A stretch of 64,000 nt of DNA from Leptolyngbya sp. Heron Island J (GTDB taxonomy: Bacteria; Cyanobacteriota; Cyanobacteriia; Phormidesmidales; Phormidesmidaceae), in the NCBI RefSeq assembly GCF_000482245.1, contig NZ_AWNH01000117.1, positions 1 to 64,000 on the forward strand, written 5' to 3'. The translations under genes and the position numbers were made by a program. Below are positions 1 through 64,000 of this stretch, piece after piece. How positions within the stretch are numbered: the first letter of the stretch is position 1; each line of letters begins with the position of its first letter. Below the pieces are notes generated by a model that had not been told where the DNA came from, ran no database searches, and saw only the letters and a program-made list of their open reading frames with translations.

Positions 1-216
1 CTAACTGCCCAGCCAATAAACTTAGGTTTTTCTCTCCAAACACATGGAGTTTTGTGGCTTTTTTGATGAGAACCATACCAACTCAAAACTTAATTAAAAA
101 TGCTTGAAATATATCTAGTCGTGAACACTATGCTTTTTTCAATGTAGTTACTTTAACTCATCCTTTGCACCATCAGAGTTTCACCAATTCACCGTGATCC
201 TGGACATAGCATCAAC

Positions 217-912
217 CTAGGATGGAGCGACAAAAACAGTTTCCCGCAAAGAAGATTGCACAAGCTGGCTCAGGCGTTCTAAATCAGAATAGACCAACGA
301 TACATCTCCGAGGGGGGGCATGGGTATGAGCATACTTACGGCCACCCAAGGCAAACGTTCGCCACGATTCCATTGATACTTTTGATCTTGCCAAAACCAG
401 TGATGGGGAGCCGGATGTCCGCCATCTGGCAGAGCATACCATTGAGCCACAGCAAAGGTCTGGCTAGATGTCCAGGCTCGAAACGCATCAACATTCAGTG
501 TTCCAAATCGTAAACGACGATGATCAGAGGTTTGCCATTTTTGAGCCCCCTTGATATCAATCCACTCAACTTCAGGCTGATCGTTTGCTTGCCCCTGAGG
601 TTTTAGGAAGAGTACCATCTGCTCTGAGGTAGCCTCACTAGTATGGGTCAATTGTTGTACTGACCACTGAGAGCCACTCATGGAAATCTTCTGTTGAAAG
701 TCTTCAGACCACCCATCTATAGCCAATCCTGTTTCCTTTAAATCGCGAATAGCACGAATTTGCGCTACCCCCGGAGGAGACTGCCACGGCCATTGAGCAT
801 ACATATAACGAGGAAGAGCAGCAGCAGCAATAATGATGGCCAGGGCAACAACAACCAGCCACTTTACCCAAGATCTAGGCTTGGCATCCGAGGAAAATAA
901 TGACAAAACCAT
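217..912 (-). CDS. Cyanoexosortase system-associated protein (EpsI-like)
   Basis: A 231-aa protein with one N-terminal membrane anchor (about residues 17-35) followed by a soluble domain facing the periplasm. It lies 47 bp downstream of the exosortase on the same strand, the usual place for the exosortase-associated EpsI/DUF3485-like partner. The domain has a conserved-looking stretch, AVAQWYALPDGGHPAPHHWF, near residues 155-174. In this family the partner is thought to assist sorting of PEP-CTERM-type proteins or linked polysaccharide export; the exact biochemical role is not known. The call rests on neighbourhood plus architecture. Whether it is the A or B subtype cannot be settled by eye; B seems likelier. 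Confidence 0.7.
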   Translation of the reverse strand: MVLSLFSSDAKPRSWVKWLVVVALAIIIAAAALPRYMYAQWPWQSPPGVAQIRAIRDLKETGLAIDGWSEDFQQKISMSGSQWSVQQLTHTSEATSEQMVLFLKPQGQANDQPEVEWIDIKGAQKWQTSDHRRLRFGTLNVDAFRAWTSSQTFAVAQWYALPDGGHPAPHHWFWQDQKYQWNRGERLPWVAVSMLIPMPPLGDVSLVYSDLERLSQLVQSSLRETVFVAPS

Positions 913-959
913 TGGCTCAAAATATCCATAGAGGAGCGCTTTTCTTCTGGAACATAGCG

Positions 960-1889
960 TTAGAAATCAACAGGAGGAACTTGCTTCACAGCTCGACTAT
1001 TGTCTGCATAGACATTTTTGAGCGCTAGATTAGTGGGTATGTGGTCCTGAATAGCATTAACTATCAAAACCAAGGACCCTAGCATGATGGCAGAGTAAAG
1101 ATCGCCTCCCCAGCTTTCATGCAACCAGTGAAACGCTTCGGACATGCTGTTGCCATGAAAGAAAGTCAAAATCGTATTACGGAGGATATTACCAATAACA
1201 CTTACCAAAATGATGCCCACGAAAAAGATGCCTGTACGCAATCTTGAACGGTATATACCAGTCCAATAGGTAAGAACTAACCCCATGTACAAACTTGTGA
1301 AGAGCATTTTCAAGCCCGCACAGTGGGGGGCAACTTCCACGAGTTGCTGATTCATACTTAAGTAGATGTTGTTAACTTCTACTTCGTAGCCAAAACCATG
1401 CAAAATAGCCCCTGCTACGGTAGCGATTAACCGCTGTAGTGGCAAAATGTGAGGTTCAATCAAGTAGGGCAGCTGTGTCGGGGTAGAAAAGACAATCAGG
1501 ATCAACGGAAACAGCATCAGTCTTAGACCAGATGGCCCTTTGAGACATAAAAGCAATCCCGTTAACATCAAAGGCAGTGATAAATTTACCGCATCCATCA
1601 CTCCACTGGCATAGAACACAAACCCTAAGACCAAACACATAATGCCGGACCAATGACAGTTGTCACTGAGTCGTTGCCAGGTGTGTCGTTTGTCCCAAAC
1701 AAGTTTGCCAGCTAAAGGAAGGCCTAAGATGCCATGACTAAAGTACTCATGTTGGATACTAATATTCTTGTTAATCCAGCCATCCCAAACCCAGTGGTAG
1801 AGTAAGGGGCCATAGAGAATAGCCAGACAGCTAATCACTATCAGTTCAAGTGTCCACCGCGAAGCTTTAGATTGAGGAACGCTAATCAT
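960..1889 (-). CDS. Cyanoexosortase (exosortase/archaeosortase family)
   Basis: A 309-aa polytopic inner-membrane transpeptidase-like protein with about eight hydrophobic segments. The exosortase catalytic triad is visible: Cys in VAPHCAGLK (about residue 190), Arg in GNILRNT (about 238) and His in WLHESWGGD (about 256). Exosortases recognise C-terminal PEP-CTERM-like tripartite signals on secreted proteins and cleave or transfer them at the membrane. It sits 28 bp downstream of a sugar aminotransferase and 47 bp upstream of its partner protein, forming a minus-strand operon. This is consistent with coupling of sorting to exopolysaccharide. No PEP-CTERM substrate was seen in the window. Confidence 0.88.
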   Translation of the reverse strand: MISVPQSKASRWTLELIVISCLAILYGPLLYHWVWDGWINKNISIQHEYFSHGILGLPLAGKLVWDKRHTWQRLSDNCHWSGIMCLVLGFVFYASGVMDAVNLSLPLMLTGLLLCLKGPSGLRLMLFPLILIVFSTPTQLPYLIEPHILPLQRLIATVAGAILHGFGYEVEVNNIYLSMNQQLVEVAPHCAGLKMLFTSLYMGLVLTYWTGIYRSRLRTGIFFVGIILVSVIGNILRNTILTFFHGNSMSEAFHWLHESWGGDLYSAIMLGSLVLIVNAIQDHIPTNLALKNVYADNSRAVKQVPPVDF

Positions 1890-1917
1890 AGCTGGTATAT
1901 CAAAATCATTGAGTTTG

Positions 1918-3075
1918 TTAAATCAAAACTGGATGTGCTTTCACTACTTTCGCAATGGTCTCTACCACGTACTCTAGCTGGTTGTCAGTCATGCCGGGGA
2001 ACATGGGTAACGATAAAATTTCCTGGCTTAGCCGCTCGGCAATGGGAAAATTTCCAGCGCCACATCCTAAATGATGGAATGCAGGCTGCAAATGGCAAGG
2101 AACTGGATAGTGAATTCCAGATTGGATATCCTCAGCCGCCAGTTCTTGCTGCAGACGTGTGCGATCAACGGGGCAGTCTTGGGTCAGACGAATAACGTAG
2201 AGATGATAGACATGGCCACTGCCGCTGTCGTTGACCATGGGGAAAATACCTGAGTGAGCTAACGGGCTCAGGGCTTGATCATAGAGTTTGGCCAAACGAT
2301 TGCGATCGCAATTCCATGCGTCTAAATGAGCCAGCTTAATCTGTAATACGGCTGCCTGTAGCGTATCTAAACGGCTATTCGTCCCACCAGGATCAGTATG
2401 GTAGTACTTGCGAGTTGAACCATAATTGCGCAGGGATCTGACCGTTTGAGCCACCAGCTCCTGCTGAGCCACCACCATCCCTCCATCGCCCATTGCCCCC
2501 AGATTTTTACTGGGATAAAAGCTAAAAGCAGCTGCTAAGCCAACGCTACCCGCTTTCAAGCCCTCTCGTTCAGCACCGTGGGCCTGGGCAGCATCCTCAA
2601 AAACAATGACATCGTAGGCCTTAGCCAAAGCTCGCAACGCCAGAGGCGAAACCATCTGACCGTAGAGGTGAACAGGAATAATCGCCCGAGTCCTGCGGGT
2701 AATGGCTTGCTCTACAGCCGTCAAATCCATCAAGCCTGTCTTTAAGTCACAATCCACAAAAACAGGTGTAGCTCCAGCCTGCAGCACACCAATTAAGGTA
2801 GCTACAAAGGTATTCACTGGCAAAACCACTTGGTCTCCAGGACCAACACCACAGGCCTGCAGCCCCAAGGTCAGCGCATCGGTACCAGAACCAACCCCAA
2901 CCCCATGACAAACGCCACAGGCTGCAGCAAACGACTGCTCAAATTGAAGTACCGACCTACCCAGAATATAGTCGCCCCGATCCGCCACAGCTGCCATTGC
3001 CGCCAGTAGCTCAGACCGTAGCGGGTGATGTTGCTGAGCTAGATCAACAAAGGGAACAAAGCTTGGACTAGCCAT
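1918..3075 (-). CDS. DegT/DnrJ/EryC1/StrS family aminotransferase
   Basis: A 385-aa fold-type I PLP enzyme. It shows the N-terminal FVDLAQQHHPLRSEL segment, the VGVGSGTDALTLGLQACGVG cofactor-phosphate region, the EDAAQAHGA aspartate segment and the SFYPSKNLGAMGDGG segment with the Schiff-base lysine (about residue 189). Family members transaminate keto-sugar nucleotides for surface polysaccharide or antibiotic sugars. It is the first gene of the exosortase operon, so a role in a surface glycan assembled alongside exosortase-processed proteins is inferred. The actual nucleotide-sugar substrate cannot be read from the sequence. Confidence 0.9.
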   Translation of the reverse strand: MASPSFVPFVDLAQQHHPLRSELLAAMAAVADRGDYILGRSVLQFEQSFAAACGVCHGVGVGSGTDALTLGLQACGVGPGDQVVLPVNTFVATLIGVLQAGATPVFVDCDLKTGLMDLTAVEQAITRRTRAIIPVHLYGQMVSPLALRALAKAYDVIVFEDAAQAHGAEREGLKAGSVGLAAAFSFYPSKNLGAMGDGGMVVAQQELVAQTVRSLRNYGSTRKYYHTDPGGTNSRLDTLQAAVLQIKLAHLDAWNCDRNRLAKLYDQALSPLAHSGIFPMVNDSGSGHVYHLYVIRLTQDCPVDRTRLQQELAAEDIQSGIHYPVPCHLQPAFHHLGCGAGNFPIAERLSQEILSLPMFPGMTDNQLEYVVETIAKVVKAHPVLI

Positions 3076-3455
3076 GATGTGAAATCTCTAGGGACATACT
3101 GGCAATTGCTCCCATGATGTTTACGATGACCAACACATATTGATTGGATTAATCGCCATTTTTAAAATATTCCCTACATAAAGCTAATTAGCACCTGAGG
3201 GAAGTGCAATCTAGCCAAACTTGGCTGATACAGCTGTTGAGACGAGATTCATCAGGACCGGATTGGCACACCAACGGTTCTACTACTCAGTTTCCCTTGT
3301 TGACTTAATAATTGTGCATCCCTACCTTGTGAATTCTCTATAAAGCTTATGGAATAGCTTCGTCTCTGCTTCAGAATTGACGCTGGTCATATCTAAGCTT
3401 ATGGTGAGCGGAATTTAAGTCATCCACGGTAATTTTCCTATTTTTTACTCACAGT
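3076..3455. other. Divergent intergenic region
   Basis: 380 bp between the aminotransferase gene (minus) and the 109-aa gene (plus). It must hold the promoters of both transcripts, but no convincing -35/-10 pair, hairpin or small gene was recognised. Confidence 0.5.
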
Positions 3456-3785
3456 ATGGATATTAAGACAGCCCGAGATGTGGTGATGACCCAAGCGGAT
3501 TTGACTGTGTCTGATTCGTTTTTGACACGATTAAGGCAGCATCAACCACCCGTACCTGGGCAAATGACATCGCTATTGTTAGCCCTAAAGACACTTACAG
3601 CGGATCTCAAAGCTGCTAAACAGTTGGAGCTCACGTTGGTCTATGCCTTACATCAGTTAGCTTATGAAAGTCGTCAGTTCTATGAGCAAGGTAAACGGGC
3701 AAGAGTAGAGTGGCCTCCTTTGTTAGATGCTGATATTGAACGGATTGCGATCGCAATCGCTCAAATCTTTAAAGGTGACGCATAA
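3456..3785 (+). CDS. Conserved hypothetical protein, 109 aa
   Basis: A soluble, mostly helical 109-aa protein starting MDIKTARDVVMTQADLTVSD. There is no signal peptide or membrane segment. The C-terminal half (residues 50-105) is a probable helical bundle with QLAYESRQFYEQGKRA. A HIP1 octamer lies inside the 3' end. I recognise the general look of a cyanobacterial conserved protein but no function. It ends 17 bp before the convergent methyltransferase gene. Confidence 0.6.
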   Translation: MDIKTARDVVMTQADLTVSDSFLTRLRQHQPPVPGQMTSLLLALKTLTADLKAAKQLELTLVYALHQLAYESRQFYEQGKRARVEWPPLLDADIERIAIAIAQIFKGDA

Positions 3786-3802
3786 TTGCATCTGGCCCAA
3801 TA

Positions 3803-4417
3803 TCAATGCTTAGTCGCACTGCCTTTATAAAAATAGCCAAGCAATTTTGGTAGATCGATCGCATAAAATTCCTCTAACTCCACCTGATCAAAGACGGTCT
3901 TGACCAAATTGGCCATTGGTCGATCTAAATGACAGCCATCAGCAACCCGTCGCTGTAAAGGGGTAATGCGTCGCTGCCAGGTACTCACCCCAGGTTCAGG
4001 GCTCAGGCCATGCTCAATAAAAAAGAATTTGCCACCCGGTTTAAGCACTCGATGGACTTCGGATAGGGCCTGATCAATGTGGAGAATACTGCATAGGGTC
4101 CACGTACAAACCACCGCATCAAAACTTTCTGACGCCATCGGCAACGCTTCAGCACTGGCTATTTGTAGAGTGATATCTAGATTTGAGCTTTGGATGCGTG
4201 GAGTTGCGATCGCAGTCATTCCTTGATTAGGGTCCACAACCGTCAAAGCAGTCACACCATCGCTGTAGTAAGGCAGATTCAACCCCGTCCCAAAACCAAT
4301 TTCCAGAACCTGCCCCTTAACCGACTGCAGCAACGACTGACGGTAGCTCCCTAACTCTCGACCGGACATGGTCAATTCCAACAAACGTGGAAAGATCAGT
4401 CGCGAATACAATTCCAT
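3803..4417 (-). CDS. Class I SAM-dependent methyltransferase
   Basis: A 204-aa methyltransferase. Motif I (VLEIGFGTGLNLPYY, about residues 36-50) binds S-adenosylmethionine, VVDPNQGM follows as motif II, and FDAVVCTWTLCSI with VHRVLKPGGKFFFIEHG are the later UbiE/Methyltransf_11 motifs. The arrangement resembles the METTL7/UbiE-like group, with a hydrophobic C-terminal tail. The substrate is unknown and could be a lipid or small molecule. A GGGGG run eight or nine bases upstream supports the ATG at 4417. Confidence 0.85.
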   Translation of the reverse strand: MELYSRLIFPRLLELTMSGRELGSYRQSLLQSVKGQVLEIGFGTGLNLPYYSDGVTALTVVDPNQGMTAIATPRIQSSNLDITLQIASAEALPMASESFDAVVCTWTLCSILHIDQALSEVHRVLKPGGKFFFIEHGLSPEPGVSTWQRRITPLQRRVADGCHLDRPMANLVKTVFDQVELEEFYAIDLPKLLGYFYKGSATKH

Positions 4418-4524
4418 GATTTACCCCCAAAACCTTCAACAATATCCACCTAAAACATCAATACTGCCTACCCAGGCTAAATAGTAGTATCTTGTTGACT
4501 CCACCGATTATCACCAAAGGCCTT

Positions 4525-5448
4525 ATGGACTCACTGAAGGGACGGAATCTGCTAAGCATGGCAGATTTAACCAGGGCAGAACTGCACGGAATTCTAGAAT
4601 TAGCAGCACAACTCAAGGCGGGTACTAAACAGCCCAAATGCCCGAATAAAGTGCTTGGATTAGTGTTTTCCAAAGCATCTACTCGTACCCGTGTCAGCTT
4701 TTCAGTGGCCATGTATCAGTTAGGGGGTCAAGTTCTTGACCTTAACGCTGGCGTCACCCAAGTAGGCCGTGGTGAACCAACAGCCGATACTGCCCGCGTG
4801 CTCGATCGCTATCTAGATGTGGTGGCAATTCGCACTTTTGAACAATCTGAGATCGAGGAATTTGCCCAGTATGCTTCAATACCAGTGATTAACGCCCTCA
4901 CAGATCTTGAGCATCCCTGTCAAATTTTGGCCGATTTACTCACCCTCAAAGAAGCATTTGGTAGCCTAGAAAATTTAACTATGGCCTATCTAGGAGATGG
5001 CAACAATGTTGCCCACTCTCTCATGCTGGGCTGCGCCCTGGCAGGCGTCAATGTTCGAGTCGCAACGCCCGAGGGCTATGGCCCTAACCCCGCTGTGGTC
5101 AATCAAGCCAAACATTTAAGTCAAGGCCGCAGCGATGTCATTATTACAACCGACCCCAAGGCTGCAGCCCAAGGCAGTCATGCCCTCTACACTGATGTCT
5201 GGGCCAGCATGGGGGAAGAATCGGAAGCAGCATCCAGAATCCCTAAATTCCAGCCCTACCAAATCAATCAGACTATCCTGGACATGGCAAACAAACAGGC
5301 AATTGTGCTTCATTGTTTACCTGCCCACCGTGGCGAAGAGATCACCAACGATGTCATGGAAGGCCCTCAATCGCGTCTCTGGGACCAAGCCGAAAATCGT
5401 CTTCACGCCCAAAAAGCCTTACTAGCCGCTATTTTGAACGCAGTTTAA
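4525..5448 (+). CDS. argF: Ornithine carbamoyltransferase
   Basis: Catalyses carbamoyl phosphate plus ornithine to citrulline in arginine synthesis, in the cytosol. Diagnostic motifs are present: KASTRTRVSF (carbamoyl-phosphate site), FEQSEIEEF, HPCQILADLLT, YTDVWASMGEE and HCLPAHRGEEI (ornithine loop and active-site Cys). I take the ATG at 4525 (MDSLKGRNLLSMADLT), which matches the family N-terminus and gives 307 aa; an upstream TTG at 4492 would add 11 unsupported residues. Its 3' end overlaps the convergent CPBP protease gene by 20 bp. Confidence 0.95.
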   Translation: MDSLKGRNLLSMADLTRAELHGILELAAQLKAGTKQPKCPNKVLGLVFSKASTRTRVSFSVAMYQLGGQVLDLNAGVTQVGRGEPTADTARVLDRYLDVVAIRTFEQSEIEEFAQYASIPVINALTDLEHPCQILADLLTLKEAFGSLENLTMAYLGDGNNVAHSLMLGCALAGVNVRVATPEGYGPNPAVVNQAKHLSQGRSDVIITTDPKAAAQGSHALYTDVWASMGEESEAASRIPKFQPYQINQTILDMANKQAIVLHCLPAHRGEEITNDVMEGPQSRLWDQAENRLHAQKALLAAILNAV

Positions 5449-6280
5449 ACAGAGCCAAAACTGTCAAACAGCTCAAAATAGATACTCCTAAGGCTCCAGA
5501 TAGGGGATTGCCATGGATACCGGTTACCCATTCAGGCACACGCCCCGAAGGGATGACTAAATCACCCACGTCCACAATGTAATATCCCCACACCAAGCCA
5601 GCATGCAAACCCATGGGCAACGCTAAACTGGCAAAAGTAGGTTTGAGACGACTTATATATCGTCCAGCCCCTAGAATCAACCCGAGCAGTAGCAATCCCA
5701 AAAATTGTGGAGATGTACTCAAAACTTCTGGCAAAGGCTTAATAAAGTGCGCTATTGCAAAAATGAGGCTACTCCACAGGATGGCCTGATAGCGGGGCAA
5801 GCTGGTCTTGAGTTCAGCCAGTAACCAACCACGGAATAATAGCTCCTCAGCAAATCCAATGGCCAACCCTACCAGCAAGCCTTCTAAGGCAATACCAGTC
5901 AACGACCGAGGGTAAAAGCTGGCCCAACCCAGCAGCACTTGTAAGCCAAACATAGCCACTACCAAGCCAAAGCCCACGAGTAAAGCAACGCACCCATCGC
6001 TGACAAACTGCCTGCGACACAGCAGACCATAATGGCTCCAGGGTTGCCGCCACTTATGTACCCAGCGCCCCCAAAACCAAGCAATACCAATAAAGCAGCT
6101 ATATAAAAAAACGAGTGCGACAATACTGGCTATATTGGACAACCCCCAAAGAACACCGACTCCATACACAGGCACTGCCAGCGGGGCCCAAAGCAGCAAC
6201 AAGAGGGCAAAAAATATAAGAATCCGCCCAGGCAAGATAACCTTGGCAACTTGCCGACAGTACCTGCTCCAACGCATCAT
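5429..6280 (-). CDS. CPBP family intramembrane metalloprotease
   Basis: A polytopic membrane protein of 283 aa from the ATG at 6280; a TTG at 6313 gives 294 aa. It has the CPBP/Rce1 signature EELLFRGWLLAEL (catalytic Glu-Glu and Arg), then IFAIAHF and GLHAGLVWGYY carrying the metal-binding histidines. Family members are membrane-embedded proteases; in cyanobacteria the targets are mostly unknown. The last 20 bp overlap the argF 3' end on the opposite strand, so the two transcripts are mutually antisense there. Confidence 0.88.
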   Translation of the reverse strand: MMRWSRYCRQVAKVILPGRILIFFALLLLLWAPLAVPVYGVGVLWGLSNIASIVALVFLYSCFIGIAWFWGRWVHKWRQPWSHYGLLCRRQFVSDGCVALLVGFGLVVAMFGLQVLLGWASFYPRSLTGIALEGLLVGLAIGFAEELLFRGWLLAELKTSLPRYQAILWSSLIFAIAHFIKPLPEVLSTSPQFLGLLLLGLILGAGRYISRLKPTFASLALPMGLHAGLVWGYYIVDVGDLVIPSGRVPEWVTGIHGNPLSGALGVSILSCLTVLALFKLRSK

Positions 6281-6345
6281 AGCCAGGCAACCAGTAGTAG
6301 CTGACAGAAACAATTAGACATAGAGGCGTAGGTAGGGACAGTCAC

Positions 6346-6636
6346 TTATTCGTCTGGCTCTATGGTGCTAGTCAGCCCTTTTGAGCGCAACATCTCACTG
6401 TAAAACTCAGCGTGTTCTAGCTCACACACAATGACTAGACCAACACCTGCATTATGGGCTTGCATCATAATATCGACCGCCTGCGGCACTGAGAGACTAG
6501 GGACGGTCTTAACCAGGGATTCAACTACATACTCCATAGAGTTGAAGTCATCATTATGTAATAGGACCCGATAGCGGGGAGCATGCTGCCGCTTATTGGA
6601 CGTAACTGTTTTTTCGATTGTCCCTGTAGACACCAT
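6346..6636 (-). CDS. clpS: ATP-dependent Clp protease adaptor ClpS
   Basis: A 96-aa adaptor that binds N-degron substrates and delivers them to the ClpAP/ClpCP protease. Family landmarks are RYRVLLHNDDFNSMEYVVE (the asparagine-aspartate N-degron site), AHNAGVGLVIVCELEHAEFY and a C-terminal SKGLTSTIEPDE. Length and motif order match the classical ClpS1 type. It sits 65 bp upstream (in transcription order) of the CPBP protease gene, possibly co-transcribed. Confidence 0.95.
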   Translation of the reverse strand: MVSTGTIEKTVTSNKRQHAPRYRVLLHNDDFNSMEYVVESLVKTVPSLSVPQAVDIMMQAHNAGVGLVIVCELEHAEFYSEMLRSKGLTSTIEPDE

Positions 6637-7037
6637 GGTCTTATTTATCCGTTAGATCAAGCAAGTTCACTTTAGAAGGACGTTTAACCTATGGATGATT
6701 CCAAAACATAGGCCAAACGCACCTTTTTTTAATTTTAACCAGAACTTATCTTAAAACTTAGGCAGAAGGTCGCAAACAGATATCAGACAAGGGATTGCTG
6801 ATTGTCAATAATTTCGACAAGCTTAAAAAGCAACAAATAAATAATTTAAGTAAATGTTTCGAAACACACTTAGTGGTAGCGTATTAGCTAATTTAACAAA
6901 AATTGAACTTTTGCATCTCATTCAGCCATAAAGTAGCCGTATAGTCATTAATTCCTTGATTTATAAGGGATTTAGACAATCTCCCACCCTAGTTACTTGT
7001 TTATCTCCATTCTTTTGATTGAAATTTCTTTTTCAAA
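6637..7037. other. AT-rich divergent intergenic region
   Basis: 401 bp between clpS (minus) and the 143-aa gene (plus). It is markedly AT-rich with T-runs, compatible with divergent promoters. No small gene or strong hairpin was recognised. Confidence 0.5.
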
Positions 7038-7469
7038 ATGGTTAACATAAATCCTGGGCAAATTGTTTATCTTGAATGCTTAGATCAGCGTCTCTATGTT
7101 GAGGCAATTCAGTTGGCTGGCTCAGCACGCCTATGGTGTAGGCCCTTGATGCTGGTTGGTCACCTGCCTCATGGCTCTCGGCAGCAGCAACTGATGATTG
7201 CGAAAGCCGCTGCTGATTTAGAAGCATGCAGCTTAGAACTCTACGATTTGAAAACAGCCCCTGATCTGGTCTGGCCAATCGATAGGTTTAAGCTAGCGTT
7301 AGATACAGACTTTTTTGCACTGCTGTTCCATTTACGGATTGCTGACGATACTGGCCCTGAAGAACTAGCAAAGCAACGTTTTCAATATTTCTTACACACA
7401 TGTTGGAACACCGGCAACTTTGATGACGATACCCCTCACTCATCAACAAAGTTAGTCTCAATCAGATAA
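7038..7469 (+). CDS. Conserved hypothetical protein, 143 aa
   Basis: A soluble 143-aa protein, MVNINPGQIVYLECLDQRLY, with a small beta-rich N-terminus (residues 1-60, including SARLWCRPLML) and a helical C-terminal half. There is no signal peptide. The N-terminal half resembles a short SH3-like or ligand-binding fold rather than an enzyme, but this is only an impression. Coding use is like its neighbours. No function is assigned. Confidence 0.6.
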   Translation: MVNINPGQIVYLECLDQRLYVEAIQLAGSARLWCRPLMLVGHLPHGSRQQQLMIAKAAADLEACSLELYDLKTAPDLVWPIDRFKLALDTDFFALLFHLRIADDTGPEELAKQRFQYFLHTCWNTGNFDDDTPHSSTKLVSIR

Positions 7470-7541
7470 ATATCTTTTATTAAGAAAAATAGAAGCTTGA
7501 CTAGCTGTGTGCGGACAGAGAAATTACAATTTCTACAACTG

Positions 7542-7736
7542 CTATCGCACAGTTGGAACTAGTTTTATACGGCCCTCATCCATTTCGCTCATCAAAAGCT
7601 CAAGGGCTTCATAATCAACCTCAGAAATATAGCCTAAGCGTGAAAGCTCAGAGTTGATTTTTTCTTCAATATCAGGAGTCAGCTGCTTTGTGTAAAGAGC
7701 TTTCTCTACCAGCTGACGAATTGCAAACGAGTGCAT
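7542..7736 (-). CDS. Small conserved hypothetical protein, 64 aa
   Basis: A 64-aa acidic helical protein (MHSFAIRQLVEKALYTKQLT) with DIEEKINSELSRLGYISEVD and a methionine-rich middle. A clear Shine-Dalgarno AGGAG lies six bases before the ATG, supporting expression. It looks like a cyanobacterial small conserved protein; function unknown. Confidence 0.65.
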   Translation of the reverse strand: MHSFAIRQLVEKALYTKQLTPDIEEKINSELSRLGYISEVDYEALELLMSEMDEGRIKLVPTVR

Positions 7737-8095
7737 GGTGCTCCTAGCAAGTTTTTAATAATGATGTATTTCCCAAGAGGCCATTTTCCAATCTGGAATA
7801 GAGGCTTCCTAATTTGGGGCTATCTCAAGTGAAACTGCTGAAGTTGGCAAACTCAGTGATCCGCATCACTCAGAGCATGGCAATGCTACATCACTATCAA
7901 TGACGTAGCATTCGCTACTGTTTGTTCAATTGACTTTTTAGAAACTTCAAAGAATTGGACCAGACATTAAGATTCCACAAAGCGTTGTTGGTCATCTGGG
8001 CAAGCTCAGATTCCTCAAGTTAGCTTCAACGACATATGGAAAGGTCGTGGTCCGACACTTAATTTCAATCTAATCAAACTGATAGGAGACAGATT
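7737..8095. other. Intergenic region upstream of the STAS gene
   Basis: 359 bp between two divergent genes. TTGACT at about 7930 could be a -35 element but no well-spaced -10 follows. A repeat-like GACGTAGCATTCGCTAC segment lies near 7900. No gene was recognised. Confidence 0.4.
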
Positions 8096-8416
8096 ATGCG
8101 TAGCGTTGAAACATCAGTTAAGGTTGTGCGGCCTGTAGGCGCTCTGACATCCGCTAATGTTGATGCTTTTAAAGAAGAGATGATACATGCTATTACCTCT
8201 ACCAGTGCTAATGAGGTGGCAATTGACATGGCGGCAGTGGACAGCGTGGACAACTCTGGGCTCATTGCATTACTTGCTGGATGTGATACTGCTAAGCGGC
8301 ATCGCAAGCGTCTAAGTCTGTGTGATGTTGCCCCTCGGGTACGGATTGTCTTTGAATTAGCACAGCTTGATCGGGCTGTTTCTATGGTTGATAGTCAAGA
8401 ACTACAGGCTGCTTAG
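8096..8416 (+). CDS. STAS-domain protein (anti-sigma factor antagonist type)
   Basis: A 106-aa single STAS domain. The core VAIDMAAVDSVDNSGLIALL (about residues 42-61) has the serine that anti-sigma kinases phosphorylate in SpoIIAA-like proteins. In the family these proteins act in partner-switching cascades, releasing sigma factors or response phosphatases; no kinase partner lies nearby. An AGGAGA ribosome site eight bases upstream fixes the ATG. A strong hairpin terminator follows at 8499-8536, so the gene is probably monocistronic. Confidence 0.85.
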   Translation: MRSVETSVKVVRPVGALTSANVDAFKEEMIHAITSTSANEVAIDMAAVDSVDNSGLIALLAGCDTAKRHRKRLSLCDVAPRVRIVFELAQLDRAVSMVDSQELQAA

Positions 8417-8498
8417 TATTCCCTACAGTCGTTATCGCTGTTCTCTGAGGCTTTGGCAAAGGTTGTGATAACAGCAGTCTAATCAACTTAGCAACGAT

Positions 8499-8536
8499 AG
8501 CGAATGGTCTTCCCACTGATGGGAAGACCATTCGCT
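8499..8536 (+). terminator. Perfect 17-bp stem hairpin after the STAS gene
   Basis: Arms AGCGAATGGTCTTCCCA and its exact complement flank a CTGA loop. It has no U-tract, as is common for cyanobacterial terminators, and separates the STAS gene from the radical SAM gene. Confidence 0.75.
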
Positions 8537-8588
8537 TATGGTGTGAATTAGCTATAGTTGTTAATGCTTAAGTTGCTTTTTATTTGCC

Positions 8589-11267
8589 GTGGCCATCGCT
8601 GTAGATCAACTGATCACCCCAGATATTAATCGTCCTGCTCGTTACTTGGGTAATGAACTTGGAGCAGTACACAAGGTGTGGGACACTGCTACGATTCGCT
8701 GGGTGCTGACATATCCAGAAATTTATGAGGTGGGAGCCTCAAATCTGGGACATATCATTCTCTACAGCATTATTAATCAACAGCCCAGACAGCTGTGCGA
8801 TCGCGCCTACTTACCCGGTCCAGATTTAGCTACAAAGCTAACAGAATCCCAAACTCCTCTCTTTGGTGTCGAGTCTCGCAAACCATTAACTGACTTTGAC
8901 ATCCTGGGCTTTAGCCTTAGCTATGAACTAGGGGCTACTAACATCCTAGAAATGCTGACCCTGGCAGGTATTCCCCTCACCTGGCAAGAACGCAACAGCG
9001 AAGGGCCGTGGGACGAATCTAGCTGGCCGATAATCTTTGCAGGCGGTCAGACCGCCACATCCAACCCAGAACCCTACGCCGATTTTTTTGACTTTATCGC
9101 CCTGGGTGATGGTGAAGAGCTGTTGCCAGAAATTGGCTTGGTGCTTGAAGAGGGCAAAGCAGCTGGCATGACTCGCCAAGAAATTCTGCTGGACCTGGCC
9201 CAGGTACCTGGGGTCTACGTTCCCCAGTTTTACGACATGGCTGATGATGGTTCAGTCCACCCGAATCGTGACGATGTTCCAGCGCGGATTCTCAGACGAG
9301 TTGCTACCCCCATTCCTGACTATTCCATTGGGTTAGTCCCCCATGTGCAAACCGTCCATGATCGTCTCACCATCGAAATTCGCCGAGGATGCACTCGCGG
9401 CTGTCGCTTTTGCCAGCCCGGCATGCTGACACGCCCGGCGCGCGATGTCGCTCCTGAACAGGTGATCGACACAATTGAGCGCGGCATGCGAGCAACAGGT
9501 TACAACGAATTTTCGCTGCTTTCCCTCAGCTGCTCAGACTATTTAGCGTTGCCAGCAGTGGGGGTTGAGGTTAAAAATCGGCTAAAAAACGACAACGTCT
9601 CCCTTTCTCTACCCAGTCAGCGTGTTGATCGGTTTGATGAAAATATTGCTCACATTGTTGGGGGTACTCGGAAAACAGGCCTCACCTTCGCTCCAGAGGC
9701 CGGCACCCAGCGGATGCGAGACATTATCAATAAAGGGCTGACTAATGAAGAACTCCTGCGTGGGGTCAAAACCGCACACGAACAAGGCTGGGATAAGGTC
9801 AAGCTCTACTTCATGATTGGCTTGCCCGGAGAAACGGATGTCGATGTGCTGGGAATTGCCGAAACTATCCAGTGGCTACGGCGAGAATGTCGCACCAAGG
9901 GACGCAGGGCCTTGAATTTCAACATCACGGTCTCTAACTTTACTCCCAAACCCCATACGCCTTTCCAGTGGCATTCTGTTTCAACCAGTGAGTTTAAACG
10001 TAAGCAGGCTATGCTACGAGAAGCATTTCGCCCTATTCGTGGGGTAAAGGTCAACTTCACCGATGTGCGCATCTCAGCGATGGAAGACTTTGTTGGTCGA
10101 GGCGATCGACGGTTAGCCCCCGTAGTCCGACGTGCCTGGGAGTTAGGGGCCGGCATGGACGCTTGGTGGGAAAGTCTAGAACGTGCCTTCAATGCCTGGA
10201 CTCAAGCGATTGATGATGCCGGTTTAACCTGGAAGTATCGCCAGGTGGAACAGGGAGAGTGGAACCTGGGCGAATCGTTAGAACAGGAGACTCCACCACA
10301 GACAGAGAGTTTTGACCGTTGGCAAAAAGCGATGGACACACCATTGCCCTGGGACCATCTAGACACAGGTATCGATAAGAGCTGGCTTCAAGACGATCTG
10401 CGACGGGCATTGGCTGCAGCCGTCGTTCCTGACTGCTCGTTTGAGGGCTGCTCCCATTGCGGAGTATGCGGCACTGACTTTGGCCACAATATCGTGATTC
10501 CGCCCTTACCCATCCCTGTTTTTGAGGGACATGCCAAACCTAGCTCTGAGCGAGTACAGCGGCTGCGAATCACCCTGGGTAAGCTTGGGGATATGGCTCT
10601 GATCGGTCACTTAGACTTGGTCAGAATGTTGGACCGTGCTGTTAGACGAGCGGCACTGCCAATTTCGTTTACCGGGGGCTATCACCCAGGTCCACGCATT
10701 GCCCCGGCCAATGCCCTATTGTTAGGGGCAACGAGTACTGCAGAAGTGATTGATTTTGAATTAATTCAGCAGATGGACATTGCTGAATTTAAACAGCGAT
10801 TGCAGGTACAGCTTGCTAACACTCTACCCATTTATGATGTTCAAGCGGTTGATATTAAGGCTCCATCAGCGACTAAAGCCCTGGAGCAGGCTGACTACTT
10901 GCTAGCGATCACCGCACCACACGGTGACTGTGAAATTCCCTGGCAGTTTTGCATTGATCAAATCTTAGCTGCGGACGAAATTCTAGATACCCACACAACT
11001 AAATCTGGCAAGATCAAACAAATTAATTTAAGAGAACGTCTACACAGCCTGGAGCTCATCAACCCTATCCCTAATCACTTGCCTGATAGCATTATTCACA
11101 AACTCAAGATGACGGGTGATGTCGTCATTCGCTACGTTGGCAGCTGCCGGAATGATGGCAACATGCTGCGTCCTGAACAGTTAATGCGTATGTTAGAACG
11201 ACAACTACCAGAGGATCAGACATTACTTTTGGGACATGTGCATCGTCAGCGGCTAATTATGGCCTAG
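8589..11267 (+). CDS. B12-binding-domain radical SAM protein (TIGR03960/TIGR03936 fusion)
   Basis: An 892-aa fusion. The N-terminal two-thirds carries a B12-binding-like domain followed by a radical SAM domain with the 4Fe-4S motif RRGCTRGCRFCQPG (CxxxCxxC, near residues 262-275). The C-terminal part from about residue 655 (RVQRLRITLGKLGDMALIGH) is the TIGR03936/DUF2344 domain, after a Cys-rich stretch CSFEGCSHCGVCG. The family is widespread in cyanobacteria, with uncharacterised chemistry; links to RNA modification have been proposed from other gene neighbourhoods. The start is GTG, giving MAIAVDQLITPDI, which matches the family N-terminus. Confidence 0.9.
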   Translation: MAIAVDQLITPDINRPARYLGNELGAVHKVWDTATIRWVLTYPEIYEVGASNLGHIILYSIINQQPRQLCDRAYLPGPDLATKLTESQTPLFGVESRKPLTDFDILGFSLSYELGATNILEMLTLAGIPLTWQERNSEGPWDESSWPIIFAGGQTATSNPEPYADFFDFIALGDGEELLPEIGLVLEEGKAAGMTRQEILLDLAQVPGVYVPQFYDMADDGSVHPNRDDVPARILRRVATPIPDYSIGLVPHVQTVHDRLTIEIRRGCTRGCRFCQPGMLTRPARDVAPEQVIDTIERGMRATGYNEFSLLSLSCSDYLALPAVGVEVKNRLKNDNVSLSLPSQRVDRFDENIAHIVGGTRKTGLTFAPEAGTQRMRDIINKGLTNEELLRGVKTAHEQGWDKVKLYFMIGLPGETDVDVLGIAETIQWLRRECRTKGRRALNFNITVSNFTPKPHTPFQWHSVSTSEFKRKQAMLREAFRPIRGVKVNFTDVRISAMEDFVGRGDRRLAPVVRRAWELGAGMDAWWESLERAFNAWTQAIDDAGLTWKYRQVEQGEWNLGESLEQETPPQTESFDRWQKAMDTPLPWDHLDTGIDKSWLQDDLRRALAAAVVPDCSFEGCSHCGVCGTDFGHNIVIPPLPIPVFEGHAKPSSERVQRLRITLGKLGDMALIGHLDLVRMLDRAVRRAALPISFTGGYHPGPRIAPANALLLGATSTAEVIDFELIQQMDIAEFKQRLQVQLANTLPIYDVQAVDIKAPSATKALEQADYLLAITAPHGDCEIPWQFCIDQILAADEILDTHTTKSGKIKQINLRERLHSLELINPIPNHLPDSIIHKLKMTGDVVIRYVGSCRNDGNMLRPEQLMRMLERQLPEDQTLLLGHVHRQRLIMA

Positions 11268-11292
11268 CGAGTTGCGTTAGATAGGTGCAGTT

Positions 11293-12012
11293 ATGAAATT
11301 CATTTTGTGGCCAGCTATCTCAATTGTGTGGCTGTTGGGGCAGTACGCTTTCGCCCAAGCACCAGAACAGACAAATGAGTCTGGAGGTGGGTTCTGTCAA
11401 AGCTTCATCGCACAAGCCTGGCGGTATGGAGATGCGAGGGACAACAATGCAGCGAACAATGATCCTTCCTCTCAGCAGGCATTGCTTAAAGGCCAGATAC
11501 AGGCTATCTGTCTAATCAATGAGGTGCAACCAAGAACCGATGAGGGTGCGATCGCAAGCGACGAGCAGCCATCACCTGAGACCTTCACAATACCGAGTCT
11601 GTGGTGGCCACAAATTCAGGTAGGCGATGCTATCAATGAACGTTTAATTGATAGTTGGCGAGCTTACGACAACAGCGGCAACACCGATCAAAGTCGCGAA
11701 ATACCCTCGAACAACGCCTCCCACGTAGATGTGGTAGTCAATGGTCAGCTATGGCCATCCCTGAATTATTTAGAGCGATATTCCTTGATGAATCAGCTGG
11801 GACAGAGTGCTAAAGATTACCGCTATCAGCTCCGAATTTTTATCGGCAACCGCCCAGTAGGGTTGCAAGTCTGCGATTTCGATGGAGATATTGTTAGTCC
11901 GATTCCCTTAGAAAGCCCAACAGTACCCGATGAAGTTGTACTTACACCCGTTTGTGCTGTTGTATTGAATTACTTTGATCCAGGTGCAATTCGGGGTAGT
12001 CGTCAGCGCTAA
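11293..12012 (+). CDS. Secreted protein of unknown function, 239 aa
   Basis: A Sec signal peptide (MKFILWPAISIVWLLGQYAF, cleavage near AQA, residue 22) precedes a 215-aa soluble domain with four cysteines (GFCQSF, AICLIN, QVCDFD, PVCAVV), which may pair. There is no recognised domain. It follows the radical SAM gene by 25 bp and may share its transcript. Its last 71 bp overlap the 3' end of the opposite-strand solute-binding protein gene, and both reading frames look genuine. Confidence 0.65.
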   Translation: MKFILWPAISIVWLLGQYAFAQAPEQTNESGGGFCQSFIAQAWRYGDARDNNAANNDPSSQQALLKGQIQAICLINEVQPRTDEGAIASDEQPSPETFTIPSLWWPQIQVGDAINERLIDSWRAYDNSGNTDQSREIPSNNASHVDVVVNGQLWPSLNYLERYSLMNQLGQSAKDYRYQLRIFIGNRPVGLQVCDFDGDIVSPIPLESPTVPDEVVLTPVCAVVLNYFDPGAIRGSRQR

Positions 12013-13129
12013 ACAACGCCGCTAGATTTGCTTGCCCCTCTTGAGATAAGGGCAACAGCACTTCGCCATGGTCGGGCACCAGCAGTGTCTGCTTGTCTAA
12101 CTGAGATGGCACATCCGCATCCGGCGAGAAAAATAAAGGCGATAACCCATAGCTCGATACTGAGATTTGAGTTGCGATCGGAGGCTGCCAACAAAATTCC
12201 ATCCAGGATTGGGCGGCTTTATTGAGTTCTGCACCAGCTGGAGCCACCCAAAGATCGCTGGTGAGCACAGTTCCTTCTTGGGGATGAACAGCACCAAGCC
12301 GTTGATAGCGCACTAATGTCGCCAAGATATCACCGCTCCAACCTACCGCTAACCAAACATCCTCATTAACAAGGGCCTTTAAATAAGCCTGGGAATCAAA
12401 CACCTTCACCTGACGATAGAGCGCTGAAAGTTGCTCTTTGACATCATCTCTAGCCAAAGCCGCTTCATCGTTAACCGAATATTGCAATGCCTGCAGAACA
12501 ATAGAGGCGACTAACCTAGGTTGATTTAAGATGGCAATCCGCCCAGCTAACTCTGGTCGCCAGAGATCAGCCCACTTAGTAATGGGCTTATTGTTGGTAT
12601 TTACCTTGAAGATGTGCTTTTGGTAAGCAATCATCAATCCCTGGGTGCGATAGGGAACTGCCCACAGCTTGCCATCGGGGATGGATCGTTTTTGATGATC
12701 ACGACGTAACAGTCGCTGCCAGGGCTCGGGCAAGGTTTTTACTACGTCCAGCTCTGGTAAGGGTTGAATTAGATCTTGAGCGATCGCATGCTCCAACCAA
12801 GGATCGCTGAGGGTGACGAGATGAGTGTCCACATTAGCAGACACTGTCCCTTCTGGGGTTGAATTGCCTAAAGGAATTAACCGTCGCCACAGAGGTGGAG
12901 ATAACGGTGTCTGAGCCTGCCACCATTGCAACTGCTGATAGATATCAACCAGGCTGGTTTCAGCCTCAAACCGGGTTAGCGTTTCTCGACCAAAGGCCTT
13001 GAGAACCTGAGACGGCACTGAACGTGCTAGCAATTTCACGTTTAAGTCAGCAGACGCACTGGGACGACAGCTAGCAACAGCAGTCCCTAAACCTAACAAT
13101 CCCCACATGACTGTGCGTCGTTTTACCAT
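11942..13129 (-). CDS. Extracellular solute-binding protein (PotD/spermidine-type)
   Basis: A 395-aa periplasmic binding protein. The N-terminus MVKRRTVMWGLLGLGTAVAS is a Tat-like or lipoprotein signal with the lipobox VAS-Cys at residue 20, so it is probably membrane-anchored. Segments such as KLWAVPYRTQGLMIAYQKH, WADLWRPELAGRIAILNQPR and VWLAVGWSGDILA match the SBP_bac family of polyamine or iron binding proteins. No permease or ATPase genes are adjacent, so it may be an orphan receptor or work with distant transporter genes. The ligand is not determined. Its 3' end overlaps the convergent secreted protein gene by 71 bp. Confidence 0.82.
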   Translation of the reverse strand: MVKRRTVMWGLLGLGTAVASCRPSASADLNVKLLARSVPSQVLKAFGRETLTRFEAETSLVDIYQQLQWWQAQTPLSPPLWRRLIPLGNSTPEGTVSANVDTHLVTLSDPWLEHAIAQDLIQPLPELDVVKTLPEPWQRLLRRDHQKRSIPDGKLWAVPYRTQGLMIAYQKHIFKVNTNNKPITKWADLWRPELAGRIAILNQPRLVASIVLQALQYSVNDEAALARDDVKEQLSALYRQVKVFDSQAYLKALVNEDVWLAVGWSGDILATLVRYQRLGAVHPQEGTVLTSDLWVAPAGAELNKAAQSWMEFCWQPPIATQISVSSYGLSPLFFSPDADVPSQLDKQTLLVPDHGEVLLPLSQEGQANLAALFSADDYPELHLDQSNSIQQHKRV

Positions 13130-13217
13130 GTTGTTTTGCTAAACTGCCTACCTAACCTAGCTTAATAGGTGAGCAAAATCCTATATAGAACACTAATAAA
13201 AACTTGCGATCGCCAAT

Positions 13218-13251
13218 AAAAAGGGCAAGGCTTTGCAACCTTGCCCTTTTT
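13218..13251 (-). terminator. Rho-independent terminator of psbV
   Basis: A perfect 13-bp stem (AAAAAGGGCAAGG and complement) with an 8-nt loop. On the minus strand it is followed by a T-run, 45 bp past the psbV stop codon. Confidence 0.88.
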
Positions 13252-13296
13252 AACTGTTGACGGTATTTAGACGACGAAATCAGAAGTCGTGAAAAA

Positions 13297-13812
13297 CTAG
13301 TCAAATGTCGCAGGTGCAGAGAAGCGAGTTTTACCAGCGCCCCACATATCACCCATCACCTTAGGCTGAAGCAGAATATACCCTGAAATGGCTACCAAAT
13401 CATCATCGGTCAGACTGCGCATTTTAGGAAAAATGTCGGTGCTCTGAGTACTGGGATGTAGTTCAGAAATCTCGGTCAACCCATCGTATGTTGTTGGGTT
13501 GTTCAAATAATCTACTAGCGCTTCCAAATTATTGCGGTTAGGATAAGCTCCTTCCAAAGCTTCTGGTTCTAGACCAACGTTTGGATTAGTCTTAGTAATA
13601 CCCTGCACATGACAAGTAGCACAGGCGTAATTAAATTTTTTCCGGCCCTGGGAAACCTGCTCTAAGGAAAGCACAACTGTGTCACCCTGCTCATTCAGGG
13701 GAATGGTACGGATATTTTCATCCAGTTCAGCCGCCATCGCGTTGCCACCTACAACTAGGTTACCGACAAGAAAAACAGCCGCGACCACCAGCCAAATGCA
13801 CTTTTTCAACAT
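13297..13812 (-). CDS. psbV: Photosystem II extrinsic cytochrome c-550 (PsbV) with altered C-terminus
   Basis: A lumenal haem protein that stabilises the oxygen-evolving manganese cluster of photosystem II. A GAGGAG site six bases upstream selects the ATG at 13812 (MLKKCIWLVVAAVFLVGN), giving a 171-aa precursor with a signal peptide cleaved near residue 27. The haem motif CATCH is at 64-68, and the distal ligand is His119 in SELHPS (His92 of the mature form). NPTTYDG and DIFPKMRSL are family-typical. The end is unusual: mature cyanobacterial PsbV normally finishes near KIYY, whereas this reads GAGKTRFSAPATFD, about seven residues longer. A terminator follows. Confidence 0.9.
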   Translation of the reverse strand: MLKKCIWLVVAAVFLVGNLVVGGNAMAAELDENIRTIPLNEQGDTVVLSLEQVSQGRKKFNYACATCHVQGITKTNPNVGLEPEALEGAYPNRNNLEALVDYLNNPTTYDGLTEISELHPSTQSTDIFPKMRSLTDDDLVAISGYILLQPKVMGDMWGAGKTRFSAPATFD

Positions 13813-13984
13813 GATTCTCCTCGAAATGGATCGCCCACAAAAGACGCAACACAGCACAAAGCAATAAGCCCAATAACACCAGGCTAAGCTCGCGATTTGC
13901 AGCTATCTGATGATTCAGTTAGCCAATATTTAATAACTATCATGCCACCGATAGGGTCAATTCCCAAAACAGTTACAGGCTTGA

Positions 13985-14923
13985 CTATATAACCGGTTTG
14001 ATCGGCACCGGTTGTCCGTTAGCTGCTCTTTCCAGAGAGACATGACTCAGAGAGGGAGACAATTCAGGTAGCTTATGCAAACGAATCAGCTGTGCGATCG
14101 TATCTTTGAGCTGAGTACGCGGCACAATTTTGTCGACAAACCCGTGCTTGAGAAGATATTCCGCTGTTTGAAAGTCGTCTGGTAGCTTTTCTCGCAGCGT
14201 TTGTTCAACCACTCGACGCCCGGCAAAACCAATAGTCGCTTTGGGCTCTGCCAAAATAATATCCCCCAGCATGGCAAAACTGGCGGTGACTCCCCCTGTG
14301 GTGGGATGGGTGAGAATTGGCATATACAACAGACGGCTATCGCGATGGCGTTCTAAAGCCGCTGAGATTTTAGCCATTTGCATCAGGCTCAACATCCCTT
14401 CCTGCATGCGAGCACCGCCAGAGGCACAGACGATCACAACAGGGAGACGGGTTGCCGTTGCTTGCTCAATCAAACGAGTAATCTTTTCGCCAACCACCGA
14501 GCCCATGCTGCCGCCCATGAAGCGAAAGTCCATGGCAGCTAAGGCAATACCTTCACCGTTGATCTGGCCGATGCCAGTTTGGACACCGTCCTTAAGTTTG
14601 GTCTTATTTTGCATGTCGCGTAGCCGGTCGCTGTAGGCTTTGCGATCGCGAAATCGTAACGGGTCTTTAGGAGCAATTTGCTCATTTAACGGCTGCCACG
14701 TATCGGCGTCAATCAGTTGTAGAACCCGCTCATCGCTGAAAACACGATAGTGATGTTCACATTCCGGGCAAACCATCTGATTAGCCCGAAGGTCCTTGGT
14801 GTAAGTCAGTACTCCACACTCGCCACACTTAGTCCAAAGACCGTCAGCAATTTCCCGCTCCTGACGTTCTTGGCTGATGGGGCTTTCTTTCTTACGATTT
14901 GCAAACCAGTCAAAAAGGGACAT
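13985..14923 (-). CDS. accD: Acetyl-CoA carboxylase carboxyltransferase subunit beta
   Basis: A 312-aa subunit that, with AccA, transfers the carboxyl group from carboxybiotin to acetyl-CoA, the first committed step of fatty acid synthesis. The N-terminal four-cysteine zinc ribbon is present (CGECGVL and VCPECEHHY, residues 34-57). The crotonase-like core includes [20 protein letters not shown], the CoA/oxyanion region, and [14 protein letters not shown]. Length and order match plastid and bacterial AccD. Confidence 0.95.
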
Positions 14924-15026
14924 AGACCCTGATCTCGATACATCGCTTTTTCCAATCCTACCGGCTAGCCTTCCTACCTGGAATAGCCTGCAGCGATTTT
15001 ATCGTCGTGATAGATTACGACTCGTC

Positions 15027-15818
15027 CTAGAAGAATAGACTCAAATAACCGCGTATCAAGGCATTATCAAAAAATATGCTAATTCCTGCACCCAAGGCTA
15101 AAAATGGGCCAAAGGGAATCGGCCGACGACGATCTAGACGCCTGAGTACTATCCCCAGACCACCGACCATTGCCCCCAACACTGAAGCCAGCAGAATACT
15201 TAGAAGCAATCCTTGCCAGCCTAACCATGCCCCCAGCATGGCAGCCAACTTACCATCTCCACCGCCCATCACGGTCTTACCAGTCACTATGGCCCCCACA
15301 AGACCAATCCCATCAAATAACCATAGCCCTAAAACACTAGCGGCCACACTAGCTCCAAGAGCCCATACTACGGTTTGATCAGTGGCCAAAAACCCTTGAG
15401 CCAGCCACCCCAAACATACCCCGGACATGGTCAAAGGGTTTGGCAAGGTCAGGGTATCAATATCTATCAGGGCCAATGCAACCAACCAGCTGATCAAAGC
15501 CCAATACAAAGGTGTCTCCAGACTCCAGCCAAATCGTAACCACAACGCCACATAGAGAAACCCGCTCCCACCTTCGACCAGGGGATAGCGAGGTGAAATG
15601 GAGGCTCGACAATGGCGGCAGCGCCCACGCAACCATAGCCAACCAAAGACGGGCACGTTGTCATAAGTCCGCAATCGTGTCAGACAATGGGGACAACGAG
15701 ATGGGGGCGACAACAATGAAAGTCCAGCAGGTAAGCGATAGATAACAACGTTTAGGAAACTACCAATGGCAGCCCCTAGCACAAAGACAAATAGGGAGGG
15801 CACTAAGCTACTTGGCAT
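15027..15818 (-). CDS. pilD: Prepilin peptidase (type IV leader peptidase)
   Basis: A 263-aa inner-membrane aspartic protease and N-methyltransferase that processes type IV prepilins and pseudopilins. The N-terminal domain has GAAIGSFLNVVIYRLP and two CxxC pairs (CPHC, CRHC; residues 43-72). The two catalytic aspartates are in LIDIDTLTLPN and GGGDGKLAA. Eight hydrophobic segments are visible. It begins immediately after the stop codon of the 105-aa gene (TAAATG), so the two are probably translationally coupled. Confidence 0.93.
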   Translation of the reverse strand: MPSSLVPSLFVFVLGAAIGSFLNVVIYRLPAGLSLLSPPSRCPHCLTRLRTYDNVPVFGWLWLRGRCRHCRASISPRYPLVEGGSGFLYVALWLRFGWSLETPLYWALISWLVALALIDIDTLTLPNPLTMSGVCLGWLAQGFLATDQTVVWALGASVAASVLGLWLFDGIGLVGAIVTGKTVMGGGDGKLAAMLGAWLGWQGLLLSILLASVLGAMVGGLGIVLRRLDRRRPIPFGPFLALGAGISIFFDNALIRGYLSLFF

Positions 15819-16136
15819 TTAGTGCAGGCCTGGCTCTAACTGAGTCAGAGGAATAAAACTCTCATGGGGTAAAAGTACTGGTTTGGGGCCAAAGATGAGC
15901 TTGCCACGGCGAGTAGTACGACCGATGGCCACACCAATAGGACGCTCTATCACGTCTGGATGCACCTCATAGTAGGTGCGATAAATATGACGAGCCGCTC
16001 GCAATAAGGCTGGGTCTAACATGGACGACGGGGACCGTAAATTCAGCGGACTCCGTTGCAAACCAGTTGCGGCCACACTGGGGTGAACGGCCGCCTCACC
16101 ATAGTTACCGTACTCTGGCCGCTGTAAAGATGACAC
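15819..16136 (-). CDS. Conserved hypothetical protein coupled to pilD
   Basis: A 105-aa soluble protein with a disordered N-terminus (residues 1-35) and a conserved-looking core LLRAARHIYRTYYEVHPDVI, followed by IGRTTRRGKLIFGPKPVLLP. It starts with GTG at 16136, with AGAGAGG upstream. Its stop codon directly abuts the pilD ATG. Coupling suggests, but does not prove, a link with prepilin processing. No known domain was recognised. Confidence 0.65.
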   Translation of the reverse strand: MSSLQRPEYGNYGEAAVHPSVAATGLQRSPLNLRSPSSMLDPALLRAARHIYRTYYEVHPDVIERPIGVAIGRTTRRGKLIFGPKPVLLPHESFIPLTQLEPGLH

Positions 16137-16324
16137 GACTGAATACCTCTCTTGCTTAATAGTACTTTTGTGATTGAACTGTCTTGACGTTAGACAAATT
16201 CAGTGATGAATTCAGCAGTGTACTCGCTGAAAATACCCTATGTCCGCAAATGGAAACAGCCCTGCCACTATTCAGTACAATAATACTAGCGATCATCTAT
16301 TGATTGTGCCAGGGTTTTTAACCG

Positions 16325-17407
16325 TTACTCAGCCAGGGTCTGCAAAAGAGCGTTTCCCATAGCTGTACACCCAACTATAGTCATACCTTCGGCCATAATA
16401 TCGCCGGTACGATAGCCTTGGTTGAGGACTGTATCCACAGCCGTTTCAATCATGTTGGCGGCCTTAGGTTGGTTCAAACCATAGCGCAGCATCATGGCAG
16501 CACTTAGAACCTGGGCCAATGGATTGGCTTTATCTTGACCCGCGATATCGGGAGCTGAACCATGGACAGGCTCAAATACCCCCGGACCTGTCGCCCCCAA
16601 ACTAGCTGAGGGTAACATACCAATACTGCCTGTGAGCATTGCTGCTGCATCGGAAAGAATATCACCAAATAGATTGCCTGTGACAATGGTGTCAAACTGC
16701 TTAGGCCAGCGCAGCAGCTGCATGGCTGCATTGTCTACATACATATGGGTCAATTCCACATCACTATAGTTGTTACTGAGGGCCGTGATGCGATCGCGCC
16801 ACAGCTGAGACACTTCGAGGACATTAGCCTTGTCAACTGAACAGAGGCGACCCTGGCGCTTTTGGGCAATTTCAAATGCAACCTGACCAATGCGGTCAAT
16901 CTCGGTACCGGTATAGGCCATGGTGCTAACCCCTCGCTGGTCACCATCGGCGTCAAAAATGCCTCGGGGTTTGCCAAAGTAAATGCCGCCAGTCAGCTCG
17001 CGAACCACCATAATATCTACCCCTTCAACCACATCACGCTTGAGGGACGAGGCATTTATTAACTGAGGCAAAATGGTGGCCGGACGTAGATTAGCAAATA
17101 ATTGCAGGCCAGCCCGCAGTCCTAACAATCCTGTCTCTGGCCGCTGGGCTCGGGGCAATGAATCCCACTTATAGCCGCCAATAGCTGCCAACAATACTGC
17201 ATCACTTTGTCGACAGGTTTCCAGGGTTTCATCGGGCAAAGGATTACCGGTGGCATCAATGGCACAACCACCAATGGGCGCTTCGGTAAAGTCAAACTGG
17301 ATGTCTAACTTCACACCGACCGCCTTAAGAACATCAACAGCAACTGCTGTAATTTCAGGGCCAATGCCATCGCCGGGAAGAAGAGTAATACGAAACTGCT
17401 GGGTCAT
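16325..17407 (-). CDS. leuB: 3-isopropylmalate dehydrogenase
   Basis: Oxidises and decarboxylates 3-isopropylmalate with NAD in leucine synthesis. The 360-aa protein has the family start [42 protein letters not shown] and the metal/NAD-site segments [14 protein letters not shown] and [12 protein letters not shown], then [14 protein letters not shown]. Length is typical. It is divergent from the esterase gene that begins 58 bp away on the plus strand. Confidence 0.96.
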
Positions 17408-17465
17408 GGAGGCGACTCGGATGATCAGAACATCATATTGTAAGCATGGTGAAGTACGCGAAGCG

Positions 17466-18092
17466 ATGGGCGACTACATTTATCTTCATGGGTTTGCATC
17501 TGGACCTCAGTCCTTCAAGGGCACCTGGCTGCGATCTCAATTTGCAACCCACGGCATTGACCTACAACTCATGGACCTCAACCAAGGAGACTTTGCTCAT
17601 CTGACCCTAACCCGCCAAATTACTCAGGTCATCCAGCAACTCCCAGGCCCCACCACCCTGATCGGCTCTAGCCTTGGGGGTCTAGTCGCCGCCTGGGTAA
17701 CCCAGCAATCAGCACACGTTGAACGCTTGATTTTACTGGCCCCTGCCTTTCAGTTTTTGAACCAGTGGTTACCCCGACTCAGCCCAGAACAACTTAACCA
17801 ATGGGAATCCACAGGCTGGCTGTCGATATACCACTATGGTTTCCAGTCCCAGCAACGATTGCACTATGATTTTTTGACCGATGCCCAACGTTACCCAGAC
17901 AGCCAACTAAAAAAGTCTATCCCCACGTTGATTCTTCACGGAGACCGCGACGAAATCATCGCGGCAGAGACCAGTCGTCTCTACGCTCAGCACAGACCCT
18001 GGGTAACATTGCTTACCCTTGATACCGATCATGGCATGACCAACGCCATGGCAGCCATTTGGCCCCTAATCAAGGACTTTTGTGCCCTGTAA
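17466..18092 (+). CDS. YqiA/YcfP-type alpha/beta-hydrolase (esterase)
   Basis: A 208-aa cytosolic hydrolase. It begins [19 protein letters not shown] (oxyanion-region HG motif), has the nucleophile elbow [12 protein letters not shown] (Ser about residue 70), an aspartate in LHGDRDEII, and a terminal histidine in DTDHGMTN. I choose the ATG at 17466 because the longer frame from 17250 runs antisense through leuB and has no conserved sequence. Substrate unknown; the family includes small-ester hydrolases. Confidence 0.85.
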
Positions 18093-18154
18093 CAATCCAC
18101 AAATCAGCGACAGCAAAATGGCACAATAAAGAGCCTACTGCCCATAGTTTTTCC

Positions 18155-27310: not shown

Positions 27311-28396
27311 ATGGACGACAGACGAGAAAATGGTGAAGGCAATAAGCTTTTGATTGCGGCCAGTGGTACTGGCGGCCACCTTTTTCCTGCGATCGCAACT
27401 GCCGAACATCTACCGGGGCCGATCGAGTGGTTAGGCGTCCCCGATCGACTTGAAACTGAGCTTGTCCCCAAGTGTTACCCCCTTCATACGGTTCGCATGG
27501 GTGGCGTTCAGGGCAAAGTGGGACTGGGTATCTTCAAAGTTTTATTCCAATTTGCACAGGCAACACTAACCACACGCCGATTGTTACAACAGGGCAACTT
27601 TCGGGGGGTTTTTACAACCGGGGGCTATATTGCGGCTCCTGCGATTATTGCGGCTCGCAGTCTAGGATTACCGGCAGTGCTACACGAGTCCAATGCCATG
27701 CCGGGAAAGGTAACCCGCTGGCTCAGTCGCTGGTGTTCTCTAGTGGCCATTGGCTTTAAGGAAACTCGTCAGTATCTGCCTGGGCAGACGCAGACCGTAT
27801 GGGTAGGCACCCCGGTGCGATCTCAGTTTCTAGCCGACAGTCAAGCCACCCTTGAAAATTTTGACATTCCTGACAATGTCCCTGTGATCGTCGTGATTGG
27901 GGGTAGTCAGGGAGCCGTTGCCGTCAACCAACTCGTGCGAGCTGCTGCCCCAGCCTGGCTCGAAGCAGGAGCCTGGATCATTCATCAAACCGGCACCAAC
28001 GATCCAGACACCGAAAGTCTAAGCCATCCCCATTATCTTCATCGACCATTCTTTGAGAATGTCGCCGCCCTATTTAAGCGAGCCACCTTAGTCATTAGTC
28101 GAGCTGGGGCTGGAACCCTAACCGAGTTAGCCATGACCCATAGCCCCTCTGTTCTAATTCCCTATCCATTTGCAGCCGACGATCACCAAGCCTACAATGC
28201 CAATGCCTTTGGTAGCGTTGGAGCTAGCAAGGTCTATCGACAAGCAGAACTCAACGGCGACACGCTACAAAAACGAGTTTTAGCCTTACTCGAAACTCCA
28301 GATGAACTAGCCTGCATGCGGGTAGCCGCCGAGGCCCTTGCAGTCAATGACAGCGCCGAGCAAGTAGCAAATTTATTACAAAAGCTAATGGAATAA
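27311..28396 (+). CDS. murG: UDP-GlcNAc transferase MurG (lipid II synthase)
   Basis: A 361-aa peripheral membrane glycosyltransferase that adds GlcNAc to lipid I to give lipid II for peptidoglycan. It has the glycine-rich loops ASGTGGHLFPAIATAEHL (residues 17-34) and TTGGYIAAPA, HESNAMPGKVTRWL, and the UDP-GlcNAc site VIGGSQGAVAVNQ and SRAGAGTLTELAM. Length matches the family. No division or wall gene cluster surrounds it, as is common in cyanobacteria. Confidence 0.95.
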   Translation: MDDRRENGEGNKLLIAASGTGGHLFPAIATAEHLPGPIEWLGVPDRLETELVPKCYPLHTVRMGGVQGKVGLGIFKVLFQFAQATLTTRRLLQQGNFRGVFTTGGYIAAPAIIAARSLGLPAVLHESNAMPGKVTRWLSRWCSLVAIGFKETRQYLPGQTQTVWVGTPVRSQFLADSQATLENFDIPDNVPVIVVIGGSQGAVAVNQLVRAAAPAWLEAGAWIIHQTGTNDPDTESLSHPHYLHRPFFENVAALFKRATLVISRAGAGTLTELAMTHSPSVLIPYPFAADDHQAYNANAFGSVGASKVYRQAELNGDTLQKRVLALLETPDELACMRVAAEALAVNDSAEQVANLLQKLME

Positions 28397-28551
28397 ATTT
28401 AGGTCGGAGGCCATCCTCTTGGCTCAGCAGTCAAAGCGCGATCAGAGATCCGGCAATACACAGCCAAAAACAACACCAAATTCAGCACATCTAGCGGGGA
28501 TTGTTGCATCCCAAGCCCTTAAGTCAGTGCGTAGGTTCACTAAAGAAAAAA

Positions 28552-28580
28552 ATGGCCTCTGACAAAACGTCAGAGGCCAT
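28552..28580 (-). terminator. Rho-independent terminator of the DUF4278 gene
   Basis: A perfect 12-bp stem (ATGGCCTCTGAC and complement) with a 5-nt loop. Read on the minus strand it is followed by a run of seven T, the classical layout. It lies 104 bp downstream of the 56-aa DUF4278 gene. Confidence 0.82.
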
Positions 28581-28683
28581 AACAAGTGTCGTGATGAACC
28601 TTGGATGCTTGTCACAGCAAATGAAAAATAGGAAGCACAGTAGTATCAAACACTGTATCCTGAGACGGTCAAAGCCTTAAGCT

Positions 28684-28854
28684 CTAGCGTACACCGCGAT
28701 AGATGAGACTGTTAGAAGTAGGCTTAGCCGGTATTGCAAGAGGCGCTCTCATGGTAAACGCACGACCCAGAAAAGAGAGTTTAGTCTGGGTTTCAACAGT
28801 TTCAATAGACTGGGTAGATGGCGTGTAGGGTACACCGAGATGAGTAAGTTGCAT
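28684..28854 (-). CDS. DUF4278 small protein, 56 aa
   Basis: A 56-aa protein beginning MQLTHLGVPYTPSTQSIET and ending NSLIYRGVR. The opening MxLTxxGVxY and the closing LxYRGV are the signature of the cyanobacterial DUF4278 family, whose function is unknown; some members are reported in stress-responsive or pigment-related contexts, which I cannot test here. A perfect terminator hairpin follows on the same strand. A damaged relative occurs at 44952-45055. Confidence 0.8.
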   Translation of the reverse strand: MQLTHLGVPYTPSTQSIETVETQTKLSFLGRAFTMRAPLAIPAKPTSNSLIYRGVR

Positions 28855-29211
28855 AAGTCAGTCCGAATAAGTGTGTGTTGAGCAGGGGAGAGGCCTAGCG
28901 CACTAGACAGCATACTGCCAGTGCTGGATACAATCAGCCAGAGACGCAAAAAACCGACAGTGTTCCGCTTGACTTGACCTTAGTATGGCTAAGCCAAATC
29001 GCTTAGGTCTTCCACTGATGGAAAAGTTATATAGTTTTTTTTCCACTATTGGAAAGAGCAGCTCACTGCAGCTTTTCATACAAAAGTATTCTCATAGCAA
29101 AGGAGGGAAGAATGGGGCTAGAGGGGTCAGAGAAATACTTGAGGTCACAAATTTCGGGGCCTCTAAGCTGTTTGCCCCTATCTTCCTCTGCATATTCTGT
29201 CAATGTCTCTA
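28855..29211. other. Intergenic region
   Basis: 357 bp between two small minus-strand genes. An open frame of about 100 codons on the plus strand has no ribosome site or protein-like composition and is not called. Near 29005-29055 the related strings TCTTCCACTGATGGAAAAG and TTTTTTCCACTATTGGAAAG form two weak hairpins. Confidence 0.4.
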
Positions 29212-29397
29212 TTACAGGTCACCTCGGTCAGATAGGGTACTGTTGTCAACCGCTTCAGTCGAACGCCCAAAGGGACGATATATCGAATCTGGCTGACCAT
29301 TACTGAGACTAAAACGTAAAGATTCAGCCTGGGCAAGGGGTGCAAAGAAAGCTAGCACAGTTGTTAAAGCAATGGCAGTAAATACAGTACGTTTCAT
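29212..29397 (-). CDS. Small secreted protein, 61 aa
   Basis: Begins MKRTVFTAIALTTVLAFFAP with a signal peptidase site near AQA (residue 24), leaving a 37-residue mature peptide rich in serine and aspartate (ESLRFSLSNGQPDSIYRPFG). GGAG lies about ten bases before the ATG at 29397; the longer frame to 29442 has no support. It is just downstream of the fimbrial-type locus on the same strand, but no homology links them. Confidence 0.6.
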   Translation of the reverse strand: MKRTVFTAIALTTVLAFFAPLAQAESLRFSLSNGQPDSIYRPFGRSTEAVDNSTLSDRGDL

Positions 29398-29563
29398 CTG
29401 AGGGGCTCCAGTAGTGTTATGAGGTGTGGCCGCACCGAACACTTACTAGAATGCTGAGGTAACCTGAACCTAATCTGGACAATGTCTGAAAAGGCTTTAA
29501 AACATTTCTGAAATTACCTGAGACAAGTGAGTGATTACAATCACAAAGAACAGAAATGGACGG

Positions 29564-32500
29564 TTATTTTATAGCCGCTGGCGCTTGCAAATTCAACTCC
29601 TGATAAAATTCAGTCTCTTCGGTCAGTATTACAGAGCCAGGCTCGGCAGGTTGGCCATTAATTTGCAACTGATAGTTTCCTTGTTCCAAACGTTCTAAGG
29701 CATAAACACCCGCATCATTCGTAACAGAAAAACGCCGAGAGCTACCATCCTCTGAAATTGCCTCAACCCGTGCGCCAGCTACAGGATTACCGCTAGCGTC
29801 TGTCACAATCCCAATAAATGTATAAGCGGGTACAAGAGGAATCGAGACCGGGGTATAGCTACCAGGCACAACTTCCACAGCCATTGCACCCGCATCTGCC
29901 TGCCAATCCAATGGGAAGCCAGCTGGATCAACGTCCAAACGATAAATACCTGGAGCTGTACGCATTAAAACACCATCATCATTAATTTCCGGTCGATAGG
30001 TTCGAATTGATTCGTTATTAAGCGCCAACAACAGATCCGCATCTTCTGTGTAGAACTCTTCTGCTTTATCTCGCTGACCATTGTTATTACGATCAAAGTA
30101 AGGTTCTACCAGAATGCCTCCCTGGGGCCTGAGAAAATCAGTGCGTCGATCACCCGGACGGAAGCCTCGCTGAGAATTGATGCTAGATACTAGCTCTAAA
30201 CGGAAAGAATCATCGCTAGATGTTACAGAAACGCCTTGATATCGAGCCCTTAGCAATAAGCCGGGAACTATCGTTGTCTGGGCTGAAGCAATTACTCCAG
30301 ACCCTTCACTACCAGTGGCATATCCTAACTGAGCTTCCCAGGCAAAATTACCATCGGTTGCTCGCTCTCGTGATCGGTAGCGCCATCCCGTTGACACAAG
30401 GTTGCCGCTATTTTCTTGGCTACGGGTTTCGTAATTGGTAAAGACTGAGTGCCCTGAATCAAATGCATTTGAACCGGACAAGTTATAGCTGACTTCTGAT
30501 AATGTACTGACTTCATCACCGCGTGAATCAATCTCAAGATCGCCTAGATTCTGAAGGAAATTCCAACGAAAATTACCGTCTGTATTGATGGTTGTTCTAG
30601 CAAAGGTGAAGGCATCTTCACCTCCGAAGGCAACCTGTGCACCTACAGCTTCTGCTTCGCGATCGCTAGCAATACCTAGCAGTGTTACCTCAGGACTTAA
30701 CTGCAAATCAACATTAAACCGACGTTCAAACCGATTGCTGATAAAGCGAGTGCTCAGATCGTCTGACGGGTCGTAGCGCACCACCGCATCCACATCCCAT
30801 GTACCCTCATCATCTGCAGTCAGCACTTGGGCCGCTACCTGCAGGGGGATATCTGTCGGTTGATAAAATAATTCCCCTAAGCCTTGAAAATTCTCATCAT
30901 AAACTGCGCCCACCCCTAGAGTTAGCTCTTCTGAGACCCCCCAACGGTAGGCCAGGCCGCCACGCGGCTCACCAAAATCTCCCAAAAAACTATTCCCTGC
31001 ATCACGCTGCCAGCCAGCAGATGCTACCCAGGCGGATGCACCTGCTGGTAATTGACCTGCCACATCCGAAAAACTAACAACACGCACCTCTGGCAAATCA
31101 GTCAGACGACCGTTGGGATATAGCAACACCTGATAGTTGCGGCTCAAGATATCGCGACCAACATCCACTTCATTAAAGCGATAGAGCCCCGACGAATCAA
31201 CCAGCACCTGATCAATCACTCGATTACTAAAGCCTTCAGTCAGTTGAACCAACGTTCCTGGCTCAGCTTCCCCGGTGATCATCCGCCCAATCTGGTTACC
31301 CGATTGTAACCGCTGCCCTACATCAGCAGCACCATTACGCTGATCCTTGGGATCATATCCTTGTCGCTGCACATAGGTAGCTCCCCATAAATCATTGGAA
31401 CCAGCTGAATCCCAGAAAGGTCCTTGGGAACCGAGCACTAGGTCAAACCGATCGCTAGGCCGAAAGTATTGGGCTTCGGCTAAATCCCATGAGCGTGAGT
31501 CAGAAAATTCAGGCTGATCTACACTCAGATACCAACTGCCATTCCAGAGTGTTCCTACTGCGGAGAAATCTCCCTGATATGTCGTATCGCGATCGCCAAT
31601 ACTGACAACGTCCAACTCTTGCTCAAACGCTGTGATTGTAGATTGAGGCGCTGCTACTAACGGTAAGCCTTCTAATTGAACCTCTGATGTTCGAAATAGA
31701 CGTGCCCCACGCCCTCCTACAACCCAAGGAGGATTCAATCGAACCGCGTACTCACTAATATCAAACTCAGCAACCACATTAAATTGATCCTGCAGATCTT
31801 GAACCGAGAAGACTAGGCCCAAATCATCATCAGTCCGAATGGAGTCAGGATCTAAGCGAGTCACTAAACCTGGTGAACGAATTTCCAGTTGCCCATCAGA
31901 ATCCACATCCACCTGCAGACGCAACGCCTGAACCACAACATCGTAAGGAATTAACCAATTACTAAAATCAATCGCATCCGAACCATCAATTTTTCCTTTG
32001 ACTAGCTCACCTGGTAAAACACTGCGCTCGTTAACATTAATCCCGACAGGAAAAACATCAAATACCTCACTCTGGGACAGTCTCTCATCCGCTTCTACAG
32101 CGTCATTTTCAGCAGTCGCGTTGGGTGCATTAAGCTCAACAGTTTCTCCCTCCTCAAGATTTTTGAGTTCCTCGGCCCCTTCTACAGTCTCAGTGTCAGC
32201 TAAGACAGTTTCATCTGATGGCTCCGTCAGTTGCTCCTCAGGCTCAAGGAACCCAGAATCAACAACATTCAAGGTATTTTTTAATAGCTCAGACTCCTGC
32301 TGCTCAGACTCAAGAGAGTCTAAAAGAGATTCAGAAACATTAACCTCTGCAACACCTATTTCCGCAACGCCATCAGCGGGCGACACACCAGAATCTTCAA
32401 TAATCTCATTAGCCACAACTCCACCTAAAGAGTTATCAACTGCACCACCGTCTGTTTGTTCAGCTCCTGACAACAAAACCTCAGCAAACTCAGGCCGTTG

Positions 32501-32743
32501 TAGCATTTGTTCATCTTTAGGACTAAAAGAGACTGCAGGTTCTAGATTACGAGTCCGAGCAAATAACGGTTGTGGCATCTCCTGCTTACCTACATGAAGT
32601 GAGGCTACATCGGGTGACGTTACAGGCGGTGTCACCACAGTTGTTATTTCCGGCAAAGCCTGATCTGTAACCTCCAAGTTAGAGTCTAGCTTCGGCAGCG
32701 ATAATGTTGGGGGAAGATTAGGAGCGTCAATAGGGTAGGACAT
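29564..32743 (-). CDS. Fimbrial usher-like outer-membrane protein, 1059 aa
   Basis: Residues 1-228 are disordered, acidic and Ser/Thr-rich with no signal peptide. Residues 229-345 (VFPVGINVNERSVLPGELVK) resemble an usher N-terminal or periplasmic domain. A plug-like segment (LYRFNEVDVG, NYQVLLYPNGRL) precedes a long beta-barrel region with the usher-type LAYRWGVSEELTLGVGAVY. The C-terminal part has a DRNNNGQRDKAEEF calcium-type motif and, from about 985, a carboxypeptidase-regulatory-like domain (GIVTDASGNPVAGARVEA). With the adjacent PapD-like chaperone and subunit genes this suggests an outer-membrane assembly platform for fimbriae. An in-frame TGA eight codons upstream rules out an N-terminal extension; GAGG precedes the ATG. 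It could also be a large adhesin. Confidence 0.68.
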   Translation of the reverse strand: MSYPIDAPNLPPTLSLPKLDSNLEVTDQALPEITTVVTPPVTSPDVASLHVGKQEMPQPLFARTRNLEPAVSFSPKDEQMLQRPEFAEVLLSGAEQTDGGAVDNSLGGVVANEIIEDSGVSPADGVAEIGVAEVNVSESLLDSLESEQQESELLKNTLNVVDSGFLEPEEQLTEPSDETVLADTETVEGAEELKNLEEGETVELNAPNATAENDAVEADERLSQSEVFDVFPVGINVNERSVLPGELVKGKIDGSDAIDFSNWLIPYDVVVQALRLQVDVDSDGQLEIRSPGLVTRLDPDSIRTDDDLGLVFSVQDLQDQFNVVAEFDISEYAVRLNPPWVVGGRGARLFRTSEVQLEGLPLVAAPQSTITAFEQELDVVSIGDRDTTYQGDFSAVGTLWNGSWYLSVDQPEFSDSRSWDLAEAQYFRPSDRFDLVLGSQGPFWDSAGSNDLWGATYVQRQGYDPKDQRNGAADVGQRLQSGNQIGRMITGEAEPGTLVQLTEGFSNRVIDQVLVDSSGLYRFNEVDVGRDILSRNYQVLLYPNGRLTDLPEVRVVSFSDVAGQLPAGASAWVASAGWQRDAGNSFLGDFGEPRGGLAYRWGVSEELTLGVGAVYDENFQGLGELFYQPTDIPLQVAAQVLTADDEGTWDVDAVVRYDPSDDLSTRFISNRFERRFNVDLQLSPEVTLLGIASDREAEAVGAQVAFGGEDAFTFARTTINTDGNFRWNFLQNLGDLEIDSRGDEVSTLSEVSYNLSGSNAFDSGHSVFTNYETRSQENSGNLVSTGWRYRSRERATDGNFAWEAQLGYATGSEGSGVIASAQTTIVPGLLLRARYQGVSVTSSDDSFRLELVSSINSQRGFRPGDRRTDFLRPQGGILVEPYFDRNNNGQRDKAEEFYTEDADLLLALNNESIRTYRPEINDDGVLMRTAPGIYRLDVDPAGFPLDWQADAGAMAVEVVPGSYTPVSIPLVPAYTFIGIVTDASGNPVAGARVEAISEDGSSRRFSVTNDAGVYALERLEQGNYQLQINGQPAEPGSVILTEETEFYQELNLQAPAAIK

Positions 32744-33010
32744 GGGAACCTCACAACCAATCTGATTTCAAATAGTTTTTTCTATAGCACTCGTGAGTTA
32801 ATGAAAACTTGCGTGTCGAGGCAACGCTTATACCCACTTCTTATCTGGCCATAACTCCGTAATTTACTGGAAATCACTCAAGAGATTCTTAATTAAGAAA
32901 CAGGTGAGACCATCGAGGACTGGTAGCAATGATCTGATTAGCCTAGAGAAGTGAAATGGTTCCTCTACGCCTCATTTGTGTTTTTCAGTGACTTCATCAC
33001 CTCAATCAGC

Positions 33011-33352
33011 ATGACTAAACACTCACATGGCCTGAGTATTGCCAGCGCATTTTTCATGAGCGGCAGCCTGCTAACTCAAATCCAACCTGCACATGCAGAG
33101 AATGCCAACACAGACATTCTTTTTACAGGTACTGTACCTGTAACCTGTGCCTTTGAGGGGTTATCTTCTGTAGAACAATTAGACCCACAAATTGTAGTGG
33201 CTAATCGTCTAGCTAATTGTAATGAAGAGACTAGACTACATTATGAGTCAACCCATATTGAGCCTATAATTTCCCCTAGCCTCTCTGAACATACTTATCC
33301 AGATAGCAGTCGCAATCAAGAACTAGGCGTCATCACAATAACAGCACATTAA
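33011..33352 (+). CDS. Small secreted fimbrial-subunit-like protein, opposite strand
   Basis: A 113-aa exported protein (signal peptide MTKHSHGLSIASAFFMSGSL, cleavage near AHA). The mature start TDILFTGTVPVTCAFEG matches the motif in the two subunits at 34670 and 35761: [DN]-[IV]-x-F-x-G-x-V-x3-C-x-F, with a second Cys in LANCNEETR. After that cysteine it is only about 45 residues long, against roughly 85-100 in the others, so it may be truncated. A GTG at 32951 is an alternative start. It converges on the chaperone gene with 5 bp between stops. Confidence 0.62.
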   Translation: MTKHSHGLSIASAFFMSGSLLTQIQPAHAENANTDILFTGTVPVTCAFEGLSSVEQLDPQIVVANRLANCNEETRLHYESTHIEPIISPSLSEHTYPDSSRNQELGVITITAH

Positions 33353-33357
33353 AGTAG

Positions 33358-34203
33358 CTAAGGGTTCACAGTGGAAACAGCATTGGGCACAGTTAAATCC
33401 ACCGAAAAGGATAGTGTTTCCCAGTCATTATCGTCAGACCAAATTAATTCACCACTGAGCTGATATTGTCCAGGCCCCAAATTTGGCAAACTTTCGCCAA
33501 GATTACCCAACCCCAGAGAACGACCACCGCCGGCAATAATAGAAATAGGTTCTGTTTCTCCAGTTGCTACTTCAGTACCTGATTGGGATAGTTGCCAGTT
33601 CACCCTTGGACGTGTTGAAGCAGGACCATTATTATTGACAAGTAGTTCTAGCCGATTATCCTCTAAGTCAACGGCAGCCCCATTAACAGTTAAATTGGGT
33701 GCAATATCCCCATGGCGCACATATATCGTTGAACCAACACGCGTTTTGAGAATAACGCTGACACCTTCTTCATTGAGCGTTTCAACTAAAGTTTCAGTAA
33801 ACAATACTCCTCGGTATTCACCTTCAGCCAGGCTAGGAGGCAGCTGCGCAACAAATCGAATTTTACGTGATTCAGCAGCTGGCACCTCAAGCTCGATGGG
33901 AGAGAATCGCAAATAGGGTGATAAATCATGAGGCGATGATTCTACTGTTTGAAACCCTTCTTCTTGATCATAGGTAAAGGGTTCCATGTATACTCTGGCT
34001 CGAAAAATATCCTCTGTGTCATTGGTTACTGTAATCACCCCTTGGGCTCTTCCACGCTCAGCATCTAACTCAACTACCAGAGGGGACAGACCAACTTGGG
34101 CCAGCGCAGCACCAGCCCATAACACCGAACCAGCTAAACTCAGGTTCAAGGCTTTCACCGCTGTCAAAAAACGACAACTAGATAACTTCTTTATATTAAA
34201 CAT
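33358..34203 (-). CDS. PapD-like fimbrial periplasmic chaperone
   Basis: A 281-aa exported protein (signal MFNIKKLSSCRFLTAVKALN to ALA, about residue 36). The N-terminal immunoglobulin-like domain is recognisable: LSPLVVELDAERGRAQGVIT, then LRFSPIELEVPAAESRKIRF with the central Arg/Lys pattern, and GEYRGVLFTETL, typical of fimbrial chaperones. The C-terminal Ig domain (about 165-275) includes VNNNGPASTRPRVNW. Such chaperones hold pilin subunits by donor-strand complementation. I choose the ATG at 34203; a TTG at 34221 gives 287 aa. It lies downstream of the subunit gene and upstream of the usher on the same strand. Confidence 0.8.
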   Translation of the reverse strand: MFNIKKLSSCRFLTAVKALNLSLAGSVLWAGAALAQVGLSPLVVELDAERGRAQGVITVTNDTEDIFRARVYMEPFTYDQEEGFQTVESSPHDLSPYLRFSPIELEVPAAESRKIRFVAQLPPSLAEGEYRGVLFTETLVETLNEEGVSVILKTRVGSTIYVRHGDIAPNLTVNGAAVDLEDNRLELLVNNNGPASTRPRVNWQLSQSGTEVATGETEPISIIAGGGRSLGLGNLGESLPNLGPGQYQLSGELIWSDDNDWETLSFSVDLTVPNAVSTVNP

Positions 34204-34221
34204 GACATCAACATCCAACAA

Positions 34222-34669
34222 AGACCGAGAAACAGGAAAACACTACACACTCATTTTTTGACTATTGAAAAGCCAAAACAACATCCAGATTCACAGATGG
34301 ATTTCTACTAATAACAAGCTAGCAATTTTCATTCACCATCCAACTAAGGAATGAGGATTTAATTAGATCCTATTTTTGCCGTACAGGCGTTCAATGGAAC
34401 GCCTCTGAAGACAACATTTACTGACATCTTCTAAAAGATAGTAGACACACCCTTCGATGATGAGATTTCCATTAAACCAAAGGTTTTTCTAACCCTAAAA
34501 AATGACAACAATGTTAGCGAACTAACATACTTAGGGTTTTCTATTACATTCAAAGGTCATTTCCTACGAGTATTAAATTGGGAAACACTCTTGAGGGTTA
34601 AAAGCCTTAGGCCAATGCAGAATATCTTTCCTCCATCTCATCCAATGTAGAGGGACTCAATCACTACTA
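34222..34669 (-). other. Structured intergenic region between subunit and chaperone genes
   Basis: 448 bp. Contains a perfect 8-bp hairpin with 4-nt loop at 34385-34404 (AGGCGTTC) and a nested hairpin at 34491-34538. No small gene was recognised. The structures may lower read-through from the subunit gene into the chaperone gene. Confidence 0.5.
34491..34538 (-). terminator. Nested hairpin downstream of a subunit gene
   Basis: Outer arms AACCCTAA / TTAGGGTT enclose inner arms ATGTTAG / CTAACAT. It lies 132 bp past the 34670 subunit stop. On the minus strand a short T-run follows the outer arm. Partial terminator or attenuator. Confidence 0.5.
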
Positions 34670-35131
34670 CTAGAGGACAGTTGCAGTGACAGTAACTTCA
34701 AACTCATAGTCACCAGGAGTCAACAGGTCACCACCCTCACTTACTGTAAGGTCAACTTCAATCAACTCCATATCTACAGGATCATCGAATACGATAACTT
34801 CGTCATCATCATTCAGAACCGCTGTAGACTCAAATGGAGCAAGGGCAGGACCGGAAGTCTTACTGACTGTAGTAGCTTCTACCTGAGCAGCGCCATTGCA
34901 GGTCAGATAGGTATAACCTGGATAACCGCCAGGATTGGTACTAGACAGCTCAGTTGCGGGATTAGCATCGGGCGCTAGGTAACCATAGTAGGTATAGTCA
35001 AAGTTACAGTACTCTTCAACAGTTCCATAAAATGGAACATTTGTGGAAGCATCCTGTGCTTTAGCAGTAGGTGCAAGAAATACACTGCTACCGATTGCTA
35101 GAACAGATGCTAAAGCTAAGTGCCGAATCAT
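34670..35131 (-). CDS. Fimbrial-subunit-like secreted protein A
   Basis: A 153-aa exported protein. GGAGG eight bases upstream fixes the ATG at 35131 (MIRHLALASVLAIGSSVFLA, signal cleaved near AKA). The mature N-terminus STNVPFYGTVEEYCNFDY has the shared D/N-x-x-F-x-G-x-V-x3-C-x-F motif; a second Cys is in YLTCNGAAQVEA. The C-terminus LTPGDYEFEVTVTATVL resembles the closing beta-strand of spore-coat-U/Csu-type pilin subunits. It is the first gene upstream of the chaperone and the strong ribosome site suggests high output. Assignment as a pilin is inference. Confidence 0.65.
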   Translation of the reverse strand: MIRHLALASVLAIGSSVFLAPTAKAQDASTNVPFYGTVEEYCNFDYTYYGYLAPDANPATELSSTNPGGYPGYTYLTCNGAAQVEATTVSKTSGPALAPFESTAVLNDDDEVIVFDDPVDMELIEVDLTVSEGGDLLTPGDYEFEVTVTATVL

Positions 35132-35557
35132 AATAAACCTCCAAGGAATTGGGAAAAACTTGATTAACAAAGACCTAATTAAAAGCCATTTTTTTAGAAA
35201 TGACTATTTTTAAAGGTCTGATAAAGATTACTTAATGGATATCTCTTCTCCGGAAAAACACAGAGATTAAAATATTAAGAAAAAACCACAAAATACGATA
35301 TAAAATTATTAATTTATAGACAGCAAAAATTGTGACAATTGTCTTAAAAACTGTCATCTTAAATATTAAACCTATTCAGGAATCACTCTGAAATGGTTAT
35401 ATGCATTAAGGACTCAGAGGTTGTCTCATACTTAATGAGGCCTCAACAATTGCTTTTATAATGTTTAGCAATCAGGGTTGAAGATAATGTATGGTCGAGC
35501 CAACCATTAGTGTGAAGACAACCATTAGTGAGCAGCATTTAAATCAGATAGCTGCTC

Positions 35558-35586
35558 AATCAATAGGGTATTTCACCCTATTGATT
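35558..35586. terminator. Hairpin with 12-bp stem
   Basis: AATCAATAGGGT and its exact complement around a 5-nt loop (ATTTC). It lies downstream of the 35761 subunit gene (175 bp), so it may end that transcript. Confidence 0.55.
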
Positions 35587-35645
35587 AGCCTCCAATAACT
35601 ATTAAGTAGATAGCCGAAAGTAAACGTCCCTAACACCGCTGGTTT

Positions 35646-35725
35646 CGACTCCGCTCAACCAGCTAATTTAGAGAAATGAGGGCTGAGCGGAGTCGTTCGC
35701 GAAGCGTCTCCTACGGAGATAGCCC
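35646..35725. repeat. Small interspersed inverted repeat
   Basis: Inverted arms CGACTCCGCTCA (35646-35657) and TGAGCGGAGTCG (35684-35695) are followed by TTCGCGAAGCGTCTCC and a TCTCCTACGGAGA palindrome. This is the GC-rich style of short repeat scattered through many cyanobacterial genomes, inserted in otherwise AT-rich spacer. Confidence 0.65.
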
Positions 35726-35760
35726 AGATTGATGGATAGTTTTGCTTATTCACTTAGCAG

Positions 35761-36384
35761 TTAGGGCGCAACTGTGAGCGTCACCTTGTACGTGTAGGTT
35801 CCTGGTGGAAACCCTAGACGCGTATCTTCCGCTGTTACTCTCATATCCACCTGCAATGGAATATCAACTCCTGCCGGAATCGCTAGAGGCGTACTATTGG
35901 ATGTTGTATTACCGACGTTAGAATCAACAAACGCCTCAGCCAAAGACAACACGACACTTGGACCACCCACCTGAGTCGGTTCATTCACGATGAGTTGGGT
36001 ATCTGCATTGCACTTTAGATTAACTTGACCAGGTAAGCCTCCTGAAGCCAGACTACTGAGGACTTCAGCAATGGGAGTGCCAACTGGCACAAGACGCCCA
36101 GGATCTGGCGTATCAAATGTGCACGTCGTCTGTACTACTCCTGTAAAGGGAATATCAACTGAAGGGGAGGCATTCGGAGCTCCAGCACCAAAGGGAATAT
36201 CTGCTGAACTGTTATTAATGCTAGGAGAGCTAACTTGCGCTAGTGCACTTGTAGAGAATAATGCAGATAACATCATTAATGATGATGAGGCACCCACAAG
36301 ACTACTAGTTACGGTCGAAACTGTTAGGCGATATGTTGGACTTTCCATCACACTCTTTAGATTTACTAAACTGTTGCTAGACAT
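35761..36384 (-). CDS. Fimbrial-subunit-like secreted protein B
   Basis: A 207-aa exported protein with a long N-region and hydrophobic signal (VGASSSLMMLSALFSTSALA, cleavage near residue 49). A serine-rich linker leads to SVDIPFTGVVQTTCTFDT, the shared subunit motif, then LKCNADTQLIVNEPT with the second Cys. It ends LGFPPGTYTYKVTLTVAP, similar to the end of subunit A. Pairing of the two cysteines is expected in the periplasm. An ATG at 36348 is an alternative start. The pilin role is inferred from motif and neighbours. Confidence 0.65.
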   Translation of the reverse strand: MSSNSLVNLKSVMESPTYRLTVSTVTSSLVGASSSLMMLSALFSTSALAQVSSPSINNSSADIPFGAGAPNASPSVDIPFTGVVQTTCTFDTPDPGRLVPVGTPIAEVLSSLASGGLPGQVNLKCNADTQLIVNEPTQVGGPSVVLSLAEAFVDSNVGNTTSNSTPLAIPAGVDIPLQVDMRVTAEDTRLGFPPGTYTYKVTLTVAP

Positions 36385-36670
36385 ATTGTTCTACACCTGA
36401 TGGTTGGTCATAGACATAGCCGTAATTCAGCACACCTTCGAAAGGTTGTCGCAGTGAGCTCACTGTGATGTAGCATCATCGTGACTTATATTGAATAGCC
36501 ATATCCATGAAATATCTCAAACAGATAGATGTGATCGCAACCCACCCTAAATTGTTCAGAGTCGGTATTATCAGCATACCGAGAGCTCATGTTCAGATCT
36601 AAAAACATTTTAATGAGCGCAATTCTTCGCTCTACATCAGCTCAATCAATAAAGCTGACTGCTAAACAGC

Positions 36671-37084
36671 TTAATCAGTTAATACAGTAAACATATAGTT
36701 GTAGTTGCCTACAACAAAACTCTCAGGTCGAATCACTCGCATATTAATTTCGACCTGGGTAAATCCAGGCGGTAATGCTAAGCGGTCGCCAGCATCACCC
36801 TGACGACCGCCTGCATTGACTTGTATCTTGTGATGTGTGCCAGATGGATCGGAAGATGGACCAGAAGCAAGGCTTGCTGAGAGTACCTGCAGGTTGACCG
36901 GCTCATCACTCCAAATTTCAAGGACAGCAGGAGCTACTGTCTCTAAAACTTGTTGATCATAAGGATCGATTTCTAAAACGCCACTGTTAATCAGCCGAAT
37001 CGTAGACTCTGCATAGGCTGGAGAGAGTATGCCTAAAAAAGGTGCTAAAAAAACAGCAGCCAAAGGGAACACAATGCGTAACAT
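36671..37084 (-). CDS. Secreted protein of the fimbrial-type locus, no cysteines
   Basis: A 137-aa exported protein (MLRIVFPLAAVFLAPFLGIL, signal cleaved near AYA, residue 25). The mature part is beta-rich and ends FVVGNYNYMFTVLTD, echoing the subunit C-termini, but it lacks both conserved cysteines and the VPFxG motif. It could be a distant subunit or tip/anchor component. AGGA precedes the ATG. It is the most upstream structural gene of the locus. Confidence 0.58.
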   Translation of the reverse strand: MLRIVFPLAAVFLAPFLGILSPAYAESTIRLINSGVLEIDPYDQQVLETVAPAVLEIWSDEPVNLQVLSASLASGPSSDPSGTHHKIQVNAGGRQGDAGDRLALPPGFTQVEINMRVIRPESFVVGNYNYMFTVLTD

Positions 37085-37508
37085 GACAAATCCTCAGGGA
37101 ATATTGGCTGATGGGATTTACTGGTTTGGTGCTCTGTCTAGAAAATTGAACAATCTGGCAATCTATACTGACCTTTAAAGGCATGTATAGACTGGAAGCA
37201 ATCAAACTAACAGACAGACAGGTTTCTAGCCGTTATCTAACTTGTTACTGTAAAGAACTAATGGTAATCCGTAGTACTACATGCTCGCTGTTCATTCATA
37301 CGTGATTGAAATCACACATCAGGAATTACGGAGATTGATTGTAATATTTGGCAACTATACCGCAGTCAGACCTAAGTATAATCCCTGTGACCTCAGTGCA
37401 ATTTCTATTGTGATCTCTGTATTTATAGGCTTTACGGATAGTTTCCTAAAAAATTGAGCGAATTTACTTGTAGTACATTAAGGATATCCAATCATCTCTG
37501 GATAAACA
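37085..37508. other. Intergenic region upstream of the fimbrial-type locus
   Basis: 424 bp, AT-rich, upstream of the first structural gene on the minus strand, so it probably carries the locus promoter. No firm operator or hairpin was recognised. Confidence 0.4.
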
Positions 37509-37733
37509 CTAACCAAAAGTCTGATATGGTGCGTCAACATTAAGATGATCACGACATAGGGGTGAGGAAAATGAAGCGATGAGCACTCCTAGGACTTGTC
37601 CTTCTTCCAGAATCCAGCGGGCGATTGGTTGAGGTGGGTAAGGCTGCGACAACTGACACATGGAAGACAGCACCTCAAGCAGATCGGGTGGGTGGCTGTT
37701 TACAGGCTGCATAACTGGGGCAGGGGAGAGCAT
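37509..37733 (-). CDS. Possible small protein, 74 aa
   Basis: A 74-codon frame starting MLSPAPVMQPVNSHPPDLLE, with DLLEVLSSMCQLSQ and ARWILEEGQVLGVLIASF. It is on the same strand as, and downstream of, the LuxR gene. No clear ribosome site is visible and no family is recognised; it may be spurious. Confidence 0.3.
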   Translation of the reverse strand: MLSPAPVMQPVNSHPPDLLEVLSSMCQLSQPYPPQPIARWILEEGQVLGVLIASFSSPLCRDHLNVDAPYQTFG

Positions 37734-37873
37734 AAATGAGGTGTGACGCCGTTGCTGTTCTAAGTTAAGAATACATTTTTACCTTAACCTGTTACAGAAT
37801 CAGGCTAGTGATCCTGGCTATACAATCATGTGTTTTATATCACTCAAGCCATGGCGTGGTTACTGAGTTCAAA

Positions 37874-37915
37874 CAGCAGAATGGATGGATTGCAATCACT
37901 CCATCCATTCTGCTG
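37874..37915 (-). terminator. Perfect 16-bp stem hairpin after the LuxR gene
   Basis: CAGCAGAATGGATGGA and its exact complement with a 10-nt loop, 33 bp past the LuxR stop codon. The U-tract is short (TTT), so it is probably a terminator with weak tail. Confidence 0.75.
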
Positions 37916-37948
37916 CATTCATCTTAGAGGTGTATTCCGACACCATGT

Positions 37949-38629
37949 TTAAACTAAATGCCGACAACGGCATTCGATATTGCACTTACGAAAAATATTT
38001 TTCATATGTTTTTTGACCGTATTGAGTGCAATGATCAGCTCATCGCTCACCTCACGGTAGGAAAGCCCCTGCAGATAGAGTGTCCAGACTTCAGTCTCTC
38101 GCTCAGTCAAATCGTATCGATAGGCATCAGCTGTTGCTCGATGCTGAGCAATTTGAGTGAGATCTTCAATCGTGACCAACATACATTTTGTTGGCTGGTC
38201 TGTTAAATCAATCCACTCTACATTGAGATAGAAACGAATGCCTCCGGGTAGAAACGCTGTATCATAAAGCTGCAATGTGTAGTCGGGAAATTCATCACAG
38301 CTCTCACTTAGATACTGGCAAAGCGTCGTTATCTGCTCAGGTATGGTGGTTGCAACAGACTGGCGATCAATCACTCCAAATGCTTGACTCTTCGCACCTT
38401 TATGCAAAAGTGTACAAAATTCATCCGCTTTGGTCGTACTACGTAATAGATGCCCCGCTGCGTCAAACAAGATAAAACCTCGAAACGGAAAGAATTGTCC
38501 TAGCAGTATTTCAAAAATCAGATCTAAGTCGTGAGTACTGGCTTTTGCTGATTTTGAGCTTTGAGTGGATGGGTTCTGGCAGACCTCATCCATGGGGATT
38601 GACAGGTTGCTTAAGGTACTGAGCGCCAT
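37949..38629 (-). CDS. LuxR-family transcriptional regulator
   Basis: A 226-aa regulator. The C-terminal LuxR helix-turn-helix is clear: YDLTERETEVWTLYLQGLSY then REVSDELIIALNTVKKHMKN (residues 168-210). The N-terminal 150 residues look PAS-like (FFPFRGFILFDAAGHLL, IRFYLNVEWIDL, KCMLVTIEDLTQIAQHRATA), suggesting ligand or redox sensing. It lies upstream of the fimbrial-type locus on the same strand, a plausible activator, and is divergent from the 349-aa gene. Targets are not proven. Confidence 0.85.
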   Translation of the reverse strand: MALSTLSNLSIPMDEVCQNPSTQSSKSAKASTHDLDLIFEILLGQFFPFRGFILFDAAGHLLRSTTKADEFCTLLHKGAKSQAFGVIDRQSVATTIPEQITTLCQYLSESCDEFPDYTLQLYDTAFLPGGIRFYLNVEWIDLTDQPTKCMLVTIEDLTQIAQHRATADAYRYDLTERETEVWTLYLQGLSYREVSDELIIALNTVKKHMKNIFRKCNIECRCRHLV

Positions 38630-38932
38630 GGTTCTGTTTGAAGATGGGGGAACAAGTGATGAGTGGTCACTAATACCTCAATATTTAGAGGGCGGACTTC
38701 GGTATTGTTGAGTTCAACTCATCACACTCCTAACCTACGCAATCTGGCTGAACAGTGACGACGAGGAAGCTGTAGCGATCGCAAACTCACAGCAGCCAGG
38801 ATTAAAGCCATGATGGGTGTTCAAGCGAATAGTGGCACCCCATAGGAGCATGAGCTAGCATCAAGCAGGGTGAAGTAGGGGTGAAGCAAATTCTGAGTCC
38901 CCTTTTTCATGGCATAAAGGAGCATCGTCACT
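38630..38932. other. Divergent promoter region
   Basis: 303 bp between the LuxR gene and the 349-aa gene. It contains one HIP1 octamer near 38776. No clear operator palindrome was recognised. Confidence 0.4.
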
Positions 38933-39982
38933 ATGAATCAAGGACCAAAACCAAATGATGTAGAAGAGTGGTTTCCGCTAGCCATACAAAACCAATACAT
39001 CGAACATATTGTTCATCAGCCAGGTTTAAGGATAACTCGAAGACAGGCTACCTACTTCGTCCGCCTCTGGGGCTACGGCTATCTGATACAACGGGGCATA
39101 AACCATGCTCCGATTACTCACCTCAATCGCCAAATTGATAGCTTCTACTGCTCCCACAGCGATGCAGCTGACTTATTTTATACCCAAACCCAAGGAACCC
39201 CCAGGGCAGCTGGACAAATGTTGGATAAGCTCGCTTCTAAAACGCTACTGAGACGGGGTGAAGCTGATGGTGTAGCTACGCGGGTTAGCTTGAACATTCC
39301 CCAAAATTTTGAGCTGCCTGAGGAGGAGAAGGATGACTCTTTTTATCCCGACAATTTTGATCCTCGCAACGATGCTACACTTGTTGCCAACATCTTGGAA
39401 AAACTCTATAGCTATGACCCAGAGCGCCCTGAATCAATGTTGCACAACATCAAACGGGGCATCCGCCAGTGGGCTCGACAATATCCTGATGGCCTCAGAG
39501 TATTAAGACGCATGTCCACCAAAGAACCGGTCGGATTCGCTGCCTTTTTACCCGCTCATCCTGATTCAGAAGAGAAATTTGATCTCTCTCCAAGTCGAAG
39601 TTTGCACTTAAGTCGGCTAGATGTAAGAGAAGAAGATCCGATAAAAGTCGCTACTAAAGGAGACCCTGACTGTTACACAGTATTTGTTCGTAGTTGGCAA
39701 ATTGAACTGAATGTTTGGACCTATGAGACTGCCTGTGAATTTATAGAAGATTCTCGGATCACATTGAAAAAAATTCGAGACGATTTCCCTAATCTGAGTG
39801 ATATCTATACGATTGCAATTCATCCTCTCTCAGAAGACTTTGCTCTCACCCTTGGCTTTCGCATGACCAAAGCCGATCCTGATTCTTCATTGCGCTGGCT
39901 TTATATGCCTTTGGATCGATTTCTCGACCTAGATTACGAAGATGTATTACTCAATTTTGATTACAGTCATCGTTATAGCTAA
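38933..39982 (+). CDS. Conserved hypothetical protein, 349 aa
   Basis: A soluble protein with no signal peptide. Residues 25-120 look like a winged-helix-type region (RITRRQATYFVRLWGYGYLI, AAGQMLDKLASKTLLRRGEA). Residues 160-345 have a GNAT-like alternation (RRMSTKEPVGFAAFLPAHPD, CYTVFVRSWQIELNV, SEDFALTLGFRMTKADPDSS), ending in WLYMPLDRFLDLDYEDVLLN. I do not recognise a named family. GGAG lies about twelve bases before the ATG. Divergent placement from LuxR hints at shared control. Confidence 0.65.
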   Translation: MNQGPKPNDVEEWFPLAIQNQYIEHIVHQPGLRITRRQATYFVRLWGYGYLIQRGINHAPITHLNRQIDSFYCSHSDAADLFYTQTQGTPRAAGQMLDKLASKTLLRRGEADGVATRVSLNIPQNFELPEEEKDDSFYPDNFDPRNDATLVANILEKLYSYDPERPESMLHNIKRGIRQWARQYPDGLRVLRRMSTKEPVGFAAFLPAHPDSEEKFDLSPSRSLHLSRLDVREEDPIKVATKGDPDCYTVFVRSWQIELNVWTYETACEFIEDSRITLKKIRDDFPNLSDIYTIAIHPLSEDFALTLGFRMTKADPDSSLRWLYMPLDRFLDLDYEDVLLNFDYSHRYS

Positions 39983-40076
39983 GGGCACTACCACACCCAA
40001 GTTTTGTGTGGTTAACCACACACCACAACGCAGCATGGCCCCTTTAAAATCAAGCTGGTTATATATTTAAGCATTT

Positions 40077-40304
40077 ATGAATCGACCTAAACCGCCCTCT
40101 TCTCGGCCATTGCTGAATCAAAGAGCCAAGTCACAACCACCTAATGACAAGCTGAGGTCTTTCCGTCCATTGCCTTATCACATTGCCCTTAGCCAGGCTG
40201 CCCGGTTAGAAGCTTGGACGCAAGAAGTAGACGGGATCAGCTGGCTAGCCGAAGCAGTCGACAGTAGTGATTTTGATCCAAGATTGATGGACGATAGGGA
40301 CTAG
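40077..40304 (+). CDS. Small hypothetical protein, 75 aa
   Basis: A 75-aa basic then acidic protein, MNRPKPPSSRPLLNQRAKSQ, ending WLAEAVDSSDFDPRLMDDRD. The N-terminal 35 residues are disordered and proline-rich. Same strand and 94 bp after the 349-aa gene. No ribosome site or family recognised. Confidence 0.42.
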   Translation: MNRPKPPSSRPLLNQRAKSQPPNDKLRSFRPLPYHIALSQAARLEAWTQEVDGISWLAEAVDSSDFDPRLMDDRD

Positions 40305-40405
40305 TATCCGATGGCAGAAATTTAGCAGATATTTCATCCACCCATCCACATTTGATGGTGGGCAAACTTACGCCATAGAGTACTAGAGAGTTATTATCTG
40401 GTTGC

Positions 40406-40945
40406 TTAATCGATTAAATCACTGGGGCTACCAGGATAGAAGCTATTCGATAAAGCCTGCGATGAGGTGTAGGGAGCAATTTCTGGAAATTTTCCCTTAG
40501 CAAGATTAGTTTCTTTAACAGCAAGCTGTACACCTTTTGCATAGGCTTTTTGAAAAGCTGCCGCAATGTAGGGCTGCAAACTTGGATTGTCATCTAACAA
40601 ATCGGCGATATCTAAGCGTTGAATTCGAATAGTTGCCAGCCAGCTACGACTTCGCTTCTCAGGCTGATATTGCCATTTGAGCAGGTGCGCCAGCAGGATC
40701 GCCAGACGATTGCGCAGTTCCTGACGTTGCTGCCGCCCCAATGATTCAATCTCCTCGATCACATTAGCAACATCAACCCGGTGCCATTGCCCTTGTCGCA
40801 TTAGCTGGGCTTGGTATTGAGTCCAGGCATAAAAATCAGTCTCATAAAGAGACTCAGTCAGCTTTGAAGGTAGTGGGGACAAGGGCACACCTCGATTTTT
40901 ATCAGGCAGCAGAGCTAGTTTAATTCTAGCCCTGCTGCCCAGCAT
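40406..40945 (-). CDS. DUF29 family protein
   Basis: A 179-aa helical protein. The DUF29 hallmarks are YETDFYAWTQYQAQLMRQGQ, DVANVIEEIESLGRQQRQEL, LLAHLLKWQYQPEKRSRSW and a C-terminal FPEIAPYTSSQALSNSFYPG. The family is expanded in cyanobacteria, often near mobile or toxin-antitoxin genes, but its function is unknown. It follows acs by 17 bp on the same strand and is probably co-transcribed. Confidence 0.88.
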   Translation of the reverse strand: MLGSRARIKLALLPDKNRGVPLSPLPSKLTESLYETDFYAWTQYQAQLMRQGQWHRVDVANVIEEIESLGRQQRQELRNRLAILLAHLLKWQYQPEKRSRSWLATIRIQRLDIADLLDDNPSLQPYIAAAFQKAYAKGVQLAVKETNLAKGKFPEIAPYTSSQALSNSFYPGSPSDLID

Positions 40946-40962
40946 TCGTTCAAATGTGTGCT

Positions 40963-42948
40963 TTATGCTTCAGAACGTAGCTTTTCTAGGACGCTTTGGT
41001 CTTCCATAGTGGTAGCGTCACCGACGAGTTCTTCACCGCTAGCCAGGTTACGAAGAAAACGGCGGATGATCTTACCGGAGCGGGTTTTGGGTAGACCATC
41101 GGCAAATCGGATTGCACCAGGTCGTGCGATCGCACCAATCTCTTTAACCACATGCTGCTTTAGCTCAGCCTCAAGGTCATCGCTGGCGGTGTAAGTACCT
41201 TCCAAAATCACAAAGGCAAAGACATCTTCACCTTTGATCTCATCCTTACGACCGACAACTGCCGCTTCGGCCACAGCTGGGTGCGACACCAGCGCCGACT
41301 CAATTTCCATAGTGCCTAAGCGGTGCCCCGACACATTCAGCACATCGTCGGTACGGCCCATAATCCAGAAGTAGCCATCTTCGTCCTTGCGGGCACCGTC
41401 TCCAGCAAAGTAAACATACTTACCATCCTTAGGGGGAATGTGCTCCCAGTAAGTGCGACGGAAACGAGCATCATCACCGTAAACAGTACGCATCATGCTG
41501 GGCCAGGGATGCCTGACCACCAGATAACCACCTTGGTTAGCACCGACTGAGTTACCGTCAGCATCGACAATATCGGCCAGGATGCCGGGGAATGGTTTAG
41601 TGGCTGAACCGGGTTTGGTTGCGATCGCACCCGGCAGTGGCGTAATCATAAAACCGCCGGTCTCCGTCTGCCACCAAGTATCAATAATCGGGCACTTTTC
41701 GCCACCAATCACCTTGTGATACCAGATCCATGCCTCAGGGTTAATGGGCTCACCGACGGTCCCAAGAATCCTCAAAGAAGACAGATCGCGAGCATTGGGA
41801 TGCTGATCCCCCATTTTGAGAAAGGCACGAATGGCCGTAGGAGCGGTGTAGAAAATGGTGACCTTGTACTTCTGCACTACATCCCAGAAACAACCAGGAT
41901 TAGAAGCACGGGGTGCGCCCTCATACATCACACTAGTGGCACCGTTAGACAGGGGACCATACACAATGTAACTATGCCCCGTAATCCAGCCCACGTCTGC
42001 CGTACACCAGTAAATATCGTCTTCTTTAATGTCGAAGGCCCACTTAAAAGTCATGTGGGTGTAGAGGTTATAGCCCCCGGTGGTATGGACCACGCCTTTG
42101 GGCTTACCAGTAGTGCCGCTGGTGTAGAGAATAAACAGCAGGTCTTCACTGTCCATAGGTTCAGCTGCACACTCAGTGGAAGCACCGGGCTTGACATCAT
42201 GCCACCAGACATCGCGACCATCGGTCCACTCCACATCCTGCTTGGTGCGCTGCACCACTAGCACATTAGTTACAGTGGGTACCGCATTATCCGCCAGGGC
42301 CGCATCCACAGCAGACTTGAGGGGCATGGCCTTATCTTTGCGGAAGCCACCGTCAGCGGTGATCACTACCTTGGCCTCGGCATCATTGAGGCGATCGCGC
42401 AGAGCTTCGGAACTAAAACCACCAAAGACAACGGTGTGAGCCGCACCGATACGGGCACAAGCCAGCATTGCGATCGCAGCCTCTGGAATCATCGGCATAT
42501 AGATACCGACGCGGTCACCCTTCGCCACGCCCATGTCCTTGAGCACATTAGCCATCTGGCATACTTCACCATGCAACTCAGCATAGGTGAGGGTGCGGGC
42601 ATCCCCCGGTTCGCCTTCCCAAACCAGCGCCGGCTTATCTCGACGGTGGGTATCCAGGTGACGATCAAGGCAGTTGTAGGAAATATTGAGCTGGCCACCG
42701 ACAAACCATTTAGCAAAAGGAGGCTGCCAATCAAGAACGGTATCCCATTTTTTGAACCAGTGGAGTTCCTGCTCAGCTAGCTCAGCCCAAAATGCAGCTG
42801 GATCAGCCGCTGCCTTATCGTAGAGAGCCTGATATTGATCAGCGCCAGAGATAATGGCACTGTTAGCGAAATCAGCAGGAGGCTCAAACAATCGCTGCTC
42901 GTGCAGAATCGATTCGATAGCAGGCTGTGAGTTAGTGGATTGTGCCAT
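40963..42948 (-). CDS. acs: Acetyl-CoA synthetase
   Basis: A 661-aa AMP-forming ligase that activates acetate to acetyl-CoA. Motifs: the P-loop-like [28 protein letters not shown] for the adenylate/acetate pocket, [20 protein letters not shown], and the C-terminal [14 protein letters not shown] whose lysine is the known acetylation site. Full length for the family. HIP1 sites occur within the gene. It is followed by the DUF29 gene. Confidence 0.96.
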
Positions 42949-43388
42949 AGTGTCGTCTTACTAGCGTTTCTAGATGCGGTCCATTGAAGGCTATAGGTTG
43001 CAAACGCAGCCAGGCCGAAACCGCCCATGTTTCTCAATATTTTTCGACGTAATGGGATCCAGAATTCATTTTGGTTGAAAAACGTAAATTAAAAGTAAGA
43101 GGCGAAGAAAAAGTTCCTGCCAAAGAATAATAACGATTTGACATTTTGTTATGTTCTGCCCTTAGGGCGCTGAACTATGTACATCCAAAACTGTTATTGC
43201 GGTTATTGGCTTTAACAACAAATTTGTTGTCTATTAAAGACTATCAAGATTCGCCTCTAATCATCTAAAAGACCACCGGATTTCGGTAGATTAGTTAAGG
43301 CATTTAAGATGCAAAAGTTACCTACCCCATATTCAGCTTATCTGCAGTTTCCAGACAACAACGCTCTCTAGTCTTAGGTATCAGCGCT
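42949..43388. other. Divergent intergenic region
   Basis: 440 bp between acs and the pentapeptide gene. TTGACA at about 43138 is a possible -35 element for a plus-strand promoter, without a convincing -10. A short frame from 43037 on the minus strand is not called. No hairpin of note. Confidence 0.4.
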
Positions 43389-43763
43389 ATGTCTCAAGTT
43401 ACTAACCTGCTCCAAAACTACGATCTTGGCCAAAGAGATTTTTCTGGCTTATCTTTAGCAAATGCCAGCCTTAGCCATGCAGATCTCAAAGGGTCAGACC
43501 TTAGCTATAGCGATTTGAGTAACGTCGATCTAAGCAAGGCAAACTTGCGTGGCGTTGATCTGAGTTATGCCAAACTCAGCCAGGTCGACTTACACCATGC
43601 AGATTTACGTGGAGCGATGCTAATTGGTACTGATCTACGAGAGACCAGTTTAAACGATGCCAACCTGCAAGATGCCGACTATATCCCCGGAACAACACGA
43701 TTCCCTAACGAATTTGATCCAAGTCAGGCAAACATGTGCCCTGTTGAAATTGAAGCGAAATAA
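43389..43763 (+). CDS. Pentapeptide repeat protein, 124 aa
   Basis: Residues 17-100 are tandem A(D/N)LxY/S pentapeptides (FSGLSLANASLSHADLKGSD, DLSKANLRGVDLSYAKL), predicted to form a right-handed quadrilateral beta-helix. The tail (PGTTRFPNEFDPSQANM) is non-repetitive. No signal peptide. It precedes the cupin gene by 21 bp and the two may form a transcription unit. Function unknown. Confidence 0.87.
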   Translation: MSQVTNLLQNYDLGQRDFSGLSLANASLSHADLKGSDLSYSDLSNVDLSKANLRGVDLSYAKLSQVDLHHADLRGAMLIGTDLRETSLNDANLQDADYIPGTTRFPNEFDPSQANMCPVEIEAK

Positions 43764-43784
43764 CCGCCCTCTTTTTATATCGTC

Positions 43785-44120
43785 ATGGTTGCCACTTTAG
43801 CATCACCTCCAACAACCTCTATCCACTTGCCAGACCTGATCCAATATCCTGCATCAGGTGTCTATAGTCGTATTCTTGCAAGAGATGCTGTTTGTCGAAG
43901 TAGCTTATTCTGTCTCACCGCAGGCACGGAAATTGATAAACATACAGCTCCACATAACGCCACTATTCACATTGTTGAAGGAGCTGGAAAACTGACTTTT
44001 CAAAATGAGGCACGTTTTTTAGAAGCAGGACGATTTATTACCGTACCGGCCCAGATTCCCTATGCGATCAAGGCTTTGTCAAACATGACTTTTGTCCTAA
44101 CTCATTCTGTCAACATTTAA
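43785..44120 (+). CDS. Cupin-domain protein, 111 aa
   Basis: A single cupin barrel. Motif 1 resembles AGTEIDKHTAPHNATIHIVE, with histidines that could bind a metal, followed by GAGKLTFQNEARFLEAGRFI and VPAQIPYAIKALSNMTFVLT. Small stand-alone cupins often sense or bind small molecules or act as isomerases; no ligand can be inferred. Probably co-transcribed with the pentapeptide gene. Confidence 0.8.
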   Translation: MVATLASPPTTSIHLPDLIQYPASGVYSRILARDAVCRSSLFCLTAGTEIDKHTAPHNATIHIVEGAGKLTFQNEARFLEAGRFITVPAQIPYAIKALSNMTFVLTHSVNI

Positions 44121-44200
44121 CAGCCAGCAGTTAATTAGCGCCCTTACAGGCTAGCCAGACCTGAAGCTCACCCATTTAACCCAGTCACAGTCCAAGCCGT

Positions 44201-44229
44201 AGCCGTAGGTGCAGTGATCACCTACGGCT
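44201..44229 (+). terminator. Hairpin downstream of the cupin gene
   Basis: Perfect 11-bp arms AGCCGTAGGTG / CACCTACGGCT, 7-nt loop, 80 bp after the cupin stop. Short T-run follows. Confidence 0.55.
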
Positions 44230-44297
44230 TTAAGCTAGAAGCAGTCAAAAAACCTCAATCCAGAATAGTCATCACCGGCATCATGCAACTGCTGCAG

Positions 44298-44316
44298 AAA
44301 GGTACCCCTATGGGTA
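44298..44316. repeat. 19-bp dispersed repeat, copy 1
   Basis: The sequence AAAGGTACCCCTATGGGTA occurs identically at 46556-46574. It contains a TACCC/GGGTA inverted pair with a 4-nt centre. Confidence 0.6.
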
Positions 44317-44576
44317 ACTCGGGCATAGGCATTGAGGAATACAATGCTTTTATAAGCTGTACAGCCTTGATGATGAAGTTTCCGTATTTTGGCTTAAGGA
44401 TCTAGACCAATTGAACAACTGTCTGCTAAAAATCCGGAGTTTTTACACAGATACTACATTAGGCATAATAAAAGCGAACAGCCATAATCCAATGATATGC
44501 GCCAGCTTAGGAAGTCATCCTCCCAGTAATTAAGCTGATCAATCAGATCTACCAATATTTTGCAGGAGATAATGCA

Positions 44577-44738
44577 ATGTCCCCCGTCTTCTTTATTTCA
44601 TTGCCGTTTGTATTACTCTTTCTCATGTCTCACGGTGCTGGCGCACATCAACCCACCCAAGCAAAAAAGCCTCAGGCATCCGAATATGAAGATGGTGATA
44701 TCATCATTATTCGAAAACAGTCCAAAAAGAAGTCTTAA
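44577..44738 (+). CDS. Small secreted or membrane-anchored protein, 53 aa
   Basis: MSPVFFISLPFVLLFLMSHG is a hydrophobic leader, followed by AGAHQPTQAKKPQASEYEDG and DIIIIRKQSKKKS, a charged tail. GGAG lies eight bases before the ATG at 44577, better spaced than the alternative ATG at 44573 in another frame. A 10-bp terminator hairpin follows at 44818. No family recognised. Confidence 0.6.
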   Translation: MSPVFFISLPFVLLFLMSHGAGAHQPTQAKKPQASEYEDGDIIIIRKQSKKKS

Positions 44739-44817
44739 AAGGGTTACCTTTCACAATAGAGAATAGCAGCGAAGAAAAGTGTTAAACACTTTCTCAGCCA
44801 CAACTCTCCTTTAAGAA

Positions 44818-44843
44818 ATCCCCTGGCTTAACTGCCAGGGGAT
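44818..44843 (+). terminator. Terminator after the 53-aa gene
   Basis: Arms ATCCCCTGGC / GCCAGGGGAT with a 6-nt loop, 80 bp downstream of the stop. Confidence 0.7.
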
Positions 44844-44951
44844 ATTATCTGTGCTGTATCGAACGCTGAAGACTCTTTAAATAGTGTAACGAGATCTTTG
44901 ATAGGTCAGTTGAATGCCTAGGTTGGGTGCTTGTGCATGGCCTTGCTGTAG

Positions 44952-45055
44952 CTAAAAAAACACGCCACGATAAATCTTCTCAGGCTGCAGAACTGTTTCC
45001 AGGTTAAGGATTTCACCGATGGGTAGTAGCTAATGCCGCGATAGGTTAAATACAT
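44952..45055 (-). pseudogene. Frameshifted DUF4278 gene relic
   Basis: From the ATG at 45055 the frame reads MYLTYRGISYYP, the DUF4278 opening. A one-base frame change then restores IGEILNLETVLQPEK and IYRGVFF followed by TAG at 44952-44954; IYRGV is the family's closing motif. The span is 104 bp, not a multiple of three. AGGGGG upstream resembles an old ribosome site. It is related in style to the intact copy at 28684-28854. Confidence 0.6.
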
Positions 45056-45217
45056 GGTAGATGCCCCCTGAATGACAGTGTGTCGAGCACTGTATTTTGC
45101 TCTGAATTAAGCAACAGGATCTGCTTCTAGAATTCCAGTTCAATATTTGTGATCTTGATCATTACATCTATTACATAAGCTCACTCAACTATCAGCCACA
45201 TCAACTCAATAAAAAAA

Positions 45218-45241
45218 GCTCCCACTGATAACAGTAGGAGC
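45218..45241 (-). terminator. Rho-independent terminator of pgr5
   Basis: 9-bp stem (GCTCCCACT with one wobble against AGTAGGAGC) followed on the minus strand by seven T, 83 bp after the pgr5 stop. Confidence 0.75.
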
Positions 45242-45323
45242 CATGCTGTGTTGTATCTCTGTTGAGAGGAAGAAGTAATAGCGCAGTCTGAACCGCTCCT
45301 AAAAGAACTCAGAGCTTTGGAGA

Positions 45324-45521
45324 TTATGCCAGGAACCCTAGTCTCTTACCATTGTCTCGGGCAAGGCGAATCAAATTCTGACGCTCTGTGCGGTCAACAC
45401 CAAACCAGTTGCAAACTGTTGTGATTACTTTTGAATGCAGGGCGATAACCTTACCACGCATTTGATTAAACTCACGCTTGCCAAACTGACTACGAAGCAA
45501 AATTACAAGAGGTGCAAACAT
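45324..45521 (-). CDS. pgr5: PGR5 homologue (cyclic electron transport)
   Basis: A 65-aa protein, MFAPLVILLRSQFGKREFNQ then MRGKVIALHSKVITTVCNWF and RLARDNGKRLGFLA. It aligns over its whole length with the conserved mature part of plant PGR5 (FAPLVVVTR, FNQLRGKAIALHSQVIT, LIRLAK.NG.RLGFLA). PGR5 promotes ferredoxin-dependent cyclic electron flow around photosystem I and so proton gradient formation. Cyanobacterial members are short because they lack a transit peptide. AAGGAG upstream selects the ATG at 45521 over a longer frame reaching 45725. One Cys is retained. Confidence 0.9.
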   Translation of the reverse strand: MFAPLVILLRSQFGKREFNQMRGKVIALHSKVITTVCNWFGVDRTERQNLIRLARDNGKRLGFLA

Positions 45522-46016
45522 GGGGGGCTCCTTGAAAATAAGTGTTGAGACGGTTTTCTGAGCCGTTACTTCAAGAGGATTGAAGGCAGTGATAGCAGTA
45601 ACGCTCTGCAACCTATGTAAACAATAGTAACGCAATGTAACGATAACGTTACAACGTATTGCATTTATTTTTCTTATATGGGTTATTTGGAGCTCGCGCT
45701 TGGAAAGTAGAACATACAGCAGCACCCCCCAATAGCTGTGATGGAGAAGGATAGCGAAATTGAACTGTAGCCGATGGGACGGTTGCAGCCTTGAGTGCGG
45801 ATGGAATTAGTGATGAGTAGCAAGGGCGAATGCGTTGAGAGAGCGATCGCATCCCGAAACACAAGCAACGTAAAACAAAGCTGGCTACCCTGACGTTTAC
45901 CTATCAATTCAGACTAGATTTGACCGCCCAGCCCTTCACAACCAAGTGCTGTTTAGCTCTGTTAATAGCCCCCGTCATCATCTCGCCACCACCCATGTAG
46001 TCCGAACTAAGACACA
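45522..46016. other. Intergenic region upstream of pgr5
   Basis: 495 bp. Several short overlapping frames on the minus strand (to 46113) have no ribosome site and no recognisable protein. A HIP1 octamer lies near 45843. No gene is supported. Confidence 0.45.
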
Positions 46017-46373
46017 GTGAGCAGAATATTGGAATTCCCAATGTTATCAAGATCACTTGACAATCGAGAAGCAAACGGTAACAATAGATACAGAAATAGT
46101 TTCGTTCATCCAAAGCCTATGGCTTTTGCCAGGTTTAGGACGGAAGTAGGTAGCGGCTCAGCTGTTACGCGAAGGAACGTACCTCAGTTACTAGAAACTT
46201 TATTGTCTCTTGAGGAAACGAATCCAATGACTTTTGATCACATTAACAACTCAATCCCTGTTGCGAAGCAAGGTCGTCTGCTTGGTCAGCTGAATCGTCA
46301 GCACAACCGTCAGCGTCAGCAATCTATGCTCATGCGTTCTATTCAAAACATTGAGCAAAGCAAGTCTATTTAG
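46017..46373 (+). CDS. Hypothetical protein, up to 118 aa
   Basis: Polar, arginine- and glutamine-rich (LNRQHNRQRQQSMLMRSIQN). The GTG at 46017 lacks a ribosome site; ATGs at 46041 (MLSRSLDNREANGN) or later are possible. A strong 16-bp terminator begins 42 bp after the stop, which supports transcription. No family recognised and start uncertain. Confidence 0.45.
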   Translation: MSRILEFPMLSRSLDNREANGNNRYRNSFVHPKPMAFARFRTEVGSGSAVTRRNVPQLLETLLSLEETNPMTFDHINNSIPVAKQGRLLGQLNRQHNRQRQQSMLMRSIQNIEQSKSI

Positions 46374-46414
46374 ACTAATCGAATAGACCGTTTATTGACC
46401 GACATTACAAAATT

Positions 46415-46460
46415 AAAAGCCCAATGGGAGGTGCCAGATGAGCTCTCCCATTGGGCTTTT
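46415..46460 (+). terminator. Strong rho-independent terminator
   Basis: Perfect 16-bp stem AAAAGCCCAATGGGAG and complement, 14-nt loop, ending in a T-run, 42 bp after the 46017 gene. Confidence 0.88.
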
Positions 46461-46555
46461 TAACATTTACCTTGAACGATGCTCCCCGGAGCCTTACCTA
46501 AAATGTAGAGGTTCTCTTTGCAGAAGGACCCAAGCAGTAGCTGAAAAGACTATAT

Positions 46556-46574
46556 AAAGGTACCCCTATGGGTA
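46556..46574. repeat. 19-bp dispersed repeat, copy 2
   Basis: Identical to 44298-44316 (AAAGGTACCCCTATGGGTA). The two copies are direct repeats about 2.26 kb apart. Confidence 0.6.
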
Positions 46575-46615
46575 CTGCCTAACCATGTATAATTTTACAC
46601 AATTAATAAATAAGC

Positions 46616-47032
46616 TTAGAGCAATGCAATCCCTATAAGAGCGTTAATCGCAGTTTGAAGATTTCCAATTTGGCCTGTGATTTCCACTACAGAACCAAGG
46701 GACTCTTTTACTTCGCGAAATAATGCCTTAAGGGTAAACTTGTTAGGTTTTTCCATTTGTGTTCCCTTATGCACTTCCTCAGATAGTGTTTGAATTAGTT
46801 GAATAATGTCATCCTTATCTTGAATCGCAGATTGATGTAATTCAATAGCAGCAACTAACTCTTGAAGGGCAGCCTCAAAATCTTCTTGGGCTGATTTCCC
46901 AGCGTTTTCTGATGCACTGTGAATTTCTGACTGAGAATTCTCAACCTTTGCACCTTTGCCAACGGCGACATTACCAATGTTTATTTTGGCATCGCCAGAA
47001 ATAATAAACCCATGATTTTCTGAGGCCATCAT
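46616..47032 (-). CDS. Unknown 138-aa protein with glycine/valine N-terminal motif
   Basis: Residues 11-25 read ISGDAKINIGNVAVG, followed by GKGAKVENSQ. Residues 45-105 form an acidic helical region (EDFEAALQELVAAIELHQSA), and the C-terminus is hydrophobic (VVEITGQIGNLQTAINALIG). AGGAAAG precedes the ATG. The motif matches the C-terminal ISGGALNAKNVAVG of the divergent 466-aa neighbour. Local DNA is AT-rich. Small proteins of this architecture occur in bacterial conflict islands, but no function is established here. Confidence 0.6.
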   Translation of the reverse strand: MMASENHGFIISGDAKINIGNVAVGKGAKVENSQSEIHSASENAGKSAQEDFEAALQELVAAIELHQSAIQDKDDIIQLIQTLSEEVHKGTQMEKPNKFTLKALFREVKESLGSVVEITGQIGNLQTAINALIGIALL

Positions 47033-47274
47033 TACGCTTTCCTAGATCGAGACCTATCTAACAACATTTAGCCTATAGTATCTTAACTTTTCAATGGTTA
47101 GACAGTTTCTATGTATGAGAAATATTTTTCTGTCAAAGATCTCTATTGTTGTTTTATTTACCGTAAGAACAGTGTTTACCTATCAACATCTGGTCAAAAG
47201 TAATTCTGATCTTCCCAAAAATCAACCGATTTGTAGCTAATCAAACAGTTCCAGCTATACCAACAGGGTTTGCA

Positions 47275-48675
47275 ATGGCACAAAACACAGAAACGACTAG
47301 GTACCTATGCGGCGCGGCACAGCTTGATCAAGGCTTTGCCAATAGAGTTATTGATGAAACACTCGATGTCAACTACAAGGCTATCAACCTACCCTCTGGA
47401 ATTGATATTAATACAGTTCTCAAGCATTGTTTGAATTCTAGAAAGCGCAAGAATCGAAGGGATTTAATCATAACGGGTATTGTCTTTAGCATTCTCATTT
47501 CTGGCTATAGACTTTTGATCCCTGGACTGATCGCAATCTATATAGTCACCTTTTTTGAAGCATGGGCAACTCGATATAAGATAATCGCCAATAGCCTGCT
47601 CAGGAAGAATTTCAATCCAAATATTCCTATATTGGACGGTGACTCCAATGCGCAGAAAAGGTTAGGAGCTATCCAGTATAGGAATAGCTCTAATGTTATT
47701 GTTTATAGCGGCTATTCCCCATTTGTTGGTGCTGGATTTGAAATTGGCGGGTGGTCTTTCGCACTAAATATTGGCAAAGGTAAAAATGATTTAGCTGGGG
47801 TGACAGAAAACCCTCAAGATTTTAATATCAAAGAAATTCATGAGCATATAGGGAAAAATATTAAGGACTTGAGAGTTAAAAATCTGACCATTAAAGACGA
47901 GTTATATATTAATGGTCAGGAAATACGAGATGATAAACGTTTTCTTCCAGATCATCTATCCTCTCCTATATCTCAGGTCGACCAAAAAACTTTAGATAAA
48001 TTTATTGAGCGACCTACTGAAGAGATTAGACATTACCAAGTGTTTCGCATTTTCAGCTGGAAAGGTGATATCGTTCTATCCATTTTTTTGCGATTTATAA
48101 AAGTCGGCAATAACTTATTTAGCGAGGCTTCTTATGCAGTTTTACCTCCACTAAAAAAGAAGTACAGAGCTATTGATGAGATTCAACAGAATCCTACCTT
48201 GAGAAAGATTTCCGAATTAGGTGGAGAACTCTGCATCACTAGTCTCTATTTATGCTTCAAAGCACCAATTTCAAGCATTGGTAGACTGATAAATCTGTAT
48301 ACAAAAAATCGAGATCGTAGAAGGCTGAAAACTTTCGTGAAGAATACCCCTACATTTGATTATGGGGCTACGACCAATATTCGAGAGATCGCTAGTTCTG
48401 ATAAATATCGCCAATACTTCCAACAGTTAGATAAGGATATGTATATCAAGCTGGTTGAGCGCAACATCTTGGATAGCATTATCTCTTTTTTAGATAGCAA
48501 GGGTATTGACACGTCTGATTTAAAGGATAGACAAACAACCATTCTCAACAATGGCGTCATGATATCGGGAGGAGCTCTGAATGCTAAGAACGTCGCCGTA
48601 GGCACGGAGGCCAAAGCATCATCAGGTTTTTCCTTACCTAATTTGACCCAGCCCCAGAGTCAGCCTAAAACTTAG
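47275..48675 (+). CDS. Unknown 466-aa membrane protein with matching C-terminal motif
   Basis: Residues 1-60 (RYLCGAAQLDQGFANRVID) are soluble, followed by two transmembrane segments (about 64-94), then a large soluble region: GFEIGGWSFALNIGKGKN, LTIKDELYINGQEI, and a helical C-terminal half. The tail at 430-443 reads ISGGALNAKNVAVG, echoing the divergent neighbour. The N-terminal RYLC.AA pattern recalls large actinobacterial membrane proteins, but I do not recognise a named domain. AGGG precedes the ATG. AT content is above that of neighbours, hinting at acquisition by transfer. Confidence 0.65.
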   Translation: MAQNTETTRYLCGAAQLDQGFANRVIDETLDVNYKAINLPSGIDINTVLKHCLNSRKRKNRRDLIITGIVFSILISGYRLLIPGLIAIYIVTFFEAWATRYKIIANSLLRKNFNPNIPILDGDSNAQKRLGAIQYRNSSNVIVYSGYSPFVGAGFEIGGWSFALNIGKGKNDLAGVTENPQDFNIKEIHEHIGKNIKDLRVKNLTIKDELYINGQEIRDDKRFLPDHLSSPISQVDQKTLDKFIERPTEEIRHYQVFRIFSWKGDIVLSIFLRFIKVGNNLFSEASYAVLPPLKKKYRAIDEIQQNPTLRKISELGGELCITSLYLCFKAPISSIGRLINLYTKNRDRRRLKTFVKNTPTFDYGATTNIREIASSDKYRQYFQQLDKDMYIKLVERNILDSIISFLDSKGIDTSDLKDRQTTILNNGVMISGGALNAKNVAVGTEAKASSGFSLPNLTQPQSQPKT

Positions 48676-48705
48676 TCAGCTGGTAGTAGCGCGTTTACTC
48701 GTTTA

Positions 48706-50259
48706 CTAGTCCGGTGATGAGGGCATCGTTAGCAGCTGGCTAGACTCGACCTGATCGGCCCATACGGTGAGGGTGGTCCCTACTGATTGATTGAGTGATG
48801 CGATCGCATCAGCTAAATCAATCGCCGCATTCACCTCACTGTTCTGTGCCTCAACCACATCATTTTGTAACTCCAACACCTCAAAAATATCCCGAGTGCG
48901 GCCACGACGAGCCCGCTCGCGAGCATTCTCTAGCCGCTGTTCAGCCAGTTCACGGGCCAGGCGCGTTGCTTCAATCCGGTTACGAGCAGATTCTACATCC
49001 CGCAGCTGGTCAGCAACCTCCAATCGAATATCAGACTGCAAGCGTTCTAGATCATTGCGCAGCTGTTGTTGGGTTACCTGATTACGCTGAAATGCAGTTT
49101 CTGTTGACTCATCTTCCAACAGCCTGGTCAGCACCAGCTCCGTTGACGCCTCTGAAAAATCTCCTGTGCTAGCATTGGCCCGCAAATCCAAGTTCCAGCG
49201 GCGGTTATCAACAGCCACCACTTCATCTAGCTCAGCAATTTGTAAATCCAGCTGCGCCTGACGATAGTCTGGACGATTATCATAGGCAACTTCGACCAGT
49301 TCCTCTAAAGGTAGTACCTTAGCCTCTTGCACAACTAAGTCAGTCAAGATTTCTTCTGGAATGGTGATCTCAATAGAATCCTCTAAATCCAACAGATCCA
49401 AGAGATCTGATTTAGCCTGTTCGAGAGCATTTTCAGCCTCTAACACATCCGTTTCAGTCGCAGCCAAATTAGCATCAATTTCCACTAGCTCAAATTGAGC
49501 CCGCCGCCCTGCCTCCACTAATGCCTCGATCGAACGTCTCTGTTGCTGTTGAGTTTCAAAGGATAGCTGTTGAATCTGTAAGCTCGCCTGGGCACGAATC
49601 AAAGCATAATAGGTGCTTACACCAACGGTAATATCCGTAATCAGCCGCTGGCGTAAATCCAGCTGGTTGTTGGTTTCTTGCAAACGAGCGATCTCTACTG
49701 AGGCAGTATTAACAGCCCGACCAGCACCGCGTAACAATGGCTGGGTGACCGTTAGCTCTACATCCTGATCGTCTATCACATCAACAGTCACCTCCAGGGT
49801 TGTCCCCAAAGGTGTGAGCAATTCTCCTCCCAGACGAGCTTCACGGGTAATTTCGGTAGCATCATCGGTTCTATCACGGACGACTACACTGACTGTGGGA
49901 GTAAAGTCAGGGTTAAAAATACTCTCTGCTTCTCTTAATTCTTGCCGTTGAGCGATGCGTTCTAAAGCTTCATTTCTGAGTTCACGATTGTTTTGTAGCA
50001 ATAGAGAGACAACATCTGCTTCAGTTAAGGCCAAGGCCGGTCTAGAGTCGTCTGTCCCAGAGACTGCGGGTATAGAGCTAGGAGTATGGCTGTTGTCGGT
50101 TGGTGATGGGCTCAAGTCATCAGCGGGGCTAGCCTCAGGATTTTGAGCTGGTGGTAGCTCTGGCAGTTGAGTTAGCCCTGGTTGGGTGATTGGGATCGAA
50201 AATGGGACTGCTAGAACACTCGCTATGAGCAATTTTTGTAGCCGCTTTTGTAGTCGCAT
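48706..50259 (-). CDS. TolC-family outer-membrane efflux protein
   Basis: A 517-aa channel subunit with signal peptide (MRLQKRLQKLLIASVLAVPF, cleaved by about residue 30), a Pro/Ser/Asp-rich linker, and two tandem OEP helical repeats (SLLLQNNRELRNEALERIAQ; QDVELTVTQPLLRGAGRAVN; LADAIASLNQSVGTTLTVW). Trimers form the outer-membrane tunnel that joins a periplasmic adaptor. The start codon overlaps the permease stop by one base (TAATG), so it belongs to the efflux operon. Confidence 0.92.
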   Translation of the reverse strand: MRLQKRLQKLLIASVLAVPFSIPITQPGLTQLPELPPAQNPEASPADDLSPSPTDNSHTPSSIPAVSGTDDSRPALALTEADVVSLLLQNNRELRNEALERIAQRQELREAESIFNPDFTPTVSVVVRDRTDDATEITREARLGGELLTPLGTTLEVTVDVIDDQDVELTVTQPLLRGAGRAVNTASVEIARLQETNNQLDLRQRLITDITVGVSTYYALIRAQASLQIQQLSFETQQQQRRSIEALVEAGRRAQFELVEIDANLAATETDVLEAENALEQAKSDLLDLLDLEDSIEITIPEEILTDLVVQEAKVLPLEELVEVAYDNRPDYRQAQLDLQIAELDEVVAVDNRRWNLDLRANASTGDFSEASTELVLTRLLEDESTETAFQRNQVTQQQLRNDLERLQSDIRLEVADQLRDVESARNRIEATRLARELAEQRLENARERARRGRTRDIFEVLELQNDVVEAQNSEVNAAIDLADAIASLNQSVGTTLTVWADQVESSQLLTMPSSPD

Positions 50260-51443
50260 TAGTCGCTCCGCAAGGCTTTCACAATATCAACTTGAGTAGC
50301 TCGCAGGGCTGGGATAAAGCTAGCACCCACACCCACAGCCACTGCGGCTCCCATGGACAACGCCGCATTACGAGGGGAAAAGCGGTAGGGTGCTTCAATC
50401 ACAACCGTCGTGGCGGCTCGGGTCAGGCCATGGACAGTCGCCACTGCGATCGCACCTCCGAACAAACTTAAAATCACGGCTTCTAAAACAAACTGCCCCA
50501 TCACTTCCAGCTTGGATGCGCCAATCGCTCGACGAATGCCAATTTCTTTGGTGCGCTCCAGTACAGCGGCTACCGTAATGTTGGCAATGCCTACTCCTCC
50601 AATCACCAAGGCAATTAACCCCACACCAGTGAGGGCAGCAGAGGCAATTTTTTGCACTTCCAGGTCTTCTAGTAAATCATCCGCATTACTCCAGACATGT
50701 ACCTCTGCCTGAGGAAAGCTCTGTCTTAGAAAGGTATCAACTGCCTCGCTTAATTCACCAATTTGGGTCAAAGAATGGGCGCTAATTTGGATCGAATTCC
50801 AGCTGTAACCACCTGATAAGACCGTGGCAAAGGTTTCAGTCATCCAAAGCTCTCCACCCTCACCCCACTCAGAGTTAGACTTGGACTCCATCACCCCGAT
50901 AATGACTAACCGATTGCCGTCCGCATAGATCGCCCTGTTTAAGGGAGATTGCCCCTCGAATAAGCTCACCGCTAACTGTTCATCAATCAGAGCAACAGGA
51001 CGATATTGTTCGACATCTCCTTGATCAAAGAAACGTCCCTGCAACATGCGTCGACCGGTGGTGTCTAAATAGTTAAGAGACACACTACGGGCACGAATTT
51101 CCGCTTCTTGAGCTTCATACTGGGCCGTATTCAGGCTGTAAACGTTACTGATAGAGCTAATAGCACGAATTTCAGCGATGGAGTTCTTAAGGGATTGTTG
51201 CACGGCTTCATCCAGTTCTGGATTAGGGCCATCTCTGACATAAATCCAGGGGCTGACAAAAGGCTGATCGCGCTCAGCTAACTTCAGGTCAATCTGTTCA
51301 CGGGTAATGGTTTGAATATTCAGGGTGGCGCTGACGGCTCCCACCCCCATAAACACACCAAAGGCGGTCAAACTAGAGCGCAGCCACTGATTGGTCAGGG
51401 AGCGCCAGGTCATAAACAACAAATCAGGTAAGGGAAGTCCCAT
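50259..51443 (-). CDS. MacB-like ABC transporter permease (FtsX family)
   Basis: A 394-aa permease. It has an N-terminal transmembrane helix (SLTNQWLRSSLTAFGVFMGV), a large periplasmic MacB-type domain (about 45-270) and three C-terminal helices (TGVGLIALVIGGVGIANITV, LEAVILSLFGGAIAVATVHG, LSMGAAVAVGVGASFIPALR), the FtsX/MacB layout. The fused MacB ATPase domain is absent; an ATPase must be encoded elsewhere. It begins 5 bp after the HlyD stop and ends by overlapping TolC. Confidence 0.9.
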   Translation of the reverse strand: MGLPLPDLLFMTWRSLTNQWLRSSLTAFGVFMGVGAVSATLNIQTITREQIDLKLAERDQPFVSPWIYVRDGPNPELDEAVQQSLKNSIAEIRAISSISNVYSLNTAQYEAQEAEIRARSVSLNYLDTTGRRMLQGRFFDQGDVEQYRPVALIDEQLAVSLFEGQSPLNRAIYADGNRLVIIGVMESKSNSEWGEGGELWMTETFATVLSGGYSWNSIQISAHSLTQIGELSEAVDTFLRQSFPQAEVHVWSNADDLLEDLEVQKIASAALTGVGLIALVIGGVGIANITVAAVLERTKEIGIRRAIGASKLEVMGQFVLEAVILSLFGGAIAVATVHGLTRAATTVVIEAPYRFSPRNAALSMGAAVAVGVGASFIPALRATQVDIVKALRSD

Positions 51444-51448
51444 GGCAG

Positions 51449-52756
51449 TTATTGGTCTAATGCTTCAGGGGGGAGTAATTCGGCAGGGTCACTGATAGGC
51501 ATACCGGGAGTAATGGTGAGTGTCGGTGGCACCAAAGCAACTTGGTCACCGGGATTGAGCCCATCGGTTACCGCCACTAAGTCCAAACCCTGTAGCCCTA
51601 ATTCGATCGGCTGTTGAGTCGCGTTGCCGCGCTGATTACGCACCCAGACAAACGGCTGGCCTCCCTCTCGCTGCACCGCTTCTGGAGGAATTACCAGCAC
51701 ATCTTCCTGCTGCTCGGTAATGATTTCAACGCTAACAAAACTACCGGGAATGAGGGTTTGGCTGGCGCTGTCTAGCCGGACTTTGGCAGTAACTCTAGCC
51801 TGACCTTCTTGAGAATTACCACCGTTGGTGCCCGCTAGAGCCTGGGGGGATAGCGCCACAACACGCCCCTCATGTTCCTGGGCATCAGGGCCAATGGCTC
51901 GAATTTGGGCAGGCTGATTGAGACTGACCTTAGCCGCATCCAGGGTAGAAAGCTGCAGGTTAACAATTTCCTGGCGAGGGTCCCCTAGAGTCAGGAGGTT
52001 GGCATCTGTGGCGATTGCTTCCCCCGCACTGACCTGCACTTCAAGTACTACACCATCAATAGGCGACGTCACTACCCGATCATTTAGCTGCTGTTCCAAA
52101 AAGGTCAGTTTCTCAGATGCCGTTTTTAGATCTAACTCAGTCTTAGTAACCGCTAACTGAGCATCTTTTAGCTCGGAGCGCACCCGGTCTAGCTCCGTTT
52201 GATCTTCGCGCACCTCGTCTTCGGAGATAAAACCTTGGGCGGCCAGTTCCTGGGATTCTTGATATTGCTCGATGGCAGCATTAACTCGCTGCTGGACCTC
52301 GGTCACTTTTTCCTGATTACGCTGCAGGTCTAGCTGGAATTTTTGGATTTCGACCTGCTGCGATCGCAATTCTTGCTCCGCATTGCGATCGCGCAGTACT
52401 ACCAGGGGTTGACCAGCGTCCACCGCACTACGTACCTGCACCAGCACCTGCTCAACTGTCGCTTCATTTTGCGGCGACTTGAGGGTCTGCTGTCCGCCTA
52501 AGGCCAGGGTGCCACCAGCGGATACCGTCAGCTCCACAGTCGAACGCTCCACTGCATAGAGAGGGACGGAAATCGGCTCTGCACCAGAGCTGCGATAACG
52601 CCTGTAGCCCCAGACAGCAAGACCTGTCAAACCCACTATACCGACGATGCCGAGTGCGATCGCGCGATACCTAAATGAACGAGGATTAGCTCTCAGCGGC
52701 TCCACAGTAGTGAGCAACGCTTCCCCAGAATGCTCTGGAGATCTAGCATCTGTCAT
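51449..52756 (-). CDS. HlyD/MacA-family periplasmic adaptor
   Basis: A 435-aa inner-membrane-anchored adaptor. Transmembrane helix at about 30-48 (AIALGIVGIVGLTGLAVWGY), then the split biotinyl/lipoyl domain (TLKSPQNEATVEQVLVQVRS ... VVTSPIDGVVLEVQVSAGEA) separated by a long coiled-coil hairpin (about 115-225), a beta-barrel domain and a membrane-proximal domain. It bridges the permease to the TolC channel. It is the first gene of the three-gene operon. Confidence 0.92.
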   Translation of the reverse strand: MTDARSPEHSGEALLTTVEPLRANPRSFRYRAIALGIVGIVGLTGLAVWGYRRYRSSGAEPISVPLYAVERSTVELTVSAGGTLALGGQQTLKSPQNEATVEQVLVQVRSAVDAGQPLVVLRDRNAEQELRSQQVEIQKFQLDLQRNQEKVTEVQQRVNAAIEQYQESQELAAQGFISEDEVREDQTELDRVRSELKDAQLAVTKTELDLKTASEKLTFLEQQLNDRVVTSPIDGVVLEVQVSAGEAIATDANLLTLGDPRQEIVNLQLSTLDAAKVSLNQPAQIRAIGPDAQEHEGRVVALSPQALAGTNGGNSQEGQARVTAKVRLDSASQTLIPGSFVSVEIITEQQEDVLVIPPEAVQREGGQPFVWVRNQRGNATQQPIELGLQGLDLVAVTDGLNPGDQVALVPPTLTITPGMPISDPAELLPPEALDQ

Positions 52757-52873
52757 ACTTCTTGCGGTCTAAACGGCAAATGCCCATGATGTCCATTGGT
52801 CAGATCTTACAAAGATTAACCGGCGAGTGTCCAATCATGATCAGAATTTGAGGAAGTGATGTTTCAACCTAAG

Positions 52874-53632
52874 CTACACTTTATGCTCTGGATTCTTAAA
52901 GTCACTCTTACATCCTGCATCCCAAACATTGGGCTGATTGCCGTGACCTGGAATACCACCATAGTCCTTAAGCATCCGCGCCAAATGCAAACAATTCCAG
53001 GCTAAAAACGTAGTATTCCGATTAGTAAAATCATTATCAGGTCCACCAGAACCTGGATCTAAATAGGATGGCCCCGGTCCCACCTCACCCAGCCAACCCG
53101 CATCAGCCTGAGGAGGAATGGTGTAGCCAATATGGGAAAGAGAGAACAAAATATTCATTGCGCAGTGTTTTACACCATCTTCGTTCCCTGTAATCAGCGT
53201 GGCTCCTACCTTGCCATAGTCGCGGTATTGTCCCTTCTCATTCAGCACGTGGGTGTAACCATACATGCGCTCCAACACACGGTTACAAACCGAACTTTTC
53301 TCTCCTAGCCACACAGAGGTACACAACACCAAAATATCAGTCTCATCGATCTGTTTTTGTAGCTGCGGCCAATCATCACGGTCCCATTCAGGAGTCTCAG
53401 ACATATCTAGCCCTAGCCCTGCCGGGATCTCGTAATCGACAGGACGAATCACTTCAGTTTGTACACCATTTGCTTCAAAAATCTCTTTAGCAATATTGAT
53501 GACCCCACGAGTATGGGAGAGCACAGGGGTACGATTGAGGGTGCAATTCAAGAACAGTGCCTTGAGATCGTCATACTTCGCAGGCGCGTTTTCACACTGA
53601 TGCTGGGTAATTTTAGCAAGTTGTTCTGTCAT
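52874..53632 (-). CDS. Flavodoxin-fold NAD(P)H-dependent FMN reductase
   Basis: A 252-aa flavoprotein of the NADPH-dependent FMN reductase/WrbA-like superfamily. The FMN phosphate-binding loop is near ALFLNCTLNRTPVLSHTRGV (residues 26-45), and ILVLCTSVWLGEKSSVCNRV forms the second strand-loop. The C-terminal GNQPNVWDAGCKSDFKNPEH is family-like. It probably reduces quinones, azo compounds or FMN; substrate unknown. It is not part of the efflux operon. Confidence 0.85.
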   Translation of the reverse strand: MTEQLAKITQHQCENAPAKYDDLKALFLNCTLNRTPVLSHTRGVINIAKEIFEANGVQTEVIRPVDYEIPAGLGLDMSETPEWDRDDWPQLQKQIDETDILVLCTSVWLGEKSSVCNRVLERMYGYTHVLNEKGQYRDYGKVGATLITGNEDGVKHCAMNILFSLSHIGYTIPPQADAGWLGEVGPGPSYLDPGSGGPDNDFTNRNTTFLAWNCLHLARMLKDYGGIPGHGNQPNVWDAGCKSDFKNPEHKV

Positions 53633-53944
53633 AAGTTAAAGCTTTAAATGCAACAACCATTTACACAAGTCAACATTGTTCTGACAAGGTGATATAGGTT
53701 TATTCAGCCAGCGGCACCGCCGCCCTAATGTTACTTTGACATTACTGATAGCGCCTTCAACGCATCCAGTGAAAAATTTAACCCAACACTCTTGATCTAG
53801 TTATGAGCATTGAATGGCATAGTCCTACAGATCAGGCGAAGGATTGACCAATACAATTTAGAGACCTAAAACGTGGCTAATATAGCGAGTTATTAATAGG
53901 TAGCGTGAGGGAAAATGCCCAGTGTTTATCTTGCTGTAAACGAG
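53633..53944. other. Intergenic region
   Basis: 312 bp between the reductase and acylphosphatase genes. A short plus-strand frame begins here but runs antisense to acyP and is not called. No hairpin or site recognised. Confidence 0.45.
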
Positions 53945-54217
53945 TCAATACTCAACCACAAATTCATCAAAACGATTAATTGGCAAACAGTCTTCAACTT
54001 CAATACGACTAACACTAGCCCGCTCAGGCCCGGTCTTAGTCCATTCGATCAGCTCCTTCAGCTGCTCATCAGGACCATCCGCAACAATTTCTACGGTGTG
54101 GTCCGGCTTGTTCATAACATAGCCTGTTAAATTTAGTACCTGCGCTTTTCTGCGTGTGTGATACCGAAAGCCCACACCTTGCACCCGGCCATAAACCGTA
54201 ATTTTTATTCTTGACAT
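53945..54217 (-). CDS. acyP: Acylphosphatase
   Basis: A 90-aa enzyme that hydrolyses acyl phosphates. The family signature is intact: VYGRVQGVGFRYHTRRKA, with the catalytic Arg, and the Asn in LTGYVMNKPDHTVEIVADG. Length is typical. It is monocistronic, with TCCTTTAG before the ATG. Confidence 0.93.
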   Translation of the reverse strand: MSRIKITVYGRVQGVGFRYHTRRKAQVLNLTGYVMNKPDHTVEIVADGPDEQLKELIEWTKTGPERASVSRIEVEDCLPINRFDEFVVEY

Positions 54218-54337
54218 CTAAAGGAGTGAACGAATTGTTGCTCCCATTCTGTATCAAAACGTAATATTTTCTTAAGTTTTATTAAGAAGCGAAATTTTAG
54301 TGGCTAAAGTATTTGTCTTTCAAAATGTCATCGGCTC

Positions 54338-55366
54338 TCAGGTTGACAAAGGAGCCGCATTATAGGTAATTCTACTCAGCGGCTCTGGTACCTGAGCGAG
54401 GGCGGCTTTGACGGTGTCAACACCAGCGCCTGATCGACAGCTGTTGTCAGTCAGGTAACGTTTCCAAGCTCGACTACCGGGTTGACCGTGAAATAGCTGG
54501 AGCATATGACGGGTGATGGAGTGCAGCTTTGTGCCCCGCTCGGTCCAACGGGCAATGTAGGGCAGCATGGCCATGACAATCTGGTGACGTGTTAAGGGCT
54601 CTGTTGCGCCATAAATATCGCGATCGGCCATGGCAAACAGATAGGGCGTGTCATAGGCGGCTCGGCCAATCATAACGGCATCTACCTGTTGTAAGTGGTG
54701 ATGGGCCTGGGCCAGGGTTTTGATGCCGCCGTTAATTTCAATCCACAGATCTGGCTGGTCTTGCTTGAGGCGATAAACGTCGCCGTATCGCAGGGGTGGA
54801 ATATTGCGATTGTCTTTGGGGCTGAGCCCCTGTAACCATGCCTTACGGGCATGGATCGTAAATCTGCGACAGCCAGAGACCGCGACGGTGGTGACAAATT
54901 TCACCATGTCTTCGTAGCGATCGCAATCATCAATCCCAATCCGATGCTTGACCGTCACGGGAATATCCACAGCCGCCTGCATGGATGCCACACAATCCGC
55001 CACCAGCTGCGGCTGCGCCATTAAACAGGCACCAAAATTACCACTTTGGACTCGATTACTGGGACAGCCCACATTCAGATTAACTTCGTCATAGCCCATA
55101 TCTTCAGCAATGCGGGCACACTTGGCCAGCAGCTGAGGATCATCACCACCAATCTGCAGTGATAGGGGTTTTTCAGCCGGATCAAACCCGAGCAGCTTGT
55201 TGCGATCGCCATGGAGAATCGCCTGAGCCGTAATCATCTCGGTGTATAGCAGCGTTTTCCGAGTAATCTGCCGCATAAAGTAGCGAAAATGGCGATCGGT
55301 GCGATCCATCATGGGAGCCACACTGAGGGGATGGAGACGGGAGTGGCAGGGTTGGTCAAAACTCAT
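54338..55366 (-). CDS. dusA: tRNA-dihydrouridine synthase A
   Basis: A 342-aa FMN enzyme that reduces uridine to dihydrouridine in tRNA D-loops. Motifs: SVAPMMDRTDRHFRYFMRQI, LQIGGDDPQLLAKCARIAED, and NVGCPSNRVQSGNFGACLMA, containing the catalytic Cys, then VTVKHRIGIDD and the FMN-site EINGGIKT with DAVMIGRAAYDTPYLF. The ATG overlaps the upstream rqcH stop by one base (TAATG), so the pair is coupled. Confidence 0.93.
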   Translation of the reverse strand: MSFDQPCHSRLHPLSVAPMMDRTDRHFRYFMRQITRKTLLYTEMITAQAILHGDRNKLLGFDPAEKPLSLQIGGDDPQLLAKCARIAEDMGYDEVNLNVGCPSNRVQSGNFGACLMAQPQLVADCVASMQAAVDIPVTVKHRIGIDDCDRYEDMVKFVTTVAVSGCRRFTIHARKAWLQGLSPKDNRNIPPLRYGDVYRLKQDQPDLWIEINGGIKTLAQAHHHLQQVDAVMIGRAAYDTPYLFAMADRDIYGATEPLTRHQIVMAMLPYIARWTERGTKLHSITRHMLQLFHGQPGSRAWKRYLTDNSCRSGAGVDTVKAALAQVPEPLSRITYNAAPLST

Positions 55367-57117
55367 TACTGATCTCCCACCGCGGCCAAATAAGCTTTAG
55401 CCTGCTGTGGCTGGCCCCATAGCACCTGTTCATGTTTGTAAATCACCATGCCAGGACGGGCTCCTTTCGGTTTATAGACATGCTTGGGTTTGGTGTATAC
55501 CACGGGCACCTGCTCAGACTGACGGGCGCGACTAAACCAGGCCGCCATGTTAGCTGCAAACGCCAGATCATCGTCACTGGCCTTAGCGCCAGGCTCTAGG
55601 CGCAGTAGTACGTGACTGCCAGGAATTTCCTGGGTATGGAGCCATAAATCATAGTCGTTAGCGGCTCTAAACGACAGGGCCTCATTTTGGTTATTATTAC
55701 GACCGACCCAAACCTCTGTACCGCTCGGGGTTTGAAACCTATAAAAATTAGGCAGCCTGTCCCGGCTACGCTGTTTATCCTGGCGCTGATAGGGGTCGTC
55801 TAAATATCCCTGCTGCACCAGCTCATCACGAATTTCTTCAAGCGCCATGAGATCGTCAGCATTTGTGTATTCAGCGGTCTGACTCAAAGCAGACTCCACC
55901 TGTTCAAGATAGTGCAGTTCCGTTTCCACCTGTTCGAGCAAGGGCATCACCGCATCACGGGTACGTTTTAATTTTTGATGTCGCTTATAAAGGGCTTGGG
56001 CATTTTGCACCGCATTTTTTTCGGGATTTAGCGCTAAGGTAACGGGTTGACCTGACTCAAAATCCTGTAGTTGAATAGACGACATCCCTGGCCGCCATTC
56101 ATGGAGATAGGCCATCAGCAAATCAGCCTGAATCCGATAGTGTTCAGCCTGGTCAGAATCATCCAAACGGCGATAAAAATTGGCTGCCTTTTGACGTAGT
56201 TTGCCTGTTAGAGTTTTCGTTTTTTGGATGAGCTGATGATGCAGCTGAGAAAAGATTTGCTGATTGAGATGACTGGTGTAGTAATTGTTCAAAAGTTGTT
56301 GAATTGATCCGGTCGCTGGCTCTCCGGCCCAACCCAAGACCGCATATCCGTTGGCTGTATAAGCTGGCTGAAAGTCATTTTTTTCGAGACATTGCAACCA
56401 GCGTTGCCACTGCACATAGAGCTGCTGCCAGTCATCACCGGTCAGACTATCAGTGATTTGATTTGAATCGAGTCCTGCTACATCAATCAGCTGTTTAGCC
56501 AGAGCCGTACTGAGACCGCTATAGCTTTTCACCATCATTTTGCTCAGTTTGCCAGGCACTAAGCTAATCCGTTCTTGCCAGTCGACAAAGGGCTCATCCA
56601 AACGGGGTAACGTGCCCACAATGGCCGGTGGTGGTCTGTATTGACCACCAGTGCGAATGGTGCGGACACTCGACTGCTGCTCATTCACCTGATGGGCGGC
56701 TGTAACAATCTCTTGCTGTGCATTGGTCAACAACACATTGCTGTACCTCCCCATGATCTCCACATAGAGATGCCACTCTGCAGACTCATCGGGACGACGA
56801 GCAAACTGCAAGTCGACAGCACGCTCCCAAGGGGCCAGAAAGCTGATTTTGGTTAGGGCCAGCCCACTAAACTGATGCTTTAACTGCTGACTAAAGGTAA
56901 ATGTGTCGGGCCGTTTGGGGGGAGCTGCACCGATATGAATACGTGCAGCCTGAGGATGCCAGGAAATTGTCAGCCATCCTCGCCGATCAAATGTACGTAA
57001 TGCCAGACAGATAGTATTACGATCTTGTTGCACCACTTGCTCACAACGAGCAGGCAACCATTCGGCTGTTAATTCGTGGCATACCGCCCTAAAGGTTGTA
57101 ATGTCAACCGGCTGCAC
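55366..57117 (-). CDS. rqcH: Rqc2/RqcH family (NFACT) ribosome quality-control protein
   Basis: A 583-aa NFACT protein. The N-terminal domain (residues 1-210, including RFDRRGWLTISWHPQAARIH-type beta-structure near FDRRGW) is followed by a helix-hairpin and long coiled coil (about 260-430). The C-terminal NFACT-R domain reads GTEVWVGRNNNQNEALSFRA and DYDLWLHTQEIPGSHVLLRL. In bacteria RqcH recruits Ala-tRNA to obstructed large subunits and adds alanine tails to stalled chains. The start is GTG at 57117. It is coupled to dusA. Confidence 0.88.
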   Translation of the reverse strand: MQPVDITTFRAVCHELTAEWLPARCEQVVQQDRNTICLALRTFDRRGWLTISWHPQAARIHIGAAPPKRPDTFTFSQQLKHQFSGLALTKISFLAPWERAVDLQFARRPDESAEWHLYVEIMGRYSNVLLTNAQQEIVTAAHQVNEQQSSVRTIRTGGQYRPPPAIVGTLPRLDEPFVDWQERISLVPGKLSKMMVKSYSGLSTALAKQLIDVAGLDSNQITDSLTGDDWQQLYVQWQRWLQCLEKNDFQPAYTANGYAVLGWAGEPATGSIQQLLNNYYTSHLNQQIFSQLHHQLIQKTKTLTGKLRQKAANFYRRLDDSDQAEHYRIQADLLMAYLHEWRPGMSSIQLQDFESGQPVTLALNPEKNAVQNAQALYKRHQKLKRTRDAVMPLLEQVETELHYLEQVESALSQTAEYTNADDLMALEEIRDELVQQGYLDDPYQRQDKQRSRDRLPNFYRFQTPSGTEVWVGRNNNQNEALSFRAANDYDLWLHTQEIPGSHVLLRLEPGAKASDDDLAFAANMAAWFSRARQSEQVPVVYTKPKHVYKPKGARPGMVIYKHEQVLWGQPQQAKAYLAAVGDQ

Positions 57118-57330
57118 TTTTTATCCCCTATTAATCGTAAATTTTCAGGTTTATCGATGATTTAGCTTTTTTTGGGCACAAATGCTTTCAGATACGAGAA
57201 ACCTGAAGCTGAGTAATACTGACAAATTTCTTCATTCTCAATGATTAAGCCTTATTTTTCTCATGTTTAATTCTGATTTTTTTCGTTAACATTTCGGTAC
57301 TAGGATTTAGTCACTTACGCACTTAAACTT

Positions 57331-57373
57331 ACAAAATTGCGCGCGATGGCAGTTGCTATCTGTGCAATTTTGT
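57331..57373 (+). promoter_or_regulatory. Inverted repeat in the remA leader
   Basis: Perfect 10-bp arms ACAAAATTGC (57331-57340) and GCAATTTTGT (57364-57373) around 23 nt; G-U pairs extend the stem further. It ends 24 bp before the remA-like start codon and could be an operator or leader hairpin. Confidence 0.5.
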
Positions 57374-57397
57374 GGTCGCACGCTTGCTTACAAACCT

Positions 57398-57655
57398 ATG
57401 GATATTAAGCTCATCAATATTGGCTTTGGCAATATAGTATCTGCCAATCGAGTAGTTGCTATTGTCAGCCCCGAATCTGCCCCCATCAAACGCCTAATTG
57501 GCGATGCTCGAGATACAGGGCAATTAGTTGACGCCACCTATGGCAGACGTACTCGAGCTGTCATTGTTACCGACTCAGACCATGTCATTTTATCGGCTCT
57601 TCAGCCTGAGACCGTCGCCAATCGATTTATGATCAACAAAGAGAATGGTGATTAA
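57398..57655 (+). CDS. RemA-like extracellular matrix regulator (DUF370)
   Basis: An 85-aa protein, [40 protein letters not shown] and [19 protein letters not shown], a full match to the DUF370/RemA pattern. In Bacillus subtilis RemA is a DNA-binding activator of matrix genes; many bacteria have it beside gmk/rpoZ, and its cyanobacterial role is unclear. The ATG at 57398 is chosen; upstream codons have no family support. An inverted repeat precedes it. Confidence 0.88.
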
Positions 57656-57724
57656 TCACCCACACCTCGTTCCAGGCACGGTCCTTTCATAGAGACTTGA
57701 GCGGTTTACACTAGAGACTAAGTA

Positions 57725-58180
57725 ATGCCAGCAAGATTGCATTTGCAGATGTCCGTTAATTCCGCTCGCCCTCCGGCCTTAGATAAAATTGTTAAACGCT
57801 TTCAACGGATTCAAGATCCACGGCGTCGTTATGAGCAACTCTTGTGGTATGCCAAACGATTAGATGACTTTCCCGAAGAGGCGAAGACGCCAGAAAATAA
57901 GGTTAAAGGTTGTGTCTCACAGGTTTATATCATCGCCAGCGCTGACGATGCCGGCCATGTCAGTTTTCAGGGTGACTCAGATGCCCAGATTACGAAAGGT
58001 CTGGTTGCTTTGCTAATAGAGGGACTCCAAGGGCTACCGCCGCAACAGATTATCAAGTTAGAACCCGATTTTATTAAAGAGACGCAGCTGGATGTCAGTC
58101 TGACACCCTCGCGGGCCAATGGGTTCTACAACATTTTTAAGATGATGCAACAAAAGGCTTTGGCCCTGGTGAGTGACTAG
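57725..58180 (+). CDS. sufE: SufE family sulfur-acceptor protein
   Basis: A 151-aa protein that accepts persulfide sulfur from the cysteine desulfurase SufS for Fe-S cluster assembly. The active-site Cys is in NKVKGCVSQVYI (about residue 64), with FQGDSDAQITKGLVALLIEG after it and a C-terminal LTPSRANGFYNIFKMMQQKA. ATG at 57749 is an alternative start. Confidence 0.92.
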   Translation: MPARLHLQMSVNSARPPALDKIVKRFQRIQDPRRRYEQLLWYAKRLDDFPEEAKTPENKVKGCVSQVYIIASADDAGHVSFQGDSDAQITKGLVALLIEGLQGLPPQQIIKLEPDFIKETQLDVSLTPSRANGFYNIFKMMQQKALALVSD

Positions 58181-58197
58181 AGGATTTAGGGGTCTCG

Positions 58198-58707
58198 CTA
58201 CCGATAAAAGTCATCCGCAAACTCATCGCTGTAGAAATCGTCCAAATGCTCTGTCTGGGAATCCTCTTTTGGGGTAGCGAGGCCAAATGCAGCTAGCAGA
58301 CCAGAATTTTCAGCCGTTGAGTCCAACACATTGGCCTGCAAGTCTTGCCAGACAGGGGCAGCTGTTAATAGTAACTGTCGTCCCAGGGGTGTGGCTTTGA
58401 GTAATTGACTGCGTTTATCTTTACCGGGACCGATGTCAATCCAGCCGTGCTTGTGCATACGGTCGATGGTGCGACTCACTGTGGATTTTTCCATGCCTAG
58501 CATTTGTCCTAGCTGACCGGGCGGAATAGGGCCACGACTCACAATAGTCGCCAAGATGTTGAGTTGATTAACAGTGAACCCGAGGGGACGTAGGGACTCG
58601 TCATAAAGACGGGTTACCATGCGATTGAGCTGCCGTAATCGCATCGCAATACAGTGGTTGGTCATCTGTCGTGCAATTTCTTTGGGAGTCCCGTAGGGTG
58701 ACATCAT
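58198..58707 (-). CDS. MarR-family transcriptional regulator
   Basis: A 169-aa winged-helix protein from the ATG at 58707; a TTG at 58740 would give 180 aa. The helix-turn-helix and wing are clear: IPPGQLGQMLGMEKSTVSRT, IDRMHKHGWIDIGPGKDKRS. The C-terminal 45 residues are acidic and disordered. It is divergent from the TauE/SafE gene (173 bp apart), a plausible target. Effector unknown. Confidence 0.85.
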   Translation of the reverse strand: MMSPYGTPKEIARQMTNHCIAMRLRQLNRMVTRLYDESLRPLGFTVNQLNILATIVSRGPIPPGQLGQMLGMEKSTVSRTIDRMHKHGWIDIGPGKDKRSQLLKATPLGRQLLLTAAPVWQDLQANVLDSTAENSGLLAAFGLATPKEDSQTEHLDDFYSDEFADDFYR

Positions 58708-58880
58708 AATCCAGGAGATATGTGCTAGTTGTATATTCAACCATCTCAGCCAATTGTTTTTTGTAAAGTCCGCCAGCTCAAAGCATTGCTAATGCTTTAG
58801 CAGTCGCTCTACTTTTACGTTGAGACACTTTTCTTAATAATCGGTAAGATTTACAAGTAAATATTCATAGATAAGGCCGT

Positions 58881-59615
58881 ATGGATCTCCTTGACGCCAG
58901 CATGGCTGATAGTCTTTGGATTGGCTTGATAATAGGTCTCGCTTCTTTGGTACAAAGTCTCACTGGGTTTGGGTTTGCCCTGGTGGCCGTTTCGCTATTG
59001 CCATTTTTTATGGACTTACAACTGGCCGTTACCTTGGTGATTGCAGTCAGTATGATGGCCAACGCCCTGCTTTGGTGGTACCACCGGGAGAGCTTTGAAT
59101 GGAGGCGGATAGCCCATTTAGCACTCGCAGCACTGGTCACTATTCCGATAGGCGTTGTGGGCCTGCACTACGTGCCTGAGCATCTAGCTCTACAGTTGCT
59201 GGGGGTAGTGATTTTAGCCTATGTGGTTTACTCGTGGCTGCAGCTGTCGCTGCCAAACCTCACCGGTCGCTCCTGGGCCTATGCTTTTGGAGCAGCATCA
59301 GGAGTACTCACTGGTGCATTTAACGTTGGCGGGCCACCAATTGTGATTTATGGCAGCTGTAATCAGTGGAGCCCTCAGGAGTTTAAGGGCAACTTGCCGG
59401 GGGTATTTTGTGTGCTGTCGTCGGCTGCGATCGCAACCCATCTCTGGCAAGGAGATTTTGACGCCACCCTGTGGACTCAGGTTGGCTATGCCGCGCCATT
59501 TTTTATGGTCGGTTTGGGCCTAGGTCTCTGGCTCTCTAACTACATCAATGCCGCCAGTTTTCGTCAGTTTGTCTTGATCCTGCTAGGGATGATCAGCTTG
59601 AAACTGTTGGTATAG
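58881..59615 (+). CDS. Sulfite exporter TauE/SafE family permease (TSUP)
   Basis: A 244-aa protein with about seven to eight transmembrane helices. The TSUP pattern includes LVQSLTGFGFALVAVSLLPF near the N-terminus and FGAASGVLTGAFNVGGPPIV in the middle. Members move sulfite, sulfonates or organic anions. The actual substrate is undetermined. It lies divergent to the MarR gene and may be its target. Confidence 0.85.
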   Translation: MDLLDASMADSLWIGLIIGLASLVQSLTGFGFALVAVSLLPFFMDLQLAVTLVIAVSMMANALLWWYHRESFEWRRIAHLALAALVTIPIGVVGLHYVPEHLALQLLGVVILAYVVYSWLQLSLPNLTGRSWAYAFGAASGVLTGAFNVGGPPIVIYGSCNQWSPQEFKGNLPGVFCVLSSAAIATHLWQGDFDATLWTQVGYAAPFFMVGLGLGLWLSNYINAASFRQFVLILLGMISLKLLV

Positions 59616-59624
59616 CCGGTTGCT

Positions 59625-61094
59625 TTAATCATTGGTTTCACCCTCAGGGGTAACATCAATGGTTTCATCGCTGATCACTTCCACCTCAGGCGCAGGCTGC
59701 TCAGAGGCATCAGTCGCGTCCTCCGGCTCAGCAGGTGCCGTCGGCTCCACCACAGGTGGCTCAATTTCTACAGGAGCCAAATCAAAGGGGGGATTATCCC
59801 TGAGATTTTCCCTCAATGACTCACCCAGACTGGGGCTATCCTCCTCAGCAGGCGTCTCCTCCGGTGGACTCTCTAAACTCAACTTTGCCACCTCGCCCCG
59901 AAAATAGGACTCACGATATTGCAGAGACTCAGCAAAAGCGACCCCGGCCCGAAAGGCCACCAGCGCATTTTCGGTATCGCCAATGCTGAGGTAGAGCTGT
60001 CCCAAACGATCATAGGCTTCTAAAATGCCATGCTGGTTATAGGCCTGCTGTTCAGCCCGCACCAGCAGGTTATACATGGTCAGCGCTTCATTGGTCAGAC
60101 CTTGCTCAGCGTACAAATCACCCAAGTCCTTGAGCACAGTGGTGACATGACCATAAAGCTGCAGGCTTTGGGCCGTCACATAGGCCAGATTGTAATATTC
60201 CAGCGCCTGGGGATAGATGCTCAGGGCTCGAAAATTACGAGCCATGTCAATCTCTAGGGGCGGCTCTCGATCACTTTGCCCTGTCACCCGATACAATCGC
60301 AGCAGCTCGGATTGGGCAGGCAGTGCTTGGGCATAGTCTTTGGCTTGCTGATAGCTGTAAATCAGGTCCGTGAGGTACTGGGTCTGTTCCAGGGTATTAC
60401 CCGTAGTTTTAGCACTGGCTGCTAGCTGGGTGTAAAGCTGGGCTGCATTATCAAAATCAAACCATTGCAGATAATGTCCCGCCAGAATCACCACCCACCC
60501 CTGTTGAACCTCTGGATTAGCAGCCGTCATTGCAATTAGCTGCTGATAGATTTCCGTCGAGGTATCCCGCATCCGCAAGATTTGGGCAATGGCAGCAATG
60601 GCTTCCACTCGCTCCAGGTCAGCGGTTGCTTTTTCCGCTTCCCAAATTCGTTCTAGCCGGACTGACATCAGCCGCACTTCTTGCGATCGCTGAGCATTCC
60701 ACGCCTGCTGACTAATCCGATTGAGGGCCTCTAATTCCGCATCTAGCCCAAATAAACGCCGTAGCTGCACCTCCCGCATCCAAAGCTCAAAGGCTGCATC
60801 CGGCTGATTCACAAGCATTAATTCCCGTGCCTGAGCATCCATCTTGAAGAGCTCCAGCTCCACAGCATAAAGCTCTAATGGGCTCAAGGGACGATCCACC
60901 ACCAGGGTCGGGAGCAACGGATCGCGGGGGTCCGCTGTCAACGGATCAGCCAGAAATGCATCCAGCAGCACCGGATCTAGTCGCTGACCATAGGCAGGCA
61001 AAGACATCAACGCTAATGCCGCCAGACCAGTCAACAATCGCTGACCACAGGCCTGCAGCCAACGCTGCTTTCGTAAATCAAAGTAAACACTCAT
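59625..61094 (-). CDS. Secreted or membrane-anchored TPR protein
   Basis: A 489-aa protein with a signal/anchor at residues 15-36 (ACGQRLLTGLAALALMSLPA) and several TPR-like helical repeats (about 150-400; YLTDLIYSYQQAKDYAQALP, LEAYDRLGQLYLSIGDTENA). The C-terminal 85 residues are proline- and acid-rich. Such proteins scaffold protein complexes; the partner is unknown. It converges on the TauE/SafE gene with 9 bp between. Confidence 0.8.
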   Translation of the reverse strand: MSVYFDLRKQRWLQACGQRLLTGLAALALMSLPAYGQRLDPVLLDAFLADPLTADPRDPLLPTLVVDRPLSPLELYAVELELFKMDAQARELMLVNQPDAAFELWMREVQLRRLFGLDAELEALNRISQQAWNAQRSQEVRLMSVRLERIWEAEKATADLERVEAIAAIAQILRMRDTSTEIYQQLIAMTAANPEVQQGWVVILAGHYLQWFDFDNAAQLYTQLAASAKTTGNTLEQTQYLTDLIYSYQQAKDYAQALPAQSELLRLYRVTGQSDREPPLEIDMARNFRALSIYPQALEYYNLAYVTAQSLQLYGHVTTVLKDLGDLYAEQGLTNEALTMYNLLVRAEQQAYNQHGILEAYDRLGQLYLSIGDTENALVAFRAGVAFAESLQYRESYFRGEVAKLSLESPPEETPAEEDSPSLGESLRENLRDNPPFDLAPVEIEPPVVEPTAPAEPEDATDASEQPAPEVEVISDETIDVTPEGETND

Positions 61095-61317
61095 TTACAG
61101 AACTTTGTACTCCCGCTGCTTAGCGACCGTGAGCGGTCGTCTGTGCTGTAATCTTAAGATCTTGCGTATTTTTTTGGCGCGGCTGATCCTCGAAAGCGCG
61201 CAATTTGACAGGCATTGAAACACATCATGTCAGTCAGATCCGGCAAAATCAGCAACGACAATTCCTATATCAGCAACCCTTTGCTGGCTGTCTAAAACCA
61301 TAACAAATCTGTTAACT

Positions 61318-62274
61318 ATGTCCTCAAATGTAGCAACCCGCACTATCCGGATTGGTTCTCGTAAAAGTCAGCTTGCCCTGGTACAAACCCACTGGGTGCA
61401 GGGTGAGCTACAAAAACGCTTCCCTGAAATTAACTTTGAAGTGAAGACAATGGAAACCCAGGGGGACAAGATTCTAGACGTTTCCCTCTCCAAAATCGGT
61501 GACAAGGGTCTGTTTACCCAAGAATTAGAGGACGACATGCTCAACGGCACTGTCGATTTTGCAGTGCATTCACTCAAGGATCTGCCCACCCGTCTGCCTG
61601 AGGGGCTAATGCTGGGCTGCGTTAGCGAACGGGAAGACCCTGCCGATGCCCTGGTGGTGCATGAAAAACATGCTGGTAAAACCCTGGATCAGCTACCTGA
61701 GGGAGCAGTCATTGGCACCTCGTCACTGAGACGTCTGGCCCAGCTGCGCCACCACTATCCCTCTTTCCAGTTCAAAGATATTCGCGGCAACCTCAACACG
61801 CGTCTCCGTAAACTCGATGAAGGCCAGTACGATGCCATCATTTTGGCGGTGGCGGGGCTCAAGCGTTTAGACATGGCCGAGCGGATTCAGCAGGTGGTGC
61901 CTGCCGATATATCACTCCATGCTGTGGGTCAAGGTGCCCTAGGGATTGAGTGCCGTAGCGGTGACGAAGATATTCTGGCCGTGATTAAGACCCTAGAGCA
62001 TATTCCTACTGCCCAACGTTGCTATGCAGAGCGGGCATTTTTACGGGAGCTAGAAGGCGGTTGTCAGGTACCTATTGGTGTGAATACGGTGATTGAGGGG
62101 GATACGCTCACACTGACTGGTATTGTGGCTAGCCTGGATGGGCAAACAGTAGTGAAAGATGTGATCTCGGGTCCGGTGGAAACGGCGGATGAGATGGGAA
62201 CTACGTTAGCAAAACGAGCTAAAGCAGCCGGTGCCCAGGCAATTTTGGATGCGATCACAGCTGAAAACCGTTAG
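61318..62274 (+). CDS. hemC: Porphobilinogen deaminase (hydroxymethylbilane synthase)
   Basis: A 318-aa enzyme that condenses four porphobilinogens to hydroxymethylbilane for haem and chlorophyll. Motifs: [30 protein letters not shown], the active-site Asp in [23 protein letters not shown], and the dipyrromethane-cofactor Cys in [11 protein letters not shown]. Length typical. A terminator follows. Confidence 0.95.
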
Positions 62275-62301
62275 GTACCACAGTAGAAGCTATATGTATC
62301 C

Positions 62302-62328
62302 CAAAGGGTGGGCGATGCTCACCCTTTG
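62302..62328 (+). terminator. Terminator of hemC
   Basis: Stem CAAAGGGTG/CACCCTTTG extended inward with one wobble pair to a GAT loop, then a TCTTTT tail, 28 bp after the stop codon. Confidence 0.8.
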
Positions 62329-62482
62329 TCTTTTACCAACATCTTTCTGCGAGTACCAACAATTTTCCTCAGCTACTAAATTCCTTAGACTTCCGTAGGC
62401 TTAAACACTATGCACGGAGTCAATCCACCTCTAGACTTGATCCCGTGGCACATGGGTTTTTCAAAGGGGCAACAGAAGCGCG

Positions 62483-63913
62483 ATGCGAATTTTATTTGTG
62501 GCTGCAGAAGCCGCACCCTTGGCAAAAGTAGGCGGTATGGGAGATGTGGTCGGCACATTACCCAAAGTATTGCGAGCCATGGGGCACGATGTCCGCGTTT
62601 TGATGCCCTACTACGGCATGCTAGGAGAAAAAATAGATATTCCCAATGAACCCGCTTGGTGGGGCTATGCCATGTTCAACACCTTTGCGGTGTATGAAGC
62701 CAGGCTACCCAAGTCGGACGTTCCCCTCTATCTATTTGGACATCCTGCCTTTGATACCAACGATATTTACGGCACCGAAGATGAAGACTGGCGCTTTACC
62801 TTTTTTGCCAACGGTGCCGCCGAATTTTGCTGGAACTACTGGAAGCCCGACATTATTCACTGCCACGACTGGCATACTGGCATGCTTCCAGTATGGATGC
62901 ACCAGTCCCCGGAAATCTCAACGGTATTTACGATTCACAACCTGGCCTATCAAGGCCCCTGGCGCTGGAAACTCGATAAAATCACCTGGTGTCCCTGGTA
63001 CATGCAGGGTGATAGCACTATGGCTGCCGCCCTCCTCTACGCAGACCGGGTCAATGCCGTATCCCCCACCTATGCCAAGCAAATCCAAACCAAAGAATAT
63101 GGTGAAAAACTAGAGGGGCTGCTCTCTTACATCAGCGAAAAGCTCAGCGGCATTGTCAATGGCATTGACCTTGACGAGTTTAATCCTGAAACTGATGTGC
63201 AAATCGCACAAACGTATACCGCAGAGACTCTAGAAAAACGAGCCCTTAACAAAAAGGCCCTGCAGGAAGAAATGGGGTTAGAAGTTGACGACAGTCGGTT
63301 TTTAATTGGTTTAGTCAGCCGTCTGGTGGAGCAAAAGGGAATTGACCTGATTTTGCAAACCATGGATCGTTTTTTGGCCTATACCGATGCTCAGTTAGTG
63401 CTGTTGGGGTCTGGCAACCGCCATTATGAAACCCAGCTGTGGGAACTATCCAATCGCTTTCCTGGCCGAGTATCGGTCTATGTGATGTATAGCAGCCAGC
63501 TAGCCCAAAAAATCTATGCCGGTTCTGATGCATTTTTAATGCCATCCCGATTTGAACCCTGCGGGATTAGCCAAATGATTGCCATGCGCTATGGCTGTAT
63601 TCCCATTGTTCGGCGTACTGGTGGCCTGGTAGATACTGTTAGCCACCATGACCCCGTTAATGGTGCTGGTACTGGTTATTGTTTTGACCGTTATGAGCCC
63701 TTAGACCTGTTTACCTGTATGGTGCGTGCCTGGGAAGGTTTCCAGTACAAACCCTTCTGGAAAAAGCTTCAGCAGCGAGCCATGGCCGAAAACTTTAGCT
63801 GGGAAAATTCGGCACTGGAGTACATCAAGCTCTACAGCAAGATCAAGGGACTAGCCCCTGAAAGTCAAATCCCCACTGAGTACGGCGGCCAGCTGCAGCT
63901 CAAGGGCAACTAA
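62483..63913 (+). CDS. glgA: Glycogen synthase (ADP-glucose type)
   Basis: A 476-aa GT5 glucosyltransferase that extends alpha-1,4-glucan from ADP-glucose. The substrate-binding [14 protein letters not shown] loop (residues 15-28), [34 protein letters not shown] and [19 protein letters not shown] are all present. The cyanobacterial enzyme supports night-time carbon storage. Start ATG at 62483. Confidence 0.94.
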
Positions 63914-63920
63914 GCCGCCA

Positions 63921-64000
63921 ATGGGGTATGACGTGCGACCAAATAGCGCAAACGTCAATCAAGCTGGAGCGGTGCTGTCGTTGGAGCCGCTTCCACAGCC
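63921..64000 (+). CDS. Possible gene start running off the window
   Basis: An open frame of 26 codons (MGYDVRPNSANVNQAGAVLS) begins 7 bp after glgA and is still open at the window edge. No ribosome site or family was recognised, so it is uncertain. Confidence 0.25.
   Translation, partial: MGYDVRPNSANVNQAGAVLSLEPLPQ

Follow-up and report, generated by a model that had tools for sequence, protein, structure and literature searches.

A second cyanobacterial chaperone-usher family without a Pfam model, as represented by a locus of Leptolyngbya sp. Heron Island J

Positions 29564-37084 of the window (the whole 64,000-nucleotide stretch of Leptolyngbya sp. Heron Island J DNA that was analyzed) raise the question of whether genes passed over by standard domain models encode a chaperone-usher (CU) system, and what such a system would build. 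The minus strand of this region carries genes for three pilin-like subunits, a PapD-type chaperone, and an outer-membrane usher. The ORF positions given in a preliminary description of the locus were all confirmed. The features are listed below with the scores obtained using family profiles, except for the regulator.

37949..38629, minus strand: LuxR/GerE-type regulator, upstream (GerE E=8.6e-11)
36671..37084, minus strand: subunit 1, 137 aa, signal peptide, no Cys pair (E=1.4e-15)
35761..36384, minus strand: subunit 2, 207 aa, Cys pair at 88 and 125 (E=7.5e-37)
34670..35170, minus strand: subunit 3, 166 aa, Cys pair (E=5.8e-35)
33358..34221, minus strand: periplasmic PapD-type chaperone, 287 aa, signal peptide (332 bits, E=1.5e-101)
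32951..33352, plus strand: truncated subunit-like ORF with signal peptide, donor strand, and Cys (E=6e-6)
29564..32743, minus strand: outer-membrane usher, 1059 aa (1185 bits, E=0; also AlphaFold2, Foldseek, VIA-align, and profile-profile comparison)

Single-sequence searches of Pfam, NCBIfam, and the PDB (phmmer) returned almost no matches and suggested that no CU system is present; this reading was overturned using profiles. The HMM check proposed in the preliminary description gave a divided answer, in that none of the Pfam models Usher, PapD_N, and SCPU recognizes the window proteins taken singly, whereas family profiles recover all of the components. The profiles were built from relatives with the window left out and were scored against the 160 window ORFs. 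The usher and chaperone obtained 1185 and 332 bits, the subunits obtained 120, 114, and 51 bits, and the next-best ORFs among the 160 had E values of 0.01 or worse. From these scores, and from the gap to the next-best ORFs, it is concluded that the gene set is not due to chance. The subunit-chaperone-usher operon is kept among the relatives. The proposed CU locus is thus borne out by this conserved operon, the usher fold, the diagnostic chaperone residues, and profile-profile homology for all three components, for which the cross-component controls were near zero. Plasmid searches with the DNA and with the usher protein as queries gave no match. The LuxR gene noted upstream is real, but it was ruled out as a cognate regulator and as a conserved part of the system, because only 3 weak matches were found in 106 related loci.

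The usher was modeled using AlphaFold2, and the following parts were assigned, the first also from composition.

Residues 1-225: disordered acidic tail
Residues about 229-343: N-terminal domain
Residues about 368-858: barrel
Residues about 487-556: plug, after the sixth strand
Residues about 875-958: CTD1
Residues about 963-1049: CTD2

The best Foldseek match of the model is FimD (E=3.9e-26), the best non-usher match appears at 4.0e-9, and comparison with PapC using VIA-align gave a Z score of 16.6. The predicted usher is a plugged barrel with C-terminal beta-sandwich domains, and the earlier identification of the 1059-aa protein as an usher is upheld, with ushers ranked first by Foldseek. A CarboxypepD_reg match (E=1.4e-15) and a weak CooC_C match (E=0.019) are detected at the C-terminus. 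The former had been described as a carboxypeptidase-like domain; it is an ordinary usher CTD2, since the FimD fold alignment reaches model residue 1055. The layout had also been called nonstandard. With a normal CTD2, the standard order of subunits, chaperone, and usher, and opposite-strand subunits that also occur in relatives, that description holds only in part.

The best PDB sequence match for the chaperone profile is EcpB (5dfk, E=0.0021), and profile-profile comparison with cyanobacterial archaic chaperones gave a probability of 98.5 (E 3.8e-15). PapD_N matches 1 of 18 relative chaperones (4.2e-8). Two residues are invariant in 50 of 50 relatives: P108, which aligns with P60 of EcpB (the superfamily-invariant proline, P59 in CsuC), and R137, which aligns with R89 of EcpB. 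According to PMC4654587, only archaic and alternative chaperones have Arg89 of domain 1. Judged from the alignment, R137 is this hallmark residue of the nonclassical chaperones. The PapD-like assignment made previously is supported by these two residues and by the profile score. The column of the anchor tyrosine (Y196 of CsuC, Y169 of EcpB) is occupied by S, T, A, or G, with Tyr in 1 of 50 relatives, in a domain-2 alignment that is weak. The invariant Y253 and R234 were considered as the CsuC Tyr196/Arg174 anchor and rejected, as the EcpB alignment places the anchor at S227 and R204. The mature chaperone is devoid of Cys in 49 of 50 relatives. The family chaperones form a supported clan (98/92) separate from the PF00577-type cyanobacterial chaperones.

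Profile-profile comparison of the subunits with cyanobacterial archaic SCPU subunits gave a probability of 98.1 (E 1.1e-13). PF05229 (SCPU) matches 3 of 27 family subunits with a best E of 0.008, and a known cyanobacterial SCPU subunit used as the control scores 7.6e-33. Two of the three full window subunits contain a Cys pair, for which a disulfide is predicted from the residues; both Cys are found in 52 of 63 subunits, and none has a single Cys. Subunit 3 has a 17-residue N-terminal donor segment (QDASTNVPFYGTVEEYC), and in subunit 2 a donor-like motif occurs twice (SADIPF..PSVDIPFTGV) within a long stretch at the N-terminus. In most relatives' subunits, the donor segment comprises 15-20 residues before the first Cys, and it is exactly 15 residues long in 68 of 159. 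Subunit 1 has about 2 residues between the signal peptide and strand A, where most subunits have at least 15. The AlphaFold2 model of subunit 2 has pLDDT values >90 from about residue 80. Its nearest folds are mostly CU pilins and other donor-strand fibers, at weak scores (Foldseek E about 0.005-0.05, VIA Z 5-7) and with no Foldseek match below E=0.001. The donor-strand fold anticipated for the small proteins is thus seen in part, as a pilin-like N-terminal donor segment and through these weak structural neighbors.

From sequence and predicted folds, the locus very probably builds a thin linear surface fiber via a nonclassical CU pathway. The subunits, which have signal peptides, would enter the periplasm by Sec. 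Each would adopt an immunoglobulin-like fold missing one strand, which the chaperone would supply, and R137, as the equivalent of Arg89 of CsuC and EcpB, would hold the subunit C-terminus. The usher, predicted to be a plugged outer-membrane barrel, would recruit chaperone-subunit complexes and let the donor segment at the N-terminus of each incoming subunit replace the strand lent by the chaperone. The 137-aa subunit, having no donor segment, would accept a strand but could not donate one and should therefore be located at the tip; it is a candidate tip subunit. No two-domain tip adhesin was found in the window, where the subunits are single-domain proteins of 137-207 aa. By analogy with known CU pili, the fiber most likely serves in adhesion, aggregation, or the cohesion of biofilms.

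It is unlikely that the CU fold is used here for a surface coat with no fiber, as proposed for the Myxococcus spore coat. The subunits are SCPU-related and few in number, and in Myxococcus a CU-like pathway is cited as having a part in forming the spore coat (PMC3610870). However, the donor segments are of fixed length, as in the fiber-forming CupE1 and CsuA/B, and most loci having a donor-less subunit have exactly one, which fits a linear fiber with a tip.

A locus that is decaying, with a machine that does not work in this strain, is judged quite improbable. The argument for it is the lost usher signal peptide and the truncated subunit gene. A Sec signal peptide is an expected need of an outer-membrane usher. 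The acidic N-terminus that had been described for the usher is confirmed as 225 disordered residues with 48 D/E and 9 K/R, and it contains no hydrophobic segment by hydropathy. To find a signal peptide, all frames from -700 to +400 nt were read, and other possible starts, hydrophobic stretches inside the protein, and a frame-shift reading were considered as well. A signal peptide is located just upstream in another frame for the ushers of the relatives L045 and L117 and internally for those of the relatives L100 and L149; neither kind is found for the window usher and about 15 others. The plus-strand ORF between the chaperone and usher genes aligns to model positions 11-49 only, and nothing further of it was found in other frames. 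The opposite-strand subunit reported previously is thus similar to the family, but only in the signal peptide, the donor strand, and the region of the first Cys, and it is probably a remnant. The N-terminal tail of the usher also evolves fast. Against decay, about 16 of 63 relatives likewise have a signal-less start together with an intact usher barrel, and ten of these lie near the window in the tree; most relatives have the signal. Calothrix brevissima NIES-22 is one strain with a signal-less usher. In addition, six close pairs give dN/dS values of about 0.11-0.23 for the usher gene outside of the tail, and the window retains open and well-conserved reading frames for the usher, the chaperone, and all three subunits. 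How signal-less ushers are exported is a concrete problem. A second gene within the tail of L123/L124 was considered and rejected, since the apparent excess of amino acid changes rests on about 13 differences and there is no other open frame.

The reading in which the large protein is instead a transport or porin-like barrel that has an Ig-like tail and lies beside unrelated secreted proteins is highly improbable: PF00577 has no match in the genome itself and none in 20 family members at E 0.1, and the CarboxypepD_reg domain is present, but the top 17 Foldseek matches are ushers (E 3.9e-26 to 2.3e-10), a plug follows strand six, the profile matches true cyanobacterial PF00577 ushers over 647 columns (probability 97.7, E 1.7e-12), and conserved chaperone and pilin genes adjoin the usher gene.

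Conservation across cyanobacterial genomes, proposed previously as a check, was assessed through the usher. The usher family is present in 28 of 292 genomes (about one in ten sampled), and 22 of the 28 lack a PF00577 usher. PF00577 ushers occur in 18 of 292 genomes, and 6 genomes have both kinds. Surveys of cyanobacterial CU pili relied on Pfam PF00577, PF00345, and PF05229. These models miss the family, and 22 of the 28 genomes having it would therefore be scored as usher-less. The family is a second candidate for the thin non-type-IV fibers of filamentous cyanobacteria in mats, symbioses, and blooms, and the composition of thin pili becomes testable in strains with one locus only. Related operons also occur in another class of the same phylum. 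It is tentatively suggested, as a doubtful possibility, that the family is a fourth, phylum-rooted CU branch older than the photosynthetic Cyanobacteria and shared with a nonphotosynthetic class, with a single-domain donor-less tip replacing the two-domain adhesin and a sub-branch whose usher would arrive in the outer membrane with no cleavable Sec signal.

Cyanobacterial CU systems of the PF00577 type were already known (PMC4390875); the novelty here is a second family in this phylum, without a Pfam model. Profile comparison shows homology with the archaic (sigma) branch, yet the family is a separate group without a model. The cyanobacterial CccS/CccP/Slr0019 (UshA) loci (PMC4390875, PMC6755745) share the phylum, the subunit-chaperone-usher order, and components homologous by profile-profile comparison. 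That type carries PF00577, PF00345, and PF05229, whereas the window family does not at the single-sequence level. With the archaic Csu (Acinetobacter) and CupE (Pseudomonas) systems, the family shares SCPU-related subunits, a Cys pair, a predicted N-terminal donor strand, and an Arg89-type chaperone. For the subunit profile, the top PDB match by sequence is an SCPU-domain protein, CupE1 (8cio, E=7e-4). The donor strand of CupE1 is 13 residues long and lies next to a conserved Cys bridge (PMC10104325). Csu and CupE have a two-domain tip adhesin (CsuE, CupE6), whereas the window has the short donor-less subunit instead; the aligned column of the chaperone does not preserve the anchor tyrosine, and the window family falls below the Pfam cutoffs.

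The likeness to the alternative systems ECP (EcpA-E) and CFA/I consists of the EcpB match of the chaperone and the weak CooC_C match in the usher. The Cys pair 170/179 in domain 2 of EcpB is absent from the family chaperones (49 of 50 without Cys), and no profile-profile match was found between the usher and EcpC or between the subunits and EcpA or EcpD. Profile-profile comparison gave no match to FimC or FimA of the classical type 1 system (FimC/FimD), from which the window chaperone differs by its Arg89-type residue. The usher fold is shared with this system, and the solved structures found to be related are those of FimD and PapC.

The genes at window 29564-37084 are predicted to encode a system that works like a non-classical chaperone-usher (CU) pilus. 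As judged from sequence profiles, this system is homologous to the archaic branch, although it falls outside that branch as defined by the curated models. The host cyanobacterial genome is 8.06 Mb, and the open reading frames (ORFs) listed for the locus are as follows.

Within 29564-37084, minus strand: three small secreted proteins (subunits) of 137, 207, and 166 aa, in transcription order
Within 29564-37084, minus strand: 287-aa secreted protein (chaperone), after the three small proteins
Plus strand: 133-aa ORF, between the 287-aa and 1059-aa genes
Within 29564-37084, minus strand: 1059-aa protein (usher), last in transcription order

The sole clear Pfam match obtained with single sequences was CarboxypepD_reg at the C-terminus of the 1059-aa protein (E = 1.4e-15); CooC_C, a domain of CS1-type ushers, was matched weakly by the same protein (E = 0.019). 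The chaperone and subunits matched nothing in Pfam, a PF00577 search of the entire host genome found no usher, and NCBIfam gave nothing useful for the window proteins. At the single-sequence level, the Pfam models named in the preliminary description of a CU locus thus lent it no support.

In an AlphaFold2 model of the usher, calculated with 63 relatives, 612 of the 1059 residues have pLDDT values exceeding 90, and residues 1-225 are disordered. FimD and PapC structures occupy Foldseek ranks 1-17 (E = 3.9e-26 to 2.3e-10), and the best non-usher fold has an E of 4e-9. The structural alignments, which leave out the N-terminal domain (229-343), gave VIA-align Z scores of 16.6 for PapC (4.4 Å over 338 residues) and 15.9 for FimD (7.2 Å over 575 residues, model 362-1055), versus up to about 13 for unrelated porins. 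The plug region comes after the sixth strand, as in FimD and PapC, and approximately 26 barrel strands are assigned by DSSP instead of 24. The usher profile matches 14 cyanobacterial PF00577 ushers with a probability of 97.7 over 647 columns; no profile-profile match was obtained to EcpC, FimD (single sequence), or unrelated components. The proposed usher-like barrel is upheld by the Foldseek ranking and the profile match to PF00577-type ushers. Because of the same fold and profile evidence, the carboxypeptidase-like C-terminal domain, previously regarded as non-standard, is assigned as the usher's own second C-terminal domain (CTD2).

The best match of the subunit profile is the SCPU-domain pilin 8cio (E = 7e-4), followed by CfaE and CsuE, and the profile-profile probability against cyanobacterial SCPU subunits is 98.1. 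A cysteine pair is present in 52 of 63 subunits, and none of the 63 has just one of the two. The distance from the predicted signal-peptide cut to the first cysteine, or its equivalent, is exactly 15 residues in 68 of 159 subunits, with the pattern xxDVPFxGxVxxxC. In a short class, which lacks the N-terminal donor segment, this distance is 8 residues or fewer. Exactly one short-class subunit is found in 18 of the 20 loci with such a subunit; the member in the window is the 137-aa protein. Since a donor-less subunit can only start a fibre, the 137-aa subunit is proposed as the fibre tip. For the 207-aa subunit, AlphaFold2 gives a confident fold whose nearest structures, with weak scores, are mostly CU pilins together with other donor-strand fibres. 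The donor segment of this subunit (window 35761-36384) looks duplicated at residues ~50-90 (SADIPFGAG...PSVDIPFTGV), which makes the N-terminal extension over twice as long as in other subunits.

EcpB is the only PDB sequence match of the chaperone profile (E = 0.0021), and cyanobacterial archaic chaperones are matched with a profile-profile probability of 98.5. In the alignment to EcpB, P108 corresponds to the superfamily-invariant proline and R137 to the domain-1 arginine that marks archaic and alternative chaperones (PMC4654587). Both residues are invariant (50 of 50 chaperones), and the domain-2 arginine is present in 30 of 50. In the weak domain-2 alignment to EcpB, the tyrosine of this domain is not kept at its column, and thus the carboxylate anchor may be altered.

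Relatives of the 1059-aa protein were found in 28 of 292 cyanobacterial genomes, and also in named strains (80 of 108 loci kept) of Nostoc, Calothrix, Fischerella, Coleofasciculus, Moorena, Trichodesmium, and others. Around these ushers, genes related to the chaperone and subunits are found repeatedly in the order subunit(s)-chaperone-usher, so that conservation of the locus, suggested earlier as a check, is borne out. A same-strand chaperone lies directly upstream of 78 of 101 long ushers (median gap of 136 nt); this figure is rough, as contig ends truncate some of the loci and certain genomes enter the count twice. Profiles built without the window find its CU genes and little else, so the gene set is not due to chance. 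In several relatives, at L034 (13529-14353), L105, L107, L108, L110, L111, L117, and L147, a chaperone gene close to the usher is encoded on the other strand, and in some of these it is a second copy.

The long acidic N-terminus noted earlier is confirmed as a 225-residue tail (window 32069-32743). By hydropathy, the first 225 residues hold no hydrophobic segment and no signal peptide (best 13-residue mean of 1.08), and none is supplied by other frames near the start (32069-32743, upstream to 33357); the reading frame opens eight codons 5' of the ATG. Signal-less starts are common to about 16 of 63 relatives and are often proline-rich (MSYxxS.., MFxxxPPxxPP..). Ten of them sit close to the window in the usher tree, where the label is clustered (10 changes versus 16.3 when shuffled; 1 of 500 shuffles as low). 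The absence may reflect decay, an unseen leader, or an unusual export route. At three signal-less loci (L123, L126, and L128) there is no space for a leader, because the chaperone gene ends beyond the usher ATG. The tail evolves rapidly, with some constraint in most pairs, and the remainder of the usher is strongly constrained; hydrophobic leaders are kept by nearly all chaperones and subunits. At L045 (9875-10144) and L117 (upstream of 7001), an other-frame ORF with a signal peptide directly precedes the signal-less usher frame. This arrangement resembles a frameshift, whether caused by mutation or sequencing error or programmed.

CU genes already known from cyanobacteria include CccS, CccP, and Slr0019 of Synechocystis, together with clusters that are syntenic and were delimited by PF05229, PF00345, and PF00577 (PMC4390875); flocculation did not change when ushA was deleted (PMC6755745), and a Nodularia CU cluster has been noted (PMC5853447). 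The literature searched, with most subscription papers and all preprints outside its scope, yielded no description of this second cyanobacterial CU family and no report of a CU system in Melainabacteria. PF00577 ushers are present in 18 of 292 cyanobacterial genomes, 6 of which also carry the window family at separate places.

The window usher family also extends to a Candidatus Parabeggiatoa MAG (L146). The L146 contig carries a putative sigma-54-type activator as well, which sets it apart from cyanobacteria. Within the order of this MAG, the Beggiatoa order, 4 of 43 genomes contain the family. Gammaproteobacterial loci of this order with the usher are L146, L217, and L199. A repeated usher C-terminal fragment at L146 (8255-8623), beside extra subunits, suggests duplication.

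Roughly 24 genomes from a different class of the phylum, which at 1.6-2.5 Mb are by size probably Vampirovibrionia, are also matched by the chaperone profile; there the neighbourhood holds 2-4 pilin-like secreted proteins and one protein of ~890-1010 aa. For family f31 among these, the profiles match the window family with probabilities of 96.9 over 730 columns (usher) and 99.8 (chaperone). In a chaperone tree without a placed root, the outgroups being too long, the window family (98/92) is apart from the PF00577-linked chaperones (80/77) and joins f31 with moderate support (86/86). In small genomes of this other class, related chaperone-subunit-usher operons are found at L208-L216 (genomes G275, G232, G192, G146, G020, G096, G106, G240, and G236).
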